Assembly: GCF_000334895.1 (NCBI RefSeq)
Contig: NZ_BAFM01000002.1
Location: forward strand, 1-64,000
Source: Halococcus agarilyticus
GTDB taxonomy: Archaea > Halobacteriota > Halobacteria > Halobacteriales > Halococcaceae
Reading direction: 5' to 3'
Length of the DNA stretch: 64,000 bases
Position 1 is the first letter of the stretch, and every line of letters begins with the position of its first letter. The notes beneath the pieces are model-generated. The model worked only from the letters and a program-made list of their open reading frames with translations, had not been told where the DNA came from and did no database searches. Positions 1 to 64,000 of this stretch are shown in pieces. The position numbers and the translations under genes are program-made.

Positions 1-181
1 GAAGGGCGAGGACGCGAGTGAAACGAGCGCCCCGAGGGCTTCGGCGGTGGTGGCGGTTGCGGAAAGCGCTAGCGACTGTACCGCGAGCGCCCGTCAGGGC
101 GCGAGCGGGTGTTTTTGGTGGAGATTTTTGCGAGGAGTGGTGGGCGAGCGAAGCGAGCGCACCCGACGAAGTAAAAAGGTC
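1..181 (-). repeat. Stop-proximal dispersed element, copy 1 (cut by window edge)
   Basis: Non-coding sequence that starts directly after the stop codon of the first cdc48 gene and runs away from it on the minus strand. Read in that sense it has a T-run (173-177), a GC-rich imperfect stem-loop, an A-run, a second A-run before ACACCCGCTCG, and then the GCCGAAGCCCTCG core shared with the six other copies. The left end is cut by the window. I see no protein-coding signal in it. Confidence 0.8.
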
Positions 182-2449
182 CTATTGGAAGGTGCGACCG
201 ACGTCGCGCTCCTCTGCTGGTTCGCCGCTGTCGAAGCGCTCCTGGATCTCGTCGTAGCGCTCGCGGGTCTCCTCGGTCACGCTCGCGGTCACTTCCGAGA
301 GCGCCTCGTCGAAGTGGCTCTCGTCGATCCGGACGTTGCCGACGCTGCCGTCGATGTCCTCGGGGTCGACGCTCTCGATGAACTCTCGGGTCGCAGCCAT
401 CGCGGCCTCGCGGGTGACGGCCTCGATGTCAGCGCCGACGTAGCCCTTCGTCCGGCGGGCGAGATCGGCGAGGTCGATGTCGTCGGCGAGCGGTTTGTCC
501 CGGGTGTGGACTGCGAAGATCGCCTCGCGGGCGTCCTCGTCGGGCACCGGGACGTGGACGTGGCGATCCAGTCGGCCGGGCCGGAGGAGCGCGCTGTCGA
601 TCAGGTCCGGCCGGTTGGAGGTCGCGATCACCACGACGTCCTCCAGCTCTTCGAGCCCGTCGAGCTCGGTCAGGAGCTGGGAGACGACGCGCTCGCCAAC
701 CCCGGAGTCGCCCATGTTGCGGCCGCGCTCGCCCGCGATCGAGTCGATCTCGTCGAAGAAGATGACGGTGGGAGCGTTCTCGCGCGCCTTGGAGAACACC
801 TCGCGGACGCCCTTCTCCGACTCGCCGACGAACTTGTTGAGGAGCTCGGGCCCCTTGATCGAGATGAAGTTCGACTCGGCCTCGTTCGCGACCGCTTTGG
901 CGAGCAGCGTCTTGCCCGTGCCTGGCGGCCCGTACATCATCACGCCCTTCGCGGCGTTCATGTCCATCGCCTCGAACACCTCGGGGTAGTCAAGCGGCCA
1001 CTGGACGGTCTCGCGCAGGCGCTCTTTGGTGTCTCCGAGACCGCCGACGCTCTCCCACGTCACATCCGGGACCTCGACGAAGACCTCCCGGAGCGCGCTC
1101 GGCTCGATGCCCTTGAGCGCGCCCTTGACGTCCTCGCGAGTGACCTGCATCGATTCGAGCACCTCGGCGTCGACCTCTTCCTCGTCGAGGTCGAGCTCGG
1201 GCCGGATGCGCCGCAGCGCGTTCATCGCGGATTCCTTGGCGAGGCTTTCGAGATCCGAGCCGACGAACCCGTGGGTGTTCTCGGCGTACTGGTCGAGATC
1301 GATGTCGTCGGCCAGCGGCATCCCGCGGGTGTGGACCTGGAGGATCTCCTTCCGACCCGCCTTGTCGGGCACACCGATCTCGATCTCGCGGTCGAACCGG
1401 CCGCCACGCCGGAGCGCGGGATCGATCGCGTCCACGCGGTTGGTGGCGGCGATCACGGTGACCTGGCCGCGCTCCTCCAGTCCGTCCATCAGGCTCAGCA
1501 GTTGCGCGACGACCCGGCGCTCGACGTCACCCGAGGTGTCGTCGCGCTTGGGTGCGATCGAGTCGATCTCGTCGATGAACACGATCGCGGGCTCGTTCTC
1601 CTCGGCCTCGTCGAACATCTCGCGGAGCTGTTCCTCGCTCTCGCCGTAGTACTTCGACATGATCTCCGGCCCGGAGATGGTCTCGAAGTGGGCGTCGATC
1701 TCGTTCGCCACCGCCTTCGCGATCAGCGTCTTCCCGGTGCCGGGTGGCCCGTGGAGCAACACACCCTTCGGCGGCTCGATCCCCAGCTGCTGGAACAGCT
1801 CGGGGTGGCGCATCGGGAGCTCGATCATCTCGCGGACCTGTTCGAGCTCGCGGTCCAACCCGCCGATGTCCTCGTAGGTCACGGAGGGTGCGCTCGCACC
1901 GCTGCCGCCGCCCGTAGCGTCGGAGACGATCTCCTCGGCGGGCTTCTCGCTCACTTCGATCTCGGTGGTCTCCGCGACGATCACCGTTCCCTCGGGGTTC
2001 GTTTCGGCGACCTTCAGCGGGATGCGCTGACCCGACCCGCCCGAGAACGGGCCGAAGCCGAGCGAGAACGGGATGGTCTGACCCTGGGTGATCGCCTGAC
2101 CCGAGAGCTTGTCCTGGATGTACGGCCCGACGTTCCCCCGGATGCGGAGGTTCTGGGGCAGCGCCACCGTGACGGATTGAGCGGGCTTGACGTCGGCCTT
2201 CTCGATCGTGACGTGATCGTCGATCCCGACCTGGGCCTCGCTGCGGAGCTGGCCGTCGACCCGGATCACGTTCTGGCCCCCGTCGTCGGGGTAGCCAGGC
2301 CAGACGCGCGCGATCGCACGCCCTTCGCCGCCGTCGATCACGATGTAGTCGCCGTTTTCGAGGTCGAGCTCGTCCATCGCGGCCCGATCGACCGCCGCGA
2401 GGCCGCGACCGGCGTCCTTCTGCTTCAGGGGTTTGACGGTGAGCTTCAT
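182..2449 (-). CDS. Cdc48/VCP-type AAA ATPase (paralogue 1)
   Basis: Archaeal Cdc48/VAT homologue of 755 residues, a hexameric double-ring unfoldase that uses ATP to extract and unfold proteins, probably for the proteasome. The N-terminal double-psi barrel domain spans about residues 1-180. D1 has Walker A GPPGTGKT at 234-241 and Walker B FIDEID near 291-296; D2 has Walker A at 507-514 and FFDEID. The protein ends in TFQ, close to the hydrophobic-Tyr-X tail that docks proteasome-associated ATPases. Its ATG overlaps the stop of the upstream small gene by four bases (ATGA), so the two are co-translated. A paralogue lies at 11157-13382. Confidence 0.96.
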
Positions 2450-2685
2450 CGTTCCACCGCGACGGTAAGCACGCCGTTGTTGATACCGGCTTCGACGGTG
2501 CCCGACTCTGGCACCTCGAACTCGGCCTGGTCGTCGCCGTCGATCACCATCACGGTGCTTCCGGCGACGTCGACCGTCGCCTCGCCGAGACCGACGTCGA
2601 CCGCGTAGACCACTTCGTCGTCGTACTCGTACCGGCGGAGTCCGCCGGTGTCGCGCTCGTCGAACTGCTGGAGGTTCGGTGTCAT
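2446..2685 (-). CDS. Small acidic protein upstream of cdc48 (DUF7127-like)
   Basis: A 79-residue acidic protein with alternating hydrophobic residues, probably all beta. I recall haloarchaeal proteins of this kind annotated as DUF7127; its fold resembles Hsp20-like beta sandwiches, but that is a weak impression. It is the first gene of the cdc48 operon and overlaps cdc48 by ATGA, so a role linked to the ATPase, such as adaptor or stability partner, is a guess from context. The ATG lies 2 bases from a perfect inverted repeat and about 30 bases from a TATA box, giving a leaderless or nearly leaderless transcript. Confidence 0.8.
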
Positions 2686-2686
2686 C

Positions 2687-2720
2687 CTAACCCTTGGTTA
2701 GTTCTACTACTATATAAATC
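2687..2720 (-). promoter_or_regulatory. Promoter and candidate operator of the cdc48 operon
   Basis: On the minus strand a TATA-like box (plus-strand TATATAAAT, 2711-2719) sits about 30 bases before the ATG at 2685. Between them is a perfect inverted repeat, CTAACC-CTT-GGTTAG (2687-2701), which would cover the expected transcription start. It could be a repressor site or a very short 5' hairpin. Only the sequence is seen; the binding factor is unknown. Confidence 0.6.
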
Positions 2721-2918
2721 TGTCTCTGACGACCACCCCACGTGGTGGGTGTAGTCGTCGAACGCTCGTGTTGTGGTTCAGGCTCGGGATGGCGATGTCA
2801 TCGGGTCGAATCTCCCGGCGATCGAACGACGGTTTCGGGGTCTCGCTCGCGCCGCGTTCGTTCCGAGCGATCGACCACCCCTCCGACAGTATATGTGCGT
2901 CGCCGACGAACCTAGTTC

Positions 2919-3707
2919 ATGGAAACCGTCACCCACGGTGGCCGGACGACGGCCTACGAGCGGGCGGGCGACGACCGGGAGGGCGCGTCGGTCCTGTACG
3001 TTCACGGCAGCGGGGCGAACAGGGAGGTCTGGCGCGCCCAGTTGGACGACGGCCCGCACCCGGCGATCGCGCTCGATCTGAGCGGCCACGGCGACTCCGA
3101 GGACGTCGACGCCGACGCGGGCTACGAGGCGCTCTCGGCGTACGCCGACGACGTGCTCGCGGTCATCGAGGCGACCGACCCCGAGATCCTCGTCGGCAAC
3201 TCGCTCGGCGGCGCGATCTGCCTCCATCTCGTCCTCGAACGCGACGTATCGCCCGCAGGATTGGTGCTCACGGGCACCGGCGCGAAGCTCGCCGTGATGG
3301 ACGACCTGCGCGCGTGGCTCGACGAGGAGTTCGATCGCGCGATCGCGTTCCTCCACGCCGAGAACCGACTGTTTCACGACCCCGCCCATCCGGCAGTCGA
3401 GAACTCGAAAGCCACGATGCGCGAAGTCGGCCAGGCGACCACTCGCCGGGATTTCGAGACCTGCCATCGGTTCGACGTCCGGAGACAGCTCGGCGAGATC
3501 GACGCCCCGACGCTCGCGGTCTGTGGCGAGCACGACGGGCTGACACCGCCGCGCTACCACGAGTACCTCGCCGAGAACGTGCCGAACGCGACCGCCACCA
3601 TGCTCGCGGACGCCGCCCACCTCGCGATGATCGAGCGTCCAGAAGCGTTCGACGACGCGCTCTCCGGGTTCGTCCACGAAGTCGGGGACGGCACGCACCG
3701 ATCCTGA
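2919..3707 (+). CDS. Alpha/beta hydrolase
   Basis: A 262-residue soluble alpha/beta-hydrolase fold protein. It shows the oxyanion-loop motif VHGSG near residues 29-33, the nucleophile elbow GNSLGG with the catalytic Ser, an Asp in CGEHDGL and a C-terminal His in ADAAHLAM, so the Ser-Asp-His triad is complete. Substrate is not evident; esterase, lactonase or haloperoxidase-like activities are all possible. A TATA-like box (AGTATATG near 2889) lies about 27 bases before the ATG, which indicates a leaderless transcript. It is divergent from the cdc48 operon. Confidence 0.9.
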   Translation: METVTHGGRTTAYERAGDDREGASVLYVHGSGANREVWRAQLDDGPHPAIALDLSGHGDSEDVDADAGYEALSAYADDVLAVIEATDPEILVGNSLGGAICLHLVLERDVSPAGLVLTGTGAKLAVMDDLRAWLDEEFDRAIAFLHAENRLFHDPAHPAVENSKATMREVGQATTRRDFETCHRFDVRRQLGEIDAPTLAVCGEHDGLTPPRYHEYLAENVPNATATMLADAAHLAMIERPEAFDDALSGFVHEVGDGTHRS

Positions 3708-3737
3708 GGAAAAACCTTTGTTCCAGCGCGTGCCCCC

Positions 3738-4772
3738 TTGACCGTGAACGCGTCCGTCGACCTGCTCCGGCTGCTCGCGCTCCCCGTGCTCGGGTGGGCC
3801 GCCCGCGAGGACCTGCGGACCCGCCGGGTGCCGAACCGGACGTGGCTCCCGCTCGTCGCTCTCGGGGGCGCGCTGCTCGCGGCCGAGGCGTGGACGGTGT
3901 ACCACGGCGGACTCGCCACCGAACGCCGGCTGTTCGCCGTCCGGGTGGCCGTCAGCGTGGGCGTGATCGCCCCGCTCGGCTATCTGTTCTTCCGGCTCGG
4001 CGCGTTCGGCGGCGCGGACGCGAAGGCGCTCGTCGCGATCTGTCTGTGTTTTCCGACGCCACCCTCGTATCTCCTCCCGGCGACGGGAGTCGTGCTTCCG
4101 GTCGCGGCCACGAGCGGCGCGTTCGCGGTGACGATCCTCACGAACGCGGCGCTCGTCGGCGCGGTCTACCCGCTCGCGCTCGCCGCGCGGAACGCGCTCG
4201 CGGGCCGGGTCGGGCGGGCGATGGCGATCGGTCGACCGATCGCGTGGGGCGAGGTCACGCGGACCCACGGCCGGCTGCTCGGGCACGCCAACGGGCTGAC
4301 CGCGGGTCTCGACCTCGACGCGCTCCGGATGTATCTCGCGTGGCGCGACGCCACCCTCGCCGAGCTTCGCGCCGCGCCCGCCGAGGGCCGCGATCCCGAG
4401 AGCCTCCCGGCCGAGCCGCGCGCGCCGGGCGACGGCCGGATCGACGCCGCCACCGACGGCGGCCGTCGGGCGACTGGATCGGCCGATGAGGCGAGGATCG
4501 CTCCCGACGGCGCGGGAGCGGGGACCGATCGGGCGACGGCGAACGAGCCCGCCGATCCGTGGGGCGCGGCGGCGTTCTGTGACGACGTGGCGGACGCCTA
4601 CGGCGCGACTCCAGGGAGCCTCCGCGGGGCGCTCGGCGAGCTCACGACGGCAGAGTCGGTGTGGGTCTCACCCGGCGTCCCGTTTCTCGTCCCGCTCTTT
4701 TTCGGCCTCTGTCTCGCGCTCGTGTACGGTGACCTGCTCTACGCCGGCCTCGCGGCGGTCGGGGTGACCTGA
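3738..4772 (+). CDS. A24 family prepilin/prearchaellin peptidase (PibD type)
   Basis: A 344-residue polytopic membrane aspartyl protease that would process class III signal peptides of archaeal pilins and archaellins. Both catalytic Asp positions are visible: AAREDLRTR (Asp25) and the GxGD-type motif FGGADAK (Asp94). Several hydrophobic segments flank them. Residues about 215-290 form a long hydrophilic, acidic loop before a last TM hairpin, making it longer than compact PibD enzymes. The open frame begins at TTG 3738; GTG 3744 is equally possible. It follows the hydrolase by 30 bases and may be cotranscribed. No pilin gene is in the window. Confidence 0.88.
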   Translation: MTVNASVDLLRLLALPVLGWAAREDLRTRRVPNRTWLPLVALGGALLAAEAWTVYHGGLATERRLFAVRVAVSVGVIAPLGYLFFRLGAFGGADAKALVAICLCFPTPPSYLLPATGVVLPVAATSGAFAVTILTNAALVGAVYPLALAARNALAGRVGRAMAIGRPIAWGEVTRTHGRLLGHANGLTAGLDLDALRMYLAWRDATLAELRAAPAEGRDPESLPAEPRAPGDGRIDAATDGGRRATGSADEARIAPDGAGAGTDRATANEPADPWGAAAFCDDVADAYGATPGSLRGALGELTTAESVWVSPGVPFLVPLFFGLCLALVYGDLLYAGLAAVGVT

Positions 4773-4833
4773 ACCGCCAGGCCGTGGCACGCTGCCGATC
4801 GGAGCCAACTGCGGACCGCGGGCAGAACGCGGT

Positions 4834-5499
4834 TCAGCGACGGACGCGCGCCACGATCCGACCGAGCAGCCCCGATCGGTCCGTGTCGTCGCCCCAGAGC
4901 CGGAACGCGTCGGCGACGTCGGCGTTCCGGCTGGCGGCGAGGGTCTCGCGGTCGGGTTCGACGATCACGAGGTTGATCTCGTAGTGGCCGTGGTAGCCGT
5001 ACTTCAGCAGCGTTCGATCTTTGAATCCCTCGACGAACGACCGGGTGTCGTCGTCGAGCGTGTCGGCTGCGACTGCGAACGTGAAATCGGTGCTGAAATG
5101 TTCCTCGTTCGGCTCGACCCACTCGTCGGCGAGCGCGTGGCCGAGGTCGACGAGGCGTTCGAGTTCCGCAACGCCGGTCCGGTCGACTCGGCGGACGAAC
5201 AGGTGTTCGCCCGACTCGTGGTGGCCGTAGGAGAGCGCGGAGTGGAGGAACTGCTTGTGGCTCTCGACGTGAAGTGTGCCGTAGAGCGTGAACCGCTCGC
5301 CCCGGGTTCGGAAATCACGTTCGAGGTCGTAGTTGAACTGGAGCCGGTCGCTCACCCGGTCGACGTACTCGTCGTCCCAGTCGGGAACGTCGGGATGGGT
5401 GACGACGTCGTGGTCGGCGTCGCCGGAGCCGTCCGCCGGGGTGACCGCCGCCGTCGCGTCGGTTTCGTTCCGTTCACCGCCGTTCGCGTCGGCGGTCAT
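4834..5499 (-). CDS. Conserved haloarchaeal protein of unknown function
   Basis: A 221-residue soluble, acidic protein that I do not assign to a characterised family. The first 45 residues are low complexity (Asp/Ala/Gly) and the rest looks globular, with an LQFNYDLERDF segment and an HGHYEINLVIV strand near the C terminus. No signal peptide, membrane segment or metal-binding cluster is obvious. The ATG at 5499 overlaps the stop of the cupin gene by four bases, so the two are translationally coupled. Longer upstream in-frame starts lie inside the cupin gene and are rejected. Confidence 0.75.
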   Translation of the reverse strand: MTADANGGERNETDATAAVTPADGSGDADHDVVTHPDVPDWDDEYVDRVSDRLQFNYDLERDFRTRGERFTLYGTLHVESHKQFLHSALSYGHHESGEHLFVRRVDRTGVAELERLVDLGHALADEWVEPNEEHFSTDFTFAVAADTLDDDTRSFVEGFKDRTLLKYGYHGHYEINLVIVEPDRETLAASRNADVADAFRLWGDDTDRSGLLGRIVARVRR

Positions 5500-5867
5500 G
5501 GCTCGTAGGCGTGGACGTCGCCCTCGGTCGGGGGCGCACCGATCGCGAGCACGTCGACCGGGGTCTCGGCGTCCTCGGGATTGAGCGCGCGCTGTGGGCT
5601 GCCCGGATCGACGACGAACAGCCCGTCCTCGGACAGTTCGTGGGTCTCGTCGGGCGTTTCGACGTGGAGCGTCCCCGAGAGGACGTAGAAGGCTTCCTCC
5701 TGGTCGTCGTGGTAGTGGTAGGCGAGCGGGAGCATCTCGCCGGGCGCGGCCCGGTACCGGTTGATCGCCATCCGGTCGAGCCCCGCCGGGTCGGTGAGGC
5801 TCCGAAGCTCGCAGGGACGGTCGTCGCTCGGCGTGACGTCGTCGGTGTCGAGAACGCGATAGCCCAT
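5496..5867 (-). CDS. Cupin domain protein
   Basis: A 123-residue single-domain cupin. Metal-binding motif 1 is seen as YHYHDDQEEAFYVLSG and motif 2 as DPGSPQRALN, where the usual His is replaced, so metal binding may be partial. Small cupins of this type are sugar-isomerase-like or dioxygenase-like, or simply bind small ligands; no substrate can be named. A TATA-like AGTATTTTA lies about 26 bases upstream of the ATG at 5867, indicating leaderless transcription. It is first in a two-gene unit with the 221-residue protein. Confidence 0.88.
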   Translation of the reverse strand: MGYRVLDTDDVTPSDDRPCELRSLTDPAGLDRMAINRYRAAPGEMLPLAYHYHDDQEEAFYVLSGTLHVETPDETHELSEDGLFVVDPGSPQRALNPEDAETPVDVLAIGAPPTEGDVHAYEP

Positions 5868-6045
5868 GGGGGCGTGACGGGGGGCGCGAGTAAAATACTG
5901 CCGGGGATGGGGTTGCCGACGGAAGGAGAACCACGGATATCGGTCTCGGTAACCGCAGCCGGGTTCACGACGTTTCGTTCCCGGCAGTAGATCGTACGGC
6001 TCACACGAACGTTTAAACGCCTGCTCGGCGTAACGCCGGGCAACC

Positions 6046-6273
6046 ATGGGTGGAACTGACCGCGAGGCGTGTGGTCGGTGTGCCATGACCTCCGTGACCG
6101 ACGTGGCCGCGGACGGGAAAACCGACGAGGACCGTGAATCGGCGGACCCGTTCGCCGGCGCGCGCATCGAGCTCTCGGAGGGGGAGCTGCGGAGCGTGTC
6201 GCCGTCGGCGTGGCTCGGCGGGGCGAAGCGCCGGCTCAACGCGGTGGCGACGCGTCTCACCTACGGGAAGTAG
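6046..6273 (+). CDS. Small hypothetical protein
   Basis: A 75-residue protein that I do not recognise. It has two Cys close together near the start (EACGRCAM), an acidic centre and a basic, amphipathic C terminus (GGAKRRLNAVATRL). A GTTTAAACG box about 30 bases before the ATG supports a real leaderless gene. An internal ATG (residue 14) would remove the Cys pair. It precedes the DUF5828 gene by 36 bases in the same direction and could be cotranscribed with it. Confidence 0.55.
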   Translation: MGGTDREACGRCAMTSVTDVAADGKTDEDRESADPFAGARIELSEGELRSVSPSAWLGGAKRRLNAVATRLTYGK

Positions 6274-6309
6274 CCGGATTCGACGAACACGAGAGGACCA
6301 CAGGACTCG

Positions 6310-7011
6310 ATGGAAGAGAGCATTTCAGGCTTCAAGGTGCGGGGCGGGTGGAACGACGCGGTCGAACACGGCGAGCGGGTCACCCACGCGCTCGCCGAGC
6401 TCGGGACCGAGGGCGAGGCGTTCGAGGAGTGGGACGAGTGGCGGCCGAAGAGCCACGAGCGCCTCGGCGAGGACGTCAACGAGAAGACCGCAGACCAGGC
6501 CAGCATCGAGGAGGGCGAGGGCGAGAAGGCGGGGAAGGAGCCGAACGAGGACCTCCTGAGTGCAGGCGAGAAACTCAGCGAATCGTACGACCGGCTCGAC
6601 GATCCCGACGAGGCGGTCGATACGTGGAGCGAATCGCTCGATTACGTCGCGCGCGCGGCCGACTCCGCCGGTCGAAAGGCGGTCCGCACCGTCGAGGACA
6701 CCGTCTACCGCAACGTGATGACCCAGGTCGCACCGTACTACTTCGACAACGAGCTCGTGAGCGCGAACCTCCAGCGCTCGGCGCGCGCCCGCGAGGGCGA
6801 CGACGACGGCTACGTCTTCGAGGTCAACGTCAACGACGACGACCTCAAGGAGCAGGTGTCCGATCGACTCGCCGAGTACGACGACGAGGTCGATCGGTGG
6901 CACGTCGACACCCCGAAGAACGTGGAGGCGCTCGAAGCCGCCGAGGGCGGCGAAGTGCCCGAGGAGACGGCCCCCGACAGCGAGTCGGACATCGACTTCA
7001 CGACGAACTGA
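6310..7011 (+). CDS. DUF5828 family haloarchaeal protein
   Basis: A 233-residue, very acidic, soluble protein whose start (MEESISGFKVRG) matches my memory of the haloarchaeal DUF5828 family. The N-terminal part carries a highly charged, probably helical Glu/Lys region (about 50-85). The middle (about 110-150) contains an amphipathic segment and a YYFDNELVSANLQ motif, and the tail is disordered. Function is unknown. Its end lies 7 bases from the convergent CNNM/CorC gene. Confidence 0.75.
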   Translation: MEESISGFKVRGGWNDAVEHGERVTHALAELGTEGEAFEEWDEWRPKSHERLGEDVNEKTADQASIEEGEGEKAGKEPNEDLLSAGEKLSESYDRLDDPDEAVDTWSESLDYVARAADSAGRKAVRTVEDTVYRNVMTQVAPYYFDNELVSANLQRSARAREGDDDGYVFEVNVNDDDLKEQVSDRLAEYDDEVDRWHVDTPKNVEALEAAEGGEVPEETAPDSESDIDFTTN

Positions 7012-7018
7012 CTCGGAC

Positions 7019-8425
7019 TCAGTCCATCTCGCCGGTTCCGCCGTCGGCCTCGGCGGTCGCTTCGGCGTCCACCTCGGCGTCCGACAGCCGGTGGACGCGT
7101 GCAGCCGTGATGCGGGTGTTCTCGACGGATTCGACCGTGATCTCGACCCCATCGTACGAGATGGTCTCGCCCGCCTCGACCAGACGGCCCGCACGGTTGA
7201 AGATGAACCCGGCGATGGTCTCGAACTCCTCGCCCTCCGGGAGGTCGATGTCGAGCGCCTCGTTGACCGCGTCGATGTTGACCTCGCCCTGCGCCACGAG
7301 CGTGTCGTCGTCGACGATCTCGATCGGTTCGTCCTCGCCACCCTCCAGGATCTCGCCCACGATCTCCTCGATCATGTCCTCCACCGAGACGATGCCTTCG
7401 GTGGTGCCGAACTCGTCGATCACGATCGCGATCCGGAGCCGGTCGGCGCGCATCTCCCGAAGGAGGTCGTCGACGTTCTTCGACTCGGGGACGTGGAGCG
7501 TGGGCTGGATGAGATCGTCGAGTTCGACCTCGACGGTTTCGCCGTAGTTCAGGTCCCGGACGAGATCCCGGATGTTGACGACGCCGATGACGTTGTCGAG
7601 GCTGCCCTCGTACACCGGGATGCGGGCGTGACCGCTCTGAACACACGTCTCGATCGCCTCCTCGACCGTGGACTCGGCGTCGATCGCGGTCACGTCGAGC
7701 CGGGGCGTCATCACCTCCTTCGCGATAGTGTTGTTGAAACGAAAGATGCGCTGGAGCATCTCGCGTTCGTCCTCCTCGATCACGCCCTCGCGCTCGCCCG
7801 TCTCGATCATGTCCTGGATCTCGTCACGGGTCACGTAGGAGGTCTCGATCGCCGACCCGCCACCCGTGATCCGGTTGATCTGGCGGGTGAGGTAATCGAA
7901 GAACACGATCAGCGGGAGGAGGACGTACTCGGCGAGCTTGAGCGGGCGCGCGATCGAGAGCGCCCACGACTCGGTGTTCTCGACCGCGTAGGACTTCGGT
8001 GCGCTCTCGCCGAACAGGAGCACGACCGCGGTGATCCCGAAGGTGGAGATCGCCACCGCCGCACCCTGGGAGTAGTACAGCGCGAGCAGCCCGGTCGAGA
8101 TCGACGTCATCGCGATGTTGACGAGGTTGTTCCCGACGAGGATCGTCACCAGCAGGCGGTGGGGATCGTCCTTCAGCTGTTTGACCAGCTCCGCACCCGG
8201 TTCGCCGTCCTCGACGAGCTTGTCGAGCCGGTGGGAGGCGAGCGAGAACATCGCGATCTCCGAGGAGGAGAAGAACGCCGAGAGCCCGATCAGCACGAGG
8301 ATGACGCCCACGCCGATCGCGGTGAACGCCGTCTCGGTGATCTGAAACCAGAGAACGTCCACCTGGAGGACGGTGGCGACTGTTGACGGGCCGGACGGAG
8401 CCGTCGGCAACGGAGGTATGCCCAT
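7019..8425 (-). CDS. CNNM/CorC family membrane protein with CBS pair
   Basis: A membrane protein of 468 residues from the CNNM/CorC/HlyC family, linked to divalent-cation (Mg2+, Co2+) transport or efflux. The N-terminal DUF21/CNNM domain has about four hydrophobic segments (with FFSSSEIAMFS), followed by a CBS pair (about 215-330) and a C-terminal CorC/HlyC domain starting near DEFGTTEGIVS. I chose ATG 8425 rather than ATG 8470 because a TTTAAT box at about 8455-8463 lies about 30 bases upstream, as expected for leaderless initiation; the longer start would place the box within the gene. Confidence 0.93.
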   Translation of the reverse strand: MGIPPLPTAPSGPSTVATVLQVDVLWFQITETAFTAIGVGVILVLIGLSAFFSSSEIAMFSLASHRLDKLVEDGEPGAELVKQLKDDPHRLLVTILVGNNLVNIAMTSISTGLLALYYSQGAAVAISTFGITAVVLLFGESAPKSYAVENTESWALSIARPLKLAEYVLLPLIVFFDYLTRQINRITGGGSAIETSYVTRDEIQDMIETGEREGVIEEDEREMLQRIFRFNNTIAKEVMTPRLDVTAIDAESTVEEAIETCVQSGHARIPVYEGSLDNVIGVVNIRDLVRDLNYGETVEVELDDLIQPTLHVPESKNVDDLLREMRADRLRIAIVIDEFGTTEGIVSVEDMIEEIVGEILEGGEDEPIEIVDDDTLVAQGEVNIDAVNEALDIDLPEGEEFETIAGFIFNRAGRLVEAGETISYDGVEITVESVENTRITAARVHRLSDAEVDAEATAEADGGTGEMD

Positions 8426-8610
8426 AGCGACGTGGCGACCTTGCCTGCCGGCCGGATTAAACGTTCGCATGGTCGATACCGTCCGTCGGGTCGATCCGAC
8501 GGCGGGGCGAACCGCTCGACGGGCGGCCGAACCGACACGAACGGCGGTTCGGCGTTCCGATCGGTGGGAGAGCCGAAGGGCTTAGGCGCGTCTCGTGCAA
8601 AGGAGGGGTG

Positions 8611-8904
8611 ATGAGCACCGAATCAGCTCCCGCCGCCGATCCCGCCGGAACCGACCGACTCACACTCTACCGGCTGCAGGCGTGTCCGTTCTGCGAGCGC
8701 GTCGTCCGTCGGCTGGACGAACTCGGCGTCGACTACGAGTCGCACTTCGTCGAACCGCTTCACTCCGAACGCGACGTCGTGAAGCGCATCAGCGGCAAGC
8801 GCACCGTGCCGGCGATCGTCGATCCCAACACGGGGGTCACGATGTCCGAGAGCGCGAACATCGTCGCGTATCTCGACGGCACGTACGGAGACGAGGGGGC
8901 CTGA
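8611..8904 (+). CDS. Glutaredoxin/GST N-terminal domain protein
   Basis: A 97-residue thioredoxin-fold protein with a CPFC dithiol site (LQACPFCERV), the cis-Pro segment KRTVPAIVD and a GST-like SESANIVAYLD end. It is probably a dithiol-disulfide oxidoreductase working with low-molecular-weight thiols. An AGGAGG Shine-Dalgarno-like sequence at 8601 favours ATG 8611; GTG 8608 is an alternative. Its stop overlaps the start of the next gene (TGATG), so it is coupled to the peroxiredoxin-like protein, and both precede the Sua5 gene. Confidence 0.9.
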   Translation: MSTESAPAADPAGTDRLTLYRLQACPFCERVVRRLDELGVDYESHFVEPLHSERDVVKRISGKRTVPAIVDPNTGVTMSESANIVAYLDGTYGDEGA

Positions 8905-9416
8905 TGGCGGCGCTCGACTTCGAGGTCGTCGAACTCGACGCAGCCGACAACCCCGCGGAGGGCGACGAAGCGCCGGACTTCACCCGGCCGCTCGTCGACG
9001 CCGAGGAGTGGCGCGATGTCGCGCTCTCCGATCTGCTCGACGACGGGCCAGTCGTTCTCGTCTTCCATCCGATGGACGGGGCCTTCCCCGCGACGTACGT
9101 CTGGAACGAGATCCGGGATCGAGGGTGGACCGACGAGATCGCGGTCGTCGGGTGCTCGATCTCGACGCCCTACGCGCACAAGCGGCTGATCGCCGAGCGC
9201 GGGATCGACGCACGACTGTTTTCCGACCCACAGAACGGTGTCGCCGAGCAGTACGGCATCGTCAACGACCTCGACGGGATGGCTGGCGTCGCGGAGCCGC
9301 GGCCCGCGGTGTTCGTGATCGGTGACGACCGCACGATCGAGTACGCGTGGGTCGCGAGCGAGTGGCCCGACTTCCCCGACTACGACGACGTCGAGGCCGC
9401 GATCGACGCGCTCTGA
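8904..9416 (+). CDS. Redoxin-domain (AhpC/TSA-like) protein
   Basis: A 170-residue thioredoxin-fold protein of the AhpC/TSA-redoxin superfamily (GDEAPDFTRPLVD, VVLVFHPMDGAFP, PRPAVFVIGDD). The usual peroxidatic Cys position after PMDGAFPATY is not a Cys; the only clear Cys lies later in VVGCSIST. So it is either an atypical peroxiredoxin or a non-catalytic redoxin. The start overlaps the preceding glutaredoxin-like gene by one base. The Sua5-type GTG follows two bases after its stop, giving a three-gene unit. Confidence 0.85.
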   Translation: MAALDFEVVELDAADNPAEGDEAPDFTRPLVDAEEWRDVALSDLLDDGPVVLVFHPMDGAFPATYVWNEIRDRGWTDEIAVVGCSISTPYAHKRLIAERGIDARLFSDPQNGVAEQYGIVNDLDGMAGVAEPRPAVFVIGDDRTIEYAWVASEWPDFPDYDDVEAAIDAL

Positions 9417-9418
9417 TC

Positions 9419-10006
9419 GTGGTCGACCTCGCGAGCGCCGCCGCGGCGATCCGGGAGGGCGAGGTGGTCGTCTACCCGACCGAGACGGTCTACGGCCTGG
9501 CCGCGGACGCGCTCTCGCCGGGGGCGGTCGAGCGCGTGTTCGCGGTCAAGGGCCGGAGTCGCGAGAAGCCGATCTCGCTCGCGGTCCCCGACGTCGCGGC
9601 GGCGGCGGAGTACACCCGCCCGACCGCACGGGAACAACGGTTCATGCGTGCGTTCCTGCCCGGTCCGGTCACCGTGCTCGTCGAGGCGCGCGAGACGGTT
9701 CCCGATGTCCTGACCGCCGGTGGAGACCAGGTCGGGGTGCGCGTACCCGACCACCCGACCGCGCTCGCGCTCCTTCGCGAGGTCGCCCCGCTCACCGCGA
9801 CGAGCGCGAACGTGAGCGGGAACCCCAGCGCGAGGCGGGCCGACGACGTCGATGGTGCGGTTCGGGAGGCGAGCGCAGCGGTGATCGGCGGCGGCGAACT
9901 CCCCGGAACCGAGAGCACCGTGGTCGACGTCGCCGAGGACACGATCCACCGACGCGGCGCGCGCGCCGACGAGATCGCGGCGTGGCTCGACCGCAGTGGG
10001 GAGTAG
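9419..10006 (+). CDS. Threonylcarbamoyl-AMP synthase (Sua5/YciO/YrdC family)
   Basis: A 195-residue YrdC-domain protein that makes threonylcarbamoyl-AMP from threonine, bicarbonate and ATP for t6A37 modification of ANN-decoding tRNAs. Seen motifs are YPTETVYGLA, the KGRSREKPISL basic loop, and the TSANVSGNPS nucleotide-binding segment. It lacks the extra C-terminal Sua5 domain, so it is the short YrdC form. GTG 9419 is chosen because it begins just after the redoxin stop; a longer frame runs back inside the redoxin gene. Confidence 0.93.
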   Translation: MVDLASAAAAIREGEVVVYPTETVYGLAADALSPGAVERVFAVKGRSREKPISLAVPDVAAAAEYTRPTAREQRFMRAFLPGPVTVLVEARETVPDVLTAGGDQVGVRVPDHPTALALLREVAPLTATSANVSGNPSARRADDVDGAVREASAAVIGGGELPGTESTVVDVAEDTIHRRGARADEIAAWLDRSGE

Positions 10007-10009
10007 TAA

Positions 10010-10666
10010 TCAGCCGAGCCCGAGCAGCGAGCGGAGCGAGCGGGTCTTCACGCCGCATTCCTCGCGGTACTCGCAGTGTTCGCATTTCGCACTGTCGTCG
10101 AGGCGCGGCGGCGGTCCGTCGATCGATTCGAGCGTTCGGACCGCGCGACGGTAGGCCGCCTTTCGCCGCGTGGTGAGCGGGACTTCCCGAACGATTCCGT
10201 GGGTCGGGTACTCGACGAACGCCCGTTCGACCGGCGTCTCGCGCTCCCAGGCGAGCGCCTTCGCGGCCGCGACGGCGTGGACAGTCTGAGAGTGCCAGAC
10301 GCCGTTTTCGGGCGGGCTGCCGGCCGATAGCAGCGACGGGGTGGGCGAATCGAGTTCGAGCACTTTGTGAGCGATCCCGCGACACTCCTTGCCGGTGAGG
10401 AAGACGTCGCGCGCGTCGGGGCGACAGAGCGCGTCGAACGCATCGAGGCGCGCCTTCGCACACGAGAGATTCGAGCGGTACTGGGTCGGCGTGACCGCGA
10501 TCGGTTCGCTCGCGAGATCAGCGCCGTCGAGGAGATCGGGATACCGGAAGGCGAGGTCACGGCGCTCTTCGACCTCGGGCGGCGGATCGCGGTCGTCGTC
10601 CTGCCATCGGTAGTAGCACTTCCGGGGGCAGTACGCCGCCGTTCGAAGGTCGCTGAACGCGTGCAT
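10010..10666 (-). CDS. Solitary Cas4-like RecB-family nuclease
   Basis: A 218-residue PD-(D/E)XK nuclease-fold protein resembling Cas4/Dna2. It has N-terminal Cys residues in AYCPRKCYYR (13 and 17) and a C-terminal cluster CEHCEYREECG, the layout of a 4Fe-4S Cas4. VEYPTHGIVREVPLT probably carries the catalytic Glu/Lys region. No CRISPR array or other cas gene is in the window, so it is a stand-alone haloarchaeal Cas4-like protein, perhaps acting in DNA repair or end processing. It converges with the Sua5 gene (3 bases between stops). Confidence 0.82.
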   Translation of the reverse strand: MHAFSDLRTAAYCPRKCYYRWQDDDRDPPPEVEERRDLAFRYPDLLDGADLASEPIAVTPTQYRSNLSCAKARLDAFDALCRPDARDVFLTGKECRGIAHKVLELDSPTPSLLSAGSPPENGVWHSQTVHAVAAAKALAWERETPVERAFVEYPTHGIVREVPLTTRRKAAYRRAVRTLESIDGPPPRLDDSAKCEHCEYREECGVKTRSLRSLLGLG

Positions 10667-10699
10667 ACCACGCGGTGGTCGCGGCTTCGGTGATAAACG

Positions 10700-11156
10700 C
10701 TCGCACGGTGAGGCGGTTGCGGTGGTGGAGCGGTAGCGGTGGCGGTGTGTTGGCGGTGGTGGTAGCGGTGGCGGTGTGTTGGCGGTGGCGGTGTGTTGGC
10801 GGTGGCATGGTGGCGCGGTGCGGAGCCTGGCGTCCTGACGAACGAAGTGAGTCGAGGCTCAGGAGAGCGTTGCTCTCCTGGCGGATGAAGGGCGACGGCG
10901 TGAGCGGTGGGTGGCGCGAACGTAGTGAGCGCCGCCGAGCGAACGGGGAGCGGAGCGACCCGTGAGCAACGCGAGCGCCCGAGGGCTTCGGCGGTGCTGT
11001 ACGGGGCGGTTGCGGGGTGGTCGCGGGGAGTGCCAGCAGTTCTACCGCGAAGCGACCGCAGGGAGCGAGCGGGTGTTTTTAGCGTCGATTTTTGCAAGGA
11101 GTGGTGCCCGCAGCGCGCCGCAGGCGCGCGAGGACACCCGACGCAGTAAAAAGGTA
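10700..11156 (-). repeat. Stop-proximal dispersed element, copy 2
   Basis: Fills most of the space between the Cas4-like gene and the second cdc48. In minus-strand sense it begins within a few bases of the cdc48 stop with a T-run, an imperfect stem-loop holding a nested GCGCGCC-GCA-GGCGCGC hairpin (11113-11129), GCAAAAA, then CTAAAAACACCCGCTCG and the GCCGAAGCCCTCG core, a perfect 8+3+8 hairpin (10861-10879), and a tail of ACCGC-type repeats. No coding signal is seen. Confidence 0.85.
10735..10805. repeat. 29-base tandem repeat in the element tail
   Basis: A direct tandem repeat with a 29-base unit beginning AGCGGTGGCGGTGTGTTGG at 10735 and again at 10764, followed by a third partial unit ending near 10805. 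It forms the distal, low-complexity end of the neighbouring dispersed element and probably arose by slippage. Confidence 0.85.
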
Positions 11157-13382
11157 CTACTGGAAGCCGATCCGACCGCCCGCCCGGTCGCGGCCGGTGT
11201 CGGTCCCGCCGCTCTCGAACTCCTCGGCCATCCGATCGTAGTAGTCGAGGATGTCGTCGGTGATGGTCGGGCGGACCGAGTCGAGCGCCGACCGGAAGTG
11301 ACGCATCTCGACGGTTTCGGCCTCCGAGTCGTCCCGGAGCGCGTGGATCGCAGCCTCGCGTGCGATGGATTCGAGATCGCTCCCCACGTAGCCGTCGGTG
11401 ATCTCGGCCATCTCGCGCAGGCTCACGTCCGCCGCGAGCGGCGTGTCGTCGGTGTGGATGCCGAGGATGCGCTCGCGGCCCTCGACGTCGGGCTGGCCCA
11501 CCATCACGAGCCTGTCGAATCTCCCGGAGCGGATCAGCGCGGGATCGATCATGTCCGGTCGGTTGGTCGCGCCGATCACCATCACGTTCTTCATGTCCTC
11601 CAGGCCGTCGAGCTCCGTGAGGAGCTGGTTCACGACCCGCTCGGAGACGTTCGAACCGACGTCGCCGCCACGGCTCGGAGCCAGACTGTCGAGCTCGTCG
11701 AAGAAGATCACGGTTGGCGAAACCTGCCGGGCCTTCCGGAACGTCTGGCGGATCGCCTTCTCCGACTCGCCGACCCACTTCGAGAGCAACTGGGGTCCCC
11801 GCACCGAGATGAAGTTGGCGTTGGTCTCGTTCGCGACCGCCTTCGCCATCAGGGTCTTGCCCGTTCCGGGCGGTCCGTAGAGCAACACGCCCGAGGGTGG
11901 CTCGATCCCCAACCTCGTGAATCGATCGGGGTTCGAGAGCGGCCACTCGACGGATTCTTTGACCTGGCCCTTCGCGTCGTCGAGCCCGCCGACGTCGTCC
12001 CACGTGATCTTCGGGAGTTCGACGAGCACCTCACGCATCGCGCTCGGCGAGACCTCGTTCAGCGCCCCGTCGAAGTCGTCGCGCTTGATGATCATCCGGT
12101 CGATCAGCGACGGCGGCACCTCCTCGCGGTCGAGGTCGATCTCGGGGAGATACCTCCGCAAGGCCTTCATCGCCGACTCCTTCGTGAGGCTCTCGATGTC
12201 GGCCCCGACGAACCCGTGGGTCTCGTCCGCGAGGTTCGCGAGGTTGACGTCGTCCGAGAGCGGCATTCCGCGCGTGTGGATCCGGAGGATCTCCTCGCGG
12301 CCGCGCTCGTCAGGTACTCCAATTTCGATTTCCCTGTCGAACCGGCCGGGCCGGCGGAGCGCGGGATCCACGCTGTCGACGCGGTTGGTGGCGGCGATCA
12401 CGATGACCTGACCGCGGCTTTCGAGCCCGTCCATCATCGTCAGGAGCTGGGCGACCACGCGGCGCTCGACCTCGCCGGTGACGTCCTCGCGCTTTGGCGC
12501 GATCGAGTCGAGCTCGTCGATGAAGATGATCGCGGGCGACTCCTCGGTGGCGTCCTCGAAGATCTCCCGCAACTGCTGTTCGCTTTCCCCATAGTACTTC
12601 GAGATGATCTCCGGACCGGCGATCGAGAAGAAACTCGCTGAGGTCTCGTTCGCGACCGCCTTCGCGAGGAGGGTCTTCCCGGTTCCCGGGGGACCGTGGA
12701 GCAGCACGCCCTGGGGCGGCTCGATCCCGAGCTTCTGGAAGATCTGGGGGTGTTTCATCGGGAGCTCGACCATCTCGCGCACCCGCTGAATCTCGCTGTC
12801 GAGCCCGCCGATGTCCTCATAGGTGATTCCCCCTCCAGTTTTCTCGAACCCCGAGATCGGCTCTTCGCGGAGTTCGACCTCGGTGTCCTCGGTGACGAGC
12901 GCCACGCCATCGGGATCGGTCTCGACCGCGATCAGCGGGATCGCCTGGCCCGGCGAGCGCATGAACGGGTGGTTGGTCGAGCTCATCACGGGGACGATGT
13001 CGCGCTCGACCACCGGGCGCTTCAGGATCTGGCGCTTGACCATCCCGGCGGCGTCGGAGCCGAACTGGACCGAGGCCTCCTCGGGCGGCGCGAGCACCAG
13101 CTTGTCGGCCTTTCGTTCCTCGGCCTTCCGGATCTCGACGCGCTCGCCGATGCTCACGTCGGCGTTCTGCCGCGTGAACCCGTCGATACGAACGGTATCG
13201 GTGTTCCAGTCCTGACGATCCGCGCGCCAGACCTTCGCGGCGGTGGTGTCGCCGCCCTCGATCTCGATGATGTCGCCCGGCGAGAGCTTGAGATGCAGCA
13301 GGGTGTCGGGATCTAACCGGGCGATGCCACGGCCCGAGTCGTTCGGGTACGCCTTCGCCACCTCCAGTTGGACTTCGTTCAT
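11157..13382 (-). CDS. Cdc48/VCP-type AAA ATPase (paralogue 2)
   Basis: Full-length 741-residue Cdc48/VAT homologue with an N-terminal double-psi barrel and substrate-recognition domain, then D1 and D2 AAA modules, each with GPPGTGKT and a FIDELD or FFDELD Walker B. Arginine-finger motifs ([10 protein letters not shown] and IRSGRFDR) are intact. It ends in GFQ, similar to the tail of paralogue 1. Unlike paralogue 1 it is monocistronic as far as seen, divergent from LarC. Both paralogues have the same non-coding element right after their stop codon, although the coding sequences are clearly diverged. Confidence 0.96.
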
Positions 13383-13519
13383 GGCTGGACCACGGGGATA
13401 CCTCTTCCTCGGTGCGTAGCGGAGTTATGCCTTTTGCCTGCGCCCCGAGCCGGTTCGAGAGCGCCGGGAGAGGAACGAACGACCGGGCGCTTTTTCGCGC
13501 CGGACGACCGCGTTCGGGT

Positions 13520-14848
13520 ATGCGAACGCTTGCCTTCGACGGGCGGATGGGTGCGAGCGGCGACATGCTCTGCGGGGCGCTGCTCGCCGCCGGTGCGGAT
13601 CCCGGTGTGTTAGAGTCGGTCGAGGATGCGCTCGACGTTCGGTACGCGATCGACGAGGTGACGAAAAACGGCATTCGTGCGACGACGGTCGACGTGCTTC
13701 TCGACGCTGACGGCGAACGTGACGATCCCGACGCTGCCGACACGGACGACGGCCACGAACACCACGGCCATCGTCACGGTCGCGACCACAACCACGAACA
13801 CGGTCACGACCATGCGCATGGCCACAACCACGCGGAGGGGGCGGGTCCCTCGCGGAGCTATCCCGAAGTCATGGATCTCGTCGAGTCGATGGATCTGTCA
13901 ACGGGTGTCGCGGCCGACGCGCTCGCGATCTTCGAGATCCTCGGGACGGCCGAGGCGGCGATCCACGGCACCGATCTCGACGACACCCACTTCCACGAGG
14001 TCGGTGCGGACGACGCCATCGCGGACGTGGTCGGTGCAGCACTCTTACTCGACGATCTCGACGTCGAGCGCGTCGTGACCACGCCGCTCGCGACCGGCGG
14101 CGGTGAAGTCACGATGAGCCACGGGACCTATCCAGTTCCAACCCCCGCAGTCGTCGAGATCGCCGAACGCGCCGCGTGGTCGCTCCGGGGTGGCCCGGTC
14201 GAGACCGAGCTCCTCACCCCGACGGGCGCGGCGATCCTCACCCACGTCGCCGACGGCGTCGAGCGACTGCCCACGCTCCGAATCGAGGAATCGGGCTACG
14301 GCGCGGGCGATCACGAGTTCCCCGAGCACCCGAACGTGCTCCGTGCGCTCGTCGGCGACGGTGAGGGCGGACTGATCGAGGACGACATCCGGGTGCTCGA
14401 AACGACCCTCGACGACGCCACGCCCGAGGTGCTCGGCGGGCTCCACGACAGTCTGCGGGATGCCGGCGCGCGCGACGTGTCAGTAATGCCGACCACGATG
14501 AAGAAGTCCCGGCCGGGCCACCTCGTGAAGGTGATCGTCAAACCGGAGGACGCCGAACGCGTGGCTCGCAAGCTCGCGGTCGAGACGGGGACGTTGGGAG
14601 TCCGCGAGACCGGCGCGCGCCATCGCTGGATCGCCGACCGCGCGTTCGAGACCGCTACCGTCGAGATCGAGGGTGGCGAGTACGAGGTCGACGTGAAGAT
14701 CGCGAGCGACGCCGCAGGAGAGGTGTACGACGTGAGCGCGGAGTACGACGACGCGGCTGCGGTCGCGGCGGAGACGGGGAGGGCGGTACGGGAGGTCGTG
14801 CGCTTGGCGGAGGCGGCGATCACTCGACCGGCGAAAGGGTCCAGCTGA
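13520..14848 (+). CDS. larC: LarC-type nickel insertion protein (DUF111) with His-rich insert
   Basis: A 442-residue LarC homologue, the CTP-dependent nickel insertase that completes the pincer cofactor of lactate racemase and related enzymes. It has the N-terminal FDGRMGASGDMLCGALL motif, the HFHEVGADDAIADVVGA motif and the C-terminal MKKSRPGHLVKV segment. Residues 77-105 form a His-rich loop with 13 His, likely to bind or store nickel. ATG 13520 gives the family start; the longer frame has no support. LarB and LarE are not in the window. Its last 29 bases overlap the convergent lipoprotein gene. Confidence 0.92.
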   Translation: MRTLAFDGRMGASGDMLCGALLAAGADPGVLESVEDALDVRYAIDEVTKNGIRATTVDVLLDADGERDDPDAADTDDGHEHHGHRHGRDHNHEHGHDHAHGHNHAEGAGPSRSYPEVMDLVESMDLSTGVAADALAIFEILGTAEAAIHGTDLDDTHFHEVGADDAIADVVGAALLLDDLDVERVVTTPLATGGGEVTMSHGTYPVPTPAVVEIAERAAWSLRGGPVETELLTPTGAAILTHVADGVERLPTLRIEESGYGAGDHEFPEHPNVLRALVGDGEGGLIEDDIRVLETTLDDATPEVLGGLHDSLRDAGARDVSVMPTTMKKSRPGHLVKVIVKPEDAERVARKLAVETGTLGVRETGARHRWIADRAFETATVEIEGGEYEVDVKIASDAAGEVYDVSAEYDDAAAVAAETGRAVREVVRLAEAAITRPAKGSS

Positions 14849-15242
14849 GCTGGCCGCTCCCGTCGACGGAGACCGTCGCGTACGTTCCGCTGCTGGTGTC
14901 GCCGATACCGTCGATGGGGTTGAACGCGAACTCGATCGTCTCGTCGTCGCTACCGAGCGTCGCCTCGATCTCGAAGCGGCCGTCCGTGGTGACGAACTCG
15001 GGATAGCTCTTGGTCTCGTCGGCGTCGACGGCGAACGTCCCCGAAAGCTCGCTCTCGACGGCCGGCGAGGTGGTCGGTCCGTCGACGACCCGTACCTCGA
15101 TGACGTGTGCGAGGGAGTGGCTGTTCTCGACGACGAGCGTTCCGGGATCGTAGCCGTCATCGCCGGTGATCGCCGAGCAGCCCGCCACGCCGCCGATACC
15201 GCCGAGCGCGAGGGCCCGAAGCACGCCGCGTCGTGAAAGCAT
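14820..15242 (-). CDS. Tat-type lipoprotein, small beta-rich
   Basis: A 140-residue secreted protein. The N terminus has a twin-arginine-like SRRGVLRALALGG and a lipobox-like GVAGC (Cys22), so it should be exported folded and lipid-anchored. The mature part is acidic and beta-rich, of the kind seen in many small haloarchaeal surface lipoproteins (TLVVENSHS, FNPIDGIGDTSSG). Function is unknown. It ends inside the LarC coding region on the other strand. The upstream region is AT-rich (GCAAAAAAGTTTAGC near 15265). Confidence 0.85.
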   Translation of the reverse strand: MLSRRGVLRALALGGIGGVAGCSAITGDDGYDPGTLVVENSHSLAHVIEVRVVDGPTTSPAVESELSGTFAVDADETKSYPEFVTTDGRFEIEATLGSDDETIEFAFNPIDGIGDTSSGTYATVSVDGSGQLSWTLSPVE

Positions 15243-15390
15243 CGTATCCGCGTTCCTCTCTATCGCAAAAAAGTTTAGCTTCTGCTGTCATTTCCTCGCC
15301 ATCCGGCCGGTCGCTGGCTTCTGTATCATCGAAAGCGATGTGGCGGTGCGAGAGGTCGTCCAGGATACGAGGACGTGAGGGGTGAGGATT

Positions 15391-16014
15391 TCAGCCCGTT
15401 CCGTTCTGCCGATCCCGCCAGAGTTCTCGTGCGTCGAGGGCCGGATCGGCGAAGTCCAGCGTCCACGCCGGCACGTCCTCTACTTCCCAGTATTCGAGTG
15501 CTTCGCCCTCGTGAGAGAGTTCGAGCGTCCCGCCGACGGGCTCACAGAGGTAGACCAGACCGACGTGACCGTGTGGGTTGAGCTCGTTCGGTTCCATCGG
15601 ATAGCCATCCACGATGTCGACCGTCTCGACGTCCAGTCCGGTCTCCTCACACGCTTCGCGGGTGGCGGCCGTCGCGGGCGACTCGTACGGCTCGACCGCG
15701 CCGCCGGGGATGTCCCATGTCCCGGCCACCGGCCCGTCGTCGGGACGTTTCATCAGCAATATCCGTCCCCCGTCGTCGAATATCGCGGCCTTCGCTCCGA
15801 TATGCGGCGTGACGTAGCCGAGGTCTCGCGCCAGGCGATCGTGGACGTCCGCCGGCGGACAATCGAGTGTCTCACCATAGTACTCGCTCACGAGTTCGAG
15901 CATGCGCTCGTAGCGCTCGCGGTCGTACGGGTCGTCCGCGAAGAAGAGCCCGTTCTGGGCCATCACGCGGAGTTCATCGAGCAGCGGCAGGATGTCCACG
16001 CTGTCGTCGGTCAT
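15391..16014 (-). CDS. NUDIX hydrolase with N-terminal extension
   Basis: A 207-residue NUDIX pyrophosphatase. The Nudix box runs from GAVEPYESPA to REACEETGL, with all consensus Gly/Arg/Glu positions present. Residues 1-65 form a helical N-terminal domain often found in ADP-ribose or nucleotide-sugar hydrolases, so a nucleoside-diphosphate-sugar substrate is plausible. The start overlaps the stop of the preceding RNase H-like gene by ATGA, so they form a two-gene operon. Confidence 0.9.
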   Translation of the reverse strand: MTDDSVDILPLLDELRVMAQNGLFFADDPYDRERYERMLELVSEYYGETLDCPPADVHDRLARDLGYVTPHIGAKAAIFDDGGRILLMKRPDDGPVAGTWDIPGGAVEPYESPATAATREACEETGLDVETVDIVDGYPMEPNELNPHGHVGLVYLCEPVGGTLELSHEGEALEYWEVEDVPAWTLDFADPALDARELWRDRQNGTG

Positions 16015-16742
16015 CGGTCCCGGTGCTCCGTGAGCGCTTCCTCGATGGTCAGTTCGCCGGCGGCCACGCGACGTGCGAGCCCCTCGTCGATCTCCCGGTT
16101 GCCCTCTGACTGCTCGCGCGAGCGCGCCTTGATCACGTCGAGTTCGCCCACGGTGGGCTCGACGGTGCGCTCCCTGATCCGATCGCCCGAGCGCCGCGCG
16201 ATGTTGACGGCGGCGAGCACGTCGCCCATCCCACGCGCGCCGGTGCCGAGGTAGGGCGTGGTCCCGGTCTCGTCGACCAGTTCGACGGGAACGTCGAGGT
16301 CGTCGATGAGCGCGGCTCCCTTGAGCCGCGCGCCGTCGCCGATCCGGACCACGGGATCGGCCGCGTCGGCGATCTCGTCGGCGATGACGCCTGCTGCGTC
16401 GGCGAGCGGGACGTGAAACGCCGCCACGACGACCTCGCCCGAGAACACCGCGATTCCGGGGCGTTCGCCCGGGTCGACGCCGATGATCGTTCGGCCGCCG
16501 TCGCGCAGCGTCGCGAGCGCCCTATCGACTGCCCGGCGTGGCTCCTCCGGATCGGCCTCGACGCGCTCGATTCCGGCGGTCGCTTCGGGGTCGAACTCGT
16601 CGTCGGTCGTGGTGACGAGCACGCGCGCCCGCTCGGGGAGCGCGTCGCCCGGTTCGACGGTGGTGAACTCGACCCCGCGCTCGCGGAGGTTGGTCACGAC
16701 CCCATGGTAGACCTCGAAGTCCTCGGTGGCGACGACGATCAC
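16011..16742 (-). CDS. RNase H/RuvC-fold-like conserved haloarchaeal protein
   Basis: A 243-residue protein of unknown role. The central segment IIGVDPGERPGIAVFSG resembles the first strand and catalytic Asp of RNase H-fold proteins such as RuvC, YqgF and DUF460, and GDGARLKG plus a later Asp fit the same fold; the assignment is an inference. I use GTG 16742: the longer GTG start at 16775 would translate through the TTTAAT promoter box, which lies about 26 bases upstream of 16742. It overlaps the NUDIX gene by four bases and diverges from radB. Confidence 0.75.
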   Translation of the reverse strand: MIVVATEDFEVYHGVVTNLRERGVEFTTVEPGDALPERARVLVTTTDDEFDPEATAGIERVEADPEEPRRAVDRALATLRDGGRTIIGVDPGERPGIAVFSGEVVVAAFHVPLADAAGVIADEIADAADPVVRIGDGARLKGAALIDDLDVPVELVDETGTTPYLGTGARGMGDVLAAVNIARRSGDRIRERTVEPTVGELDVIKARSREQSEGNREIDEGLARRVAAGELTIEEALTEHRDR

Positions 16743-16858
16743 TCTCCTGACTTTGCCCCCGGCCCAATTAAACACTCACCCGGGCGGCCCGACGTGATCG
16801 CGGGGTGGCCGACGAGGGCGATGGGTCCCTTTTTCATCGGCGGGCGCGAATCGTAGGT

Positions 16859-17554
16859 GTGAGCGATCCGATCCCGACGGGCTGTGCGACCGTCGACGAC
16901 CTCCTCGGCGGCGGCCTGGCGCGTGGGGCCATCACCCAGGTGTACGGCCCGCCGGCGGCCGGCAAGACCAACATCGCGCTGTCAGCGGCAGTCGACGTCG
17001 CTGCCGGCGGCGGGACGGTCTGCTATCTCGACACCGAGGGGCTCTCAGCCGAGCGGTTCGAGCAGATCGCGGGGGCACGCGACGCCGATCTCGCCGACCT
17101 CTCCTCGCGGATCGTGGTCTCCGAGGCGCTCGATTTCACGGAGCAGGAGGAGGCGGTTCGGGACGCCGAACAGCTCGCCGAGCGCGCGTCGCTGATCGTG
17201 CTCGACAGCGCGACGGGGTTCTACCGGCTGGAACGCACCACCGAGGAGAGCGGCGAGACCCTCCGGCGAGTGGGTCGCCAGCTCACTCATCTCCTCGGGC
17301 TCGCGCGCCGGCACGACCTCGCGGTGCTCGTCACGAACCAGGTGTTCTCCGATCCGGAGTCCGAGTCCGGCCGCGCCAGGCCGCTCGGCGGTCACACCCT
17401 CGCGCACCTGACCGGCGTGATCGTCCGGCTCGAACGGTTCAGAGCGGGAAACCGTCGTGCGACGCTCGAAAAGCACCCTGCGAAGGCCGCCGGTGACACC
17501 GTTCGATTCGCGATCACGGATACGGGGCTCGAAGCCGTCGAGGAGGAGGTGTAG
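16859..17554 (+). CDS. radB: RadB, RadA/RecA paralogue
   Basis: A 231-residue RadB, the euryarchaeal RecA-fold paralogue that assists RadA in homologous recombination. It starts at GTG 16859 with the typical PIPTGCATVDDLLGGG, Walker A GPPAAGKT at 30-37 and Walker B SLIVLDSATGFYRL. It lacks the N-terminal HhH domain of RadA, as expected. Other motifs are VLVTNQVFSD and RPLGGHTLAH. It is followed by the non-coding element shared with the convergent CBS gene. Confidence 0.94.
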   Translation: MSDPIPTGCATVDDLLGGGLARGAITQVYGPPAAGKTNIALSAAVDVAAGGGTVCYLDTEGLSAERFEQIAGARDADLADLSSRIVVSEALDFTEQEEAVRDAEQLAERASLIVLDSATGFYRLERTTEESGETLRRVGRQLTHLLGLARRHDLAVLVTNQVFSDPESESGRARPLGGHTLAHLTGVIVRLERFRAGNRRATLEKHPAKAAGDTVRFAITDTGLEAVEEEV

Positions 17555-17559
17555 CGGCT

Positions 17560-18015
17560 GCGGTGGTGGCGGTTGCGGATGCGGGGCGGATGCGGTGCGG
17601 GCCTGGAGGGAGAAGGGCGAGGGCGCGAGTGAACGAAGTGAACGAGCGCCCGAGGGCTTCGGCGGTGCGGGGCGGTTGCGGGGCGGTTGCGGGGCTGGTG
17701 GATGTGGAGCGGTTGCGGCTGCGGACCTCGGTGGATCGAGGGCGAGCGACCGCAGGGAGCGAGGGCTCGGGCGGTGCTGTGCAGGAAGGTTGCGGGGAGG
17801 CTGGTGATTGTACCGCGAGCGAACGAGCGGGAGTTTTTGGTCCACCGGAAGACGCTTCGCGTCTTCCGAGCTCTGCCTCACTTCGTTCGGCAGAACAGGT
17901 TTTTGCAAGTGGGGTCGGCGGAACCGCTTCGCGGTTCCGCCTGCTCGTAGGACGCAGAGCGTCCCACGCTGGTCAAGCGAGCGCGACCCCCCCCCCGCAG
18001 TAAAAAAGTGGGCCT
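17560..18015 (-). repeat. Stop-proximal dispersed element, copy 3 (two cores)
   Basis: Fills the gap between radB and the CBS-HPF gene. In minus sense it begins at the CBS stop with a T-run (about 18001-18006), a stem-loop, GCAAAAACC and the core, and holds two core units. Its loops contain extra perfect hairpins: 17846-17868 (GGAAGACG stem), 17917-17941 (10-bp stem around CTTCG) and 17950-17964. It ends in GCGGTTGCGG-rich sequence at the radB side. No gene is seen. Confidence 0.85.
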
Positions 18016-19158
18016 CTAGATCTGATTGAGCTTCCGGAGGAGCTGACCCTGACGTTCGGCGTCGCTCCTGATGCCCTTCTGTTCGAGCACGTTGCGTTCG
18101 AGTTTGTCGAGCGCGACCCGGAAGGCGCTGTCAGCGCCGTAGCCCTCGCCGGTACCGGCGACCTGGCCCTGATCCGTTCGGAGGCGGATCTGGGTCTGGA
18201 TCAGCGGCGTGCCGCGGAGTTTTTCTTTGTGTTTGTGAAAGCGGACGTGGGCGTGCTGGACCTGCATCTCCTGGTACTTGTCCGCGACCTGGGTGATCGA
18301 CTCGCGGATCGACTCCCGGGTGATGGTGTCCAGCAGGTCGATGTTGGTGATCTGGACGTCCATGTGGTCCTCCTCGGTGTAGCTGAGCGCACGGAGGACG
18401 TCGGTCTTGGTGAGCACGCCCACGACCGTCCGATCGTCGTCAGTCGGGGTGACGACGACGCCGTTGTAATCGTTGTCGAGCATCCGGGTGACCGCCTCGC
18501 GGACGGACGACTCGACCTCGATGGTCGCCACGGGGGCATTCATCATGTCGTAGATCGGGATGTCGAGCATCCGTTCGGAGTCGCCCGACCGGTCGCCCTC
18601 GGTGGGCTGGTCCATGCTGCGCACCACGAAGTCGACGAGGTCGTGGGTCGTGACCATTCCGGTGAGGTAGCCCGCCTCGTTCTCGACGGGAAGCCGTGAG
18701 ATGCCGTGCTCGCGGAGGAGGTTGATCGCCCGGCCGACCTGCGTGTCCTCGGTGACGGTGATGACGTCGTCGGTGTGGATCTGCTCGACCACGAGCGCGT
18801 CGAGGTGTTCGAGCACCGCCTCCAAGATTGCGTCGGCGGTGACGATCCCCCAGAGTTCGTCGTTTTCGAACACCGGTGCGACCTTGGTGTTGCCCTCGAC
18901 GAGCATCCGCGCGACGTCCCGAACGTCCGCCGTACGATCGATGGTCGGGGCCGTATCGGCGAGCGCGCTCACTTTCGTCGAGTCCTCGACGTGAGACTGC
19001 ATCAGCGCGCGCTGGGTGATCACGCCGGCGTACTCGCCGTCGTTGACGACGATGATCCCGCGCGGGTTCTGCTCTTCGAAGATCGCGCGCACTTTCCCGA
19101 GACGCTCGTCGCTCGTGACCTCGGCGTGGTCCGGGGTCGCGATGTCGGCAATATCCAT
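18016..19158 (-). CDS. Four-CBS protein fused to an HPF/RaiA-like domain
   Basis: A 380-residue soluble protein with four CBS motifs in two Bateman modules (about residues 8-55, 70-120, 125-180, 200-265), followed by a domain of about 100 residues that resembles ribosome hibernation factor HPF/YfiA (DVQITNIDLL, VRFHKHKEKLRG, GYGADSAFRVALDKLERN). CBS pairs usually sense adenylates, so the fusion suggests nucleotide-controlled binding to ribosomes or RNA; this is an inference. ATG 19158 is used; GTG 19167 is an alternative. It converges with radB. Confidence 0.88.
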   Translation of the reverse strand: MDIADIATPDHAEVTSDERLGKVRAIFEEQNPRGIIVVNDGEYAGVITQRALMQSHVEDSTKVSALADTAPTIDRTADVRDVARMLVEGNTKVAPVFENDELWGIVTADAILEAVLEHLDALVVEQIHTDDVITVTEDTQVGRAINLLREHGISRLPVENEAGYLTGMVTTHDLVDFVVRSMDQPTEGDRSGDSERMLDIPIYDMMNAPVATIEVESSVREAVTRMLDNDYNGVVVTPTDDDRTVVGVLTKTDVLRALSYTEEDHMDVQITNIDLLDTITRESIRESITQVADKYQEMQVQHAHVRFHKHKEKLRGTPLIQTQIRLRTDQGQVAGTGEGYGADSAFRVALDKLERNVLEQKGIRSDAERQGQLLRKLNQI

Positions 19159-19252
19159 CGTACTCACCCGACATCCTTCGCTGCCGGGGGTAATCAACAC
19201 TTTGCCGGAACGCCCCACCACGCATTTGCTTCTCGACGACCTACGAAACCGA

Positions 19253-19573
19253 ATGCTACCGGATCTGCTGCCGGACATCGGCGTGTTCGGTCCCTATACG
19301 TATCTCGTGACCGAGGTCGTCTTCGGCACGCTCGCGCTCGCGCTGCTTTTCGTGACCGACGCACTCGGCCGCGCCGCACGGACCATCGTCGCGCTCTACC
19401 CCCTTGCATACTTCTGGGACTGGTACACGCTCGAAGTCGGGGTGTTCGAGATCCCGCTACGCACCGGCGTCGAGTTGCTGGGGATTCCGATCGAGGAGCA
19501 CATCTTCATGATCGTCGTCCCGGCGCTGGTCGTCGGCATCCACGAACTCGTCAACGGGCCGCCAACCGACTGA
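19253..19573 (+). CDS. Single lycopene-cyclase (CrtYc/d-type) domain membrane protein
   Basis: A 106-residue membrane protein with three hydrophobic segments and the PIEEHIFMIVVP motif of heterodimeric-type lycopene cyclases, which convert lycopene to beta-carotene on the way to retinal. Archaeal CrtY is normally two such domains in tandem (about 230-250 residues); here only one domain is present and no second half lies nearby. It may homodimerise, pair with a distant partner, or be a non-catalytic relative. It diverges from the CBS-HPF gene and precedes priS by 78 bases. Confidence 0.82.
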   Translation: MLPDLLPDIGVFGPYTYLVTEVVFGTLALALLFVTDALGRAARTIVALYPLAYFWDWYTLEVGVFEIPLRTGVELLGIPIEEHIFMIVVPALVVGIHELVNGPPTD

Positions 19574-19651
19574 ACCGTGGATCGCGGGTCGTGCCGGCCG
19601 TCGGGACCGAGGCGGCAACGTTTTGCCGACGTTTCCCGAACGGGAGGCCGG

Positions 19652-20830
19652 ATGGAAGAGCGCACGCGTGCGTACCTCCGAGGGCGGTTTCGGGACCATT
19701 ACCGCCGGACGGAGCCGACGCCCCCGCCCGACGCCGACGCGCGCGAGTGGGGATACATCCCGTGGACTTCGAGCCCGGGTACCACGATGGTCCGGCACAA
19801 GTCGACCCTTGACCTCGGTGATCTCAGCGATTTTCTCGCGCGCGAGCGTCCACGTCACGTCTATTTCTCCGCAGGCCGGTACGACGATCCCGACGCGGGG
19901 AGCATGGAAGAAAAGGGTTGGCAGGGTTCGGATCTCGTCTTCGATCTCGACGCCGACCATCTTCCGTCGGTCGAACTCGGCGAGGACAGCTACGCCACGA
20001 TGCTTGACAAATGCAAGGACGCCCTGCTCCGATTGCTCGACTTCCTCGAAGACGATTTCGACTTTCGGGACCTCGACATCGTCTTCTCCGGTGGTCGGGG
20101 ATACCACGTCCACGTTCGCGACGACGGGATTCAGGATCTGGAGCGCGACGCCCGACGCGAGATCGTGGACTACGTCCGCGGGACCGGGCTCGATCTCGAC
20201 GGTCTCATCGCCACGGAAGCGGTCGGCGGGACCGCCGGACGGACGAGTCCGGCCCAAAAGCGCACGCTCCGGACTGAAGGTGGGTGGAGCGCGCGCGCCC
20301 ATCGCCACCTCCTCGGGTTCGTCGACGACGTGCTGGAACTGGACGACGAGGCGGCGATCGCCCGACTCCGCGAGTTCGACGGGATCGGCGAGGGAAAGGC
20401 AGAAGCCGCGCTGCGTGCCGCACGCACCAACTACGAGTCGATCGAAGCAGGAAACATCGACGTCCATCCGGCCTTCTACGGCCTCGCAGAACGGCTGCTC
20501 CCCGAAGTGGTGGCGGCCGACAACGCCCCGATCGACGAGCCCGTGACGACCGACACGAACCGGTTGATCCGACTCCCCGGCAGCCTCCATGGGGGAAGTG
20601 GCCTCCGCGTCGTACCGATCGCCCGCGATCACGTCGAAGCGTTTGATCCACTCGGCGAGACGATCCCCGAGACGTTTCGCGGGCAGGAGATCACGATCGA
20701 GCTCGACGAGGAAACGACTGTGGAACTCGACGGCGATAGCTTTACACTCCCGGCGGGCACACGTGAGGTCCGTGAATACCTCGGCGTGTTCCTGATGACA
20801 CGCGGCCACGCCGAGAAGGGCGAAGAATGA
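19652..20830 (+). CDS. priS: DNA primase small (catalytic) subunit PriS
   Basis: The 392-residue catalytic subunit of the archaeal-eukaryotic primase, which makes primers for chromosomal replication. The acidic metal-binding motif DLVFDLDADH (Asp98, Asp100) and the nucleotide-binding SGGRGYHVHV are intact; RLIRLPGSLHGGSGL is the C-terminal family signature. ATG 19652 gives the family N terminus (MEERTRAYLRGRF). It overlaps the GINS gene by ATGA, the usual euryarchaeal PriS-GINS pairing at the replication fork. Confidence 0.96.
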   Translation: MEERTRAYLRGRFRDHYRRTEPTPPPDADAREWGYIPWTSSPGTTMVRHKSTLDLGDLSDFLARERPRHVYFSAGRYDDPDAGSMEEKGWQGSDLVFDLDADHLPSVELGEDSYATMLDKCKDALLRLLDFLEDDFDFRDLDIVFSGGRGYHVHVRDDGIQDLERDARREIVDYVRGTGLDLDGLIATEAVGGTAGRTSPAQKRTLRTEGGWSARAHRHLLGFVDDVLELDDEAAIARLREFDGIGEGKAEAALRAARTNYESIEAGNIDVHPAFYGLAERLLPEVVAADNAPIDEPVTTDTNRLIRLPGSLHGGSGLRVVPIARDHVEAFDPLGETIPETFRGQEITIELDEETTVELDGDSFTLPAGTREVREYLGVFLMTRGHAEKGEE

Positions 20831-21768
20831 ACCTCGGAGATCTCCAGTCCGCGCGGAGCAAGGAGCGTCAGAAGGACAGCCTCCAGCATCTCCGCGAGGA
20901 GTTCTACGCCGAGGTGGGCGCGTTCGTCGAGGAACTCCGCACCGAGCGCGAGCGCGCGGCCGCCGCGGCCGACGACCCCTTCTCCGCGCCCGAGGTCCGC
21001 CGGCTGACCGACGACATCGAGACCGCCGAGAATACCGTCGAGGCGATCTACGAGCGTCGAGTGGGGAAGCTCGTCAAGCTCGCCAGCCTCGACGCCGCCG
21101 GGATGCCAGCCGACGAGGACGGACTCACGAGCGAGGAACGCGACCTCTTCGAGACGCTCGTCGACGCGATCGAGTCGAACCGCGCGCACGTCCTCGACGA
21201 CGTGCTCGCCGGTGACGAGGCTGCTTCCGACGATGAAGCCGAGACCGACTCGCCGACCCCACCGGACGGGGCGACGGGCCCGGCTCCGACCGACGGGGTT
21301 GGTGCTGCCGGAGCCGGTAGCGACGACTCGAACCCCGCCGAAACCGGCGCTGCTGTCGAGCCTGCCGGCACCGCCGAACCGGATGCCGGCGTCGAGGCTG
21401 ACGACGGAACAACTGGACGAACAGCACCGGGCGAGGCCGAGGGTGGCGTCACCGCGGCCGACGCGATGGGCGGCGGCACGGCCGACACGGCCGTGGACGA
21501 ATCGACGAACGATCAATCACCGACCGACGAGCCGCCGACCGAACCCGGTCGCGCGCCGGCCGGGGCCAACGATACGGGCAGCGAAACCGCCCAGCGGACG
21601 ACCGACGACGACACCGACCGAACCACCGTCCGGATCACGCGCGACGTCGGCGAGATCATGGGCGTCGACGAGCGCACCTACCACCTCGCGAGCGAGGACG
21701 TCGTCACGCTTCCCGAAGTGAACGCGACCCCGCTGCTGGAGCGCGACGCGGCCGAACAGCTCGAATAG
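20827..21768 (+). CDS. GINS subunit (Gins51 type) with long acidic linker
   Basis: A 313-residue GINS protein that links MCM helicase to primase and polymerase. The helical A domain (about 1-115: LQSARSKERQKDSL, RREFYAEV-like region) and the small C-terminal B domain (about 265-313: VRITRDVGEIMGVDERTYHL, EVNATPLL) are separated by about 140 residues of Thr/Asp/Gly/Pro/Ala-rich sequence without predicted structure. Archaeal Gins51 is usually 150-200 residues, so the linker is unusually long. It is coupled to priS by ATGA overlap and followed by a small membrane protein gene. Confidence 0.93.
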   Translation: MNLGDLQSARSKERQKDSLQHLREEFYAEVGAFVEELRTERERAAAAADDPFSAPEVRRLTDDIETAENTVEAIYERRVGKLVKLASLDAAGMPADEDGLTSEERDLFETLVDAIESNRAHVLDDVLAGDEAASDDEAETDSPTPPDGATGPAPTDGVGAAGAGSDDSNPAETGAAVEPAGTAEPDAGVEADDGTTGRTAPGEAEGGVTAADAMGGGTADTAVDESTNDQSPTDEPPTEPGRAPAGANDTGSETAQRTTDDDTDRTTVRITRDVGEIMGVDERTYHLASEDVVTLPEVNATPLLERDAAEQLE

Positions 21769-21780
21769 CGCAGCAGTAGT

Positions 21781-21999
21781 GTGATTCCGATGGACGGGGA
21801 ATCGAGGACGGTCCGCATTCTCGGTCCCAACCGGCGAAACCTCGCCGCGCTCGCGGCCGTCGGAACGGTGCTCGTGGGGGCGTACACGCTCGTCTCGGAC
21901 CCAGTCGTCCGGTACGGCGCGTGGCTCGTCGTCTTCACGATCTGGATGCTGTGGTTCGTGCTCGCCGCGGTCCAGTGGCTCTCGATGGCGGATTTCTGA
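21781..21999 (+). CDS. Small membrane protein downstream of GINS
   Basis: A 72-residue protein with two hydrophobic segments (about 24-42 and 46-66) and a charged N terminus, conserved in style with small proteins found after GINS in haloarchaea. Function unknown. It begins at GTG 21781 or ATG 21790, 12 bases after the GINS stop, and is probably the last gene of the priS operon. It converges with the geranylgeranyl reductase gene. Confidence 0.72.
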   Translation: MIPMDGESRTVRILGPNRRNLAALAAVGTVLVGAYTLVSDPVVRYGAWLVVFTIWMLWFVLAAVQWLSMADF

Positions 22000-22051
22000 C
22001 TACGGAGGCCATCGCCCGAACCGTGCCGTCAGTCGGCTCGAAGCGGATCGC

Positions 22052-23419
22052 TCAGTACTTCGCGTCCGCGCCGGTGGTGGCGTAGACGACATCCATCAGG
22101 CCGTCGCGCTGGGCCTGCCACGTGTCGAACTCCTTGGGATGATCGGGGTAGTCCTCGTAGTGATCGAGCAGGCGGTCGGCCTGGCCCTTCGTCTCGTAGA
22201 GGTCGTAGAGCGTGCCCCAGTGGTCAAAGCTCTTGATCGCGGTCCGGAGTTTGAGGCCAAGGCCGACGTTCGCGCTGCCCGAGTAGAGCGCGTCGGAGAG
22301 CTTCTCGGCAGGGAGCGTCGCGAGGAGCCCCATCAGGTCGTCAAGCCCGGTCGCGCCCACGAGGATGTTGTAGACGTCGAGCGCGGCGTAGCGCCCGCCG
22401 AAGTGGTCCATCACGCGCTGATTGTACTCCCAGAGGCCGGCCTCGCTCGTGTCGCCGGTCTCGATCGCCTCGATCGCTGCCTCGCCCGCGTACTTCCCGG
22501 CGTAGGCCGCGCCCGCGATCCCGCCGCCAGTGGTGGGGTTGACGTGGCCCGCGGCGTCGCCGATCGCCATGAATCCCGGCGCAACGCCCGAATCGTACGG
22601 CCGACGGGTCGGGAGGGCGGCTCCGAGTTTGTCGACCACGGTTGCGTTCTCGAACTCCGGGCGATTCCGGAGGTCGCGCTTCAGCGACTCGACGAGCTGC
22701 ATCGGCTCCTCGCCCATCTGGAACCCGAGGCCGACGTTGATCTGCGTACTCGTCCGCGGGAAGTACCAGAGGTAGCCCGCGGCGCGCTCGGTGGGTTTGA
22801 GGACGAGCGCGTCGTCCCACTCCACGGGTTCGTCGACTTCGAGAACCTCGCGGTAGGCAGAGGAGAACTGTGAGTAGCTGACGTTGGTGTCGAAGGTCGC
22901 GTCGCCGAGATCGGCCTTGTCCTGGAGGATCGAGAGCGCGCCGGCGGCGTCGATCACCACGTCGCCGCGGTACTCGATTGGATCACCCTGACGGGTGGCG
23001 CGCAGGCCCGTCACCCGGCCGTCGTCCTGAATCACGTCCTGCACCACCGTGTCGTAGTGGACGTCCGCACCCGCTCGCTCGGCCCCGTCGATGATGAGTT
23101 TCCCGTACTCCAGGCGGTCGATGACGGCGAGTTCCCCTGGTACGGGGATGTCGAGCACGGCGTTCTCCTGGGGGATCTCGAACCGACCGTGATCGACGTC
23201 GGTGTTCGTGAAGGCGGGTTCGATGGCGGATTTCGGGATCGCCTCGGGGAAGGCGTCGGCTCCCTTGAGCGCGTCGCCGCAGGCGATGTGGCCCGCTTCG
23301 TCCGCAGATTTGCGCTCAACGATCGTGACGTCGTAGCCCGCCCGCGCGATCGTCGCCGCGGCGTAACAGCCGCCGGTGCCAGCGCCGACGATGGCGACGT
23401 CCGGCTCGTAGGTCGTCAT
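22052..23419 (-). CDS. Geranylgeranyl reductase family FAD enzyme
   Basis: A 455-residue FAD-dependent reductase that would hydrogenate geranylgeranyl chains of archaeal ether lipids (digeranylgeranylglycerophospholipid reductase type). The N-terminal Rossmann motif VAIVGAGTGGCYAA binds FAD, CGDALKG and AIGDAAGHVNPTTGGGI are family signatures, and the C terminus holds a helical domain. The divergent 2Fe-2S ferredoxin 142 bases away is a plausible electron donor. The ATG at 23419 gives the typical N terminus; longer upstream frames overlap the promoter region. Confidence 0.92.
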   Translation of the reverse strand: MTTYEPDVAIVGAGTGGCYAAATIARAGYDVTIVERKSADEAGHIACGDALKGADAFPEAIPKSAIEPAFTNTDVDHGRFEIPQENAVLDIPVPGELAVIDRLEYGKLIIDGAERAGADVHYDTVVQDVIQDDGRVTGLRATRQGDPIEYRGDVVIDAAGALSILQDKADLGDATFDTNVSYSQFSSAYREVLEVDEPVEWDDALVLKPTERAAGYLWYFPRTSTQINVGLGFQMGEEPMQLVESLKRDLRNRPEFENATVVDKLGAALPTRRPYDSGVAPGFMAIGDAAGHVNPTTGGGIAGAAYAGKYAGEAAIEAIETGDTSEAGLWEYNQRVMDHFGGRYAALDVYNILVGATGLDDLMGLLATLPAEKLSDALYSGSANVGLGLKLRTAIKSFDHWGTLYDLYETKGQADRLLDHYEDYPDHPKEFDTWQAQRDGLMDVVYATTGADAKY

Positions 23420-23561
23420 TGGTGGGTGATTGCGGGGCTGGTGGAAAACTCTTCTCCAACGCTTCGACGGTCCACTCGGCCCAGTATCCGCTCTCGGTCG
23501 TGGACCGGAACGGTCAAAGAGAGAGGTAAAGGGTTTTGGTGGGGCCCGACGCACACCGGGT

Positions 23562-23891
23562 ATGACCGATCATACTGTGGAGTTCGTGGGCACCGGCGAG
23601 TCGATCACCGTCTCCGAAAAGGAGACCATCCTGAGCCGGTGCATCGAGGAGGGGATCGCCCAGGAGTACTCCTGCCGAGTCGGGATGTGTCTCGCGTGCT
23701 CCGCCGAAATCGTCGAGGGAGAGGTGACCCAGCCGGCGGCGCGCGGGCTTTCGGAGACGGAGGCCGAACGCTACGCGCTGACCTGCATGGCTCGGCCGCT
23801 CTCGGACCTCAAACTCGACCGGGGGAAGTACCCGCCGAGCATCGAGGGCGACGCCAGCGCCAGCGGCGATCCCGCGCCAGCCGACGACTGA
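23562..23891 (+). CDS. 2Fe-2S ferredoxin
   Basis: A 109-residue plant-type [2Fe-2S] ferredoxin with Cys ligands in EYSCRVGMCLACSAEI and a fourth in LTCMARP. A Pro/Ser/Ala-rich tail follows residue 90. It is divergent from geranylgeranyl reductase, whose FAD needs a low-potential donor, so a functional pair is likely but inferred. It lacks the acidic N-terminal insertion of the canonical halobacterial ferredoxin found at 39824-40213. ATG 23562 is chosen because longer in-frame starts cover the promoter. Confidence 0.92.
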   Translation: MTDHTVEFVGTGESITVSEKETILSRCIEEGIAQEYSCRVGMCLACSAEIVEGEVTQPAARGLSETEAERYALTCMARPLSDLKLDRGKYPPSIEGDASASGDPAPADD

Positions 23892-23941
23892 AAAAGCGTC
23901 CGCGGGTAGGTGCGACCCGCACACCATGCCGCCAGTACGGA

Positions 23942-24994
23942 TCAGGCCGTTACCGGCTCGGCCCGGTCCTCGTAGGTCCGGTAGATCCGTTCCCCCCAAT
24001 CGACGGCCTCGCTCGACGAGTTCGATATCATCCCTTTCATCTCGTTGTCGCCGTTGTAGATCAGGAGACAGACGCGGGTTTCGTTCGGCGTCTCCACGAC
24101 GAACAACCCGTAGGGAGTCTCGCCGACCACGTGCGTCTCGTAGTTCGGCAATCCAAACATCCGTTGGAACCGATCCGGATGCAACGACCGCACGTGTTCG
24201 AGTAGTGGAGCCGGGAAGACGAAGGTCATCTCCACCCCATCGTTGGCCAACGAGTAGACGGTCTCCATGGCCTGTGGATGGCTGTGCGCGTGGGTCACGC
24301 AGGTCAGCCGGTCGGCCTCGCGTATCAGCTCCGCCAACTGCGTCCCCGGAATGTGGGGAGCGACCGATTTCTGGGTGACGATCTCCGCACCGGCCAGCAG
24401 CGCGGCATCGAGTTCGACGTCCGGGTCGAGCACCGACAGCAAGCCCGACGCGGCGAGGATTCCATCGAGACGCTCGACGAACGCCTCGTACTCCCGGACG
24501 AGCGCGTGGCCGATCTCGGTCGGGACGAACCCCTCGGAGACGTACTCGACCACGCCCAGGACCTCCAGCTCCCGCATCGTGCGGTCGACCGTCGACCGCG
24601 ACCGGCCGAGCTCGTCGACGAGGTCGCGCTTGTCGAGCGGCGGATCCAGCAGACCGAGCAGTTCGCGCCGCCGTGTGGCGGTGGCGATCAGATCATCGAT
24701 CACGGACTCCGCGGCGTCACCGACGCCACAGCGGTCCGCGAGACGGGTGCCGAACCGTTCGAACTCCGCGACCGCCAGGCGACCACACAGCGTGAGGGTC
24801 ACGCCGTCGTCACGACACTCGGCCAGGCCCACGGATTCGATCTCACGGAGCGCCCGATCGACCGTCGAACGCGAGACGTCCAGCCCATCGACGAGCTCCC
24901 GTTTCGGCGTCGGCTGTGCCGACAGCCGTTCGACGACTGCACCGCGTCGCAGGAGCACCTCGATCGTATCGAGAAGCGGATCCTCGGTCGCCAT
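23942..24994 (-). CDS. Transcription regulator with two tandem winged-helix domains
   Basis: A 350-residue regulator with two similar N-terminal winged-HTH domains (about 1-75 and 88-160), each with the recognition helix pattern SRSTVDR-x-xRE (SRSTVDRALRE and SRSTVDRTMRE), evidence of duplication. The C-terminal 180 residues look like the FilR1/DUF1724-type domain found in methanogen and haloarchaeal regulators, with an IREADRLTCVTHAHSHP segment that may bind a ligand. A TATA-like box (TTATTTGTA on the minus strand near 25038) lies upstream. Target genes are unknown. Confidence 0.86.
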   Translation of the reverse strand: MATEDPLLDTIEVLLRRGAVVERLSAQPTPKRELVDGLDVSRSTVDRALREIESVGLAECRDDGVTLTLCGRLAVAEFERFGTRLADRCGVGDAAESVIDDLIATATRRRELLGLLDPPLDKRDLVDELGRSRSTVDRTMRELEVLGVVEYVSEGFVPTEIGHALVREYEAFVERLDGILAASGLLSVLDPDVELDAALLAGAEIVTQKSVAPHIPGTQLAELIREADRLTCVTHAHSHPQAMETVYSLANDGVEMTFVFPAPLLEHVRSLHPDRFQRMFGLPNYETHVVGETPYGLFVVETPNETRVCLLIYNGDNEMKGMISNSSSEAVDWGERIYRTYEDRAEPVTA

Positions 24995-25345
24995 TCGCTT
25001 TTCCCCGTTTGCAGCAGGTTCTGACCGACGGTACAAATAACTCCGGACTAGCGGTTTAGTGTGTGGTAGCACCCGCTCGTGATCGAAACGCGTGTACTGT
25101 CGCTCGCCGATCCGTCCGACGGACGAAGTGACGTGTTCCGGGACAGTTGGTATCGTGTGCCGGAACGAGCCGCGGGCCGACGCCCATCGATCGAGATCCG
25201 GACTCACCCCCCACTTCCTGCCGGAGTCGCTTGTTTGCAGTCACCCGATTTTCGTATTTAGTATCAACGCATTTATTGGATCGTTCACCACGCGGTACGT
25301 CGTGCAGTCGGTGAGGCAAAGACGGTACGCACGAGTGTCGCTACC
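24995..25345. promoter_or_regulatory. Divergent intergenic region between two regulator genes
   Basis: 351 bases without a convincing gene. The left part should hold the promoter of the double-wHTH regulator (minus-strand box near 25033-25043). The right part is AT-richer, with TATTTAGTATC and GCATTTATTGG (about 25253-25280), candidate promoter boxes for the DUF7344 gene about 70 bases before its ATG. Short open frames here are not supported by codon use. Confidence 0.5.
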
Positions 25346-25963
25346 ATGTCCTTGGAACGAGGGCCGGCAAACGGGACCGAAACCGGTCCAGCGGTACCGT
25401 CGAACGGGGGTGAGAAGCCGTCGGCGCTGTCGCGCGATGAGGTGTTCGACATCCTGAGCAACCAGCGCCGGCGGCACGCGCTGCACTTCCTCAAGCAGCG
25501 AAACGGCGACGGGACCGAGCTCCGCGAACTATCCACCCAGGTCGCGGCGTGGGAGAACGGCAAGTCGGCCGAGAGGGTGACGAGCGACGAGCGGCGGCGG
25601 GTCTACACGTCGCTCCAGCAGTTTCACCTGCCGAAGCTCGATCGCAACGGGATCGTGGAGTACGACGATCGCCGGGGGAGCGTCGAACTCGCGGGCGAAG
25701 CGACCGACCTCGACGTGTATCTCGACGTCGTGGAGGAGAGCGACGTGCCGTGGAGCCAGTACTACCTCGGGCTGTCGGGGCTGAGTCTCGCACTCTTCGG
25801 CGTCGTCTCGGTCGAGATCTATCCGCTCACGCTCGTACCGGCCCTTGCGTGGGGCGTCCTCGTCGCGCTGGTCTTCACGGTGTCCGCGCTCGCACACACC
25901 TACCACGATCGACGGATGCGTCTCGGTGCGGATGGACCGCCGGCCGACCTCCGGGAGCCGTGA
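25346..25963 (+). CDS. DUF7344 winged-helix protein with two membrane segments
   Basis: A 205-residue protein. Residues about 30-120 form a winged-helix domain of the haloarchaeal DUF7344 kind (SRDEVFDILSNQRRRHAL, YTSLQQFHLPKLDRNGIVEYDD). The C terminus has two hydrophobic segments (about 140-158 and 163-185), so it is probably a membrane-tethered DNA-binding regulator. It lies upstream of, and in line with, the TasA/SipW module, and could control it; that is inference from position only. Confidence 0.85.
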   Translation: MSLERGPANGTETGPAVPSNGGEKPSALSRDEVFDILSNQRRRHALHFLKQRNGDGTELRELSTQVAAWENGKSAERVTSDERRRVYTSLQQFHLPKLDRNGIVEYDDRRGSVELAGEATDLDVYLDVVEESDVPWSQYYLGLSGLSLALFGVVSVEIYPLTLVPALAWGVLVALVFTVSALAHTYHDRRMRLGADGPPADLREP

Positions 25964-26105
25964 ACGACTCGTCGTGTTCGTCGGACGCGTGCCCTTCGAG
26001 TCGCCCCCTGAACGCTCCGGAACCCCACCGAGCGGTCGTCGGCTTCGGCCGACGCACGCTTTGATGCGATCCCCGTACGATCCACGAACCCTCGTCGCTT
26101 CTTTC

Positions 26106-26252
26106 ATGACTCCGAGACGAACGATCACGGACGTGCTGCCAGGAACACGCCCCGATGCACCTCGCCGGAACGCACTCGTCGTGTTCGCGTACGCGCTCTC
26201 GATCCTCGTCGCGTCGGGACTACTCGGCTATCTCGTCGGCAGCGTCGTCTGA
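26106..26252 (+). CDS. Small single-pass membrane protein
   Basis: A 48-residue protein with a basic N-terminal half (RPDAPRRNAL) and one hydrophobic segment (about 24-46, ending GYLVGSVV). Unrecognised. It lies 142 bases after the DUF7344 gene in the same direction. The size, typical Arg/Asp-rich start and single TM fit the small membrane proteins often annotated in haloarchaea; support is from sequence composition only. Confidence 0.55.
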   Translation: MTPRRTITDVLPGTRPDAPRRNALVVFAYALSILVASGLLGYLVGSVV

Positions 26253-26431
26253 GGTCGCCGTGTTCGACTGCCGGCCTGGCGGGTGGGACCGAGAACGCGG
26301 CGTCGTCGACCGCTCGTCGAGACCGTCCTGATGGCGTTCGGGCGCGATCCCATCGTGACCAGGCGAGCGCCGACGCCGATCGGCGGGTGGCCGATCGACG
26401 GGACGACCCGATCATCACTCCCTCACGGGTG

Positions 26432-26512
26432 TTCAGGCCGTCTTTGAACCCCTTTCAGGCCGCGCTTGAATCGTCTCAGGCCGTCGTTGAGCGCTTTCAG
26501 GCGGTGTATGAG
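26432..26512. promoter_or_regulatory. Array of four phased dyads upstream of the TasA-like gene
   Basis: Within the 394-base gap 26253-26646 lie four imperfect direct repeats with unit starts at 26432, 26454, 26475 and 26496 (spacing 22, 21, 21). Each carries half-sites 13 bases apart, start to start: TTCA-N9-TGAA in units 1 and 2, CTCA-N9-TGAG in unit 3, TTCA-N9-TGAG in unit 4. The paired change in unit 3 keeps the symmetry. Two-turn phasing fits cooperative protein binding on one DNA face. The rest of the gap has no gene or clear TATA box. Confidence 0.65.
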
Positions 26513-26646
26513 CAAGTGGGTGGCTCTCATGGGGTGGTAGTAGCGCGTCCAGCCTGCACCGATGTCGGTGCTCGCGGGGCGTGCGGCGAACGGACGACCG
26601 CGGTCCCCACGACGGGACCGACAGCGGACAACGGAGAACCAGACCA

Positions 26647-27282
26647 ATGGCAGACGAAAACGACAAACCGACACTCACCCGGCGACGGGTGCTCGGCAGT
26701 ATGGCAACGATCGGCGCGGCCGGCGCGGTGGGCGCGGGCGCGTGGGCACAGTACAGCGACGAGGAGACCGCACGGGTCAAGGCCGAAGCTGGTACTCTCA
26801 ATCTCACGATCGACGGAAAGGACGGCAATCCCTCGAAGCGGCTCGACGTTGGGCCGCTTGCTCCGGGTGGAGATGGGGAAAGCAGGTCGTTCAGGCTGAA
26901 GAACGAGGGTAACATCGGTGGGACCGTCCTGGGTCTCATGCTAGATACTGTCGACAGCTCGGAGGGGACCAACAACGAAGCCGAAACCAACACGGGCGGT
27001 GGAGGCGAGCTCGACGACCAGCTCGAAGTCAGAGCGTACGTCGTCCAGTCGAACAGCAATCGTCACTTCTTCGGTAGCAGTGGTTCCAACAACTGGGTGG
27101 ACTACTCCAGCGTCGCAGGGGAGGAGTACATCAACGAGGACGTCGATCCGATGGAAGCGGACGACCTCGTCATCGAGGTTCGCATGGAGGACGTGTCGAA
27201 CAACAACGCAGCGCAGGGAGATACGCTCACGTTCGACGCCGACGTCACGCTCTACCAGAACAGCGCACCGAGTAGTTCGTGA
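26647..27282 (+). CDS. TasA/CalY-like secreted protein with SipW-type signal
   Basis: A 211-residue exported protein. The N terminus LTRRRVLGSMATIGAAGAVGAGAWAQ has a twin-arginine-like start and the AWAQYSDEETA end seen in SipW-dependent signals of the TasA/camelysin family. The mature part has the beta-sandwich style of that family (LNLTIDG, SRSFRLKNEGNIGGTVLG, LTFDADVTLYQNS). TasA proteins form extracellular fibres in bacterial biofilms; in haloarchaea the role is not established. The SipW-type peptidase is the next gene, and a second candidate substrate follows it. ATG 26647 is the start with a complete signal. Confidence 0.85.
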   Translation: MADENDKPTLTRRRVLGSMATIGAAGAVGAGAWAQYSDEETARVKAEAGTLNLTIDGKDGNPSKRLDVGPLAPGGDGESRSFRLKNEGNIGGTVLGLMLDTVDSSEGTNNEAETNTGGGGELDDQLEVRAYVVQSNSNRHFFGSSGSNNWVDYSSVAGEEYINEDVDPMEADDLVIEVRMEDVSNNNAAQGDTLTFDADVTLYQNSAPSSS

Positions 27283-27391
27283 GCTGATCCCCAGTAGCGA
27301 GCAGCGAACACAATCGCGGGCTCGCCGAGCAGTGTGAGCGGTTGTCCGAAACCGCTCCACCGACCTCGGCCAGCGATTTCGACAGACAACC

Positions 27392-28162
27392 GTGCATACA
27401 CCGAACAACGATACGATCCTGCGCGCGGGCGTGATAGTCGTACTCGTCGTACTTATCGTTCCGTTTGTCGTTTTCACCGTCCCACAGGTCGTCGAAGCGG
27501 AGCAGAGTTACGTGATCGCCTCCGGTAGCATGACGCCGGCAATCAGCCCCAACGACGCGATCATCGTCAACGACGTGTCACCAACGTCGGTCGAGGAGGG
27601 CGACGTCATCGTCTTCTCAGAGCGCGGCGAGAGCGACAGTGACAACATCGACGTCACGAGCCACCGCGTGGTGGACGTCACCAACGGCGAGAACGGGCTC
27701 GCGTTCAAGACCAAGGGCGACGCGAACGAGGAGGCTGATCAGGGACTCGTCCCGGCGTCGGCGCTCGTAGGCCGAGTGACGTTCACGATCCCGTTCATCG
27801 GGTACGTGATCGGATTTGCGAGCGGTCAACTGGGGTTCCTCACGCTGGTCGGTGTGCCGGTCGGGTTGCTCATCCTCGGCGAGGTGTACGATCTCGCGGT
27901 CGCGGCGCGGAACACACGGCAGGAAGCGGGCGGCACGACCGAAGCGGAACCGGAAGACGAGACCGTCGGAACGTCGGTCGAGAACGATGCAACACCAGGA
28001 ACCGACACTCAGGGATCGATGACCGAGAACGCTTCGCCGTCGGGGTTCGATCCCGGGGTTACCGCGGTCGGGAACGGCGCGCCCCCGGACATTCGCGACC
28101 CGCGGACCGAACCGATCGATCCGACGACCGGCGACGAGAACGGGGAGGCGGACGATGCGTGA
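27392..28162 (+). CDS. Signal peptidase I, SipW/ER type
   Basis: A 256-residue membrane protease. One N-terminal TM (about 12-32) is followed by the catalytic Ser46 in IASGSMTPAI, His91 in VTSHRVV replacing the bacterial Lys, and Asp in KTKGDANEEAD, the Ser-His-Asp set of ER/archaeal S26B enzymes. A second TM lies around 125-165 (VTFTIPFIGYVIGF, FLTLVGVPVGLLIL). The last 85 residues are acidic and disordered. GTG 27392 starts it, 109 bases after the TasA-like gene. It overlaps the next gene by 8 bases. Dedicated processing of the two neighbours is likely. Confidence 0.92.
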   Translation: MHTPNNDTILRAGVIVVLVVLIVPFVVFTVPQVVEAEQSYVIASGSMTPAISPNDAIIVNDVSPTSVEEGDVIVFSERGESDSDNIDVTSHRVVDVTNGENGLAFKTKGDANEEADQGLVPASALVGRVTFTIPFIGYVIGFASGQLGFLTLVGVPVGLLILGEVYDLAVAARNTRQEAGGTTEAEPEDETVGTSVENDATPGTDTQGSMTENASPSGFDPGVTAVGNGAPPDIRDPRTEPIDPTTGDENGEADDA

Positions 28163-28523
28163 GACGGGTGCGGCGATGCTGATCGCCGGGTTCGTCATGC
28201 TCGCGGCCGTCGGGTTCGGCGGCGGGTTCGCCTACGCCCAGTTGAGCGACACCGAGACGGCGGAGGTTTCGGTTTCGGCGGGAACGTGGTCCACGACCGC
28301 AGCGGGGACGGCAATGCCGACGGAAACGGACACGACGGTATCGGGTGTAACCACGACGGGTTCGACCGAAGTGTCGGAACCAACGACTGACACCCCAGAT
28401 ACGACCGAAATGCCGACAGAAACGGTTCCGAAAGTCGATGAACCCACGACTGCGGCAACCACGTCGGCAGGGGCGACCCGAACCACCGGAACCGAGACGA
28501 CGGACGACACCACGACTGAGTAG
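28155..28523 (+). CDS. SipW-type signal protein with Thr/Ser-rich stalk
   Basis: A 122-residue exported protein. Its N terminus (residues 1-30) has a hydrophobic core and the end FAYAQLSDTETAEVSVSAG, which closely matches the AxA-x-xSDTE pattern of SipW substrates. After about residue 45 it is almost wholly Thr/Ser/Glu/Pro, like a glycosylated surface stalk, with no globular domain. It starts inside the peptidase gene (8-base overlap), so synthesis is coupled to that enzyme. Possibly an anchor or minor subunit for the TasA-like protein; function unknown. Confidence 0.8.
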   Translation: MRETGAAMLIAGFVMLAAVGFGGGFAYAQLSDTETAEVSVSAGTWSTTAAGTAMPTETDTTVSGVTTTGSTEVSEPTTDTPDTTEMPTETVPKVDEPTTAATTSAGATRTTGTETTDDTTTE

Positions 28524-28664
28524 CGTTGCCGGGAAGGCGGGTGCGTGCGATCACCGCCTGACGCCGGGGATCACCGCGTCGCATCCGTCGGAGGGGTGAC
28601 TCGACCGACGAGGGCGACCGTCGTGCGGCGACACGTCTTTGTGGCGACGGCGAGTAGGAGGGGT

Positions 28665-29009
28665 ATGGCGTTCCAACGTGGCGACGATCTCGATCAGGAA
28701 GCGGTCAACGAACGCGTCGACACCGCGATCGACGAGCACGAGGTCGTGCTGTTCATGAAAGGGAACGAGCTGATGCCCCAGTGTGGCTACTCCGATCGCG
28801 CGCTCGGCCTCATCGGTCAGCACCGCGAGGAGTTCGAGACCGTCGACGTGCTCGAATCGCTCGACGAGTACCGGGTCGCGCTCGAACGCCACAGCGGGTG
28901 GGAGACCACCCCCCAGACGTTCGTCGACGGCGAGTTCGTCGGCGGCAGCGACGTGCTCGCGGAGCTCGACGAGCGGGGCGATCTCGAAACGACGCTCGCG
29001 ACCGGATGA
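28665..29009 (+). CDS. Monothiol glutaredoxin (Grx4-like)
   Basis: A 114-residue monothiol glutaredoxin, a family that carries 2Fe-2S clusters with a small thiol. The active site reads MPQCGYSDRA (Cys40 to Ser43), a CGYS variant of the usual CGFS. The cis-Pro motif TTPQTFVDGEFVGGSDVL is intact. ATG 28665 gives the expected N terminus; a longer frame into the 5' region is not needed. Downstream, after 93 bases with stacked inverted repeats, lies the DUF7110-like gene in the same direction. Confidence 0.92.
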   Translation: MAFQRGDDLDQEAVNERVDTAIDEHEVVLFMKGNELMPQCGYSDRALGLIGQHREEFETVDVLESLDEYRVALERHSGWETTPQTFVDGEFVGGSDVLAELDERGDLETTLATG

Positions 29010-29037
29010 CGCCGCGACCGAAGGACAGGGAATATAC

Positions 29038-29094
29038 GTACGGGGTCCGTACTGCCCGTTGAACGGGCAGCGTCGGCAGCGTGCCCGACTGCCG
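29038..29094 (+). promoter_or_regulatory. Three adjacent inverted repeats upstream of the DUF7110-like gene
   Basis: Between the glutaredoxin stop and the ATG at 29103 lie, back to back, GTACGG-GGT-CCGTAC (29038-29052), the perfect 9+1+9 palindrome CTGCCCGTT-G-AACGGGCAG (29052-29070), and CGGCAG-N9-CTGCCG (29074-29094). A TATA-like AATATACG sits just upstream (29031-29038), so transcription would begin around the palindrome and the third repeat would lie in the leader. This could be an operator set or an RNA structure in the 5' UTR. Confidence 0.6.
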
Positions 29095-29102
29095 GTGACA
29101 CC

Positions 29103-29693
29103 ATGACCAACTGCGTATTCCAGCTCCACTCCACGCTCGAACTGCCCCTCGAAGACGTCCACGAGTTCCTCGAGGAGCCGGACCTCCCCGAGGACGTCGA
29201 GTCGATCGATTTCACCCGCCGGAACAACACGCTGATCGTCCGTGGGGTCGCCGCCGACGGCTCCATCAGCAAGTACACCCCGACAGCCCAGCTCAAGGCC
29301 AGCGTGACCGAAAACCGGGTGTACGAGGAACTCCCCGAGGAGGAACAGCCCCCGCATCCCGGCGGCCCCCAGTGGGGCGGCGGGCCCGGCGAGGACGAGG
29401 AACCCCCGCCCTCCGAGCTCGTCGAGTACGCCTGCTTCAAGGGCGACCGCGAGACCGTCCTCCAGAACACCGCCCTCCAGTACCCGATGTTCGAGGTGCT
29501 GCGCGACATCGCCCGGATCGCGGAGAAGGGCACACTGACCGCGATCGCCGCGGTCGACGGCGAGCTCGAAGCCACCAGAATCGTCGACGGCGAGGAGCGG
29601 CCCGCCTCCCTCGAGGTCGTCGAGGACCCCACCGAGGGCCCGGCCGCGAGCAAGGGCGTCGACTGGCGGGACAACAAGTTCATCTCGGATTAG
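29103..29693 (+). CDS. DUF7110-like conserved haloarchaeal protein
   Basis: A 196-residue, very acidic soluble protein that I recall from haloarchaeal genomes as DUF7110. It has an N-terminal alpha/beta part (VFQLHSTLELPLEDVHEFL), a Pro/Gly-rich hinge (about 82-100), and a C-terminal part (LVEYACFKGDRETVLQNTALQYPMFEVLRDIA, ALTAIAAVDGELEATR). No catalytic motif is evident. It is preceded by a set of inverted repeats suggesting tight control. Confidence 0.78.
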   Translation: MTNCVFQLHSTLELPLEDVHEFLEEPDLPEDVESIDFTRRNNTLIVRGVAADGSISKYTPTAQLKASVTENRVYEELPEEEQPPHPGGPQWGGGPGEDEEPPPSELVEYACFKGDRETVLQNTALQYPMFEVLRDIARIAEKGTLTAIAAVDGELEATRIVDGEERPASLEVVEDPTEGPAASKGVDWRDNKFISD

Positions 29694-29883
29694 TGGTGGA
29701 GAGCGTTCCACGTCGGCAGCAGCCCGAGCCGCCGTCGTAGCGTCCAGGGTCCCTGTCGCCCCGACTGTTTCACTCGGTACTCCCGACGGTTCTGCTATCG
29801 ACAGCGGACGGCTGCTTTTTCGTGAGTGCGATCGAGAAGAACTGTCGTCACATAAACAGCTTTGCCAGTGAGGTGTCACACTT

Positions 29884-30036
29884 ATGTCCCTGTTGTCCGA
29901 GTACTTCTCCCGGATCGTGCTTCAGCAGCACTCCCCAACGACAATGACCGATTCGACACCGCAGCGGACCGTCGACCTCGCTCGTGAGCCGAACTACCAG
30001 CAGAGTGGTTCCATCGGCTGGTTTCCCGGTCCGTAA
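29884..30036 (+). CDS. Possible 50-residue small protein
   Basis: A short open frame from ATG 29884 to TAA 30034-30036 in the otherwise empty 448-base gap 29694-30141. It begins MSLLSEYFSR and ends SIGWFPGP. The third codon positions are mostly G/C, and an ACATAAACAG box at 29850-29859 lies about 30 bases before the ATG, as in leaderless haloarchaeal genes. I do not recognise it. The rest of the gap shows only AT-richer sequence around 29800-29860 and no other gene. Confidence 0.35.
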   Translation: MSLLSEYFSRIVLQQHSPTTMTDSTPQRTVDLAREPNYQQSGSIGWFPGP

Positions 30037-30141
30037 CGTCGACTCCACCGTCTTAGAGCGAAATCGGTGTCGAACGGAGTTCCCTCCGTTGGAGTCGCTC
30101 CCTCCAACCGGGCCCGGTCGCATCGGACGCGAGGTAGCGGC

Positions 30142-30681
30142 TCACAGCGAGGCCATCTGCCACCGGTAGTACTCGACGAAGAGCAGCGCGACGCCGGACA
30201 GCAGCGCCAGCCACAGCCCGACGCCGGGCGCGGCCGTAAACGCCGAGGCCGTCCCCTCCGCGAGGGGGTTCCCCGCGGCGGCAGCCGCCGCGATCGTCCG
30301 CTGGGTGACCTCGCCGTTCCACCGCAGCTGGAGGAGCGCCAGCCCGACGATCGCGAGCCCGCTCACGAACCGACACCACATGGCGACCCACCCGCGGAGC
30401 CACCACGAGAAGAGCACGGCGACGACGGCGACGACGGCGATCGCCTGGCCGGCAAGAACGTCGAGACCCATGACACGACGGGGCGCTTCCAGCGGGATCT
30501 GAACGGTGACCCACGTCAGGGCGGTGGACGCGAGCGCCACGACCAGGGGACCGTACGTGTCCACGAACTCGGAAACCAGCCACGGGTACGGCCGCCGAAC
30601 GCCGCCCGACTCCCGATACTGTTGGCCCGTTCCGCCGTCCATGTTCGTCGACTCCCCCTCGCTCGGTTTCCCTCTTGTCAT
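30142..30681 (-). CDS. Multi-pass membrane protein downstream of arsA
   Basis: A 179-residue membrane protein with about four hydrophobic segments (about 45-62, 70-92, 96-112, 150-170) after a Gly/Glu-rich hydrophilic N terminus. Family not recognised. The ATG at 30681 is 52 bases after the ArsA-like ATPase stop on the same strand; ATG 30642 is a shorter alternative. It may be cotranscribed with that gene. No conserved charged residues inside the membrane segments suggest a transporter type. Confidence 0.7.
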   Translation of the reverse strand: MTRGKPSEGESTNMDGGTGQQYRESGGVRRPYPWLVSEFVDTYGPLVVALASTALTWVTVQIPLEAPRRVMGLDVLAGQAIAVVAVVAVLFSWWLRGWVAMWCRFVSGLAIVGLALLQLRWNGEVTQRTIAAAAAAGNPLAEGTASAFTAAPGVGLWLALLSGVALLFVEYYRWQMASL

Positions 30682-30733
30682 TCGCTCTCCGCGTGGTTCG
30701 CCCCGCGAAGCGTCGTCCGACGCGCCGTCTCGG

Positions 30734-31705
30734 CTATCGCTCACCGGTCGTGGTGGCAGCCGCGATATCGAGTTCGGCGGCGACCTCGTCGAGCAGGTCG
30801 CCCTTGACCTCCTCGACGCGCGTCTCGATGGTCGCCACCACCGGCTGGGCGAAGTTCTCGTGGATCCTGGTGACGCGCTCGCGCTCGGTCGCACACCGCT
30901 CGCGGAGGTAGGTCGCGCCCCGGCCGTGCTCGTCGTCGTCGGGGGCGGGCGTCAGCCGGTTGACGACCAGGCCGCCGACGTCAAGGCCGTACTCGTCGAG
31001 ATCGTCGATCGCGTCGTCGGTCTCACGGATCGAGAGCTCGTCGGGGTTGAGCACGAGGTAGAACGTGGCCGCCTCGTCGAGCGTCCGCCCCGCGAACTCG
31101 AACAGCTCCTTGCGGTCGCTCAGCCGCGCGATGATCGGGTCCTCGTCGATCCGCCGGCGTGCCTCTCGGTCGCCGATCGCCGCGCGCTCGTAGAGATCGA
31201 TGCTCGTGGTCCGCTTCTCGATGAGGCGGTCGATCCAGTCGCCGAGAAAGTCGGGCAGGGAGAGCAGGCGGAGCGCCCCGCCCGTCGGGGCGGTGTCGAA
31301 CACCACGCGGTCGTACGCCTCGGAACCGCGCATCACGTCGATGAACCGATCGAACAGCGCGGCCTCGTACGCGCCGGGCGTCCGGTGGGCGAGTTCGATC
31401 TGCCTGTCGATCTCGTTGACCATCGCCGGACTCACCTGATCGGCCAGCGCGCGCTTGGTCTCCATCAGGTGCTCGTCGACCGCCTCGTCGGGGTCGATCT
31501 CCATCGCGTGGAGGCCGTCGTGCCCCTCGACGGGGCGAGGGTCGTCCCCGAAGGGTTGATCGAACACGTCCGCGGTGCTGTGGGCGGGATCGGTCGAGAC
31601 CACGAGCGTGTCGAGCCCCTCGCTGGCGCATTTGAGCGCGTACGCGCTCGACACCGTGGTCTTGCCGACGCCGCCCTTGCCGCCGAAGAAGACGAATTTC
31701 TCCAT
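30734..31705 (-). CDS. ArsA/Get3-type ATPase
   Basis: A 323-residue single-domain ArsA-family P-loop ATPase with the deviant Walker A GGKGGVGKTTV at residues 8-18, switch I STDPAHSTADVF, and the A-loop VVFDTAPTGGALRLLSLP. This is the Get3/ArsA family, which targets tail-anchored proteins or drives arsenite export. No arsenite-specific Cys set or ars gene is nearby, so the Get3-like role is more likely. It is preceded 14 bases upstream by a 98-residue gene and followed by a membrane protein gene, probably one operon. Confidence 0.92.
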   Translation of the reverse strand: MEKFVFFGGKGGVGKTTVSSAYALKCASEGLDTLVVSTDPAHSTADVFDQPFGDDPRPVEGHDGLHAMEIDPDEAVDEHLMETKRALADQVSPAMVNEIDRQIELAHRTPGAYEAALFDRFIDVMRGSEAYDRVVFDTAPTGGALRLLSLPDFLGDWIDRLIEKRTTSIDLYERAAIGDREARRRIDEDPIIARLSDRKELFEFAGRTLDEAATFYLVLNPDELSIRETDDAIDDLDEYGLDVGGLVVNRLTPAPDDDEHGRGATYLRERCATERERVTRIHENFAQPVVATIETRVEEVKGDLLDEVAAELDIAAATTTGER

Positions 31706-31719
31706 GGTGGTGTGGCGTG

Positions 31720-32016
31720 TCAGAAGTGGTACTGCTGACCCTTGCGCTCGACGAGCGTGCCGCGATCCCAGAGCCGGCGCTCCCAGCCCGCGAACTCGTC
31801 GGCGAGGTAGGGGAGCAGCTCGGCGGTGTAGTACGAGACCGGGCTCGGGATGCCGAACGCGTCGGCGAAACACGCGAGCATGAACGCGTCGTCGGTGTCC
31901 TCGGCCTCCTTCTCGATCAGCTCGAACGCCGGCCCCTCGACCATCCCGTGATAGAGGCCGTGGAGCCACTCCTCGACGATCTCCCGGTAGGATTCGATCC
32001 GCTCTGCGAGCGTCAT
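31720..32016 (-). CDS. 98-residue helical protein upstream of arsA
   Basis: A small acidic, mostly helical protein (MTLAERIESYREIVEEWLHGLYHGM, DAFMLACFADAFGIPSPVSYYTAELLPYLADEF). Homologues seem common beside ArsA in haloarchaea, but I cannot name a family. ATG 32016 is chosen over ATG 32028 because a TTTAAGTAG box lies about 26 bases upstream, fitting leaderless initiation. It heads the ArsA operon and may be a partner or adaptor of the ATPase. Confidence 0.8.
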   Translation of the reverse strand: MTLAERIESYREIVEEWLHGLYHGMVEGPAFELIEKEAEDTDDAFMLACFADAFGIPSPVSYYTAELLPYLADEFAGWERRLWDRGTLVERKGQQYHF

Positions 32017-32062
32017 GTGTGCCCGCATGTCGCCCGGCTACTTAAACCGCCGCTGGCCCGGC

Positions 32063-32287
32063 TCAGCAGGCACACCCGGTCGAGGAGTGCGATCGCTCGA
32101 ACTCCATTGCTTCCTCGCAGTCCGGACAGTCCGGCGGTTCGTCGCCCGCCACGTCGACGTCCCGGATCCGTTCGTCGCAGTCGTGACACCAGTACGCGCC
32201 CTTCGAGCCGTCGCCCTTCCCGCCGCCGCGGTTCGCCGACTCGGTCGACGCCTCCAGCATCTCGCTGACCGTGCCGAGGATTCCCAT
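32063..32287 (-). CDS. Small zinc-ribbon protein
   Basis: A 74-residue zinc-finger protein with CHDC and CPDC knuckles (YWCHDCDERIRD, PDCPDCEEAMEFE), plus a second Cys pair at the very end (STGCAC). The Gly/Lys-rich linker before the ribbon is disordered. Small CxxC proteins are abundant in haloarchaea and several affect gene regulation or stress responses; this one is unassigned. A TTTATGTA box lies about 25 bases before ATG 32287, so it is probably leaderless. Confidence 0.83.
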   Translation of the reverse strand: MGILGTVSEMLEASTESANRGGGKGDGSKGAYWCHDCDERIRDVDVAGDEPPDCPDCEEAMEFERSHSSTGCAC

Positions 32288-32428
32288 ACCGTGTGTTCGG
32301 ACACATGAGTACATAAACCCGGGTGTGGTCGTGTGCCGCCGTCACACGACCGGCACCGGCGACCGTCGTCGAACGACCGGGCCAGAACGGTCTTTCTCCC
32401 ACCCCTGAACTGCGGCTCCCGATCGAGG

Positions 32429-32836
32429 TCACTCGACGGCGTTCGCGATCCGTCCGAGTGCGCGCTGGAGTTCACCACGCCGTTTCCACGCGGCCACGCG
32501 GTCGGTGAGCCCCGCGAGCGGGAGCCCGGCGCTCACGTGGGAGGTCATCCTGATCCGGGTGCCCTCGTCCTCGGGACGGTAGGTGACGGTGGTTTCGAGC
32601 GTCTCCAGCGGGCCGTCGCCGCGCTGCTCGTAGACCAGCCCGTCCTCGCGCGCCTCGAACGCGAGCGCGAACTCGACACCTCTAGAGCCGACGATCACGA
32701 GCCAGCCGTCGTCGGTGTCCTCGACCTCGTAGACGGTGAAACTCCCCTCGTACTCCACGAGCGCGGCGGGCGTGAGCTCGCGCCCGACCGCCGACGGGGT
32801 CGCCCCCACGAACCGCGACGCCGCGACTTCGCGCAT
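32429..32836 (-). CDS. SRPBCC-fold (START/Bet v1-like) protein
   Basis: A 135-residue protein of the SRPBCC ligand-binding superfamily: MREVAASRFVGATPSAVGREL at the start, a central antiparallel sheet (YEGSFTVYEVEDTDDGWLVIVG, FALAFEAREDGLVYEQ), and an amphipathic C-terminal helix (RVAAWKRRGELQRALGRIANAV). These bind small hydrophobic ligands or act as polyketide cyclase relatives; no ligand can be named. It lies 14 bases after a membrane protein gene on the same strand. Confidence 0.85.
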   Translation of the reverse strand: MREVAASRFVGATPSAVGRELTPAALVEYEGSFTVYEVEDTDDGWLVIVGSRGVEFALAFEAREDGLVYEQRGDGPLETLETTVTYRPEDEGTRIRMTSHVSAGLPLAGLTDRVAAWKRRGELQRALGRIANAVE

Positions 32837-32850
32837 GAGGAGGGTTGGAG

Positions 32851-33171
32851 TCAGCGCCTCAAAAACGGCACCGTGAGAAGGACGAACATCCCGATCGTGA
32901 CGAGCGCCGCGTACAGCAACCGCTTGAGCCGCTGATCGGCCGGCACCTCGCCGCGCAGCTCCGGCCGTGTGGTCCACACGAGTCGGTGGTACGCCACGCC
33001 CGCGGCGAGCGAGCAGACGACGGTCGAGACCCCGATCGCCACCGGGAGCGAGAGCCCGAGCGCGAGACAGTAGATCGGCCCGAACGAGAAGCTCACGAGG
33101 ACGGCGAACGACGCGACCACGAGGAACGGCACCGGATCGACCGGCGTCCCGTGACGGTTCGTGGGCTTCAT
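32851..33171 (-). CDS. Small polytopic membrane protein
   Basis: A 106-residue membrane protein with about three hydrophobic segments (about 15-33, 35-58 and 86-104) joined by a charged loop (VWTTRPELRGEVPADQRLKR). Unrecognised, though similar DUF-type proteins occur beside SRPBCC genes in haloarchaea. The ATG at 33171 gives a 15-base hydrophilic N terminus; the longer start 33186 is less likely. Cotranscribed with the SRPBCC gene. Confidence 0.75.
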   Translation of the reverse strand: MKPTNRHGTPVDPVPFLVVASFAVLVSFSFGPIYCLALGLSLPVAIGVSTVVCSLAAGVAYHRLVWTTRPELRGEVPADQRLKRLLYAALVTIGMFVLLTVPFLRR

Positions 33172-33306
33172 GCGGGTCGTTGACACGCGGTGATCTATAC
33201 GCTGTCGGCCGTCGTGGTCCGGTCCGGCGGTCCGACGGTCCGGCGGCTCGGTGGCGGACCACGCGACGGGACAGAACTAAGTCGGCGCGGTCGCTGTTCC
33301 GCACGA

Positions 33307-33486
33307 ATGGCCTCGCAGGGTGACATCCGCGTGCTGATCGTCATCGATCTCGTCCTCTCGGCGGCCTTCAGCGCCGTCACAGTGTGGGGGCTCTCGCTCG
33401 TCGGCGTGCTGGCGTTCTCGTGGCCCACCGTCGGGCTCGCCACTCTCCTGCTCGCCGTGCTCACGTATCTCGCGGTTCTCCAGTGA
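33307..33486 (+). CDS. 59-residue small membrane protein
   Basis: A small hydrophobic protein with two membrane segments (about 8-32 and 38-57). No family recognised. It lies 51 bases before upp in the same direction, but upp has its own promoter, so cotranscription is not needed. The intergenic sequence upstream is rich in GGTCCGG repeats (about 33218-33245). Confidence 0.65.
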   Translation: MASQGDIRVLIVIDLVLSAAFSAVTVWGLSLVGVLAFSWPTVGLATLLLAVLTYLAVLQ

Positions 33487-33537
33487 CGAGCGGCGCGTGA
33501 CGGATGATTTTATACTCTCCGGGAGCACCCATCCAGT

Positions 33538-34212
33538 ATGCCCATCGAGGACCGCGATCCCGCATCCCTCATCACACACGCGCTCGCCCGCGACACGCTC
33601 TCACGACTCCGCAGCGTCGAGACCGAACAGGTCGCCTTCCGGAAAGGACTGGTGAAGCTCGGTCGGATCTGTGGCTACGAGATCATCGACGGCGCGATGG
33701 AGACCGAGTACGTCTCGATCACGACCCCGCTGGCGGAGACCACCGGCGAACACGTCAAAGGGCTCGACAACGTGGTGATCGTGAACGTGCTCCGGGCGGC
33801 GACACCGTTCGTCGAGGGGCTCCTGAAGGCGTTCCCGCGCGCGAAGCAGGGCGTCATCTCCGCCGGCCGCGACGAGTCGGCCGGGATGACCGACGGCGAG
33901 TTCCCGATCACGATCGACTACGTCAAGCTCCCCGAGATCACCGAAGACGACACCGTGATCGTCGCCGACCCGATGCTCGCCACCGGGAGTACGATGTGCC
34001 GGGTGCTCGACCACGTTCTGGAGACCGCCCCCGAGCCCGAGGACCTGTTCGTGCTTTCTGCGGTGAGCGCGCCGCCGGGCCTGCTCCGCGTCGGCGAACG
34101 CTTCCCCGAGGCCGACCTCCTCACCGTGAGCGTCGACGACGAACTCGACGACGACGGGTTCATCGTGCCGGGCCTCGGCGACGCGGGCGACCGCGCGTTC
34201 CGCACGAAGTAA
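33538..34212 (+). CDS. upp: Uracil phosphoribosyltransferase
   Basis: A 224-residue UPRTase that salvages uracil with PRPP to UMP. Seen are [19 protein letters not shown], the PRPP-binding loop [18 protein letters not shown], and a C-terminal uracil-binding segment near [21 protein letters not shown] box (33508-33515) lies about 26 bases before the ATG, so the transcript is leaderless. Length and motifs are complete. It pairs metabolically with pyrF and pyrH elsewhere in the window. Confidence 0.95.
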
Positions 34213-34310
34213 CACGAACGACCGTTCCGTTCGACGCACGTCGAACCCCCCGCGTTTCGGGTGGAGATTCGACTCACTCCGGGCAGCTGTGGCTACTACT
34301 CTACGTTCAG

Positions 34311-34440
34311 CGGCGGCTGGCGCACGGGAGCACGCCGGAGGCGTGCGACTCGTGCGAGGGATGAGCGAGTGACGTGAGCGAAGCGAACGAAACGAGCGAA
34401 TCGGCTGGGGAGGGCGTGGCCTGCGGTCTCTCGTTTGTGT
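34311..34440 (+). repeat. Second dispersed repeat family, copy A
   Basis: In the 334-base gap 34213-34546 between upp and a convergent gene. The 130-base segment starts near GGCTGGCGCACGGGAGC and contains GCGAGGGATGA, GCGAAGCGAACGA and GGGGAGGGCGTGG. A segment at 61047-61170 matches it over its whole length with many substitutions. No gene is seen in the gap. Confidence 0.75.
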
Positions 34441-34546
34441 CGTGATCCGTGGCCGCAACGAAACCCGTAGTATGAACTCGTCGCCGGAGTTCAACGACTG
34501 TCGAACCCCATCAGCCATCACCTCTTCGATCGCTCGTGCGTGTTCG

Positions 34547-35158
34547 TCATCCGGTGTCGATCTCCGCCCGTCCGCTGGTCGCGCTCAACACTCGCTCGCG
34601 AAGCGCGTCGCCTTCCGCCACCGGCACCTGGACCTCGAACGCGACACGTTCTCCGTAGGTCGCCTCGAATGTGACGTCCGCACTCTCGACGATCCCGCGG
34701 ACGGTCCCGGAGTCGTCGTACCCGACCGCGATCGCGACGGTCTCGTGGGGCCGCTCTTCGAGGGTGCCGGTATCGTCGACCGCCAGCTTGACCGCGCGAC
34801 CGTAGGCTCGCGACAGCCCGCCGACGCCGAGGTTCGTCCCGCCGTAGTACCGCGTGACGACCGCTGCGACGTTTTCGAGCGCCTCGCGTTTCAGGACTGT
34901 GAGCGCCGGCTTGCCGGCCGACCCGCCGGGTTCGCCGTCGTCGCTCGCGTACTCGCGGAGCGGATCAGCACGAACGCGGTAGGCGGGCACGTTGTGGGTC
35001 GCGTCTCCGTACTCCGCCTCGACGCTCGCGACGAACGCCTCCGCGGCATCGACCGATCCCACAGGAACGACGTGGCCGAGAAACCGCGAGCCCTGGACCT
35101 CGAAGGCAGCCTCACCACGCCCCGCGACGGTTCGGTAGGTCTCGGGCGCGTCGCTCAT
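34547..35158 (-). CDS. IMPACT/YigZ family protein (UPF0029)
   Basis: A 203-residue YigZ/IMPACT family protein with the signature EYASDDGEPGGSAGKP and VVTRYYGGTNLGVGGLSRAYGRAVK, followed by a DUF1949-like C-terminal domain. Eukaryotic IMPACT controls translation via GCN1; in prokaryotes the role is unknown. The start overlaps the stop of the ACT-domain regulator gene by four bases, so it is the third gene of the hisB operon. Confidence 0.9.
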   Translation of the reverse strand: MSDAPETYRTVAGRGEAAFEVQGSRFLGHVVPVGSVDAAEAFVASVEAEYGDATHNVPAYRVRADPLREYASDDGEPGGSAGKPALTVLKREALENVAAVVTRYYGGTNLGVGGLSRAYGRAVKLAVDDTGTLEERPHETVAIAVGYDDSGTVRGIVESADVTFEATYGERVAFEVQVPVAEGDALRERVLSATSGRAEIDTG

Positions 35159-35658
35159 TCGAGTTCGAGCTTGCGGACGAACGCGAACTCGCGGATCGCG
35201 GTCAGCACCTCGCCGGGCAGCGGTTCGTCGGTGATGATCGAGAGCCGGGGCTCGTCGGTGAACTCCGGGTCCTCGCTGATGGTCTGGCGCACCGAGATGT
35301 CGCGGGCGGCGATCTCGCCCGTGACGGCCGCGACGATCCCCGACTGCTCGGCGTCCGCGACCGCCACGGTCAGCACCGAAAGGTCGAGCACCGGCGCGAG
35401 GTCTCGGAGACTGGGGACCGCGGAGATGTTCCGGAAGATGGGACGGAGTTCGTCGTCCGCGAGCACCGCGTCGGTGGTCGAGTCGACGACGCGCCGATCG
35501 ACGCCGATCTCGCTGGCGAGTTGGGTGTTCGGGATCTCGATCCCGCCCGAGACCACTCGGCCCTCGGCGTTGACTGAGAACCCGCGTTCGAGCAGCAGTC
35601 TGACGACCGCCTGCTGGCTCGGGCTGCCCTCGAACTTCCCCATGATTTCGTCGAACAT
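35155..35658 (-). CDS. HTH-ACT amino-acid-responsive regulator
   Basis: A 167-residue protein with an N-terminal winged-HTH-like domain (about 12-75: VVRLLLERGFSVNAEGRVVSGGIEIPNTQLASEIG) and a C-terminal ACT domain (about 92-167: VLTVAVADAEQSGIVAAVTGEIAARDISVRQT) that commonly binds an amino acid. It lies 8 bases after hisB and overlaps the IMPACT gene by ATGA. A role in feedback control of histidine or related synthesis is plausible but not shown. Confidence 0.85.
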   Translation of the reverse strand: MFDEIMGKFEGSPSQQAVVRLLLERGFSVNAEGRVVSGGIEIPNTQLASEIGVDRRVVDSTTDAVLADDELRPIFRNISAVPSLRDLAPVLDLSVLTVAVADAEQSGIVAAVTGEIAARDISVRQTISEDPEFTDEPRLSIITDEPLPGEVLTAIREFAFVRKLELE

Positions 35659-35666
35659 AGAACTAC

Positions 35667-36251
35667 TTAGAGCGCGCCCTTGGTGCTCGGGGTGCCCTCA
35701 CGACGCTCGTCGGGACGGGTGGCGTCGTCGAGCGCACGCGCGAGCGCCTTGAACAGCGCCTCGATCTCGTGGTGGGCGTTCTCGCCCTCGACCGCAGCGT
35801 GGAGGGTCAGTCCGGCGTTCGTTGCGAGCGAGCGGCAGAAGTGAGCGGCCATCGTGCTCGAAAACTCCCCCACCGAATCCTGGGAGAACCCACCGTCGAA
35901 CCGGAACAGGGGCCGACCCGAGACGTCGACCACGACGCTGCCGACCGCCTCGTCGAGCGGGACCTTTCGGTCGGCGAAGCGTCGAATCCCTGCGCGGTCG
36001 CCGAGCGCCTCGTCGAACGCCTCGCCGAGGGTGATCGCGACGTCCTCGATCGTGTGGTGGTCGTCGATGTGGAGATCGCCGTCACAGGTCACGTCGAGAT
36101 CGAACAGCCCGTGCTTCGCGAACGAGGCGAGCATGTGATCGAAGAAGCCGATCCCGGTCTCGACGGTCGACTCGCCGTCGCCGTCGATCGTCAGCGAGAT
36201 TTCAACTGTGGTCTCGGCGGTCTCGCGGGTCACAGTCGCGCTCCGCGTCAT
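35667..36251 (-). CDS. hisB: Imidazoleglycerol-phosphate dehydratase
   Basis: A 194-residue IGPD, the sixth step of histidine synthesis (imidazoleglycerol phosphate to imidazoleacetol phosphate). Metal-binding His/Glu motifs are all seen: [42 protein letters not shown]. It is the stand-alone form without the phosphatase domain. A CTTATACG box (minus strand, about 36270-36278) lies about 24 bases before ATG 36251, so it is leaderless. It heads an operon with the HTH-ACT regulator and IMPACT genes; hisA lies 1.4 kb away. Confidence 0.96.
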
Positions 36252-36385
36252 GCACGCCCCAGCGCACCGACGTATAAGGCGGTTGTGCTCCGCCGGTCGG
36301 TCGTGGCCGTCGTTCGATTCGGTTGGAGTCACTATCGACGTTCGAACCAGAACCGGTATTCCGGCCCGTCGCCAACGGGAGGCGA

Positions 36386-37633
36386 ATGGATCGTCGGCGA
36401 TACCTGCGACTCGCCGTCGCCTCGTCGGTCGCGCTCGCCGGCTGCTCAGCGACCGAATCCGGTGGCGAGCCAGGCGGTTCGTCGTCCGCCACAGCCACGA
36501 CAGCGGGAGGCGACGACGCCACGAACGCCGGGACGGCCGAGAGCGGAAACCGCCGCGGACGTGGGGTGTACGTCCAGTCGTTCAGCGAGTCGATGTACGT
36601 CGTCGGCAACGGGGTCATGGGTGTTTCGAGCAGTGCGGGCGAGAACGCGACGAGCAGTTCGGAGACGACGTCCGGCACGAACCGAACGAACACAGCGACC
36701 GGATCCGATGCCGCCACAGCGGGAGTGCCGGACGGAGCCGCCGCCAGGCCGATCGCCGGCGACTACCGCTTCGCGCTGATGTACGCCGCCCCACACGTGT
36801 TCTGGACCGTCAACGGCACGGAAACCACGAGACAGCCAATCGAACAGGGTGACTCGCTGCATCTCATGAGCGTCGTCTGGGATCCGGAAACCGGGACGGT
36901 GCTCCCCGACGTTGGCCTCTCGGTCGAGATCAGTGGGGATGGAGACCTCGTGAGCCAAGAAGTGATCTACCCGATGCTGTCCCAGCGGATGGGGTTTCAC
37001 TACGGCGCGAACTTCGCGCTGCCCGGCGACGGGACCTACACCGTGAGGCTCAGCGTGGGTGGAACGGGCGTCCGGCGGACGGGGGCGTTCGCGGGTCGGT
37101 TCGCGGAGCCGGCGAGCGTCACGATCGAGTTCCCGTTCACCGAGACGACGCGCGAGCAGGTCGTCTCGCCGAAGGCTCCACGAGCCGGTGAGCCGGGCGC
37201 GATCGCGCCGATGGAGATGGCTACGATCCCGTCGGTGGTCGCCCCGACGAAACCCGAACTCGGCGGTGTGTTCGTCGGCCGCGCCACGAGCGACGACGCG
37301 GTGTTTCTCGTCACTCGACTATCCCCGGACGAGAGTCCGCTCGACGACGGCAACCCCTATCTCGTGGTGTCGGCGCGAACGCCGTACAACCGGATGGTGC
37401 TACCCGCGATGGCGCTCTCGGCGACGCTGAAGCGTGGCGGATCGACCGTCTTCGAGGGGGCGCTGGCGCGCACGCTCGATCGCGATCTCGGCTACCACTA
37501 CGGTGCCGCCGTCGACAGCGCGAGGCCAGGCGACCGCCTCACGATCTCGGTCACGACGCCACCCCAGGTCGCCCGCCACGAGGGCTACGAGAACGCGTTT
37601 CTCGATATGTCCGAGATGAGTCTGACGCTGTGA
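36386..37633 (+). CDS. Tat lipoprotein with P19-like (Fe2+ transport protein) domain
   Basis: A 415-residue exported lipoprotein. The signal [20 protein letters not shown] has an Arg pair and a lipobox (Cys20). A long Ser/Thr/Gly-rich linker (about 21-115) leads to a beta-rich domain resembling periplasmic iron-binding P19/Tp34 proteins: [54 protein letters not shown]. The last 160 residues form a second similar domain ([31 protein letters not shown]), so the fold is duplicated. Iron or copper binding at the cell surface is likely. Only ATG 36386 gives a signal peptide; the 36323 frame is too long. Confidence 0.87.
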
Positions 37634-37634
37634 G

Positions 37635-38363
37635 CTACTCGTCTGCCACCGCCGCCATGGCGGCGTCGAGCGTGAACCGGCCCTCGTAGAGCGCACTGCC
37701 CACCACGACGGCGCTCGCACCCACGTTGCGAAGCGCCTGGATGTCGTCGATCGTCGCCACACCGCCGCTCGCCACCACGGGGATCTCGACGGCGTCGACG
37801 AGCCGACGAACGGGATCGGTCTGGACGCCGTCGAGACGACCCTCGACATCGACATCGGTGAAGAGGATCGCGCCCGCGCCGCGGTCCTCGTACTCCGCCG
37901 CCGCCGTCGCCGGATCCATTCCCGTGGTCTCGGTCCAGCCCGAGATCACGACCTCGCCGCCCCTGGCGTCGAGGCTCACCACCACGCTGCCCGGATGGGT
38001 CTCGCTGATTTCCGCGACGAGTTCCGGATTTTCGACGGCAGCCGTGCCGAGGATTACCCGGTCGACACCGCGATCGAGCAGGTCGCGCGCGTCCGCGGCG
38101 GTGCGGATGCCGCCGCCGAGCTGCACGGGAATATCGACCGTCTCGACGATCCGCTCGATCGCGGCGGCGTTCGCCCGCTCGCCCTCGAACGCCCCGTCGA
38201 GATCCACGAGGTGGAGCGTTCGCGCGCCCGCCGCGACCCAGCGTTCGGCCGCCGCGACCGGATCGCCGTACTCGTTTCCAGTACTGCGCTCGCCGCCGAC
38301 GAGCTGGACGGCCTGGCCGTCCCGAACGTCGACCGCAGGGATCACCTCGAACCCGGAGAACAT
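37635..38363 (-). CDS. hisA: Phosphoribosyl-formimino-AICAR phosphate isomerase (HisA)
   Basis: A 242-residue TIM-barrel isomerase, fourth step of histidine synthesis. The N-terminal VIPAVDVRDGQAVQL holds the catalytic Asp, VQLGGGIRTA and VVSLDARGGEV are phosphate-binding and strand motifs, LFTDVDVEGRLDGV holds the second catalytic Asp, and VVASGGVATIDDI and VVGSALYEGRF complete the phosphate site. Its stop lies one base beyond the stop of the convergent P19-like gene. Confidence 0.95.
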   Translation of the reverse strand: MFSGFEVIPAVDVRDGQAVQLVGGERSTGNEYGDPVAAAERWVAAGARTLHLVDLDGAFEGERANAAAIERIVETVDIPVQLGGGIRTAADARDLLDRGVDRVILGTAAVENPELVAEISETHPGSVVVSLDARGGEVVISGWTETTGMDPATAAAEYEDRGAGAILFTDVDVEGRLDGVQTDPVRRLVDAVEIPVVASGGVATIDDIQALRNVGASAVVVGSALYEGRFTLDAAMAAVADE

Positions 38364-38493
38364 GGTTGGAATCGGATTCGTCGTGGTCTAAACCCACCGA
38401 AATCCATCCTGAAGTCGGGCTCGCTCTATAACTTATGGGGTGAATCCATTTGGGTTAGAAAGAACTATCCGTCGGGCGATGATCCGTCCGCGT

Positions 38494-39696
38494 ATGGCGC
38501 TCTCTCCTCTTTTGCTCGTCGGGCTCGCGGTCGTGGTCTTCGTCGGGTTCAACATCGGCGGCTCGAACGTCGGGGTTGCGTTCGGGCCGGCGGTCGGGTC
38601 GAAGTCGGTCTCGGCGACGGGCGCGGCGGCGCTGATGACCGTGAGTTTCTTCGTCGGCGGCTGGACGGTCGGCCGGGGCGTCGTCCGGACGATGGGGGGT
38701 CGGATCGTCCCGTCGAGCGAGTTCACGCTCGCGGCCGGCATCGTCGTCCTCTTCTTCATCGGTCTCGCGCTCTTTCTCGCGAACGTCGTCGGCGTTCCCG
38801 CCTCGACCTCGATGACGGGCGTCGGTTCGATCGCCGGCCTCGGCCTCGCGACGAACACCTTGAACTGGACGACGATGGGCGAGATCGTCTCGTGGTGGAT
38901 CGTCTCGCCCGTGATCGCCTTCTGGGTCAGCGGCGTCATCGGTCGGTACTTCTACCCCCATCTGAACCGGCTGTTCGCCGTCAAGCAGACCGAGGGCTCG
39001 CTGCTCGCACTCGACCGCTCGCGGACGCCGCCACGACCGACGCTCGGCGCGAACACCACCGTCCGAGAGCTCGTCGGCACGCTGCTCGTCGTCGTCGTGG
39101 CCTGTTACACGGCGTTCAGCGCGGGCACCTCGAACGCGGCGAACGCGATCGCCCCGCTGGTGGGGGCGGGAGTGCTCGACATCGGACCGGGCATCGTCCT
39201 CGCGGGGCTCGCCGTCGGCCTCGGGGCGTTCACGATCGGCCGACGGACCATCGACACGATGGGCAACGACCTCACCGACATGCCGCTGCTCGCGGCGTTG
39301 ATCGTCGCGGTCGTGAGTTCGACGCTCGTGACGCTGCTCTCGTGGTTCGACATCCCTGTCAGCGTCGTCATCATCTCGACTATGAGCATCGTGGGCCTCG
39401 GTTGGGGGCGCGCCACGCGAAGCGTCACCGTCGCCGACGTCCGCGAGGGCGAAGCGCCCACGGTCTCGGTCGACGCGCTCGCTGCCGACGTCGACACGCA
39501 GACCGTGGGTGGTGGGGGGAATCCGCCCGACCCCGAGGCGGAGCCGACCCCGATCGGCGACGAGATCGGCAGCGACGAGCCGACGGGCCTGTTCAAGCCT
39601 GGCGCGAGCGCGCGCGTCATCGCCATGCAGAACCTCGTACCCGCGGTCGCGACGCTGACCTCCTTCCTGCTCTTCCGGTTCGTCCTGTTTTCCTGA
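38494..39696 (+). CDS. PiT family inorganic phosphate transporter
   Basis: A 400-residue polytopic transporter of the PiT family, moving phosphate with a cation. It has about 10-11 membrane segments; the two family repeats carry [19 protein letters not shown] and [17 protein letters not shown], each with the conserved GxN/NAANAI motif. A hydrophilic loop lies at about 310-370. A TATAAC box near 38427 gives a TSS near 38455, so ATG 38479 or 38494 are the realistic starts; I use 38494. The two PhoU genes follow 1.5-2.5 kb downstream. Confidence 0.92.
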
Positions 39697-39823
39697 GCAG
39701 GGTTCGTGTCGGGTTTTCTCACCCGGTGAACCCCACGATTTTCCCTCGTGTTCGGCCCGAGGATACGCGCCGACGCCGCCGAAACAGCAAGGTCTAACAA
39801 GGCGGGGCGAGAACGCCAGGGTG

Positions 39824-40213
39824 ATGCCTACCGTAGAATACGTCAACTACGAAGTGTTCGACGACCAGGGCTGGGACCTCGAGGACGACGACCTGTTCGA
39901 GAAGGCCGAAGAGGCCGACCTCGGCGACGAGGACTACGGCACGCTCGACGTCAACGAGTCCGAGTACATCCTCGAAGCCGCCGAGGCCCAGGGCTACGAC
40001 TGGCCGTTCTCGTGTCGCGCCGGCGCGTGTGCGAACTGCGCCGCCATCGTCAAGGAGGGCGAGATCGACATGGACATGCAGCAGATCCTCTCGGACGAGG
40101 AGGTCGACGACCGCAACGTCCGCCTGACCTGCATCGGCAGCCCCGCCGCCGACACCGTGCAGATCGTCTACAACGCGAAACACCTGGATTACCTCCAGAA
40201 CCGCGTTATCTGA
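39824..40213 (+). CDS. fdx: Halobacterial-type 2Fe-2S ferredoxin
   Basis: A 129-residue canonical halobacterial ferredoxin. It has the acidic N-terminal insertion (ending about residue 42) typical of salt-adapted ferredoxins, then [12 protein letters not shown] and a fourth Cys in RLTCIGSP for the [2Fe-2S] cluster. It is the main electron carrier for 2-oxoacid oxidoreductases in haloarchaea. ATG 39824 matches the family; GTG 39821 would add one residue. It is followed directly by a stop-proximal non-coding element. Confidence 0.96.
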
Positions 40214-40540
40214 AACGACTTTTTTACACGGGGGCCTCGCGCTCCCTACGGTCGCGCTCAACCCCCGTCCAAAAACCTCGACTAAAAACACCCGCTCGCT
40301 CGGCTTCGCCTCGCTCGCGGTGGAACCCCTAGCCTTCTCCACAACCGCACTACACAGCACCGCCGAAGCCCTCGCTCGTGTCACTCGCTCGCCCTTCATC
40401 CACCAGGAGAGTAACACTCTCCTGAGCCTCACCTCACTTCGTTCGATGAGACGCCAGGCCCCGCACCGCTACGCCACCGCGACCGCACCGCTACCGCCGC
40501 CGAACCGCAACCGCTATCCGACAGAGATCGCTTTCTACGG
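40214..40540 (+). repeat. Stop-proximal dispersed element, copy 4
   Basis: Starts 6 bases after the ferredoxin stop with six T (40220-40225), a stem CGGGGG (40229-40234) paired with CCCCCG (40262-40267), five A (40271-40275), CGACTAAAAACACCCGCTCG, the GCCGAAGCCCTCG core, a perfect hairpin AGGAGAGT-AAC-ACTCTCCT (40405-40423), GACGCCAGG, and an ACCGC-rich tail to about 40535. No gene; it ends at the NUDIX start. Confidence 0.87.
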
Positions 40541-40546
40541 TTCCTC

Positions 40547-40981
40547 ATGAGTTGGCGAGAGATCAGGCCGGTCGCGCTCGCAGCGGTCCGGCGGGAGAAC
40601 GGCGAGCTTCTGGTCTCGAAGGATCACGAACCAGGCGAGGACGAGCCGTTCTACCGGCTCATCGGCGGCGGGGTCGAGTTCGGCGAACACAGTTGCGAGG
40701 CAGTCGTCCGGGAGTTCCGCGAGGAGCTCGACGTCGAGCTCACGAACGTCGGCCTCGTCGGCACTCACGAGAACGTCTTCACGTTCGACGGCGAGCAGGG
40801 CCACGAGATCTGGCGGGTGTACGAGGGCGACATCGCCGAGGACTGGCCGTACGAGCGCGATCGATTCGAGGGCCACGAGCCCGAACTCGACGAGACCTAC
40901 GAGGCGACGTGGGTGGCCCCCGAGCAATTACGAAACGACGTGACGTTCTACGATCCGGTGGTGCTCGACGACCTCGACTGA
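40547..40981 (+). CDS. NUDIX hydrolase
   Basis: A 144-residue NUDIX pyrophosphatase. The Nudix box runs from GGGVEFGEHSCEAVV to REFREELDVEL, with Gly/Glu/Arg/Glu positions intact. No extra domain. It may clean up damaged nucleotides or nucleotide sugars; the substrate is not evident. It is bracketed by two dispersed elements (copies 4 and 5). Confidence 0.9.
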   Translation: MSWREIRPVALAAVRRENGELLVSKDHEPGEDEPFYRLIGGGVEFGEHSCEAVVREFREELDVELTNVGLVGTHENVFTFDGEQGHEIWRVYEGDIAEDWPYERDRFEGHEPELDETYEATWVAPEQLRNDVTFYDPVVLDDLD

Positions 40982-41230
40982 GGGCGGCCAGCGGGGTGGT
41001 GCGGTAGCGGTGCGGTGCCTGGTGGATGAAGGGCGAGCGAGCGGAGCGAGCGAGGGCTTCGGCGGTGCTGGGCGTCGCTGTGCTGGATGGTCGCGGAGAG
41101 CGTCAGCAGTTCTACCGCGAGCGAACGGAGTGAGCGAGCGGGAGTTTTTCATGAACGTTTTTGCAAGCGGGGGTCGCGCGAGCGACCGCAGGAAGCGAGC
41201 GCGATCCCCCCGCAGTAAAAAGGTTCGGGT
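40982..41230 (-). repeat. Stop-proximal dispersed element, copy 5
   Basis: Lies between the NUDIX and PhoU genes and abuts the PhoU stop. In minus sense it has a T-run (plus-strand A-run 41217-41221), a C/G stem with a nested GCGACC loop, GCAAAAACG, a degenerate TGAAAAA, the CGCGGTAGAACTGCTGACGCTCTCCGCG-like stretch (in pieces) and GCCGAAGCCCTCG core. The aggagag hairpin seen in copies 2, 4 and 6 is absent; the tail is short. No gene. Confidence 0.85.
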
Positions 41231-41902
41231 TCAATAGATGAGCTCGTCGTCGTTCTCGACCATGTAGAGCGTCCGTGCGGAGATGTTGACCGCGTGATCG
41301 CCGATGCGTTCGAGATCGCGGATCGTCAGCAGGAGTCGCGACACGTCGGCCATCATCTGGTCGACGGTCTCGCCGGCGTCGAGTTCGGTCTCGATCAGAT
41401 CCCGGACGACGACGCTCGACGCGCGCTCACAGCGGTCGTCGAGGTCGTCGTCGCGGGCGTCGATGGCGTAGCAGGCGTCGACGTCCTCCTCGGCGTAGGC
41501 GGTCATGGCGTTCTCGACCATCTCGACGGTGAAATCGCCGATCCCCTGGACGTCGACCTCGGGGAAGACGTCGCGTTCGGCCTGGAGGGTGTACTCGCCG
41601 AGGTTGGTGGCGAGATCCGCGATGCGTTCGAGATCGGTGATGATCTTGAACGAGGAGGCGATGAAGCGGAGATCGCCCGCGACCGGCTGCTGGAGCGCGA
41701 ACAGGTCGATACAGCTGCCTTCGAGATCGAGGTACATCCGGTTGATCTCGGCGTCACCCTCGATGACCTCCCGCGCGGTCGTCTCGTCCTTGCTGGCGAG
41801 CGCGTCGAGTCCCAGCCGGAGGCGTTCGAGAACGATCTCGCTCATGTAGAGCACGTCCTCGCGGAGATCGTCGAGTTGCTCTTGGTAGCTTTCGCGGGGC
41901 AT
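41231..41902 (-). CDS. phoU: PhoU phosphate-signalling protein
   Basis: A 223-residue all-helical PhoU with two tandem PhoU repeats (about 10-100 and 115-210) and the metal-binding E/DxxxD motifs (TDLERIADLATNLGEY and RDLERIGDHAVNIS). PhoU proteins restrain phosphate uptake when phosphate is plentiful. It is divergent from the AbrB-PhoU fusion (256 bases apart), with AT-rich promoters between them. Pst transport genes are not in the window, but a PiT transporter is 1.5 kb away. Confidence 0.94.
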   Translation of the reverse strand: MPRESYQEQLDDLREDVLYMSEIVLERLRLGLDALASKDETTAREVIEGDAEINRMYLDLEGSCIDLFALQQPVAGDLRFIASSFKIITDLERIADLATNLGEYTLQAERDVFPEVDVQGIGDFTVEMVENAMTAYAEEDVDACYAIDARDDDLDDRCERASSVVVRDLIETELDAGETVDQMMADVSRLLLTIRDLERIGDHAVNISARTLYMVENDDELIY

Positions 41903-42158
41903 GATCCCCCGTCGGTCCGTCCACGTAATGTACTCTTCGACGGGTACGACGCCGAATATAGGTTCCCATACAGACGGCTATATATTTGTCTACAGTACTA
42001 TGTCTCCGTCGTTCCCGTCCTTCGCACAGCAGACGACGAATCCATCGTTCGCGTCGTCGATCGGGAACGTGTCCGTCTTCGGTCGAGTATCTCCATCGTA
42101 TCGCGCTTGCTATATATTTTTGCGTAGTTTTATTGTCGGGGGAGGCCAAGCGACGGAC
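41903..42158. promoter_or_regulatory. AT-rich divergent promoter region of the two PhoU-family genes
   Basis: 256 bases of unusually AT-rich sequence for this window. TATA-like boxes are seen at 41981-41991 (GGCTATATATTTG) and 42107-42118 (TGCTATATATTTTTG) for the plus gene, and on the minus strand near 41928-41936 and 41954-41962 for phoU. A GGGGGAGG Shine-Dalgarno-like sequence (42139-42146) precedes ATG 42159. A phosphate-responsive control is likely but no known box is confirmed. Confidence 0.6.
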
Positions 42159-43154
42159 ATGGAGACGCGCAAGGTCCAGGTCACGGGTGGGTCGACCTAC
42201 ACCGTGTCGTTGCCGAAGTCGTGGGCGACGGACAACGGCGTCAGCGCCGGGAGCGAAGTCGAGTTCTACCCCGAGGACGAGTCGCTGTTGCTCGCCCCCC
42301 GGACCGAGGAGACCACGGCCGAGGGAACGCTCGACGTCACCGACCTCGAAGGACCGGAACTCACGCGCGCGGTCGTGATGATGTACGTCAACGGATTCGA
42401 CGTCATCACCCTCGAGACCGCGAGCGTCGACGCCGCCCAGCGCCGGACCATCCGCGAGGCGACGCAGGGGCTCGTGGGGCTCGAAGTCATCGAGGAGACC
42501 TCCGAACGGGTGAGCCTCCAGGATCTCCTCGACTCCTCCGAGCTCTCGATCCACAACGCCATCACCCGGATGCGCCTGGTCTCGCTCACCATGCTCGCGG
42601 ACGCGGTCGAGGCGCTCCGGGCGGGGGACCCCGACCTCGCGGCCGACGTGATCGAGCGCGACGACGACGTCGATCGGCTGTGGTACATGACCGCGCGGGT
42701 GTTCCGGAGCGCGCTCAGGGATCCGGGTGCGGCGACCGACATCGGGCTGTCGCGCGAGACGTGCTTCGACTACCACTCGGCCGCACGCCAGCTCGAACGC
42801 GTCGCCGACCACGCGACCAAGATCGCCGAGGTCGTGACCGACGTCGAGGGTGTCTCCGAGGACGTCGGCGAGGCGCTCGACGCACTTCACGGGGGGGCAG
42901 CGGACGTGGTCGAGACCGCGATGGACGCGCTGCTCGCCGAGAGCGACGACGACGCACTCCGACTCGCGAACGACGCGATGACCGCGATCGACGACATCGA
43001 CGAGCGCGCCCGCGAGGTCGATGGCCTGCTTCGAGACCGCGACCCCGAACGCTCCCAGCGGCTCGGCCTCGTCGTGGACTCGCTCTCCAGAAGCGCCGAT
43101 TATGGAGGAAACATCGCCGAAACCGCGATGCAGAAGGCCGCACCGCAGCCGTAA
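42159..43154 (+). CDS. PhoU-domain regulator with AbrB/SpoVT-type N terminus
   Basis: A 331-residue protein. The first 45 residues (METRKVQVTGGSTYTVSLPKSWATDNGV) form a SpoVT/AbrB swapped-hairpin DNA-binding domain. The rest contains two PhoU-like helical repeats (ERVADHATKIAEVV and SRSADYGGNIAETA motifs). Haloarchaeal proteins of this kind are annotated as phosphate uptake regulators and may bind DNA directly, unlike classic PhoU. ATG 42159 follows a Shine-Dalgarno-like GGAGG; an upstream in-frame ATG at 42001 would cross the TATA box. Confidence 0.91.
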   Translation: METRKVQVTGGSTYTVSLPKSWATDNGVSAGSEVEFYPEDESLLLAPRTEETTAEGTLDVTDLEGPELTRAVVMMYVNGFDVITLETASVDAAQRRTIREATQGLVGLEVIEETSERVSLQDLLDSSELSIHNAITRMRLVSLTMLADAVEALRAGDPDLAADVIERDDDVDRLWYMTARVFRSALRDPGAATDIGLSRETCFDYHSAARQLERVADHATKIAEVVTDVEGVSEDVGEALDALHGGAADVVETAMDALLAESDDDALRLANDAMTAIDDIDERAREVDGLLRDRDPERSQRLGLVVDSLSRSADYGGNIAETAMQKAAPQP

Positions 43155-43685
43155 CCGCCCCCACCTTTTGCTACGGTCGCTCGTTCGCTTCGCTCACTCG
43201 CTCCTGCTCACGGGTCGCTCTGCTCCCCGTTCACTCATCCGGCGGCGCTTCACTACGTTCGCGCTGTCCGCCGCTCGCAAAATGTGGATCAAAAGCCTCC
43301 TCCTTCCCTGTGGTCAGTCGTCGGCCCGCTCACTCGCCTGCGGCTCGTTCGCGGTAGAACCACTATCTCCGCAACCGCCCCGCACAGCACCACCGAAGCC
43401 CTCGCCGCGCGCTCACTCCGTTCGCTATCTCGCTCCCTGCGGTCGGCCACCTCTCCTCGTAAAAACCTCGACTAAAAACACCCGCTCACTCGTGTCTTCG
43501 GCACTCGTTCGCGGTACCATCACTGGCGCTCTCCGCAGCCGCACAGCACCGCCGAAGCCCTCGCTCGCTCCGCTCGCTCGCCCTTCATCCACCAGGAGAG
43601 CACGCTCTCCTGAGCCCTGCGTTCGCGCCGCGAACACGGGACGCCAGGACCGCCACCGCCCCGCCGGTGGCCGGCGAGCAAAAAC
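43155..43685 (+). repeat. Stop-proximal dispersed element, copy 6 (two cores)
   Basis: Follows the AbrB-PhoU stop. The head is degenerate (TTTTGCTACGG near 43174 and GCTCGCAAAATG near 43276). Two successive core units follow, each with an A-rich CTCG-ACTAAAAACACCCGCTC or similar and CACCGAAGCCCTCG/GCCGAAGCCCTCG. After the second core lies AGGAGAGC-AC-GCTCTCCT (about 43593-43610), then GACGCCAGG and a GCC-rich tail. A T-run on the minus strand (43680-43684) is likely the S8e terminator. Confidence 0.83.
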
Positions 43686-43691
43686 GGCGGG

Positions 43692-44063
43692 CTACTCTTC
43701 GAGAACGGCGTTGACCTGGCCGTCCTGGCCGGGCCGGGAGGTCACGCGCGCGAGCCCTTCGCTCGTCTCGATCAACGCGCCCCTGGTCACGATGTTCCGG
43801 CGGACGTAGTTCGGGTTCGCGGGGTTCTCCGCGACGCCCTCGATCGTCGCGTGGGTGGTGCCGTCGTCGGTCGCGACGCTCGCGCTGTCGGTCGATATCG
43901 CGCGGACCTTCTCGGTGTTGCCGCGCGCGTCGACGGTCTTCAGGGCTCGATCGCCGACCTCGGTTTCGGTCGCCTCGCTGCCGAGTTCGTGTTTTCGTTT
44001 GCCGCGGATCGGGCGTCGTCGTCCGCCGGTACGCTTCCGGACCGAGCGTCCCTGGTCTTTCAT
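43692..44063 (-). CDS. rps8e: 30S ribosomal protein S8e
   Basis: A 123-residue archaeal/eukaryotic S8e with the typical basic start (QGRSVRKRTGGRRRPIRGKRKHELG) and the RAISTDSASVATDDGTTHATIEGV, NPANPNYVRRNIVTRGALIET signature. The single archaeal domain is complete. A T-run (minus strand) follows the stop within about 10 bases. It diverges from the DUF2240 gene. Confidence 0.97.
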   Translation of the reverse strand: MKDQGRSVRKRTGGRRRPIRGKRKHELGSEATETEVGDRALKTVDARGNTEKVRAISTDSASVATDDGTTHATIEGVAENPANPNYVRRNIVTRGALIETSEGLARVTSRPGQDGQVNAVLEE

Positions 44064-44145
44064 ACCCGAACACCGACGAGCGCGCTACTTGAATCGATCG
44101 ATGCCGCACCGTCAGGTTTAGGCGAATCCCCGTCCGCGCTCCGTC

Positions 44146-44598
44146 GTGAGTCTCCGGAGTGCGGTCGCGGCACCGTTCGTCGGCCGGGGCGAGCCATCCC
44201 TCGCCGAGAGCGAGTTCGTGGTCGCGCTCTCGCTCGACCGGAACTGGTTCTCGCCGGACCAGGCCACCCGCCTCGCCGACGTTGCGGTCGGCGAAGGACT
44301 GCTCGATCGCACCGACGACGGTCTCGTGCCCACGTTCGATCCCGAGGCCGTGACGATCCCCGAGGAGTTCGTCCCGAGCGAGGAGCTCCTCCAGCAGCGC
44401 TCGACGTTCGAACGGGTGCTCGACGCGGTCGTGGCCGAGGGGATCGAGAAGCGCGAGGCGGTCGCGGCGATCAACCGTCTCCAGGGATCGCTCGGCGTCA
44501 CCGTCGAGGCCGCCGCCGTGCTGTACGCCCGACGCCACGAGGTCGACGTGAGCGACGCGGCCGAGCGCGCGCTCGACGACCTCGACGCCGGTCAGTAA
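44146..44598 (+). CDS. DUF2240 family archaeal protein
   Basis: A 150-residue protein of the archaeal DUF2240 family (NRNWFSPDQATRLADVAVGEGLL-like region, TFERVLDAVVAEGIEKREAVAAINRLQ, VTVEAAAVLYARRHEVDV). Function unknown; winged-helix-like N terminus. It starts at GTG 44146, about 28 bases after a GTTTAGG box, so leaderless. Its stop is 1 base from the end of the convergent HAD gene. Confidence 0.88.
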   Translation: MSLRSAVAAPFVGRGEPSLAESEFVVALSLDRNWFSPDQATRLADVAVGEGLLDRTDDGLVPTFDPEAVTIPEEFVPSEELLQQRSTFERVLDAVVAEGIEKREAVAAINRLQGSLGVTVEAAAVLYARRHEVDVSDAAERALDDLDAGQ

Positions 44599-44599
44599 C

Positions 44600-45256
44600 T
44601 CAGTCGAGATCCGCGACGATCCCGGGGAGGCGGTCGGCGAGGGCGTCGCGTTCGATCGCGGCGTCGGCCTCGGGTGACGCCGCCCCGTCGTCGAGAACCT
44701 GAACCGCGCGAAGACCGGCAGCACGCGCACCGTCGATGTCGAGTTCGGCGCTGTCGCCGACGTAGACCGTCTCGTCGGCGGTCGTGCCGAGCGCGTCGAG
44801 TTCGGCCCGGAACGCACGCGCGTCCGGCTTGCCGGCGTCGAGCGAGCCCGTGATCACGACGGCGTCGAACAGGTCCCCCCAGCCGAGCGCGTCGATCTTT
44901 GCCTGCTGGGCGCACACCGGCCCGTCGGTCAACAGTCCGACGCGGTACTCCTCGCGGAGCCCCCTGACGAGCGCCTCGGCCCCTGCGACCGGCACGAGCG
45001 CGTCGGTGATCGCGTCGCGGTAGGTGTCCGCGAGTTCGCTCGCCGAGGCGTCGGTGTCGTGATCGGCGAGGAGGTCGTCGAAGATGGGTTCGCGGGTCCG
45101 GTTGGTGAGGTTCCGGCGGTGGGCGTCGAGGTAGGCCTCTCTGGAGAGAGAGGGGCCGTCGACCGCCGCACTCGCCTCGTCGAGCAGCGCCTGGCGGTCG
45201 CGTTCGGGGATCGCGAGGGTGTAATCGAGATCGAACGCGACCGCCCTGATGGCCAT
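44600..45256 (-). CDS. HAD superfamily hydrolase
   Basis: A 218-residue HAD-family phosphatase. Motif I is AFDLDYTLAI (nucleophile Asp, with Tyr in place of the usual Gly/second-Asp+2), motif II LLTDGP, the motif III Lys in LDAGKPD, motif IV VYVGDSAELDIDGA. The alpha-helical cap lies at about 18-95. Phosphoglycolate phosphatase-like or nucleotidase activity is possible. ATG 45256 starts directly at the first strand; ATG 45280 is a longer alternative. Confidence 0.9.
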   Translation of the reverse strand: MAIRAVAFDLDYTLAIPERDRQALLDEASAAVDGPSLSREAYLDAHRRNLTNRTREPIFDDLLADHDTDASASELADTYRDAITDALVPVAGAEALVRGLREEYRVGLLTDGPVCAQQAKIDALGWGDLFDAVVITGSLDAGKPDARAFRAELDALGTTADETVYVGDSAELDIDGARAAGLRAVQVLDDGAASPEADAAIERDALADRLPGIVADLD

Positions 45257-45336
45257 AGCACTCAGTAAAGCGCTTCCCACATGAGTGTGGCGAGACGAAC
45301 CCGAAAAACCTTGCTCGGGCGCGAACAGCGGGACGT

Positions 45337-46158
45337 ATGGGATTTTTTGACCGACTCGCCGCCCGGATCGACGCGGTCGACAGCGTGCTCTCGGTGGGAC
45401 TCGACCCCGACCCCGACCGACTCCCCGACCATCTCGCCGACCACGACCTGCCGCGCTGGGCGTTCAACCGCCGGATCATCGACGCGACACACGACCACGC
45501 CGCGTGCTACAAGCCGAACGCCGCGTTCTACGAGGACCCCGACGGCTGGCGCGCGCTCCGCGAGACCGTGGCCTACGCCCATGGCAAGGACGTTCCAGTA
45601 CTGCTGGACGCGAAACGCGCCGACATCGGCAACACCGCGCGTCAGTACGCGACCCACCTCGATGATAGTGCAGGCGACCACGCGGCCGACGGAACGGCCG
45701 CCGACGCGATCACCGTCAACCCCTACCTCGGCCGGGATTCGCTCGAACCGTTCCTCTCCCGGGAGGCGGGCGTGTTCGTGCTCTGCCGGACCTCGAACCC
45801 CGGCGGGGCGGACCTTCAGAACTGCGAGCTCGCGGACGGCGAGCGCCTCTACGAGCGGGTCGCTCGGCTCGCCGAGGGCTGGAACGAGCGCGGCAACGTC
45901 GGCCTCGTCGTGGGTGCGACCGCACCCGACGAACTCGAATCGGTGCGCGAACTCGTCCCCGACCTTCCCTTTCTCGTCCCCGGGATCGGCGCTCAGGGCG
46001 GCGACATGGAGGCTGCGATCGAGTACGGCCTCACCGACGGCGTCGGGCTCGTGAACTCCTCGCGCGGGATCGTCTTCGCCGGCGAGGGCGAGTCGTTTGC
46101 GGGGGCGGCGGGCGAGGCAGCGAAGCGACTCAAACGCCGGTTGAACGAGTACCGATAG
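45337..46158 (+). CDS. pyrF: Orotidine 5'-phosphate decarboxylase (type 2)
   Basis: A 273-residue OMP decarboxylase of the longer type 2 subfamily; last step of UMP synthesis. The catalytic DAKRADIGNTARQYA motif carries the Lys/Asp set, SVGLDPDPDRLP is the first strand, ITVNPYLGRDSLEPF and LVPGIGAQGGD are phosphate-binding. It is divergent from the HAD gene. It complements upp and pyrH in the window. Confidence 0.95.
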   Translation: MGFFDRLAARIDAVDSVLSVGLDPDPDRLPDHLADHDLPRWAFNRRIIDATHDHAACYKPNAAFYEDPDGWRALRETVAYAHGKDVPVLLDAKRADIGNTARQYATHLDDSAGDHAADGTAADAITVNPYLGRDSLEPFLSREAGVFVLCRTSNPGGADLQNCELADGERLYERVARLAEGWNERGNVGLVVGATAPDELESVRELVPDLPFLVPGIGAQGGDMEAAIEYGLTDGVGLVNSSRGIVFAGEGESFAGAAGEAAKRLKRRLNEYR

Positions 46159-46315
46159 ACGGGTCCGTTCGCGGACCGTACCGCGGTCCCCGCGACGACC
46201 GGAGTGTTCGGCAAGCGGTGTGGCGAAGCGGCGCTTGCTTTGGCAAGCAGACGTTACACCACCACGACACTGTTAAGTAGACCCGAGTTATGTTGCTCCC
46301 GCGCTCCGAGTACCA

Positions 46316-46411
46316 ATGAACGAACGAAAGTCGAGCGATCGGACGTGTGATCTGGCCACGCTGGCGGACGCGTCGATTCGATCGGACGCATCGCCCGGGA
46401 GAACCGCGTGA
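46316..46411 (+). CDS. Possible 31-residue leader peptide
   Basis: A short open frame (MNERKSSDRTCDLATLADAS...) that begins at the first ATG but one after a GTTAAGTAG box (about 46271-46279). Its TGA overlaps the GTG start of the next gene (GTGA), the arrangement of translational coupling. It has no similarity I can name. It could be a leader that lets ribosomes reach the weak GTG start of the lipoprotein. Confidence 0.3.
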   Translation: MNERKSSDRTCDLATLADASIRSDASPGRTA

Positions 46412-46803
46412 GCGACGGGTCCCGCCGTCGTGTTCTCGTGGCCACGATGGTCGTTTGCAGTCTGGCGTTCGGCGGCTGTCTCACGCTCGATCCATCGATC
46501 ACGGCGAACACGGACGATTCGGCCGTCTTCGAGAGCCTCTCGGTTAGCGAGTCGTGGGCCAGCCAGCGGACCCGGGCGAAAGCAACCCTCAGGTCCAGTC
46601 CAGAAGCCGGAAACGTCTCACAGATCACCGTCGTCACGGCGAGCGGCACGAGCTTCTCGACCGTCAATCTCGATCCCGGACAGACGAGCGTAGTTTTGGA
46701 ACTCCCGGCGAACCGGAACGCGACGCTCGTCGCCACCGATACGGTGAACGGCACCACCATCGAAAAACTGAACGTCACCACCGGCGGTGACAAATTGCTA
46801 TGA
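46408..46803 (+). CDS. Small secreted lipoprotein
   Basis: A 131-residue exported protein. The N terminus MSDGSRRRVLVATMVVCSLAFGGC has an Arg-rich start and lipobox LAFGGC (Cys24), probably a Tat-exported lipoprotein. The mature part is beta-rich, Thr/Ser/Asn-rich with several NxT/S sites for N-glycosylation, and no catalytic motif. It starts at GTG 46408, possibly coupled to a small upstream frame. Confidence 0.72.
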   Translation: MSDGSRRRVLVATMVVCSLAFGGCLTLDPSITANTDDSAVFESLSVSESWASQRTRAKATLRSSPEAGNVSQITVVTASGTSFSTVNLDPGQTSVVLELPANRNATLVATDTVNGTTIEKLNVTTGGDKLL

Positions 46804-46854
46804 TCGTATTCTGGACACAGTTGGGTCTGTATGGAACTGATAAGGGGGCCGCGG

Positions 46855-47943
46855 ATGAGTGACTCGACGACCGACTCGGAGAGCGTCACGCGACCGGCCG
46901 ATACGATGCGCGAGCGCGTCGGCGAGAGCCGACTGAAGATATGGTTTCTCATCACCGCGAACCGGTGGATCGTCACGGGGGTGTTCTTGCTGCTGGCGTA
47001 CGTGACGCTCCTCGTGCTCCACGTGTTCGGGCCGAGTTCGGTACGGAAGATCGTCACCACGAGCGCCGTGTCGTCGCTGTTCGGGTCGGTCATCATCGCG
47101 CTCATCACGAGCATCACGCTCGTGCTCTCGATCTCCCAGTTCGTGCTCACCGAGGAGATCGGCCCGCTCGGCGAGCAACGCGACAAGATGCGAAACGAAA
47201 CCAAGTTCCGTAACGATGTCGAGGAGACCGCGGGCATCGAGGTCGCGCCGGCCGAACCCTCCCGATTTCTCAGAACGCTCATCGAGACGGCGGATACGTA
47301 CGCACGAGAACTGCGGGATACTGTCAGCGAAGAAGCCGACGACGAGGAGGGATTGGCGGAGATCGAAAGCTACGCCGACGGACTCTTGGAACACAGTCAG
47401 GAGGTGACCAGCGAGCTGGAAAACGTCGATTTCGGTTCGTTCGATGTCCTGTTGCCCGTTCTCAACTACAACTACTCGTGGAAGATCTTCGCCGCGCGCA
47501 ACCTCCGGGAGAAGTACGCCGACTCGCTGTCGGACGAGGCCGACGAGATCTTCGACGAACTCATCGAGTCGCTGCGGTTTTTCGGCCCGGCGCGCGAGCA
47601 CTTCAAGACGCTATACGTCCAGTGGGAGATCATCAACATCTCGCGGGGCGTGCTCTACGGCGCGATGCCGGCGCTGGCGATCGCCGCCTACATGATACTC
47701 TCCTTCGACGCTGCGCGGCTGTTCGGCTCCGCGGTGTTCGGGATCGACACCGCCTTTCTCTTTGTCAGCGCGATGTACGTGCTCACGCTCACCCCCTTTG
47801 CCGTGGTGCTCGCCTACGTCGTCCGGGTGCTCACGGTCATCAAGCGAACGCTGGCGATCGGCCCGTTCGTGCTCCGAGAAACCGAACAGCTGTACTCGGC
47901 GCGCTACGAAGAGCTGTCCGAAATCGAAGGCGGGGAGGAGTGA
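46855..47943 (+). CDS. Four-TM membrane protein, unrecognised family
   Basis: A 362-residue protein with two N-terminal membrane segments (about 35-57, 70-98), a large soluble helical domain of about 160 residues (120-270, with a VLNYNYSWKIFAARNLREKY motif), and two C-terminal TMs (about 275-335). I do not recognise it. It is the first gene of a cluster with an FNT channel and a DUF389 protein. ATG 46855 is used; ATG 46831 would add 8 residues. An effect on membrane stress or transport is a guess from context. Confidence 0.8.
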   Translation: MSDSTTDSESVTRPADTMRERVGESRLKIWFLITANRWIVTGVFLLLAYVTLLVLHVFGPSSVRKIVTTSAVSSLFGSVIIALITSITLVLSISQFVLTEEIGPLGEQRDKMRNETKFRNDVEETAGIEVAPAEPSRFLRTLIETADTYARELRDTVSEEADDEEGLAEIESYADGLLEHSQEVTSELENVDFGSFDVLLPVLNYNYSWKIFAARNLREKYADSLSDEADEIFDELIESLRFFGPAREHFKTLYVQWEIINISRGVLYGAMPALAIAAYMILSFDAARLFGSAVFGIDTAFLFVSAMYVLTLTPFAVVLAYVVRVLTVIKRTLAIGPFVLRETEQLYSARYEELSEIEGGEE

Positions 47944-48065
47944 TTCCGTGATCCGAAACGGATTCCGGAGCTCGAACCGGCGACCGCGAGCGTACATCGG
48001 AATCGAGGAAACGAATCAGACCGTTCGAACGACCGACGGCCGAACGAACGGCGGAGTCGGTTGAC

Positions 48066-48926
48066 ATGGCCGAGGACGAGGAAACCACCGAGGAGACGAG
48101 TACGCCGGAACCGACCCTCGCCGCCCGGCAGATACTGGGCCGCGAACTCGAAATCGCGGTCAAACAGATCAACCGCCCGTTGAGCGGGCTGTTCATCTCC
48201 GCGGTCGCGGCCGGCCTCAACGTGAGTTTCGGGGCCCTGATGATGGGAATGACGCTGACCTTCTCGGGTGGGTTCGAATCGGCGCTCGTCCAGCGATTCG
48301 TACTAGCGAACGTCTCCACCGTTGGGTTTGTCATCGTCATCATCGGCCAGACCGAACTGTTCACCGCCCACACGACGCTGGGCGTGTTGCCCGTCATCGA
48401 CCGCCGTGCCTCGGTCGCCGATCTCGGTCAGCTCTGGGGCGTAGTTCTGGTCGGCAACTTGATCGGGTGTGCAGCCTTCGCCGGGTTCATCGCCGTCGCC
48501 GGACCGCCGCTCGGAATCGTCACGCCCGAAGCGGCCGGGATGCTCGCCGACGCGTTGCTGGGGCTGCCGTGGTGGGCGATCCTCCTAAGCGGCGTCATCG
48601 CGGGCTGGCTGATGGGGTTGACGACGTGGCTCGTCGCCGCCGGCCGCGATACGGTCGGGCAGGTGCTCCTCATCTGGATGGTCACGGGAGTGATCGGGTT
48701 CGGCCCGTTCCACCACGCGCTCCTCGGGACGACGGAGTTGCTCTCGGCGATGTTCAGGGGGCAGGGTGTCACACTCGCCCAGTTCGGACACTTCCTTCTC
48801 TGGACGACGGTCGGCAACGCCGTCGGCGGGTCGGTGTTCGTCGCGTTGCTCAACTACGGCCAGGCGATCAAGGCGGGCGACCCCGGTGACGTCGAGGTGG
48901 ATCCCGAAACACTCGACGAATCGTGA
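48066..48926 (+). CDS. Formate/nitrite transporter (FNT/FocA-NirC family)
   Basis: A 286-residue six-TM FNT family channel for formate, nitrite or similar small anions. FISAVAAGLNVSFGALMMGM, GQTELFTAHTTLGVLPV, GNLIGC, LMGLTTWLVAAGRDTVGQVLLIWMV-like and GNAVGGSVFVALLNYG are the family motifs. The N terminus (about 1-22) is acidic and disordered. It lies 122 bases after the four-TM gene and before the DUF389 gene; an HPP family protein is 1.5 kb downstream. Confidence 0.92.
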   Translation: MAEDEETTEETSTPEPTLAARQILGRELEIAVKQINRPLSGLFISAVAAGLNVSFGALMMGMTLTFSGGFESALVQRFVLANVSTVGFVIVIIGQTELFTAHTTLGVLPVIDRRASVADLGQLWGVVLVGNLIGCAAFAGFIAVAGPPLGIVTPEAAGMLADALLGLPWWAILLSGVIAGWLMGLTTWLVAAGRDTVGQVLLIWMVTGVIGFGPFHHALLGTTELLSAMFRGQGVTLAQFGHFLLWTTVGNAVGGSVFVALLNYGQAIKAGDPGDVEVDPETLDES

Positions 48927-49001
48927 AGCACCGGGACCGTTTCGAAGACGTCGATCACGGAATCAGTATATGTATGCGGTCGCCGCCTGTCGAATAGTTT
49001 G

Positions 49002-50296
49002 ATGCGTCTTATACAGGTTCGCGTTACCAACGAGTCACGCGAGAGCGTGCTCGACGCGCTCGACGACGCGAACGCCGATTACGTCATCGCCGACGAGGCG
49101 GCGGGCAACGACGCCTCGATCGTCTACTTTCCGACCCCGGCCGGCGCGGTCGAGGGGATGCTCGACGACCTCTCCGAAGCGGGCCTCGACGATGACGCCT
49201 TTACCATCGTCACCGAGATCGAGACCGCCACGACGCCACATTTCGACGAACTGGAGGGGCGCTACACGCAGGGCCCCGAAGACGAGATCGGCCTCTCGCA
49301 CGCGGAGCTGCGAACCAAGGCACAGGAACTCACGCCCGAGACGACGATGTTCGTCGTCTTCGGCGTGCTCAGCGCGGCCCTCGCCACGGCGGGTCTCCTG
49401 CTCAACTCCGCCATCGTCGTCGTCGGGTCGATGGTGGTCTCTCCGCTCACCGGCTCTGCGCTTTCCGCAAGTGTCGGCGTCGTGGGTGGCGACCTGCGCT
49501 CGACCGCGAAAAGTCTCCGGTCACAGCTCCTCGGCGTCGCCATCGCCATCGTCAGCGCCACGATCGCGGCGTTCGTCTTTCGTGGGGGTATCTCGTGTCG
49601 CCCACGGTCGACGTCGGCCGGATCTCGGTGGTCGGAAGTTTCTCGACGCCGACGTTGCTCACGCTCGTCATCGCGGTCGTTGCCGGGGCCGCGGGCGCGC
49701 TCGCTCTTGCGACCGATCTTCCGGTGGCGATCGCCGGCGTCGCGGTTGCGGCGGCGATCGTCCCGGCCGCCGCCGCGGTCGGTATCGGCGTCGTCTGGTC
49801 CCAGCCGCTGCTGGCGCTCGGCGCGTTCGCGTTGCTCCTCGTGAATGTCGTGTTCATCAACCTCACCGCTCTCGTCGCTCTCTTCGGCTTCGGCTATCGG
49901 CCCAGCAACCTCGGTGGCTTTTCGGAAAGCCTCTCGTTCACGCCGCAGACGGTCATTTCGACCGTAGCGACCGTTGCCCTCGTCGTCCTCGTCGTCGCGG
50001 TGTTGTTCAGTACCTACCAGTACTTCCTGTTCGGACAGACGGTCAATCGGAACGTGGACGAGGTGCTCGCCCAGCCGGAGTACTCGGACCTCGAACTCGC
50101 GTCGGTCTCGACCGAGTACGGCGCTGCGGGCCTGCTCGGTCGGGAGGGGTCTGTCACTGTGGTCGTGGCGCGAACCGCCGGGCAACAGTATCCACAGCTA
50201 CCGGAACGACTCCGAAACAGGATCGCCGCCGAGACGAACAGAGCAGTCACAGTCGAGGTCCGGTTCATCGAGTATCGACGGGTCGGGGCGGGATAA
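49002..50296 (+). pseudogene. DUF389/TIGR00341 membrane protein, single frameshift
   Basis: A DUF389 family protein split into two frames. The 5' part (ATG 49002 on) encodes the soluble N-terminal domain and first TMs (VVFGVLSAALATAGLLLNSAIVVVGSMVVSPLTG); it leaves frame at a run of five G (49584-49588). One more G would restore FVFRGGYLVSPTVDVGRISV and continue into the 3' frame with the remaining TMs, giving about 431 residues. The 3' part alone could start at GTG 49595. Either a sequencing error, a true mutation or programmed -1 slippage. No other disruption is seen. Confidence 0.88.
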
Positions 50297-50392
50297 GCGA
50301 ACCACAGCTGACACCGCCGGTAGTGGTCCGCAGTGACTCTTTCGGTAGGGATAGTGGCCGTCGGCAACCAATCGTCCGTCGGAGCCGACACA

Positions 50393-50917
50393 TCAATCCG
50401 ATCGGGAACGGTCCGTCACGATCCCGCCGACCCGCTCGGTCAGCCCGTCGTACAGGAGGATCGCCTCCTGAACCGCGACGAGAACGACCACGGCGGCGAC
50501 GATCAGCGTCCCTTGAAAGAACGTTGGCAACAACCCGAGCGCGACGATCAGCGTCGTCGCACACGCTGGCGGATGCCGGACGCGGAACTGGAGCATCGCT
50601 GTGACGGTCAAGACGATCGCCACAGCGCCGCTGACTGCGAGCCTGAGTCCAGCGGCCGAAAACGGGACGATCTCGCTCGTCACGACGATCCCGCTCGCAA
50701 AGAGGTGATAGCTCACCAACCCGGCGACGACACCGAGGACGTGACTCCCGATCACCCGTCGAGGATCGCTCGCCTCGCTTTCGGGGAAGGTCGCAAGCAC
50801 GAATGCCGAGGGACCAAGGCTCGGGAACAGCGCCGGCAGCCCGGTCACCCACGCGACCCCACCCACGACGGCGACGAGCAGTCCCGTGTGGAGGCTCGTG
50901 GCGATCCGATCGTCCAT
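50393..50917 (-). CDS. HPP family membrane protein
   Basis: A 174-residue protein of the HPP family with five hydrophobic segments, the PSLGPSAFVLATFP motif and the RHPPACATTL signature. A chloroplast HPP protein is known as a nitrite transporter, so a nitrite or anion role is possible, in line with the nearby FNT gene. A GTTTTAGG box (minus strand, about 50939-50946) lies about 24 bases before ATG 50917, so it is leaderless. It converges with the DUF389 gene. Confidence 0.9.
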   Translation of the reverse strand: MDDRIATSLHTGLLVAVVGGVAWVTGLPALFPSLGPSAFVLATFPESEASDPRRVIGSHVLGVVAGLVSYHLFASGIVVTSEIVPFSAAGLRLAVSGAVAIVLTVTAMLQFRVRHPPACATTLIVALGLLPTFFQGTLIVAAVVVLVAVQEAILLYDGLTERVGGIVTDRSRSD

Positions 50918-51011
50918 CACCGGACGTTCGGCGTGTGGCCCTAAAACGCCGCGGATCACGACCGTCCAGCCCTACCGAGCAGGAGCACGACAACCTGCCA
51001 TCGGAAAAGAG

Positions 51012-51434
51012 TCAGGGAACGACCGTGACCGGAACGGACGCATCCTGGACGACCGTCCCCGCCACGCTCCCGAGGAGGACGCGCGAGACGCCGGAGCGTC
51101 CACGGCTCCCCATCACGATCGCGTCGACGTCGTGCTCCTCGGCGAACGCGACGATCGCCTCGGCGGGACGCCCCTCGACGAGCGCCGTATCGAGGGTCGT
51201 GCCGTGTTCGCTCGCCAGTTCGCCGGCGGCATCGAACAGCGTCTCGGCTGGCGTCCCGGTGGCATCGGCGTCGTCCGCCGTGGCGTCAGCCGAGCGCTCG
51301 CCGTAGCCGGCTCCCGCAGGATCGACGACGTTCATCACCGTGACGTCGGCATCCGGGAACCGTTCGAGCGCGTGTTCGAGGCCGGGCCACGAGTGTGCCG
51401 AATCGGTCAGCGGGACCAGGACTCGCCCGTTCAT
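51012..51434 (-). CDS. Universal stress protein (UspA family)
   Basis: A 140-residue single-domain Usp. It has RVLVPLTDSAHSWPGLEHAL at the start and the ATP-binding MGSRGRSGVSRVLLGSVAGTVV near the C terminus with the G-x2-G-x9-G pattern intact, so it probably binds ATP. It lies 94 bases upstream of the HPP gene on the same strand and may be coregulated with it. Confidence 0.92.
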   Translation of the reverse strand: MNGRVLVPLTDSAHSWPGLEHALERFPDADVTVMNVVDPAGAGYGERSADATADDADATGTPAETLFDAAGELASEHGTTLDTALVEGRPAEAIVAFAEEHDVDAIVMGSRGRSGVSRVLLGSVAGTVVQDASVPVTVVP

Positions 51435-51480
51435 ACCCGGTGGAGGGGTGACCCGTCCATAAGCGTGCGGCCGTCCTGCA

Positions 51481-53259
51481 TCAGCCCGCGAGCACCGTCG
51501 GTCCGAAGATCATGATCGCGAGCGCGCCGAGCATCGCGAGCGTCACGGCGGTCGTCACTGCACCGGTGAGCGCCTCGCGCCCGCCGATCGGGAGCCGCGA
51601 GACCACCGCCTCGGTGCTTGCCCGGAGGATGTGTCCGCCGTCGAGCGGAAAGGACGGGATGCAGTTGAACAGCCCGAGATTCACGTTGATCCAGCCGGTC
51701 CAGAACAGCACGTTCGCGAGACCGAACACGCCACCGCCGAGGAACGACAGCGGCCCCGTCACTGTGAAGTACTGACGAACCGGACCGACGAAGCCCGCGA
51801 AGCTGACGAGGCCACCGCCTCCCGGGACCGCACTCGCAAAGGGCAGCGTGATCACCGCGAGGAACCGGGCGATCAGCGAACCGCCCAGCCCACCGGCTCC
51901 GCCCGCTCCGTCGCCACCGTCACCGCCGAGCAACCCGAGGTACTGCGAGGCGGGATACGATCGAACGCCGAAGTCGTCGACGGCGATCCCGGTCGTACCT
52001 GGTGCGATCCGAACCCCCAGGAACCCGCTTCCAGTGTCGGGGTTCTCACCGAGTCGGACCGAGTAGTTCTCGGCTTCGCCACCGACGATCGCCTCGACGC
52101 GAACCGCCTCGTCAGGTTCCGTCCCAGCGAGGGCGGTGCCCAACGCCGACCGGTTCTCCGTGCGCTCGCCCGCGAGGCGAGTGACGACCACCGACTCGCC
52201 GGCCAGCCCGTCGCTCGCGTTCGCGAACGGGCCATCGGGCGTCACGGTCGTGGCCGCCCCGACCGGCATCGTGACCGTTCCGTTGTCGGTGGCGAGCCGT
52301 GCCGTCGATCGGTTTTCGAGTGCCGTGTGGAACCCACGCTCGGTGCCGACGGCCGTACCGTTGACCGCCTCGATCGTCGTCCCGGTGGCGAGCGGACCGC
52401 CTTCGATCGCGCTGGTGACGACGACCGACCGCTGTACCGTGGTAGTGTTGCCGTCCTGTAGCGAGACCTCGACCGTGCGGTTCGCGTCGGCGAGCGCGGC
52501 GTCGAACTCGCTCGCGTTCGCCACCTGCTGTCCGTCGACTTGGGTGATGACGTCGCCGCGATCGATGTCAGCGTCGGCCGCGGGGGTGCCGTTGAGCGCG
52601 CCGCCGACGGGGACACCCGGCGCGACCGCGATCGACCCCACTACCGGGCCGAACAGCAGCGCGAACGCGATCACGGTGATCGCGAAGTTGTTGGTAACGC
52701 CCGCCGCGAACATCCGGGTGCGGCCCCCGCGGTCGGCGCGCGCCTGACTCTCCTCGTCGGGTTCGACGAACGCGCCCATCGGAATCACCGCGAGCAGCGC
52801 GAGCCCCATCGAGTCGATGTCGATGTCCTCGACCCGACAGAGCAGTCCGTGGCCGCCCTCGTGAACCACCAGTCCAACGAGGAGACCGAGCACGATCTCG
52901 GGGGCGACCGAGAGCGGGAGGAACTGGTTGACCCCGGGGATCACCAGCGCGTCCTGAGGCTGGGTGATGACCGTCGACTCGGGCTGGTTGAAGATCCTGA
53001 CGGCACTCAGAAGCACCGCGGCGAAGGAGCCGACCATCACCACCAGCGCGATCCCGACGCCGACGTTGGCCCACGCCCGCCAGAGCCGCTTCGGTCCCGC
53101 GAGCCAGTCGAGAAAGCGCTTCCCGCGCTGGGTGTGGATCGTCGTGATCGGACCCGACACCCGGACCGAGTTCGGCAGGATTCCCCACGACTGGAGCGCC
53201 GTCGCGACGAGGGTGTAGGCGAGGAGACCCGAGAGCACCCACACCAGCGTGCTAACCAT
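51481..53259 (-). CDS. Site-2 protease (M50) with PDZ-like domains
   Basis: A 592-residue polytopic metalloprotease. The zinc motif HEGGH (133-137) lies in the third TM and the second zinc ligand in FPLDGGHILRA near residue 535. Between them are PDZ-like domains (PVGGALNGTPAADADIDRGDVITQVDG; GPLATGTTIEAVNGTAV) and a Gly-rich loop. It cuts membrane-bound regulators within the membrane. ATG 53259 (MVSTLVWVLSGLLAYTL) matches the haloarchaeal family start; ATG 53286 is an alternative. A second, shorter S2P is at 57363. Confidence 0.93.
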   Translation of the reverse strand: MVSTLVWVLSGLLAYTLVATALQSWGILPNSVRVSGPITTIHTQRGKRFLDWLAGPKRLWRAWANVGVGIALVVMVGSFAAVLLSAVRIFNQPESTVITQPQDALVIPGVNQFLPLSVAPEIVLGLLVGLVVHEGGHGLLCRVEDIDIDSMGLALLAVIPMGAFVEPDEESQARADRGGRTRMFAAGVTNNFAITVIAFALLFGPVVGSIAVAPGVPVGGALNGTPAADADIDRGDVITQVDGQQVANASEFDAALADANRTVEVSLQDGNTTTVQRSVVVTSAIEGGPLATGTTIEAVNGTAVGTERGFHTALENRSTARLATDNGTVTMPVGAATTVTPDGPFANASDGLAGESVVVTRLAGERTENRSALGTALAGTEPDEAVRVEAIVGGEAENYSVRLGENPDTGSGFLGVRIAPGTTGIAVDDFGVRSYPASQYLGLLGGDGGDGAGGAGGLGGSLIARFLAVITLPFASAVPGGGGLVSFAGFVGPVRQYFTVTGPLSFLGGGVFGLANVLFWTGWINVNLGLFNCIPSFPLDGGHILRASTEAVVSRLPIGGREALTGAVTTAVTLAMLGALAIMIFGPTVLAG

Positions 53260-53364
53260 CACCCGTTCTGCGGTCCTCGCGGCCATGAGGGTTTGGTTTG
53301 CCCGGCGGCGACTCACGGAATCAGCTGCCCATCGCGTCGTCGAATGGCGAACTGACGGGACGGC

Positions 53365-55113
53365 TTACGCCTCGCGCCGGAGACGACGAACCACGAACGC
53401 GCGGTCGAGATCGGCGAGGAACGTGCCGAGCTGCGGTCCCTGGTCGGTGTCGAAGAAGAGCCGGTAGCCAGCGGCGAACAGCTCACCCGGATCGAGATCG
53501 TGGTCCCGCGCGGTCTCGAAGATCTCGCTCTGGATCGCCTCGCCGGCGTGACCCGCTTCGACGAAATCGGCGAGGTCGTCGAGCGCGGCCTCGGTGGCGG
53601 CGTCGAACTCCGTGGCAGGGAGGTCGGCGGCGAGGCGGTAGTTGTAGGCGTTGTCGACGCGCTCGGCCCAGGTGCGCGCGCCACGGACTCGCGCGAGCGC
53701 GTCCGCGACGGCTTCCTCGGAGGCGTCCGTGGGAATGTGATCCTCACGACGCGCCATCTTCTCGCGGAGTTCGGCGTCGTCGGTCATCCCGAGCACGGCG
53801 GCGAAGGTGTACGGAAGCCGGAGCCGTGGCTCCGCGTTGTCGCCGACAACTGCCGGGTAGGCAACCTCGACGGTCTCCCTCGATCGGGCCTCGGTTCCCG
53901 ATTCGTCGAAGTACGCCCGCTCGAAGCGGTCGAACTCGTCGACAAGCTGATCGACCCGCTCGACCGAGAAGTCCCGCGCCGTGCTCGGGTCCTTGGTGAA
54001 GAAGTACCGGAGCACCTCGGGTTCGATCAGTTCGAGCACCTCCTGGACCATGATGACGTGGCCCGCTGAGGACGAGAACGCCTCGCCGTCGAGCGTGAAC
54101 CACTCGTAGGCCATCGGGACTGGAGGAACGTCGCCGAGGACGTTCCGGGCGATGTCGGCCCCGCTCGGCCACGAGCCCTCGGCGTGGTCCTTCCCGAACG
54201 GCTCGAAGTCCACGTCCAGCACCTGCCACTGGGCGGGCCACTCGAAGCGCCACGGGAGTTTTCCCTCGCGGAAGGTCGCAGTTCCCTCGTGGCCGCAGCC
54301 CTCGATGATCCGATCGCCGGCCTCGACGTCAGTACAGACGTACTCGACAGTTTCAGCGTCGAGATCAACGCTTTGGACGGCGTCCGTCTCGGTGACGTGG
54401 CCACACTCGGCGCAGATAGGCCGGAAGGGAACGTAGTCGTCGTCGACCTTGTCCTGGTACTTCGCGAGCACGCTCCGTGCCTGCTCGCGGTGTTCGAGGA
54501 GGTGGTGAATCACGTCGTCGAACGCACCCGACTCGTAGAGTTCGGTGTTCGAGACCGTCTCGACGGGGACGTCGAGCAGGTCGGCGCTCCGCTCGATGAG
54601 GTTCGAGAAGTGCGCGCCGTAGGAATCACAGCAGCCAAAGGGGTCGGGAATCGCGGTGTAGGGCTTGCCGAGATTGCGACCGAGCGCGCCGGCGTCGACC
54701 TCGCCGAGGCCGACGACGTTGCCGTCGAGGTCGGCGAGCTTGCGGGGAACCTTCCGAAGCGGATCGCGGTCGTCGGCGGTGAACACCTGCCGAACCGTGT
54801 GTCCCCGTTCACGGGTCACTCCGTTCCCCGTTCGCGTATCTGGCGGCTCTCCCTCCGGTCGCGCCGCCCGCCGCTCACGCAACGCCTCCGCCACGAAGTA
54901 CCCCCGCGCGATCTCGTTCATGTTCCCGAGGTGGGGCACCCCCGACGGCGAGATCCCACCCTTGATGACGATTGGATCGTCGGGGCCACGTTCGAGGATT
55001 CGCTCCGCAACCGATACAGCCCAAAAGTCGTGTGACTGCGAGCCGCTGAGGACGTACGGATCGTCGATAGTGGTGTCCGCCATTTCGCGGTCAGTCGGCC
55101 CGTCGTCAGTCAT
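53365..55113 (-). CDS. lysS: Lysyl-tRNA synthetase, class I
   Basis: A 582-residue class I LysRS, charging tRNA-Lys. The HIGH-like motif is SPSGVPHLGNMNE and the KMSKS position reads AFSSSAGH, without the usual Lys. Two Cys sets (CAECGH, CGHEG) fit the zinc insertion. The C-terminal helical domain is complete. The start ATG 55113 overlaps the pyrH stop by 8 bases; ATG 55083 is a shorter alternative. A 20-residue hydrophilic insertion at about 85-105 follows the HIGH region. Confidence 0.94.
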   Translation of the reverse strand: MTDDGPTDREMADTTIDDPYVLSGSQSHDFWAVSVAERILERGPDDPIVIKGGISPSGVPHLGNMNEIARGYFVAEALRERRAARPEGEPPDTRTGNGVTRERGHTVRQVFTADDRDPLRKVPRKLADLDGNVVGLGEVDAGALGRNLGKPYTAIPDPFGCCDSYGAHFSNLIERSADLLDVPVETVSNTELYESGAFDDVIHHLLEHREQARSVLAKYQDKVDDDYVPFRPICAECGHVTETDAVQSVDLDAETVEYVCTDVEAGDRIIEGCGHEGTATFREGKLPWRFEWPAQWQVLDVDFEPFGKDHAEGSWPSGADIARNVLGDVPPVPMAYEWFTLDGEAFSSSAGHVIMVQEVLELIEPEVLRYFFTKDPSTARDFSVERVDQLVDEFDRFERAYFDESGTEARSRETVEVAYPAVVGDNAEPRLRLPYTFAAVLGMTDDAELREKMARREDHIPTDASEEAVADALARVRGARTWAERVDNAYNYRLAADLPATEFDAATEAALDDLADFVEAGHAGEAIQSEIFETARDHDLDPGELFAAGYRLFFDTDQGPQLGTFLADLDRAFVVRRLRREA

Positions 55114-55822
55114 CCATCGCCCAGTAGGTGGGTTCGTCCGCGGCTTGGGGAATGATGTCGGTGCCGTCGTGGCTGCCGGAGTCGACGACCTCCGCGACTC
55201 GGTCGGGATCGGTACCGTCGAGGACCACGGTCCGCACGCCCGAGCGCTCGATGATCTTCGCCGCGAGCAGGTCGACTGGCGCGCTCGCACCGGCGGTCAT
55301 CTCGATGTCGGCGATCACGTCGACGAGCTCGGTGGCCGAGAGCTCCTCGAACCGGTGTGCGCCGTCGTCCTCTGCGGGATCGGCGTCGAACACGCCCGGA
55401 ACGCTGGTGGCATAGACGAGGAGATCCGCGCCGGCGTACTCCGCGAGCGCGGCGCTCACCGCGTCGGTGGTCTGACCCGGTGCGACGCCGCCCATGACCG
55501 CGATCTCGCCGCGCCTGAGCGCTGCGCCCGCAGTCTCGTAGTCCCGTGCGGGGCGGGTCGCCGCGCGCTCCGAGAGTGCCGCGATCAGGAGGCGGGCATT
55601 GAGCCGGGTGGTGTCGACCCCCAACTGATCGAGTTCGATCTCGTTCGCGCCGAGCTCGCGGGCGGTGTGGATGTACTCTCGCGCGACGGTGCCGCCGCCG
55701 ACGACCGCACCGACGGTGTGGCCCGCTTCGACGAGGTTCTCGATGACGGCGGCGTGCGCGCCGACGCGTTCGGGGTCTCTGGGTGCGAGAACGCTCCCGC
55801 CGAGCGAGAGAACGAGTTTCAT
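55106..55822 (-). CDS. pyrH: UMP kinase
   Basis: A 238-residue archaeal UMP kinase of the amino-acid-kinase fold, phosphorylating UMP to UDP. LSLGGSVLAP is the N-terminal phosphate-binding motif, VVGGGTVAREYI and GVAPGQTTDAVSAALAEYAGAD hold substrate and nucleotide sites, and TSVPGVFDADP is the kinase signature. A CTTATGCG box (minus strand) about 27 bases before ATG 55822 supports a leaderless transcript. It overlaps lysS, so both are one operon. Confidence 0.95.
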   Translation of the reverse strand: MKLVLSLGGSVLAPRDPERVGAHAAVIENLVEAGHTVGAVVGGGTVAREYIHTARELGANEIELDQLGVDTTRLNARLLIAALSERAATRPARDYETAGAALRRGEIAVMGGVAPGQTTDAVSAALAEYAGADLLVYATSVPGVFDADPAEDDGAHRFEELSATELVDVIADIEMTAGASAPVDLLAAKIIERSGVRTVVLDGTDPDRVAEVVDSGSHDGTDIIPQAADEPTYWAMDD

Positions 55823-55904
55823 TGCTGCCGGATTGCCCGGACGCACGCATAAGGGTTATCAACGCCGTCGAAGGGTACAAGCACATTGCGGCCCCCTTTC
55901 GGCT

Positions 55905-56732
55905 ATGAAGGCTCTCGCTGTCGTCGGTGCCTCGGAAACGGGGAAGACGACGCTGATCGAGCGGCTCGTCGACCGTCTCGACGAGCGCGGCTCGGTCGCC
56001 ACGATCAAACACCTCGATCACGCGCCCGACATCGACACCCGCGGCAAGGATACCGCTCGCCACCGCGCCGCGGGCGCAGCGGTCACCTACGGCGTCGACG
56101 ACGAGGCCTGGTTCGCCACCGGCGACGCGTGCGATCTCGACGAGATCCTCGACGACCTCGTCCCCGATCACGACTACGCGATCGTCGAAGGCTTTTCGGG
56201 CCGCCACCTCCCGGCGGTGGTCCTCGGCGACCGCGACCACGCCGGCCGCGAACTCGCGGCGGCCACGGACGCCGACGGGGTCGATCTCGATGCGGTGTGT
56301 GCGGCGATCGGGGATCTCGAACCCCGCGTCACGCTCGAGTCGCTGGTCGAGAAGGTCAAATCCGCCCCAAACGCGGACCGCTCGGGCGCGATCGCCACCT
56401 TCACCGGTCGCGTCCGGACGAGGGACGCCGACGACGACGCGCCGACCGAACACCTCGAGTTCGAGACCTACGAGGGCGTCGCCGAGGAGCGCCTCGCGGC
56501 CATCATCGCCGATCTCGAAGCCCGTGAGGGTGTCCAGCGCGTGCTCGCCCACCACCGCACGGGTGTCATCACGTCGGGCGAGGACATCGTGTTCGTGGTG
56601 GTGCTCGCGGGCCACCGCGAGGAGGCGTTCGCGGCCGTCTCGGACGGCATCGACCGGCTCAAGGACGAAGTCCCGATCTTCAAGAAGGAGATCACGGCCG
56701 ACGAGCAGTTCTGGCTCCACGAGCGCGCGTGA
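55905..56732 (+). CDS. MobB-MoaE fusion protein (molybdopterin synthesis)
   Basis: A 275-residue fusion. Residues 1-150 are MobB, a GTP-binding protein linked to molybdopterin guanine dinucleotide formation (Walker A GASETGKTTLIERL, IKHLDH, FSGRHLPAVVLG). Residues about 155-275 are MoaE, the large subunit of molybdopterin synthase (GAIATFTGRVRTRD, LEFETYEGVAEERL, HRTGVITSGEDIVFVVVLAGHR, PIFKKEIT with the catalytic Lys). It needs MoaD-type SAMP partners encoded elsewhere. Such fusions are known in haloarchaea. ATG 55905 begins directly at the MobB strand. Confidence 0.93.
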   Translation: MKALAVVGASETGKTTLIERLVDRLDERGSVATIKHLDHAPDIDTRGKDTARHRAAGAAVTYGVDDEAWFATGDACDLDEILDDLVPDHDYAIVEGFSGRHLPAVVLGDRDHAGRELAAATDADGVDLDAVCAAIGDLEPRVTLESLVEKVKSAPNADRSGAIATFTGRVRTRDADDDAPTEHLEFETYEGVAEERLAAIIADLEAREGVQRVLAHHRTGVITSGEDIVFVVVLAGHREEAFAAVSDGIDRLKDEVPIFKKEITADEQFWLHERA

Positions 56733-57004
56733 GCCACCGCGGCGCATACCACCGAACGACAACCGGCAATAATGACCGGAAAACGGCCGGGAGAATCGTG
56801 TGACGCGCTCTCGATCGGCGCGCAGCGACGAACAGCTACAGAAGAAACGACGAACGCAGCGCGGACGATAAAACGTCTCGTGATCTCTCGAAGCGTCGTG
56901 AAACGAGCGTGTGGTCCGCTCACATCGTGAAAGGACCCGAAGCTACTCGAAGCATCTGTCGGCTATAATACATTGGGGTTGTGCATCCCGGGTGGAGGCC
57001 GACA

Positions 57005-57250
57005 ATGAGCACGACACAGTCCACCGGGGTCGACGCGGACGCGAAGGAGCAGCGCCTGAAGACGTATCTCGAACGCAACGCGGCCGACGGCGAGCTCTAC
57101 TTCAAGAGCAAGTTCATCGCCGACGAGGTGGGGCTCTCGCCGAAGGAGATCGGCGCGCTGATGTGCAAGCTCAGCGACGCGGCGACCGACCTCGAGATCG
57201 AGAAGTGGTCGTACACCAGCGCGACGACGTGGCGCGTCGAACCCGCGTGA
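57005..57250 (+). CDS. DUF7123 family small protein
   Basis: An 81-residue protein I recall as haloarchaeal DUF7123 (LKTYLERNAADGELYFKSKFIADEVGLSPKEIGALM, EIEKWSYTSATTWRVE). A winged-helix-like fold is plausible, so it may bind nucleic acid. A CTATAATAC box (about 56963-56971) and a GGAGG sequence (56995-56999) precede ATG 57005, so this gene has a leader with a Shine-Dalgarno-like site, unusual among its neighbours. Confidence 0.82.
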   Translation: MSTTQSTGVDADAKEQRLKTYLERNAADGELYFKSKFIADEVGLSPKEIGALMCKLSDAATDLEIEKWSYTSATTWRVEPA

Positions 57251-57362
57251 TCGGCGAGTGGGCTGTCGGCCCGCGCTCCCGCCCTGAATCGGGTCCCCGC
57301 TGACGCGGCCCGCACGGTGAACGGTCTGCAGGTTTATCCCTGCCCGACACGAGGAACAAACG

Positions 57363-58511
57363 ATGGATGACAGCGAACCGCCCGCCGAGGGACCGCCACC
57401 CGAGGCGCTCGCGGGCTTCTTTCGCGTCACCGAAATCACCGCCGAGAACGGCCGTCTCCAGTACTACGGCGAGCCGCTCGTCGGTGGACAGCGGCTCGAA
57501 CGCCGGCTCTGGCCGGTGTTTCGCGATCGGGGGTACGAGGTTCGGCTGACGAGCGAGCCGAGACAGGACCCCTTGACCGGCGTCGAGACCGGTGGATCGC
57601 GATACGTCCTCGTCGCCACGCCACGCTCGACCGGGATCGACGGAGTGCCGTGGCGAAACCTCCTCTTTGCGGCGCTCACGGTACTCACGACGCTGTACGC
57701 TGGCGCACGCTGGTACGGCTCCGTCCGGGGGTTCGGGGAGTTCCTCGATGCCCCCCTCGATGTGCTCGCCGGGTGGCCGTTCTCGCTCGCCGTCCTCTTC
57801 GTGCTCGGCGTGCACGAACTGGGTCACTACGCGCTGAGCCGGTATCACGGCGTCGACGCGAGCCTGCCCTACTTCATCCCGCTGCCGAACGTGATCGGGA
57901 CGATGGGCGCGGTGATCCGGATGCGCGGGCGGATGCCAGACCGGAAGACCCTGTTCGACATCGGCGTCGCCGGCCCGCTCGCCGGGCTCGTCGCGGCCTG
58001 CACAGTGACGATCGTCGGGCTCCATCTCGAACCGGTGACCGAGCCGGTGATCCCGATCGCGTTCAACTACCCGCCCCTGATCCAGGCCATCGCCGCCCTC
58101 ACCGGCCAGCAGCTCGGGTACGGCTCGGGCACGATCGTCAACCCCGTGGTGTTCGCGGGCTGGGTCGGGATGTTCGTCACCTTTCTGAATCTGATCCCTG
58201 TGGGCCAGCTCGACGGCGGCCACCTCGTGCGCGCGATGGTCGGCAAGCGCCACGAGACCGTCGGTGCGCTGGTCCCGGCCGCGCTGTTCGGGCTCGCGGC
58301 CTACCTCTACTACGTTCGGGAGGCCGCGTTCAACGCCGTCTTCCTCTGGGTGCTCTGGGGCGTGTTCAGCCTCGGGATCGCGTACGCCGGTCCCGCGACG
58401 CCGATCTACGACGACGCGCTCGACGCGAAACGCACGGCACTCGGCCTCGTCACCTTCGTGCTCGGCGCGCTCTGTTTCACGCCGGTGCCGTTCGAGCTGG
58501 TCGTGCCGTAG
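57363..58511 (+). CDS. Site-2 protease family (M50) membrane protein
   Basis: A 382-residue membrane metalloprotease. HELGH at 151-155 in LFVLGVHELGHYALS gives two zinc ligands and the catalytic Glu; LNLIPVGQLDGGHLVRA near 275 gives the third. It has about eight membrane segments and no PDZ domain. Its N-terminal 95 residues are a soluble acidic domain, found in plant EGY-like and haloarchaeal S2P. ATG 57363 gives the full soluble domain. It is followed at once by copy 7 of the dispersed element. Confidence 0.92.
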   Translation: MDDSEPPAEGPPPEALAGFFRVTEITAENGRLQYYGEPLVGGQRLERRLWPVFRDRGYEVRLTSEPRQDPLTGVETGGSRYVLVATPRSTGIDGVPWRNLLFAALTVLTTLYAGARWYGSVRGFGEFLDAPLDVLAGWPFSLAVLFVLGVHELGHYALSRYHGVDASLPYFIPLPNVIGTMGAVIRMRGRMPDRKTLFDIGVAGPLAGLVAACTVTIVGLHLEPVTEPVIPIAFNYPPLIQAIAALTGQQLGYGSGTIVNPVVFAGWVGMFVTFLNLIPVGQLDGGHLVRAMVGKRHETVGALVPAALFGLAAYLYYVREAAFNAVFLWVLWGVFSLGIAYAGPATPIYDDALDAKRTALGLVTFVLGALCFTPVPFELVVP

Positions 58512-58995
58512 GACCACCCACTTTTTTGCGGGGAGGGGTGTCCTCGCGCGCCTGCGGCGCGCTGCGGGCACCCCTCCCCGCAAAAACCTGGACTAAAAAC
58601 ACCCGCTCGCTCGCCCACGGCTCGCGGTGCGATCGCTGGCGCTCTCCGCGACCGCCACGCACAGCACCGCGGAAGCCCTCGCTCACACCGGAAGAGCGGA
58701 GCTCTTCCGTGCTCTCGTTCGCCTTCGTCTTCGCGCGGCTTCGCCGCGCGAACGGTCCGCGGGACCTTCGGTCCCGCGCTACTCACGAGAACTCCGGTCT
58801 CGCTCGCGGTAGAACTGCTGGCGCTCCCACAACCGCCCCGCACAGCACCGCAGAAGCCCTCGCTCCCGACGGTCGCTCGCCCTTCATCCGCCAGGTGACG
58901 CCCCGCACAGCAGCCGCCACCACGCCGCAGCCGCCACCGCCTCCGCACCGCAGCCACACCGCAACCGCCACCACACCACAACCACTGCGCCCGCA
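58512..58995 (+). repeat. Stop-proximal dispersed element, copy 7 (two cores)
   Basis: Follows the S2P stop by 10 bases. Head: perfect 18-base inverted repeat (see separate entry). Then CTGGACTAAAAACACCCGCTCG, core GCGGAAGCCCTCG, several inserted hairpins (GAAGAGC/GCTCTTC at about 58690; GCGCGGC/GCCGCGC at 58735; GCGGGACC/GGTCCCGC at 58758), a second core with GCAGAAGCCCTCG at about 58850, CTTCATCCGCCAGG without the aggagag hairpin, and a CCGCAGCCGCCACC-type tail to about 58990. No gene is seen. Confidence 0.86.
58523..58586. terminator. Perfect 18-bp stem-loop after the S2P gene
   Basis: Arms 58523-58540 and 58569-58586 are exact reverse complements (TTTTTGCGGGGAGGGGTG on the left), with a 28-base loop holding a nested GCGCGC hairpin. 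The left arm starts in a T6 run 10 bases after the stop, and the right arm ends in an A-run, so either strand presents U-rich RNA at this point. It can act as a two-way terminator or 3'-end stabiliser. Confidence 0.75.
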
Positions 58996-59002
58996 CAGCA
59001 CG

Positions 59003-59872
59003 CTACCCGTGAGTGTAGCCCCGATCGTCGAGTGGGTCGCCATCGAGCGTCACGCCGCTCTCGACGACCGTGCCGATCCGCGAAACGTCGACGGGTGCGG
59101 CCTCGCGGGCGGTATCGAGCGCGCGCTCGGGGACGGTGAACAGGAGTTCGAAGTCCTCGCCGAAGAAGACGCTCAGTTCGCGCTGCTCGGCCGGATCGGC
59201 GGCGATCTCCTGAACGACATCGGCGACGGGCAACGGGGTATCGACCGCGAACCCGCAGTCGCTCGCGGCGGCGAGCTGGTGGAGCGAGCGCGCGAGTCCG
59301 TCGCTCACGTCCATCATCGCGCCCGCGTGCGGAGCGATCACCTCGCCCGCCGCGACCCGCGGTGTGAACCGGAAGAGGTCGTTCGCGCGGTCGTGCTCGC
59401 CCCCATCGAACAGCCGCAGCGCCGCACCGCTCCGCCCGAGCCGGCCGGTCACGCAGACTGCCTCGCCGGCCGCCGCCCCCGAGCGCAACACGGGGTCGTC
59501 GGTCCGACCGAGCGCGGTCGTCGCCGTCGTGAACTCGTCGTGCGTGTCGAGATCGCCGCCGACGTACTCCGCCCTACAGACCTCGCAGACGTCGCGCGCG
59601 CCGTCGACGAACGCTCTCAAACCACGTTCGTCGAGTTCGGGGGCGGCGTAGACCGCGACCGCTGCCCGAGCTTCGGCCCCCATCGCAGCCACGTCCGACA
59701 GCGACGCGCCGACCGCGCGCCAGCCCGCGGTGTACCGCGTCGTGCCGTCGGGGAAGTCGGTCGTCTCGTGGAGCATATCGGTCGTGAGCACCGACCCGTC
59801 GACGACCGCGCAGTCGTCGCCCGCGGCGGGTACGCTCGTGGCGAGCGCGTCGAGAGCCGCCCGCTCATCCAT
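59003..59872 (-). CDS. thiL: Thiamine-monophosphate kinase
   Basis: A 289-residue ThiL, which phosphorylates thiamine phosphate to thiamine diphosphate, the active cofactor. Seen are GDDCAVVDGSVLTTDMLHE, GWRAVGASLSDVAAMGA, VTGRLGRSGAALRL, AMMDVSDGLARSLHQLA and GEDFELLFTVP, all PurM-fold signatures with the Asp metal ligands. ATG 59872 is used. It converges with the element region after the S2P gene. Confidence 0.94.
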   Translation of the reverse strand: MDERAALDALATSVPAAGDDCAVVDGSVLTTDMLHETTDFPDGTTRYTAGWRAVGASLSDVAAMGAEARAAVAVYAAPELDERGLRAFVDGARDVCEVCRAEYVGGDLDTHDEFTTATTALGRTDDPVLRSGAAAGEAVCVTGRLGRSGAALRLFDGGEHDRANDLFRFTPRVAAGEVIAPHAGAMMDVSDGLARSLHQLAAASDCGFAVDTPLPVADVVQEIAADPAEQRELSVFFGEDFELLFTVPERALDTAREAAPVDVSRIGTVVESGVTLDGDPLDDRGYTHG

Positions 59873-59994
59873 GATCGGCGTTCGGTGCCCGGTGGGAAAA
59901 CCGGTCCGGTCGACGGCGGGATCGGGGGACGCCGCGTGACAGCCGCGAGCGCGTTCCGGAGGGTTCATCCCGAGGTCGCTCCTTCGACACCGAC

Positions 59995-61011
59995 ATGATC
60001 CGCGGCGACGACCTCAGAGCCACGCTCGTCGGCTTTGCGGGTGCGCTCTGCGTTCTCGCCGTCCTGGTCTGGGGCGTCGGGATCGACAAAACTATCGACG
60101 CGCTCGCGGGGGCCAGCCTCCCCGTGCTGGTCGGGATCGTGGCGATCGCGATCTGCTGGCTCAGCGCGTGGGGGATGTCGCTCCACACGGTGCTCGGCGT
60201 ACTCGGCGCGCCGATCACGGTGCCGGCGGCCGTGCTCGTCTTCGCCGGGGCGACGTTCGCGAACAACGTCACGCCCTTTGGCCAGGCCGGCGGCGAACCG
60301 GTGAGCGCGCTACTCATCTCGCGGGCGACCGACCGCGAGTACGAGACCGGGCTCGCGGCGATCGCGAGCGTCGACGCGCTCAACTTCGTCCCCTCGATCG
60401 CGCTCGCTCTCGTGGGGCTGAGCTACTTCGCGTCGACGATCACGTTCGGCGAGAACCTCGAGTACGCGGCGGCTGCCGTCGTGGCGTTCGCAGTCGTGGT
60501 GCCGATCGCAGTGGTGCTCGGGTGGCGCAACCGCTACCGGCTCGAACGGACCGCGGTCGACTCGCTCGCCCCGCTCCTCCAGCGGCTCGGCGAACTCGTC
60601 CCGCGTCGATCGGCTCCGAGCCGGGCCGCGCTCGAACGCCGGATCGAGGGCTTCTTCACGGCCGTCGAGCGCGTCGCCACCAACCCCCGTGGACTGGTGT
60701 TCGCACTCGTCTTCTCGACGGCGGGCTGGGTCGGGCTCGCGACTTCGCTCTGGCTCTCGCTGTTCGCGCTCGGCCACACCGTCTCGCCCGCCGTCGTGCT
60801 GGTCGCCATCCCGACGGGCGCGATGGCGAGCATCACACCACTCCCCGGTGGGCTCGGCGGGGTCGAAGCAGTCCTCGGTGCGCTCGTTCTCGCAACCACC
60901 GGCCTCCCGCTCGCGACCGTGACGGCCGCCGTCCTCATCCATCGCGGCGCGACCTACCTCCTCCCGACCGTCATCGGCGGCGGCACCGCGGCGGTGCTCG
61001 CCGACCGCTGA
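59995..61011 (+). CDS. YbhN/UPF0104-type membrane protein (lysylphosphatidylglycerol synthase TM region-like)
   Basis: A 338-residue protein with about 8-9 membrane segments of the YbhN/UPF0104/flippase-like superfamily. The signatures FANNVTPFGQAGGEPVSALLIS and TPLPGGLGGVEAVLGAL are clear. Family members include AglD-type enzymes of protein N-glycosylation and candidate lipid translocases; which applies is not decidable here. ATG 59995 is divergent from thiL by 122 bases. Confidence 0.88.
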   Translation: MIRGDDLRATLVGFAGALCVLAVLVWGVGIDKTIDALAGASLPVLVGIVAIAICWLSAWGMSLHTVLGVLGAPITVPAAVLVFAGATFANNVTPFGQAGGEPVSALLISRATDREYETGLAAIASVDALNFVPSIALALVGLSYFASTITFGENLEYAAAAVVAFAVVVPIAVVLGWRNRYRLERTAVDSLAPLLQRLGELVPRRSAPSRAALERRIEGFFTAVERVATNPRGLVFALVFSTAGWVGLATSLWLSLFALGHTVSPAVVLVAIPTGAMASITPLPGGLGGVEAVLGALVLATTGLPLATVTAAVLIHRGATYLLPTVIGGGTAAVLADR

Positions 61012-61046
61012 CGGAGCGCTTCTCGGTAGTGAGGCGTCCATTGGGA

Positions 61047-61170
61047 GGCGGTGGCGCGCGGGAGCGCACGGAGTGCGCGACTCGCGCGAGGGATGACTGA
61101 GCGGAGTGAGCGGAGCGAACGGAGCGAAGGAGTCGGTTGGGGAGGTGTGTGGCTTGCGGTTCTCATTTGT
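61047..61170 (+). repeat. Second dispersed repeat family, copy B
   Basis: In the 320-base gap 61012-61331. The segment begins near GGCGGTGGCGCGCGGGAGCG and includes GCGCGAGGGATGA, GCGGAGTGAGCGGAGCGAA and GGTTGGGGAGGTG, matching 34311-34440 over its length. The remainder of the gap holds the S19e promoter (GCGTTTAACC near 61297-61306) about 29 bases before its ATG. No gene is seen. Confidence 0.72.
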
Positions 61171-61331
61171 GCCGGGATTTGCCAGAGACGGATCGACCCT
61201 CATCGATGCGTTCCCCGAGAAAGCGACCGATCGGGAGTTTCGTGACGACGACGGGGCAGATGCACGCGATCGACTGCGCTCCCTCGAACGCTACCGACGC
61301 GTTTAACCCCACCCGCGAGCGTTTCGTACGT

Positions 61332-61787
61332 ATGGCAACTCTCTACGACGTTCCGGCGGACGCGCTCATCGACGCGCTCGTCGAGCGTCTCCCCGAGAGC
61401 ATCGAGCGCCCCGACTGGGCGACCTACGCGAAGACCGGCGCGGGCCGCGAACTCCCGCCCGAACAGGAGGAGTTCTGGCGAACGCGCGCCGCCAGCCTGC
61501 TCCGGCGGGTCGCCATCGACGGCGAGATCGGCGTCGACCGGCTCACGACCGCCTACGGCGACACCAAGGACGGCTCGAACCGCTACGGCGTCGCGCCAGC
61601 GAAGAAGACCGAGGGCAGCGGGAAGATCATCCGGACCGCGCTCCAGCAGCTCGAAGCCGAGGAGCTCGTCGAGACAGCCGAGGGCGAGGGCCGCCGGATC
61701 ACCGCCGAAGGCCAGAGCCTGCTCGACGACACGGCGGGCGACGTGCTCGACGACCTCGACCGACCCGAGCTCGAACGCTACGCCTGA
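61332..61787 (+). CDS. rps19e: 30S ribosomal protein S19e
   Basis: A 151-residue archaeal/eukaryotic S19e with TLYDVPADALIDALVERL, RPDWATYAKTGAGRELPPEQEEFWRTRAASLLRRVA-type and GSGKIIRTALQQLEAEELVE signatures. It is a small-subunit head protein. A GCGTTTAACC box lies about 29 bases before the ATG; the longer open frame upstream is not needed. Confidence 0.97.
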   Translation: MATLYDVPADALIDALVERLPESIERPDWATYAKTGAGRELPPEQEEFWRTRAASLLRRVAIDGEIGVDRLTTAYGDTKDGSNRYGVAPAKKTEGSGKIIRTALQQLEAEELVETAEGEGRRITAEGQSLLDDTAGDVLDDLDRPELERYA

Positions 61788-61915
61788 GAGCGGTCGCAGC
61801 CAGTAGCCCGGATCGCGTCGACGACCCTGTTTCTCCGATGTCCGACTCCGTGGCCGCGGCTCGGTGCAGCGATACCCCGAGAGAATCGTTCTGCGATACG
61901 TGATGGAGGACGGTG

Positions 61916-64000
61916 CTACGGGAAGACGAGCACCGTCGCGCCGTCGGCGTCGAGAACCGCGACCTCCTCGCCCGCGACGCGCTGCTCTCGCTCGATCCCG
62001 ACCGCGTCGCCGTCGAGCGTGACCGCCTCACCCTCGATGTCGAGTTCGATCGTGCCGTTCTCGTTCCTCTGGCGTTCGATTGCAGCAGGGTCGGCGGCTT
62101 CGAGTGCGCCCACGACCGCACCCGCTCGATCGCGGAACTCGGGGCCGATCGTGCTGTGGTCGGGATCGACGCCGACGGCGACCATCTCGACGTCCGGCTC
62201 GCCTGTCTCGATCTTCACCGGGGCGTTCACCGTCGCACTCAGGTCGCCGGTGTCGAGTTCGGCGATCCCGTCGGCGTAGACCTCGATCCGGTCGAGATCG
62301 GCGTTGAGCGCCATTCCCTCGTCGGACTTCCACGCCCGGACCGCGCTCGCGACCGCGGCGATGCGTTCGCCGCGCGCCTCCGCGGCGTCGTCGGCGACGT
62401 CGAGCGCGGGCCACGCGGCAGCGTGGACGCTGCCCGACGGGTCGGGCAGGTGGTGGTACGCCTCCTCGACGAGGAACGGCGAGAACGGCGCGAGCATCCG
62501 GAGCGACGCCGAGAGCGTCGCCGAGAGCGCGTGGCGTGCGGCGTCGCGCTCGGCGTCGCTGCCCTCGTAGAGGCGGCCCTTGATGAGTTCGACGTAGTCG
62601 TCGGCGAGGTCGTGCCAGACGAACTCCCGGAGCTTCCGGAGCGCGCGATCGAAGCGGTACTCGTCCATGTCGGCGGCGACCTCGTCGGCGACCCGCGCGC
62701 ACCGCGAGAGGATCCAGCGGTCGGCGTCGGTGGCAGCCTCGTCGATCGCCCCCCCGTCGGCGGCCGTTGCAGCGGCGGTTTCGGCGTCGAGATGCCCGCT
62801 CGCGAAGCGCGTGATGTTCCAGAGCTTCGTCAGGAAGCGCGACGCGCTCGTGACCTCCTTCGGCTGGAACTGGATGTCGCTCCCCGGCTGGCCGCCGAGG
62901 GCGAGCGCCTGTCGAAAGGCGTCGGCGGAGTGCTCCTCGACGACCTCCTCGGGGGCGACCGAGTTGTCCTTCGACTTGCTCATCTTGTTGCCGTCAGCGC
63001 CCAGCACCATCCCGTTGATGAGCGCCTCGTCCCACGGTTTCTGGTCTTCGAGCGCGGCCGTTCGCAGGAGCGTGTAGAACGCCCACGTCCGGATGATCTC
63101 GTGGCCCTGCTCGCGGAGCTGCACGGGAGTGAAGTCGGCCTCGGGCCAGCCAGCGACGTGGAGCGCCGAGATCGACGAGTCCATCCAGGTGTCCATCACG
63201 TCGGTCTCGCCGGTCCACGCGTCCGCGCCGCAGTCGGGACAGTCACTTTGGGGTTCGTCCTCGGTCGGATCGGCCGGGAGCTCGTCCAGCTCGGCGACGT
63301 GCCAGTGGCCGCACTCCTCGCACGACCACGCCGGAATCGGGGTGGCGAACACGCGCTGGCGCGAAATCACCCAGTCCCACTCCATTCCCTCGGTCCACTC
63401 CTTGAGGCGGCCGTACATATGCTCGGGAATCCAGTCGACCTCCCGGGCTTTATCGAGGATTTCGTTCTGATCGACCCGGACGAACCACTGCTCCTTCGAG
63501 AGGATCTCGATCGGCGTGTCACACCGCCAGCACGCCCCGACCGACTGCTCGATCGGTTCCTCGTCCTGAAGGTACCCCTCCTTCTGGAGCGCGGTGCTGA
63601 TCTCCTCTTTGGCGTCGTCGATCGCGAGCCCGCCGAACTCCGGGACGCTCTCGTCGAGTCGGCCGTCCTCGGTCACGACGGCCCGAAGGTCGAGGTCGTA
63701 CTCCGCCCACCAGTCGACGTCCTGCTTGTCGCCGAAGGTGCAGATCATCACCGCGCCGGTGCCGAAGTCGCCGTCGACGTCCTCGCTCGCGACGAGTTCG
63801 ACCTCGTGGCCGAACAGCGGGACCTCGAAGGTGTCGCCAACCCGGCCCGCGTAGCGCTCGTCGTCGGGGTCGACCGCCATCCCGACGCAGGCCGCGAGCA
63901 GTTCGGGGCGGGTGGTGGCGATCTCGATCGCGTCGTTGTCGACACCCGGGAATCGGACCGTCGAGAGCGTTCCCTCGGCATCGACGTTCTCGACTTCGGC
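61916..64000 (-). CDS. valS: Valyl-tRNA synthetase (5' end beyond window)
   Basis: The C-terminal 694 residues of ValRS; the N-terminal part with HIGH is outside. Seen: the end of the editing domain ([21 protein letters not shown]), CWRC/CEEC/CPDC zinc-binding pairs, the [17 protein letters not shown] catalytic loop, and the helical anticodon domain. A C-terminal beta-rich extension of about 110 residues, typical of archaeal ValRS, replaces the bacterial coiled coil. The frame runs open to base 64000. Confidence 0.96.

Follow-up and report, generated by a model that had tools for sequence, protein, structure and literature searches.

A genus-specific family of BIME-like palindromic repeats with putative two-way terminator heads in Halococcus agarilyticus

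Inverted copies of recombinogenic repeats, e.g., rrn operons, serve as endpoints of inversions, and the PATEs of Haloquadratum walsbyi are probably moved by a transposase of the IS200/605 kind. The REP palindrome carries a foot tag that reads GTAG or CGTC (PMC3733652). The intergenic terminator motif of Haloferax volcanii consists of T-stretches, and when a T5C stretch was inserted in that species, termination reached 95% of transcripts (PMC7237163). Here, a dispersed non-coding element of Halococcus agarilyticus is compared with these systems, based on a 64-kb window (the whole stretch of DNA that was analysed, 64,000 nucleotides), the genome that holds it (3.48 Mb, 58 contigs), and related genomes. 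A published description of the family was not found in the open-access literature, a scope outside of which most subscription papers lie.

Composition of the element and structure of its head

All seven loci proposed in the earlier note held the element at about the coordinates given there, with 43155-43685 consisting of two tandem units and 58512-58995 containing a partly duplicated core (Table 1). The element is a composite of a poly-T/hairpin/poly-A head, additional hairpin modules, and an ACCGC-rich tail. The head is laid out as CCAC-T5-7-AC-hairpin-GC-A5-CC-TGG and is followed by the anchor ACTAAAAACACCCGCTC, a hairpin, and CGCGGTAGAACTGCTGGCGCTCTCCGC. The next module reads ACAGCACCGCCGAAGCCCTCG-hairpin-TCGCCCTTCATCCGCCAGG, to which some copies add GGAGAGCAAGCTCTCCTGAGCC..., and copies nest modules of different hairpins.

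Table 1. Copies of the element in the window and parts of the copy at 58512-59002
Feature	Position	Strand	Remarks
Element copy 3' of cdc48 (182-2449, -)	1-181	-	Head 103-182 (R1 match), core module 33-49; core and tail run past contig start
Element copy between cdc48 (11157-13382, -) and gene 10010-10666 (-)	10667-11156	-	Anchor 11067-11083; breakpoint of 29-kb inversion versus relatives
Element copy 3' of CBS-domain gene (18016-19158, -), convergent with 16859-17554 (+)	17555-18015	-	Additional hairpins between A-run and anchor
Element copy between ferredoxin (39824-40213, +) and NUDIX gene (40547-40981, +)	40214-40546	+	Head 40216-40297; second breakpoint of 29-kb inversion
Element copy 3' of PhoU (41231-41902, -), convergent with NUDIX gene	40982-41230	-	Head subtype GAAC..GTTC
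Two tandem units 3' of AbrB/PhoU gene (42159-43154, +), convergent with S8e ribosomal protein gene (43692-44063, -)	43155-43691	+	Anchor of second unit 43471-43487
Element copy 3' of M50/S2P peptidase (57363-58511, +), convergent with AIRS-family gene (59003-59872, -)	58512-59002	+	Core partly duplicated
Head palindrome CCA-C-T6-GC...GC-A5-CC-TGG	58518-58591	+	Folding versus shuffles, covariation
Anchor ACTAAAAACACCCGCTC, second poly-A/T tract	58592-58608	+	62 own-genome matches
Core module CACCGCGGAAGCCCTCG	58665-58681	+	Repeated with one change at 58846-58862
ACCGC-rich low-complexity tail, reaching stop of convergent gene	58900-59002	+	Sequence

In the own genome, the anchor was matched 62 times with at most two mismatches and not once in the reversed control, and the core module CACCGCCGAAGCCCTCG was matched 105 times compared to 5 in the control. 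The genome scan with a covariance model of the head, which the earlier note had called for, returned at least 61 matches at E values up to 0.01, a lower bound from 150 scored candidates. Overall, the family amounts to about 100 hairpin-rich, non-coding copies per genome. The counts lie far beyond chance, and since the head carries A5 and T5 runs inside DNA of 67% GC, GC content does not explain the element.

A coding element was ruled out, as the heads, at 71-97 nt, vary in length by steps other than multiples of three. Gene duplication was ruled out as a source as well, in agreement with the earlier note, as the flanking genes are largely unrelated. Short tandem arrays of (GGTGGCGGTGTGTTGGC)n and (CCGCTCCGCAACCGCCA)n were present in the tails of the copy at 10700-10800 of the window and of the copy at L055, and the copy number of the arrays varied among copies. 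Recurring hairpin cassettes, e.g., CTCGGAAGACG..CGTCTTCCGGTGG and GGTACGAGGGACGC..GCGTCCCTCGCTACTCG, occurred at fixed insertion points within copies at L040, L052, L057, L069, and L070.

The head is a covarying palindrome. Its bounding triplets were reverse-complementary in 50 of 59 copies, compared to a maximum of 38 in 20,000 shuffles, and the feet seen were CCA/TGG, CGA/TCG, GAA/TTC, GTA/TAC, GGA/TCC, and GCA/TGC. In an alignment of 36 heads, the outermost two pairs showed double changes only and no one-sided standard changes, with a covariation score of 0.171 versus 0.056 for shuffled heads and lower scores for every slid version. Folding of the window head against shuffles resulted in z-scores of -6.7 as DNA and -7.4 as RNA. 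On the strand antisense to the upstream gene, 68% of CGNAG loops had complementary flanks, compared to 28% in coding DNA, with all four bases used at N, and more than half continued into A-G and G-A tandem mismatches. Unusual stability in DNA is established for GNA loops of the d(GCGAAGC) type and for tandem sheared G-A pairs. As a hallmark of the genus, the GNA/GA hairpin was not diagnostic, being only about twofold over the control and found across the order. Between convergent genes at L083 (6384-6459), a variant head forms an almost perfect palindrome, TTTTTACTTCGTCGGGTGTCCT...AGGACACCCGACGAAGTGAAA, with a second arm that is the exact reverse complement of the first.

Placement at genes and taxonomic range

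Genes were called with a custom codon-periodic Markov finder. Among 60 copies with two neighbours, 25 were convergent, 22 tandem (head after the upstream stop), 11 divergent, and 2 in the remaining arrangement, and the anchors of family copies were intergenic. Orientation followed the gene and not the chromosome, as previously suggested, with 28 copies on the plus and 34 on the minus strand. The proposed attachment of the head to stop codons was confirmed for 47 of 60 placeable copies, in which the T-run usually starts 3-13 nt past the stop. The other 13 heads face a divergent gene start, so the element is not locked to 3' ends only. In most of these copies, 42-59 nt separate the T-run from the start codon that follows it, which puts the run immediately before the expected place of a haloarchaeal promoter, and two of the cases are common to relatives (L039 and L104). 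As the T-run is present also at start-facing heads, it belongs to the element and not to a host terminator in which the element landed.

A T5 run within 60 nt of the stop was found at 42 of 47 head-side gene ends (89%), compared to 18 of 218 ends without a copy (8%, a base rate drawn from the window and the loci fetched around copies and not from the whole genome) and 2 of 27 tail-side ends. The host genes in the window encode two CDC48 proteins, a CBS-domain protein, a 2Fe-2S ferredoxin, PhoU, AbrB/MazE-PhoU, and an M50 (S2P) peptidase, matching the earlier reading except for an HPF domain, which was not seen. The gene downstream of the ferredoxin encodes a NUDIX protein. A solo head was found between convergent cdc48 and phoU genes in the relative G007 (L134).

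The family occurred in all 10 genomes of the genus, with almost nothing outside of it. With at most one mismatch, the anchor was found in 17 of 293 genomes of the order, i.e., the 10 of the genus, one sister-genus genome with three matches, and six further genomes with one or two matches apiece. Named records with the anchor were Halococcus morrhuae, H. thailandensis, MAGs, and one Halorarius match. The favoured anchor variants differed by species (CACCC, CTCCC, and CTGCC), as expected under concerted evolution. In one genome, tandem anchor variants 85-90 bp apart appeared twice (G005:C15:151569/151659 and G005:C54:69556/69641), which suggests a local tandem duplication of the head. The phage search yielded no match, and the plasmid search only one weak, unconvincing match of 65 bp. 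Six IMG/VR contigs (L145-L150) contained the bare 17-mer anchor, which may be host contamination or chance.

Exchange between copies

The earlier note had proposed to look for orthologous genes without the element in relatives. Copies were often kept at orthologous gene ends while the head subtype differed, e.g., at PhoU and cdc48. The PhoU copies of the own genome (G000) and G005 are of the GAAC..GTTC type, while those of G004 and G008 are of the CCACCTTTTGC type. At the ferredoxin gene, the head subtype was largely conserved. Where relatives were without a copy, the absence coincided with rearranged neighbours among the few orthologous sites compared.

Compared to G005, positions 11157-40213 of the window are inverted, and each end of the inversion falls within a copy. 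The two exchanged junctions recur in G004, where they are spread over two contigs. The gene ahead of the NUDIX gene at 40547 is that of the ferredoxin in G000 and a cdc48 in the two relatives, with G004 and G005 each having a different one of the two cdc48 genes there. Adjacencies of window gene pairs were broken in 2 of 5 pairs with a copy, compared to 0 of 33 (G004) and 0 of 43 (G005) pairs without one, all of which are small counts. Partners were exchanged at six distinct loci of relatives, where the head gene of one G000 copy is joined to the tail gene of a second copy, with the gene end the same in each case, versus about four distinct pairs that were conserved, after the window's own locus and repeated loci had been removed by hand. 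Part of the reason that breakpoints fall in copies may be that crossovers are tolerated in intergenic repeats and nowhere else.

Over 140 bases, three inverted pairs with a spacing of 3.0-3.8 kb were 99-100% identical, compared to at most 85% identity in all 1,879 distant copy pairs. In one of them, identity breaks off abruptly inside the element on both sides. Such a pattern indicates gene conversion or an exchange that is very recent, with draft-assembly error as a caveat. The effect was confined to these three pairs, and when every pair within 10 kb was taken into account, the general test of whether near copies are more alike was not significant (p 0.26). The near-identical pairs at L062 (C2:95316+/99133-), L070 (C14:24112-/27844+), and L056 (C17:54261-/57289+), 3-4 kb apart, flank housekeeping genes (malic enzyme/phosphotransacetylase, DnaJ, and a proteasome subunit), and the segments between them could flip as invertible segments.

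Interpretation and comparison with known systems

The element is best read, with a probability of roughly 0.66, as a genus-specific family of BIME-like composite extragenic palindromic repeats that act as two-way terminators and are kept by recombination. Among the options offered in the earlier note, a gene-converted element bearing a terminator fits best, given the placement of the copies, the palindromic head, the T5 runs at head-side gene ends, the near-identical inverted pairs, and the partner exchange. By analogy with the T-stretches of Haloferax volcanii, the T5-7 run of the head would stop the upstream gene just past its stop codon. On the opposite strand, the two A5 tracts would be read as T5 runs (GTTTTTAG/GTTTTTGC) and would stop the convergent gene or antisense transcription entering via the tail. 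The head arms pair, which places the two T-runs on either side of a hairpin, and the solo head of G007 represents the minimal form. Recombination between copies would be what mainly keeps the family alike: gene conversion would homogenise the cores and swap head subtypes, while crossovers within copies would invert or translocate the intervening DNA and leave a terminator at each new junction. The head is a putative terminator, presumably kept by selection for its termination, and the exchange is probably performed by homologous recombination and not by a dedicated enzyme. Against the terminator reading, the 13 heads that face a divergent gene start have no upstream gene needing a terminator there.

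The high copy number, the palindromic ends, the sharp head boundary, and the strictly intergenic placement would also suit a non-autonomous mobile element (REP/REPIN, IS200/605-derived MITE, or PATE-like) that is moved by a trans-acting transposase and inserts beside terminators or promoters, and haloarchaea do carry palindromic MITE-like elements such as the PATEs of Haloquadratum. This explanation is nevertheless unlikely. A Y1/RAYT transposase (Y1_Tnp, PF01797) gave 0 matches in the own genome, which is 97.9% complete so that a missed gene is possible, while the same search detected the control genomes of Haloferax volcanii and E. coli. Moreover, copies persist at orthologous sites of species with 75-90% protein identity, a precise empty site was not seen among the few orthologous sites compared, and neither phages nor plasmids provided a convincing carrier. 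The earlier note had considered a mobile element, but recent transposition was not seen, as copies persist at orthologous gene ends and no transposase of this type was detectable.

The strong hairpins, their covariation, and the attachment of most copies to gene 3' ends also agree with a structured RNA, such as the shared 3' UTR or ncRNA of the earlier note, that affects mRNA stability or serves as an sRNA. This explanation is very unlikely, as head lengths vary freely, hairpin subtypes differ between orthologues, 13 copies face a gene start, and the hairpin strand with purine mismatches is antisense to the upstream gene. The T-run also precedes the hairpin, so that most transcripts would end short of it. 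Rfam yielded nothing credible at gathering or permissive thresholds, with no family at the former and only sub-threshold miRNA hairpin matches. Quite improbable, too, is a templated hairpin repeat, in which single-stranded DNA of the antisense strand folds into very stable GNA-loop/tandem G-A hairpins, template switching during replication makes and spreads the palindromes, and the terminator is incidental. While the enriched CGNAG loops with their GA/GA mismatches, the perfect-palindrome variant at L083 6384, and the nested hairpin modules point towards such an origin, it leaves heads with T5 runs 3-13 nt past stops unexplained, and hairpin words of a similar kind are widespread in the order, with this genus at only about twice the control. 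A further-reaching proposal, possible but doubtful, combines dispersal without a transposase with the terminator reading: antisense-strand GNA/tandem-GA hairpins, template switching, and gene conversion would spread a terminator repeat, whose copies would serve as genus-wide permitted crossover points that shuffle neighbourhoods while a two-way terminator is kept at each junction.

If true, the reading of the copies as two-way terminators kept by recombination would provide an archaeal worked example of genome rearrangement without breaking transcription units, in which the breakpoints are repeats with their own terminators. Each genome would also supply dozens of naturally occurring two-way terminator variants whose stems covary, a library for testing termination by archaeal RNA polymerase, and the family would be a clear example of intergenic DNA that evolves in concert although no transposase can be recognised.

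Like REP/BIME sequences, the element is a many-copy intergenic palindrome and a mosaic of hairpin modules, often placed after genes, with roles proposed for REP/BIME in termination and at mRNA ends. Unlike them, its head lies directly against the stop codon and contains tracts of T5 and A5, it is hundreds of bases long, it is archaeal and essentially restricted to one genus, and its genome has no detected RAYT/Y1 transposase. The GTAG/CGTC foot tag was not present at the head feet. With the IS200/605-related PATEs/MITEs of Haloquadratum walsbyi, the element shares its nature as a haloarchaeal non-coding repeat with palindromic ends, but its positions are conserved and an IS200/605-type transposase gene was not detected in its genome. 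As in the archaeal poly-T terminators of Haloferax volcanii (PMC7237163), a non-template run of at least five T lies shortly past the stop, here at 42 of 47 head-side gene ends. In contrast to these terminators, the T-run is part of a dispersed repeat, mirrored by A-runs of the opposite strand and set within a covarying hairpin. The inverted copies are inversion endpoints like those of rrn-type recombinogenic repeats. Unlike rrn operons, however, the copies are short, non-coding, and about 100 per genome, and as each of them carries a terminator-like head, the junctions may stay transcriptionally insulated.
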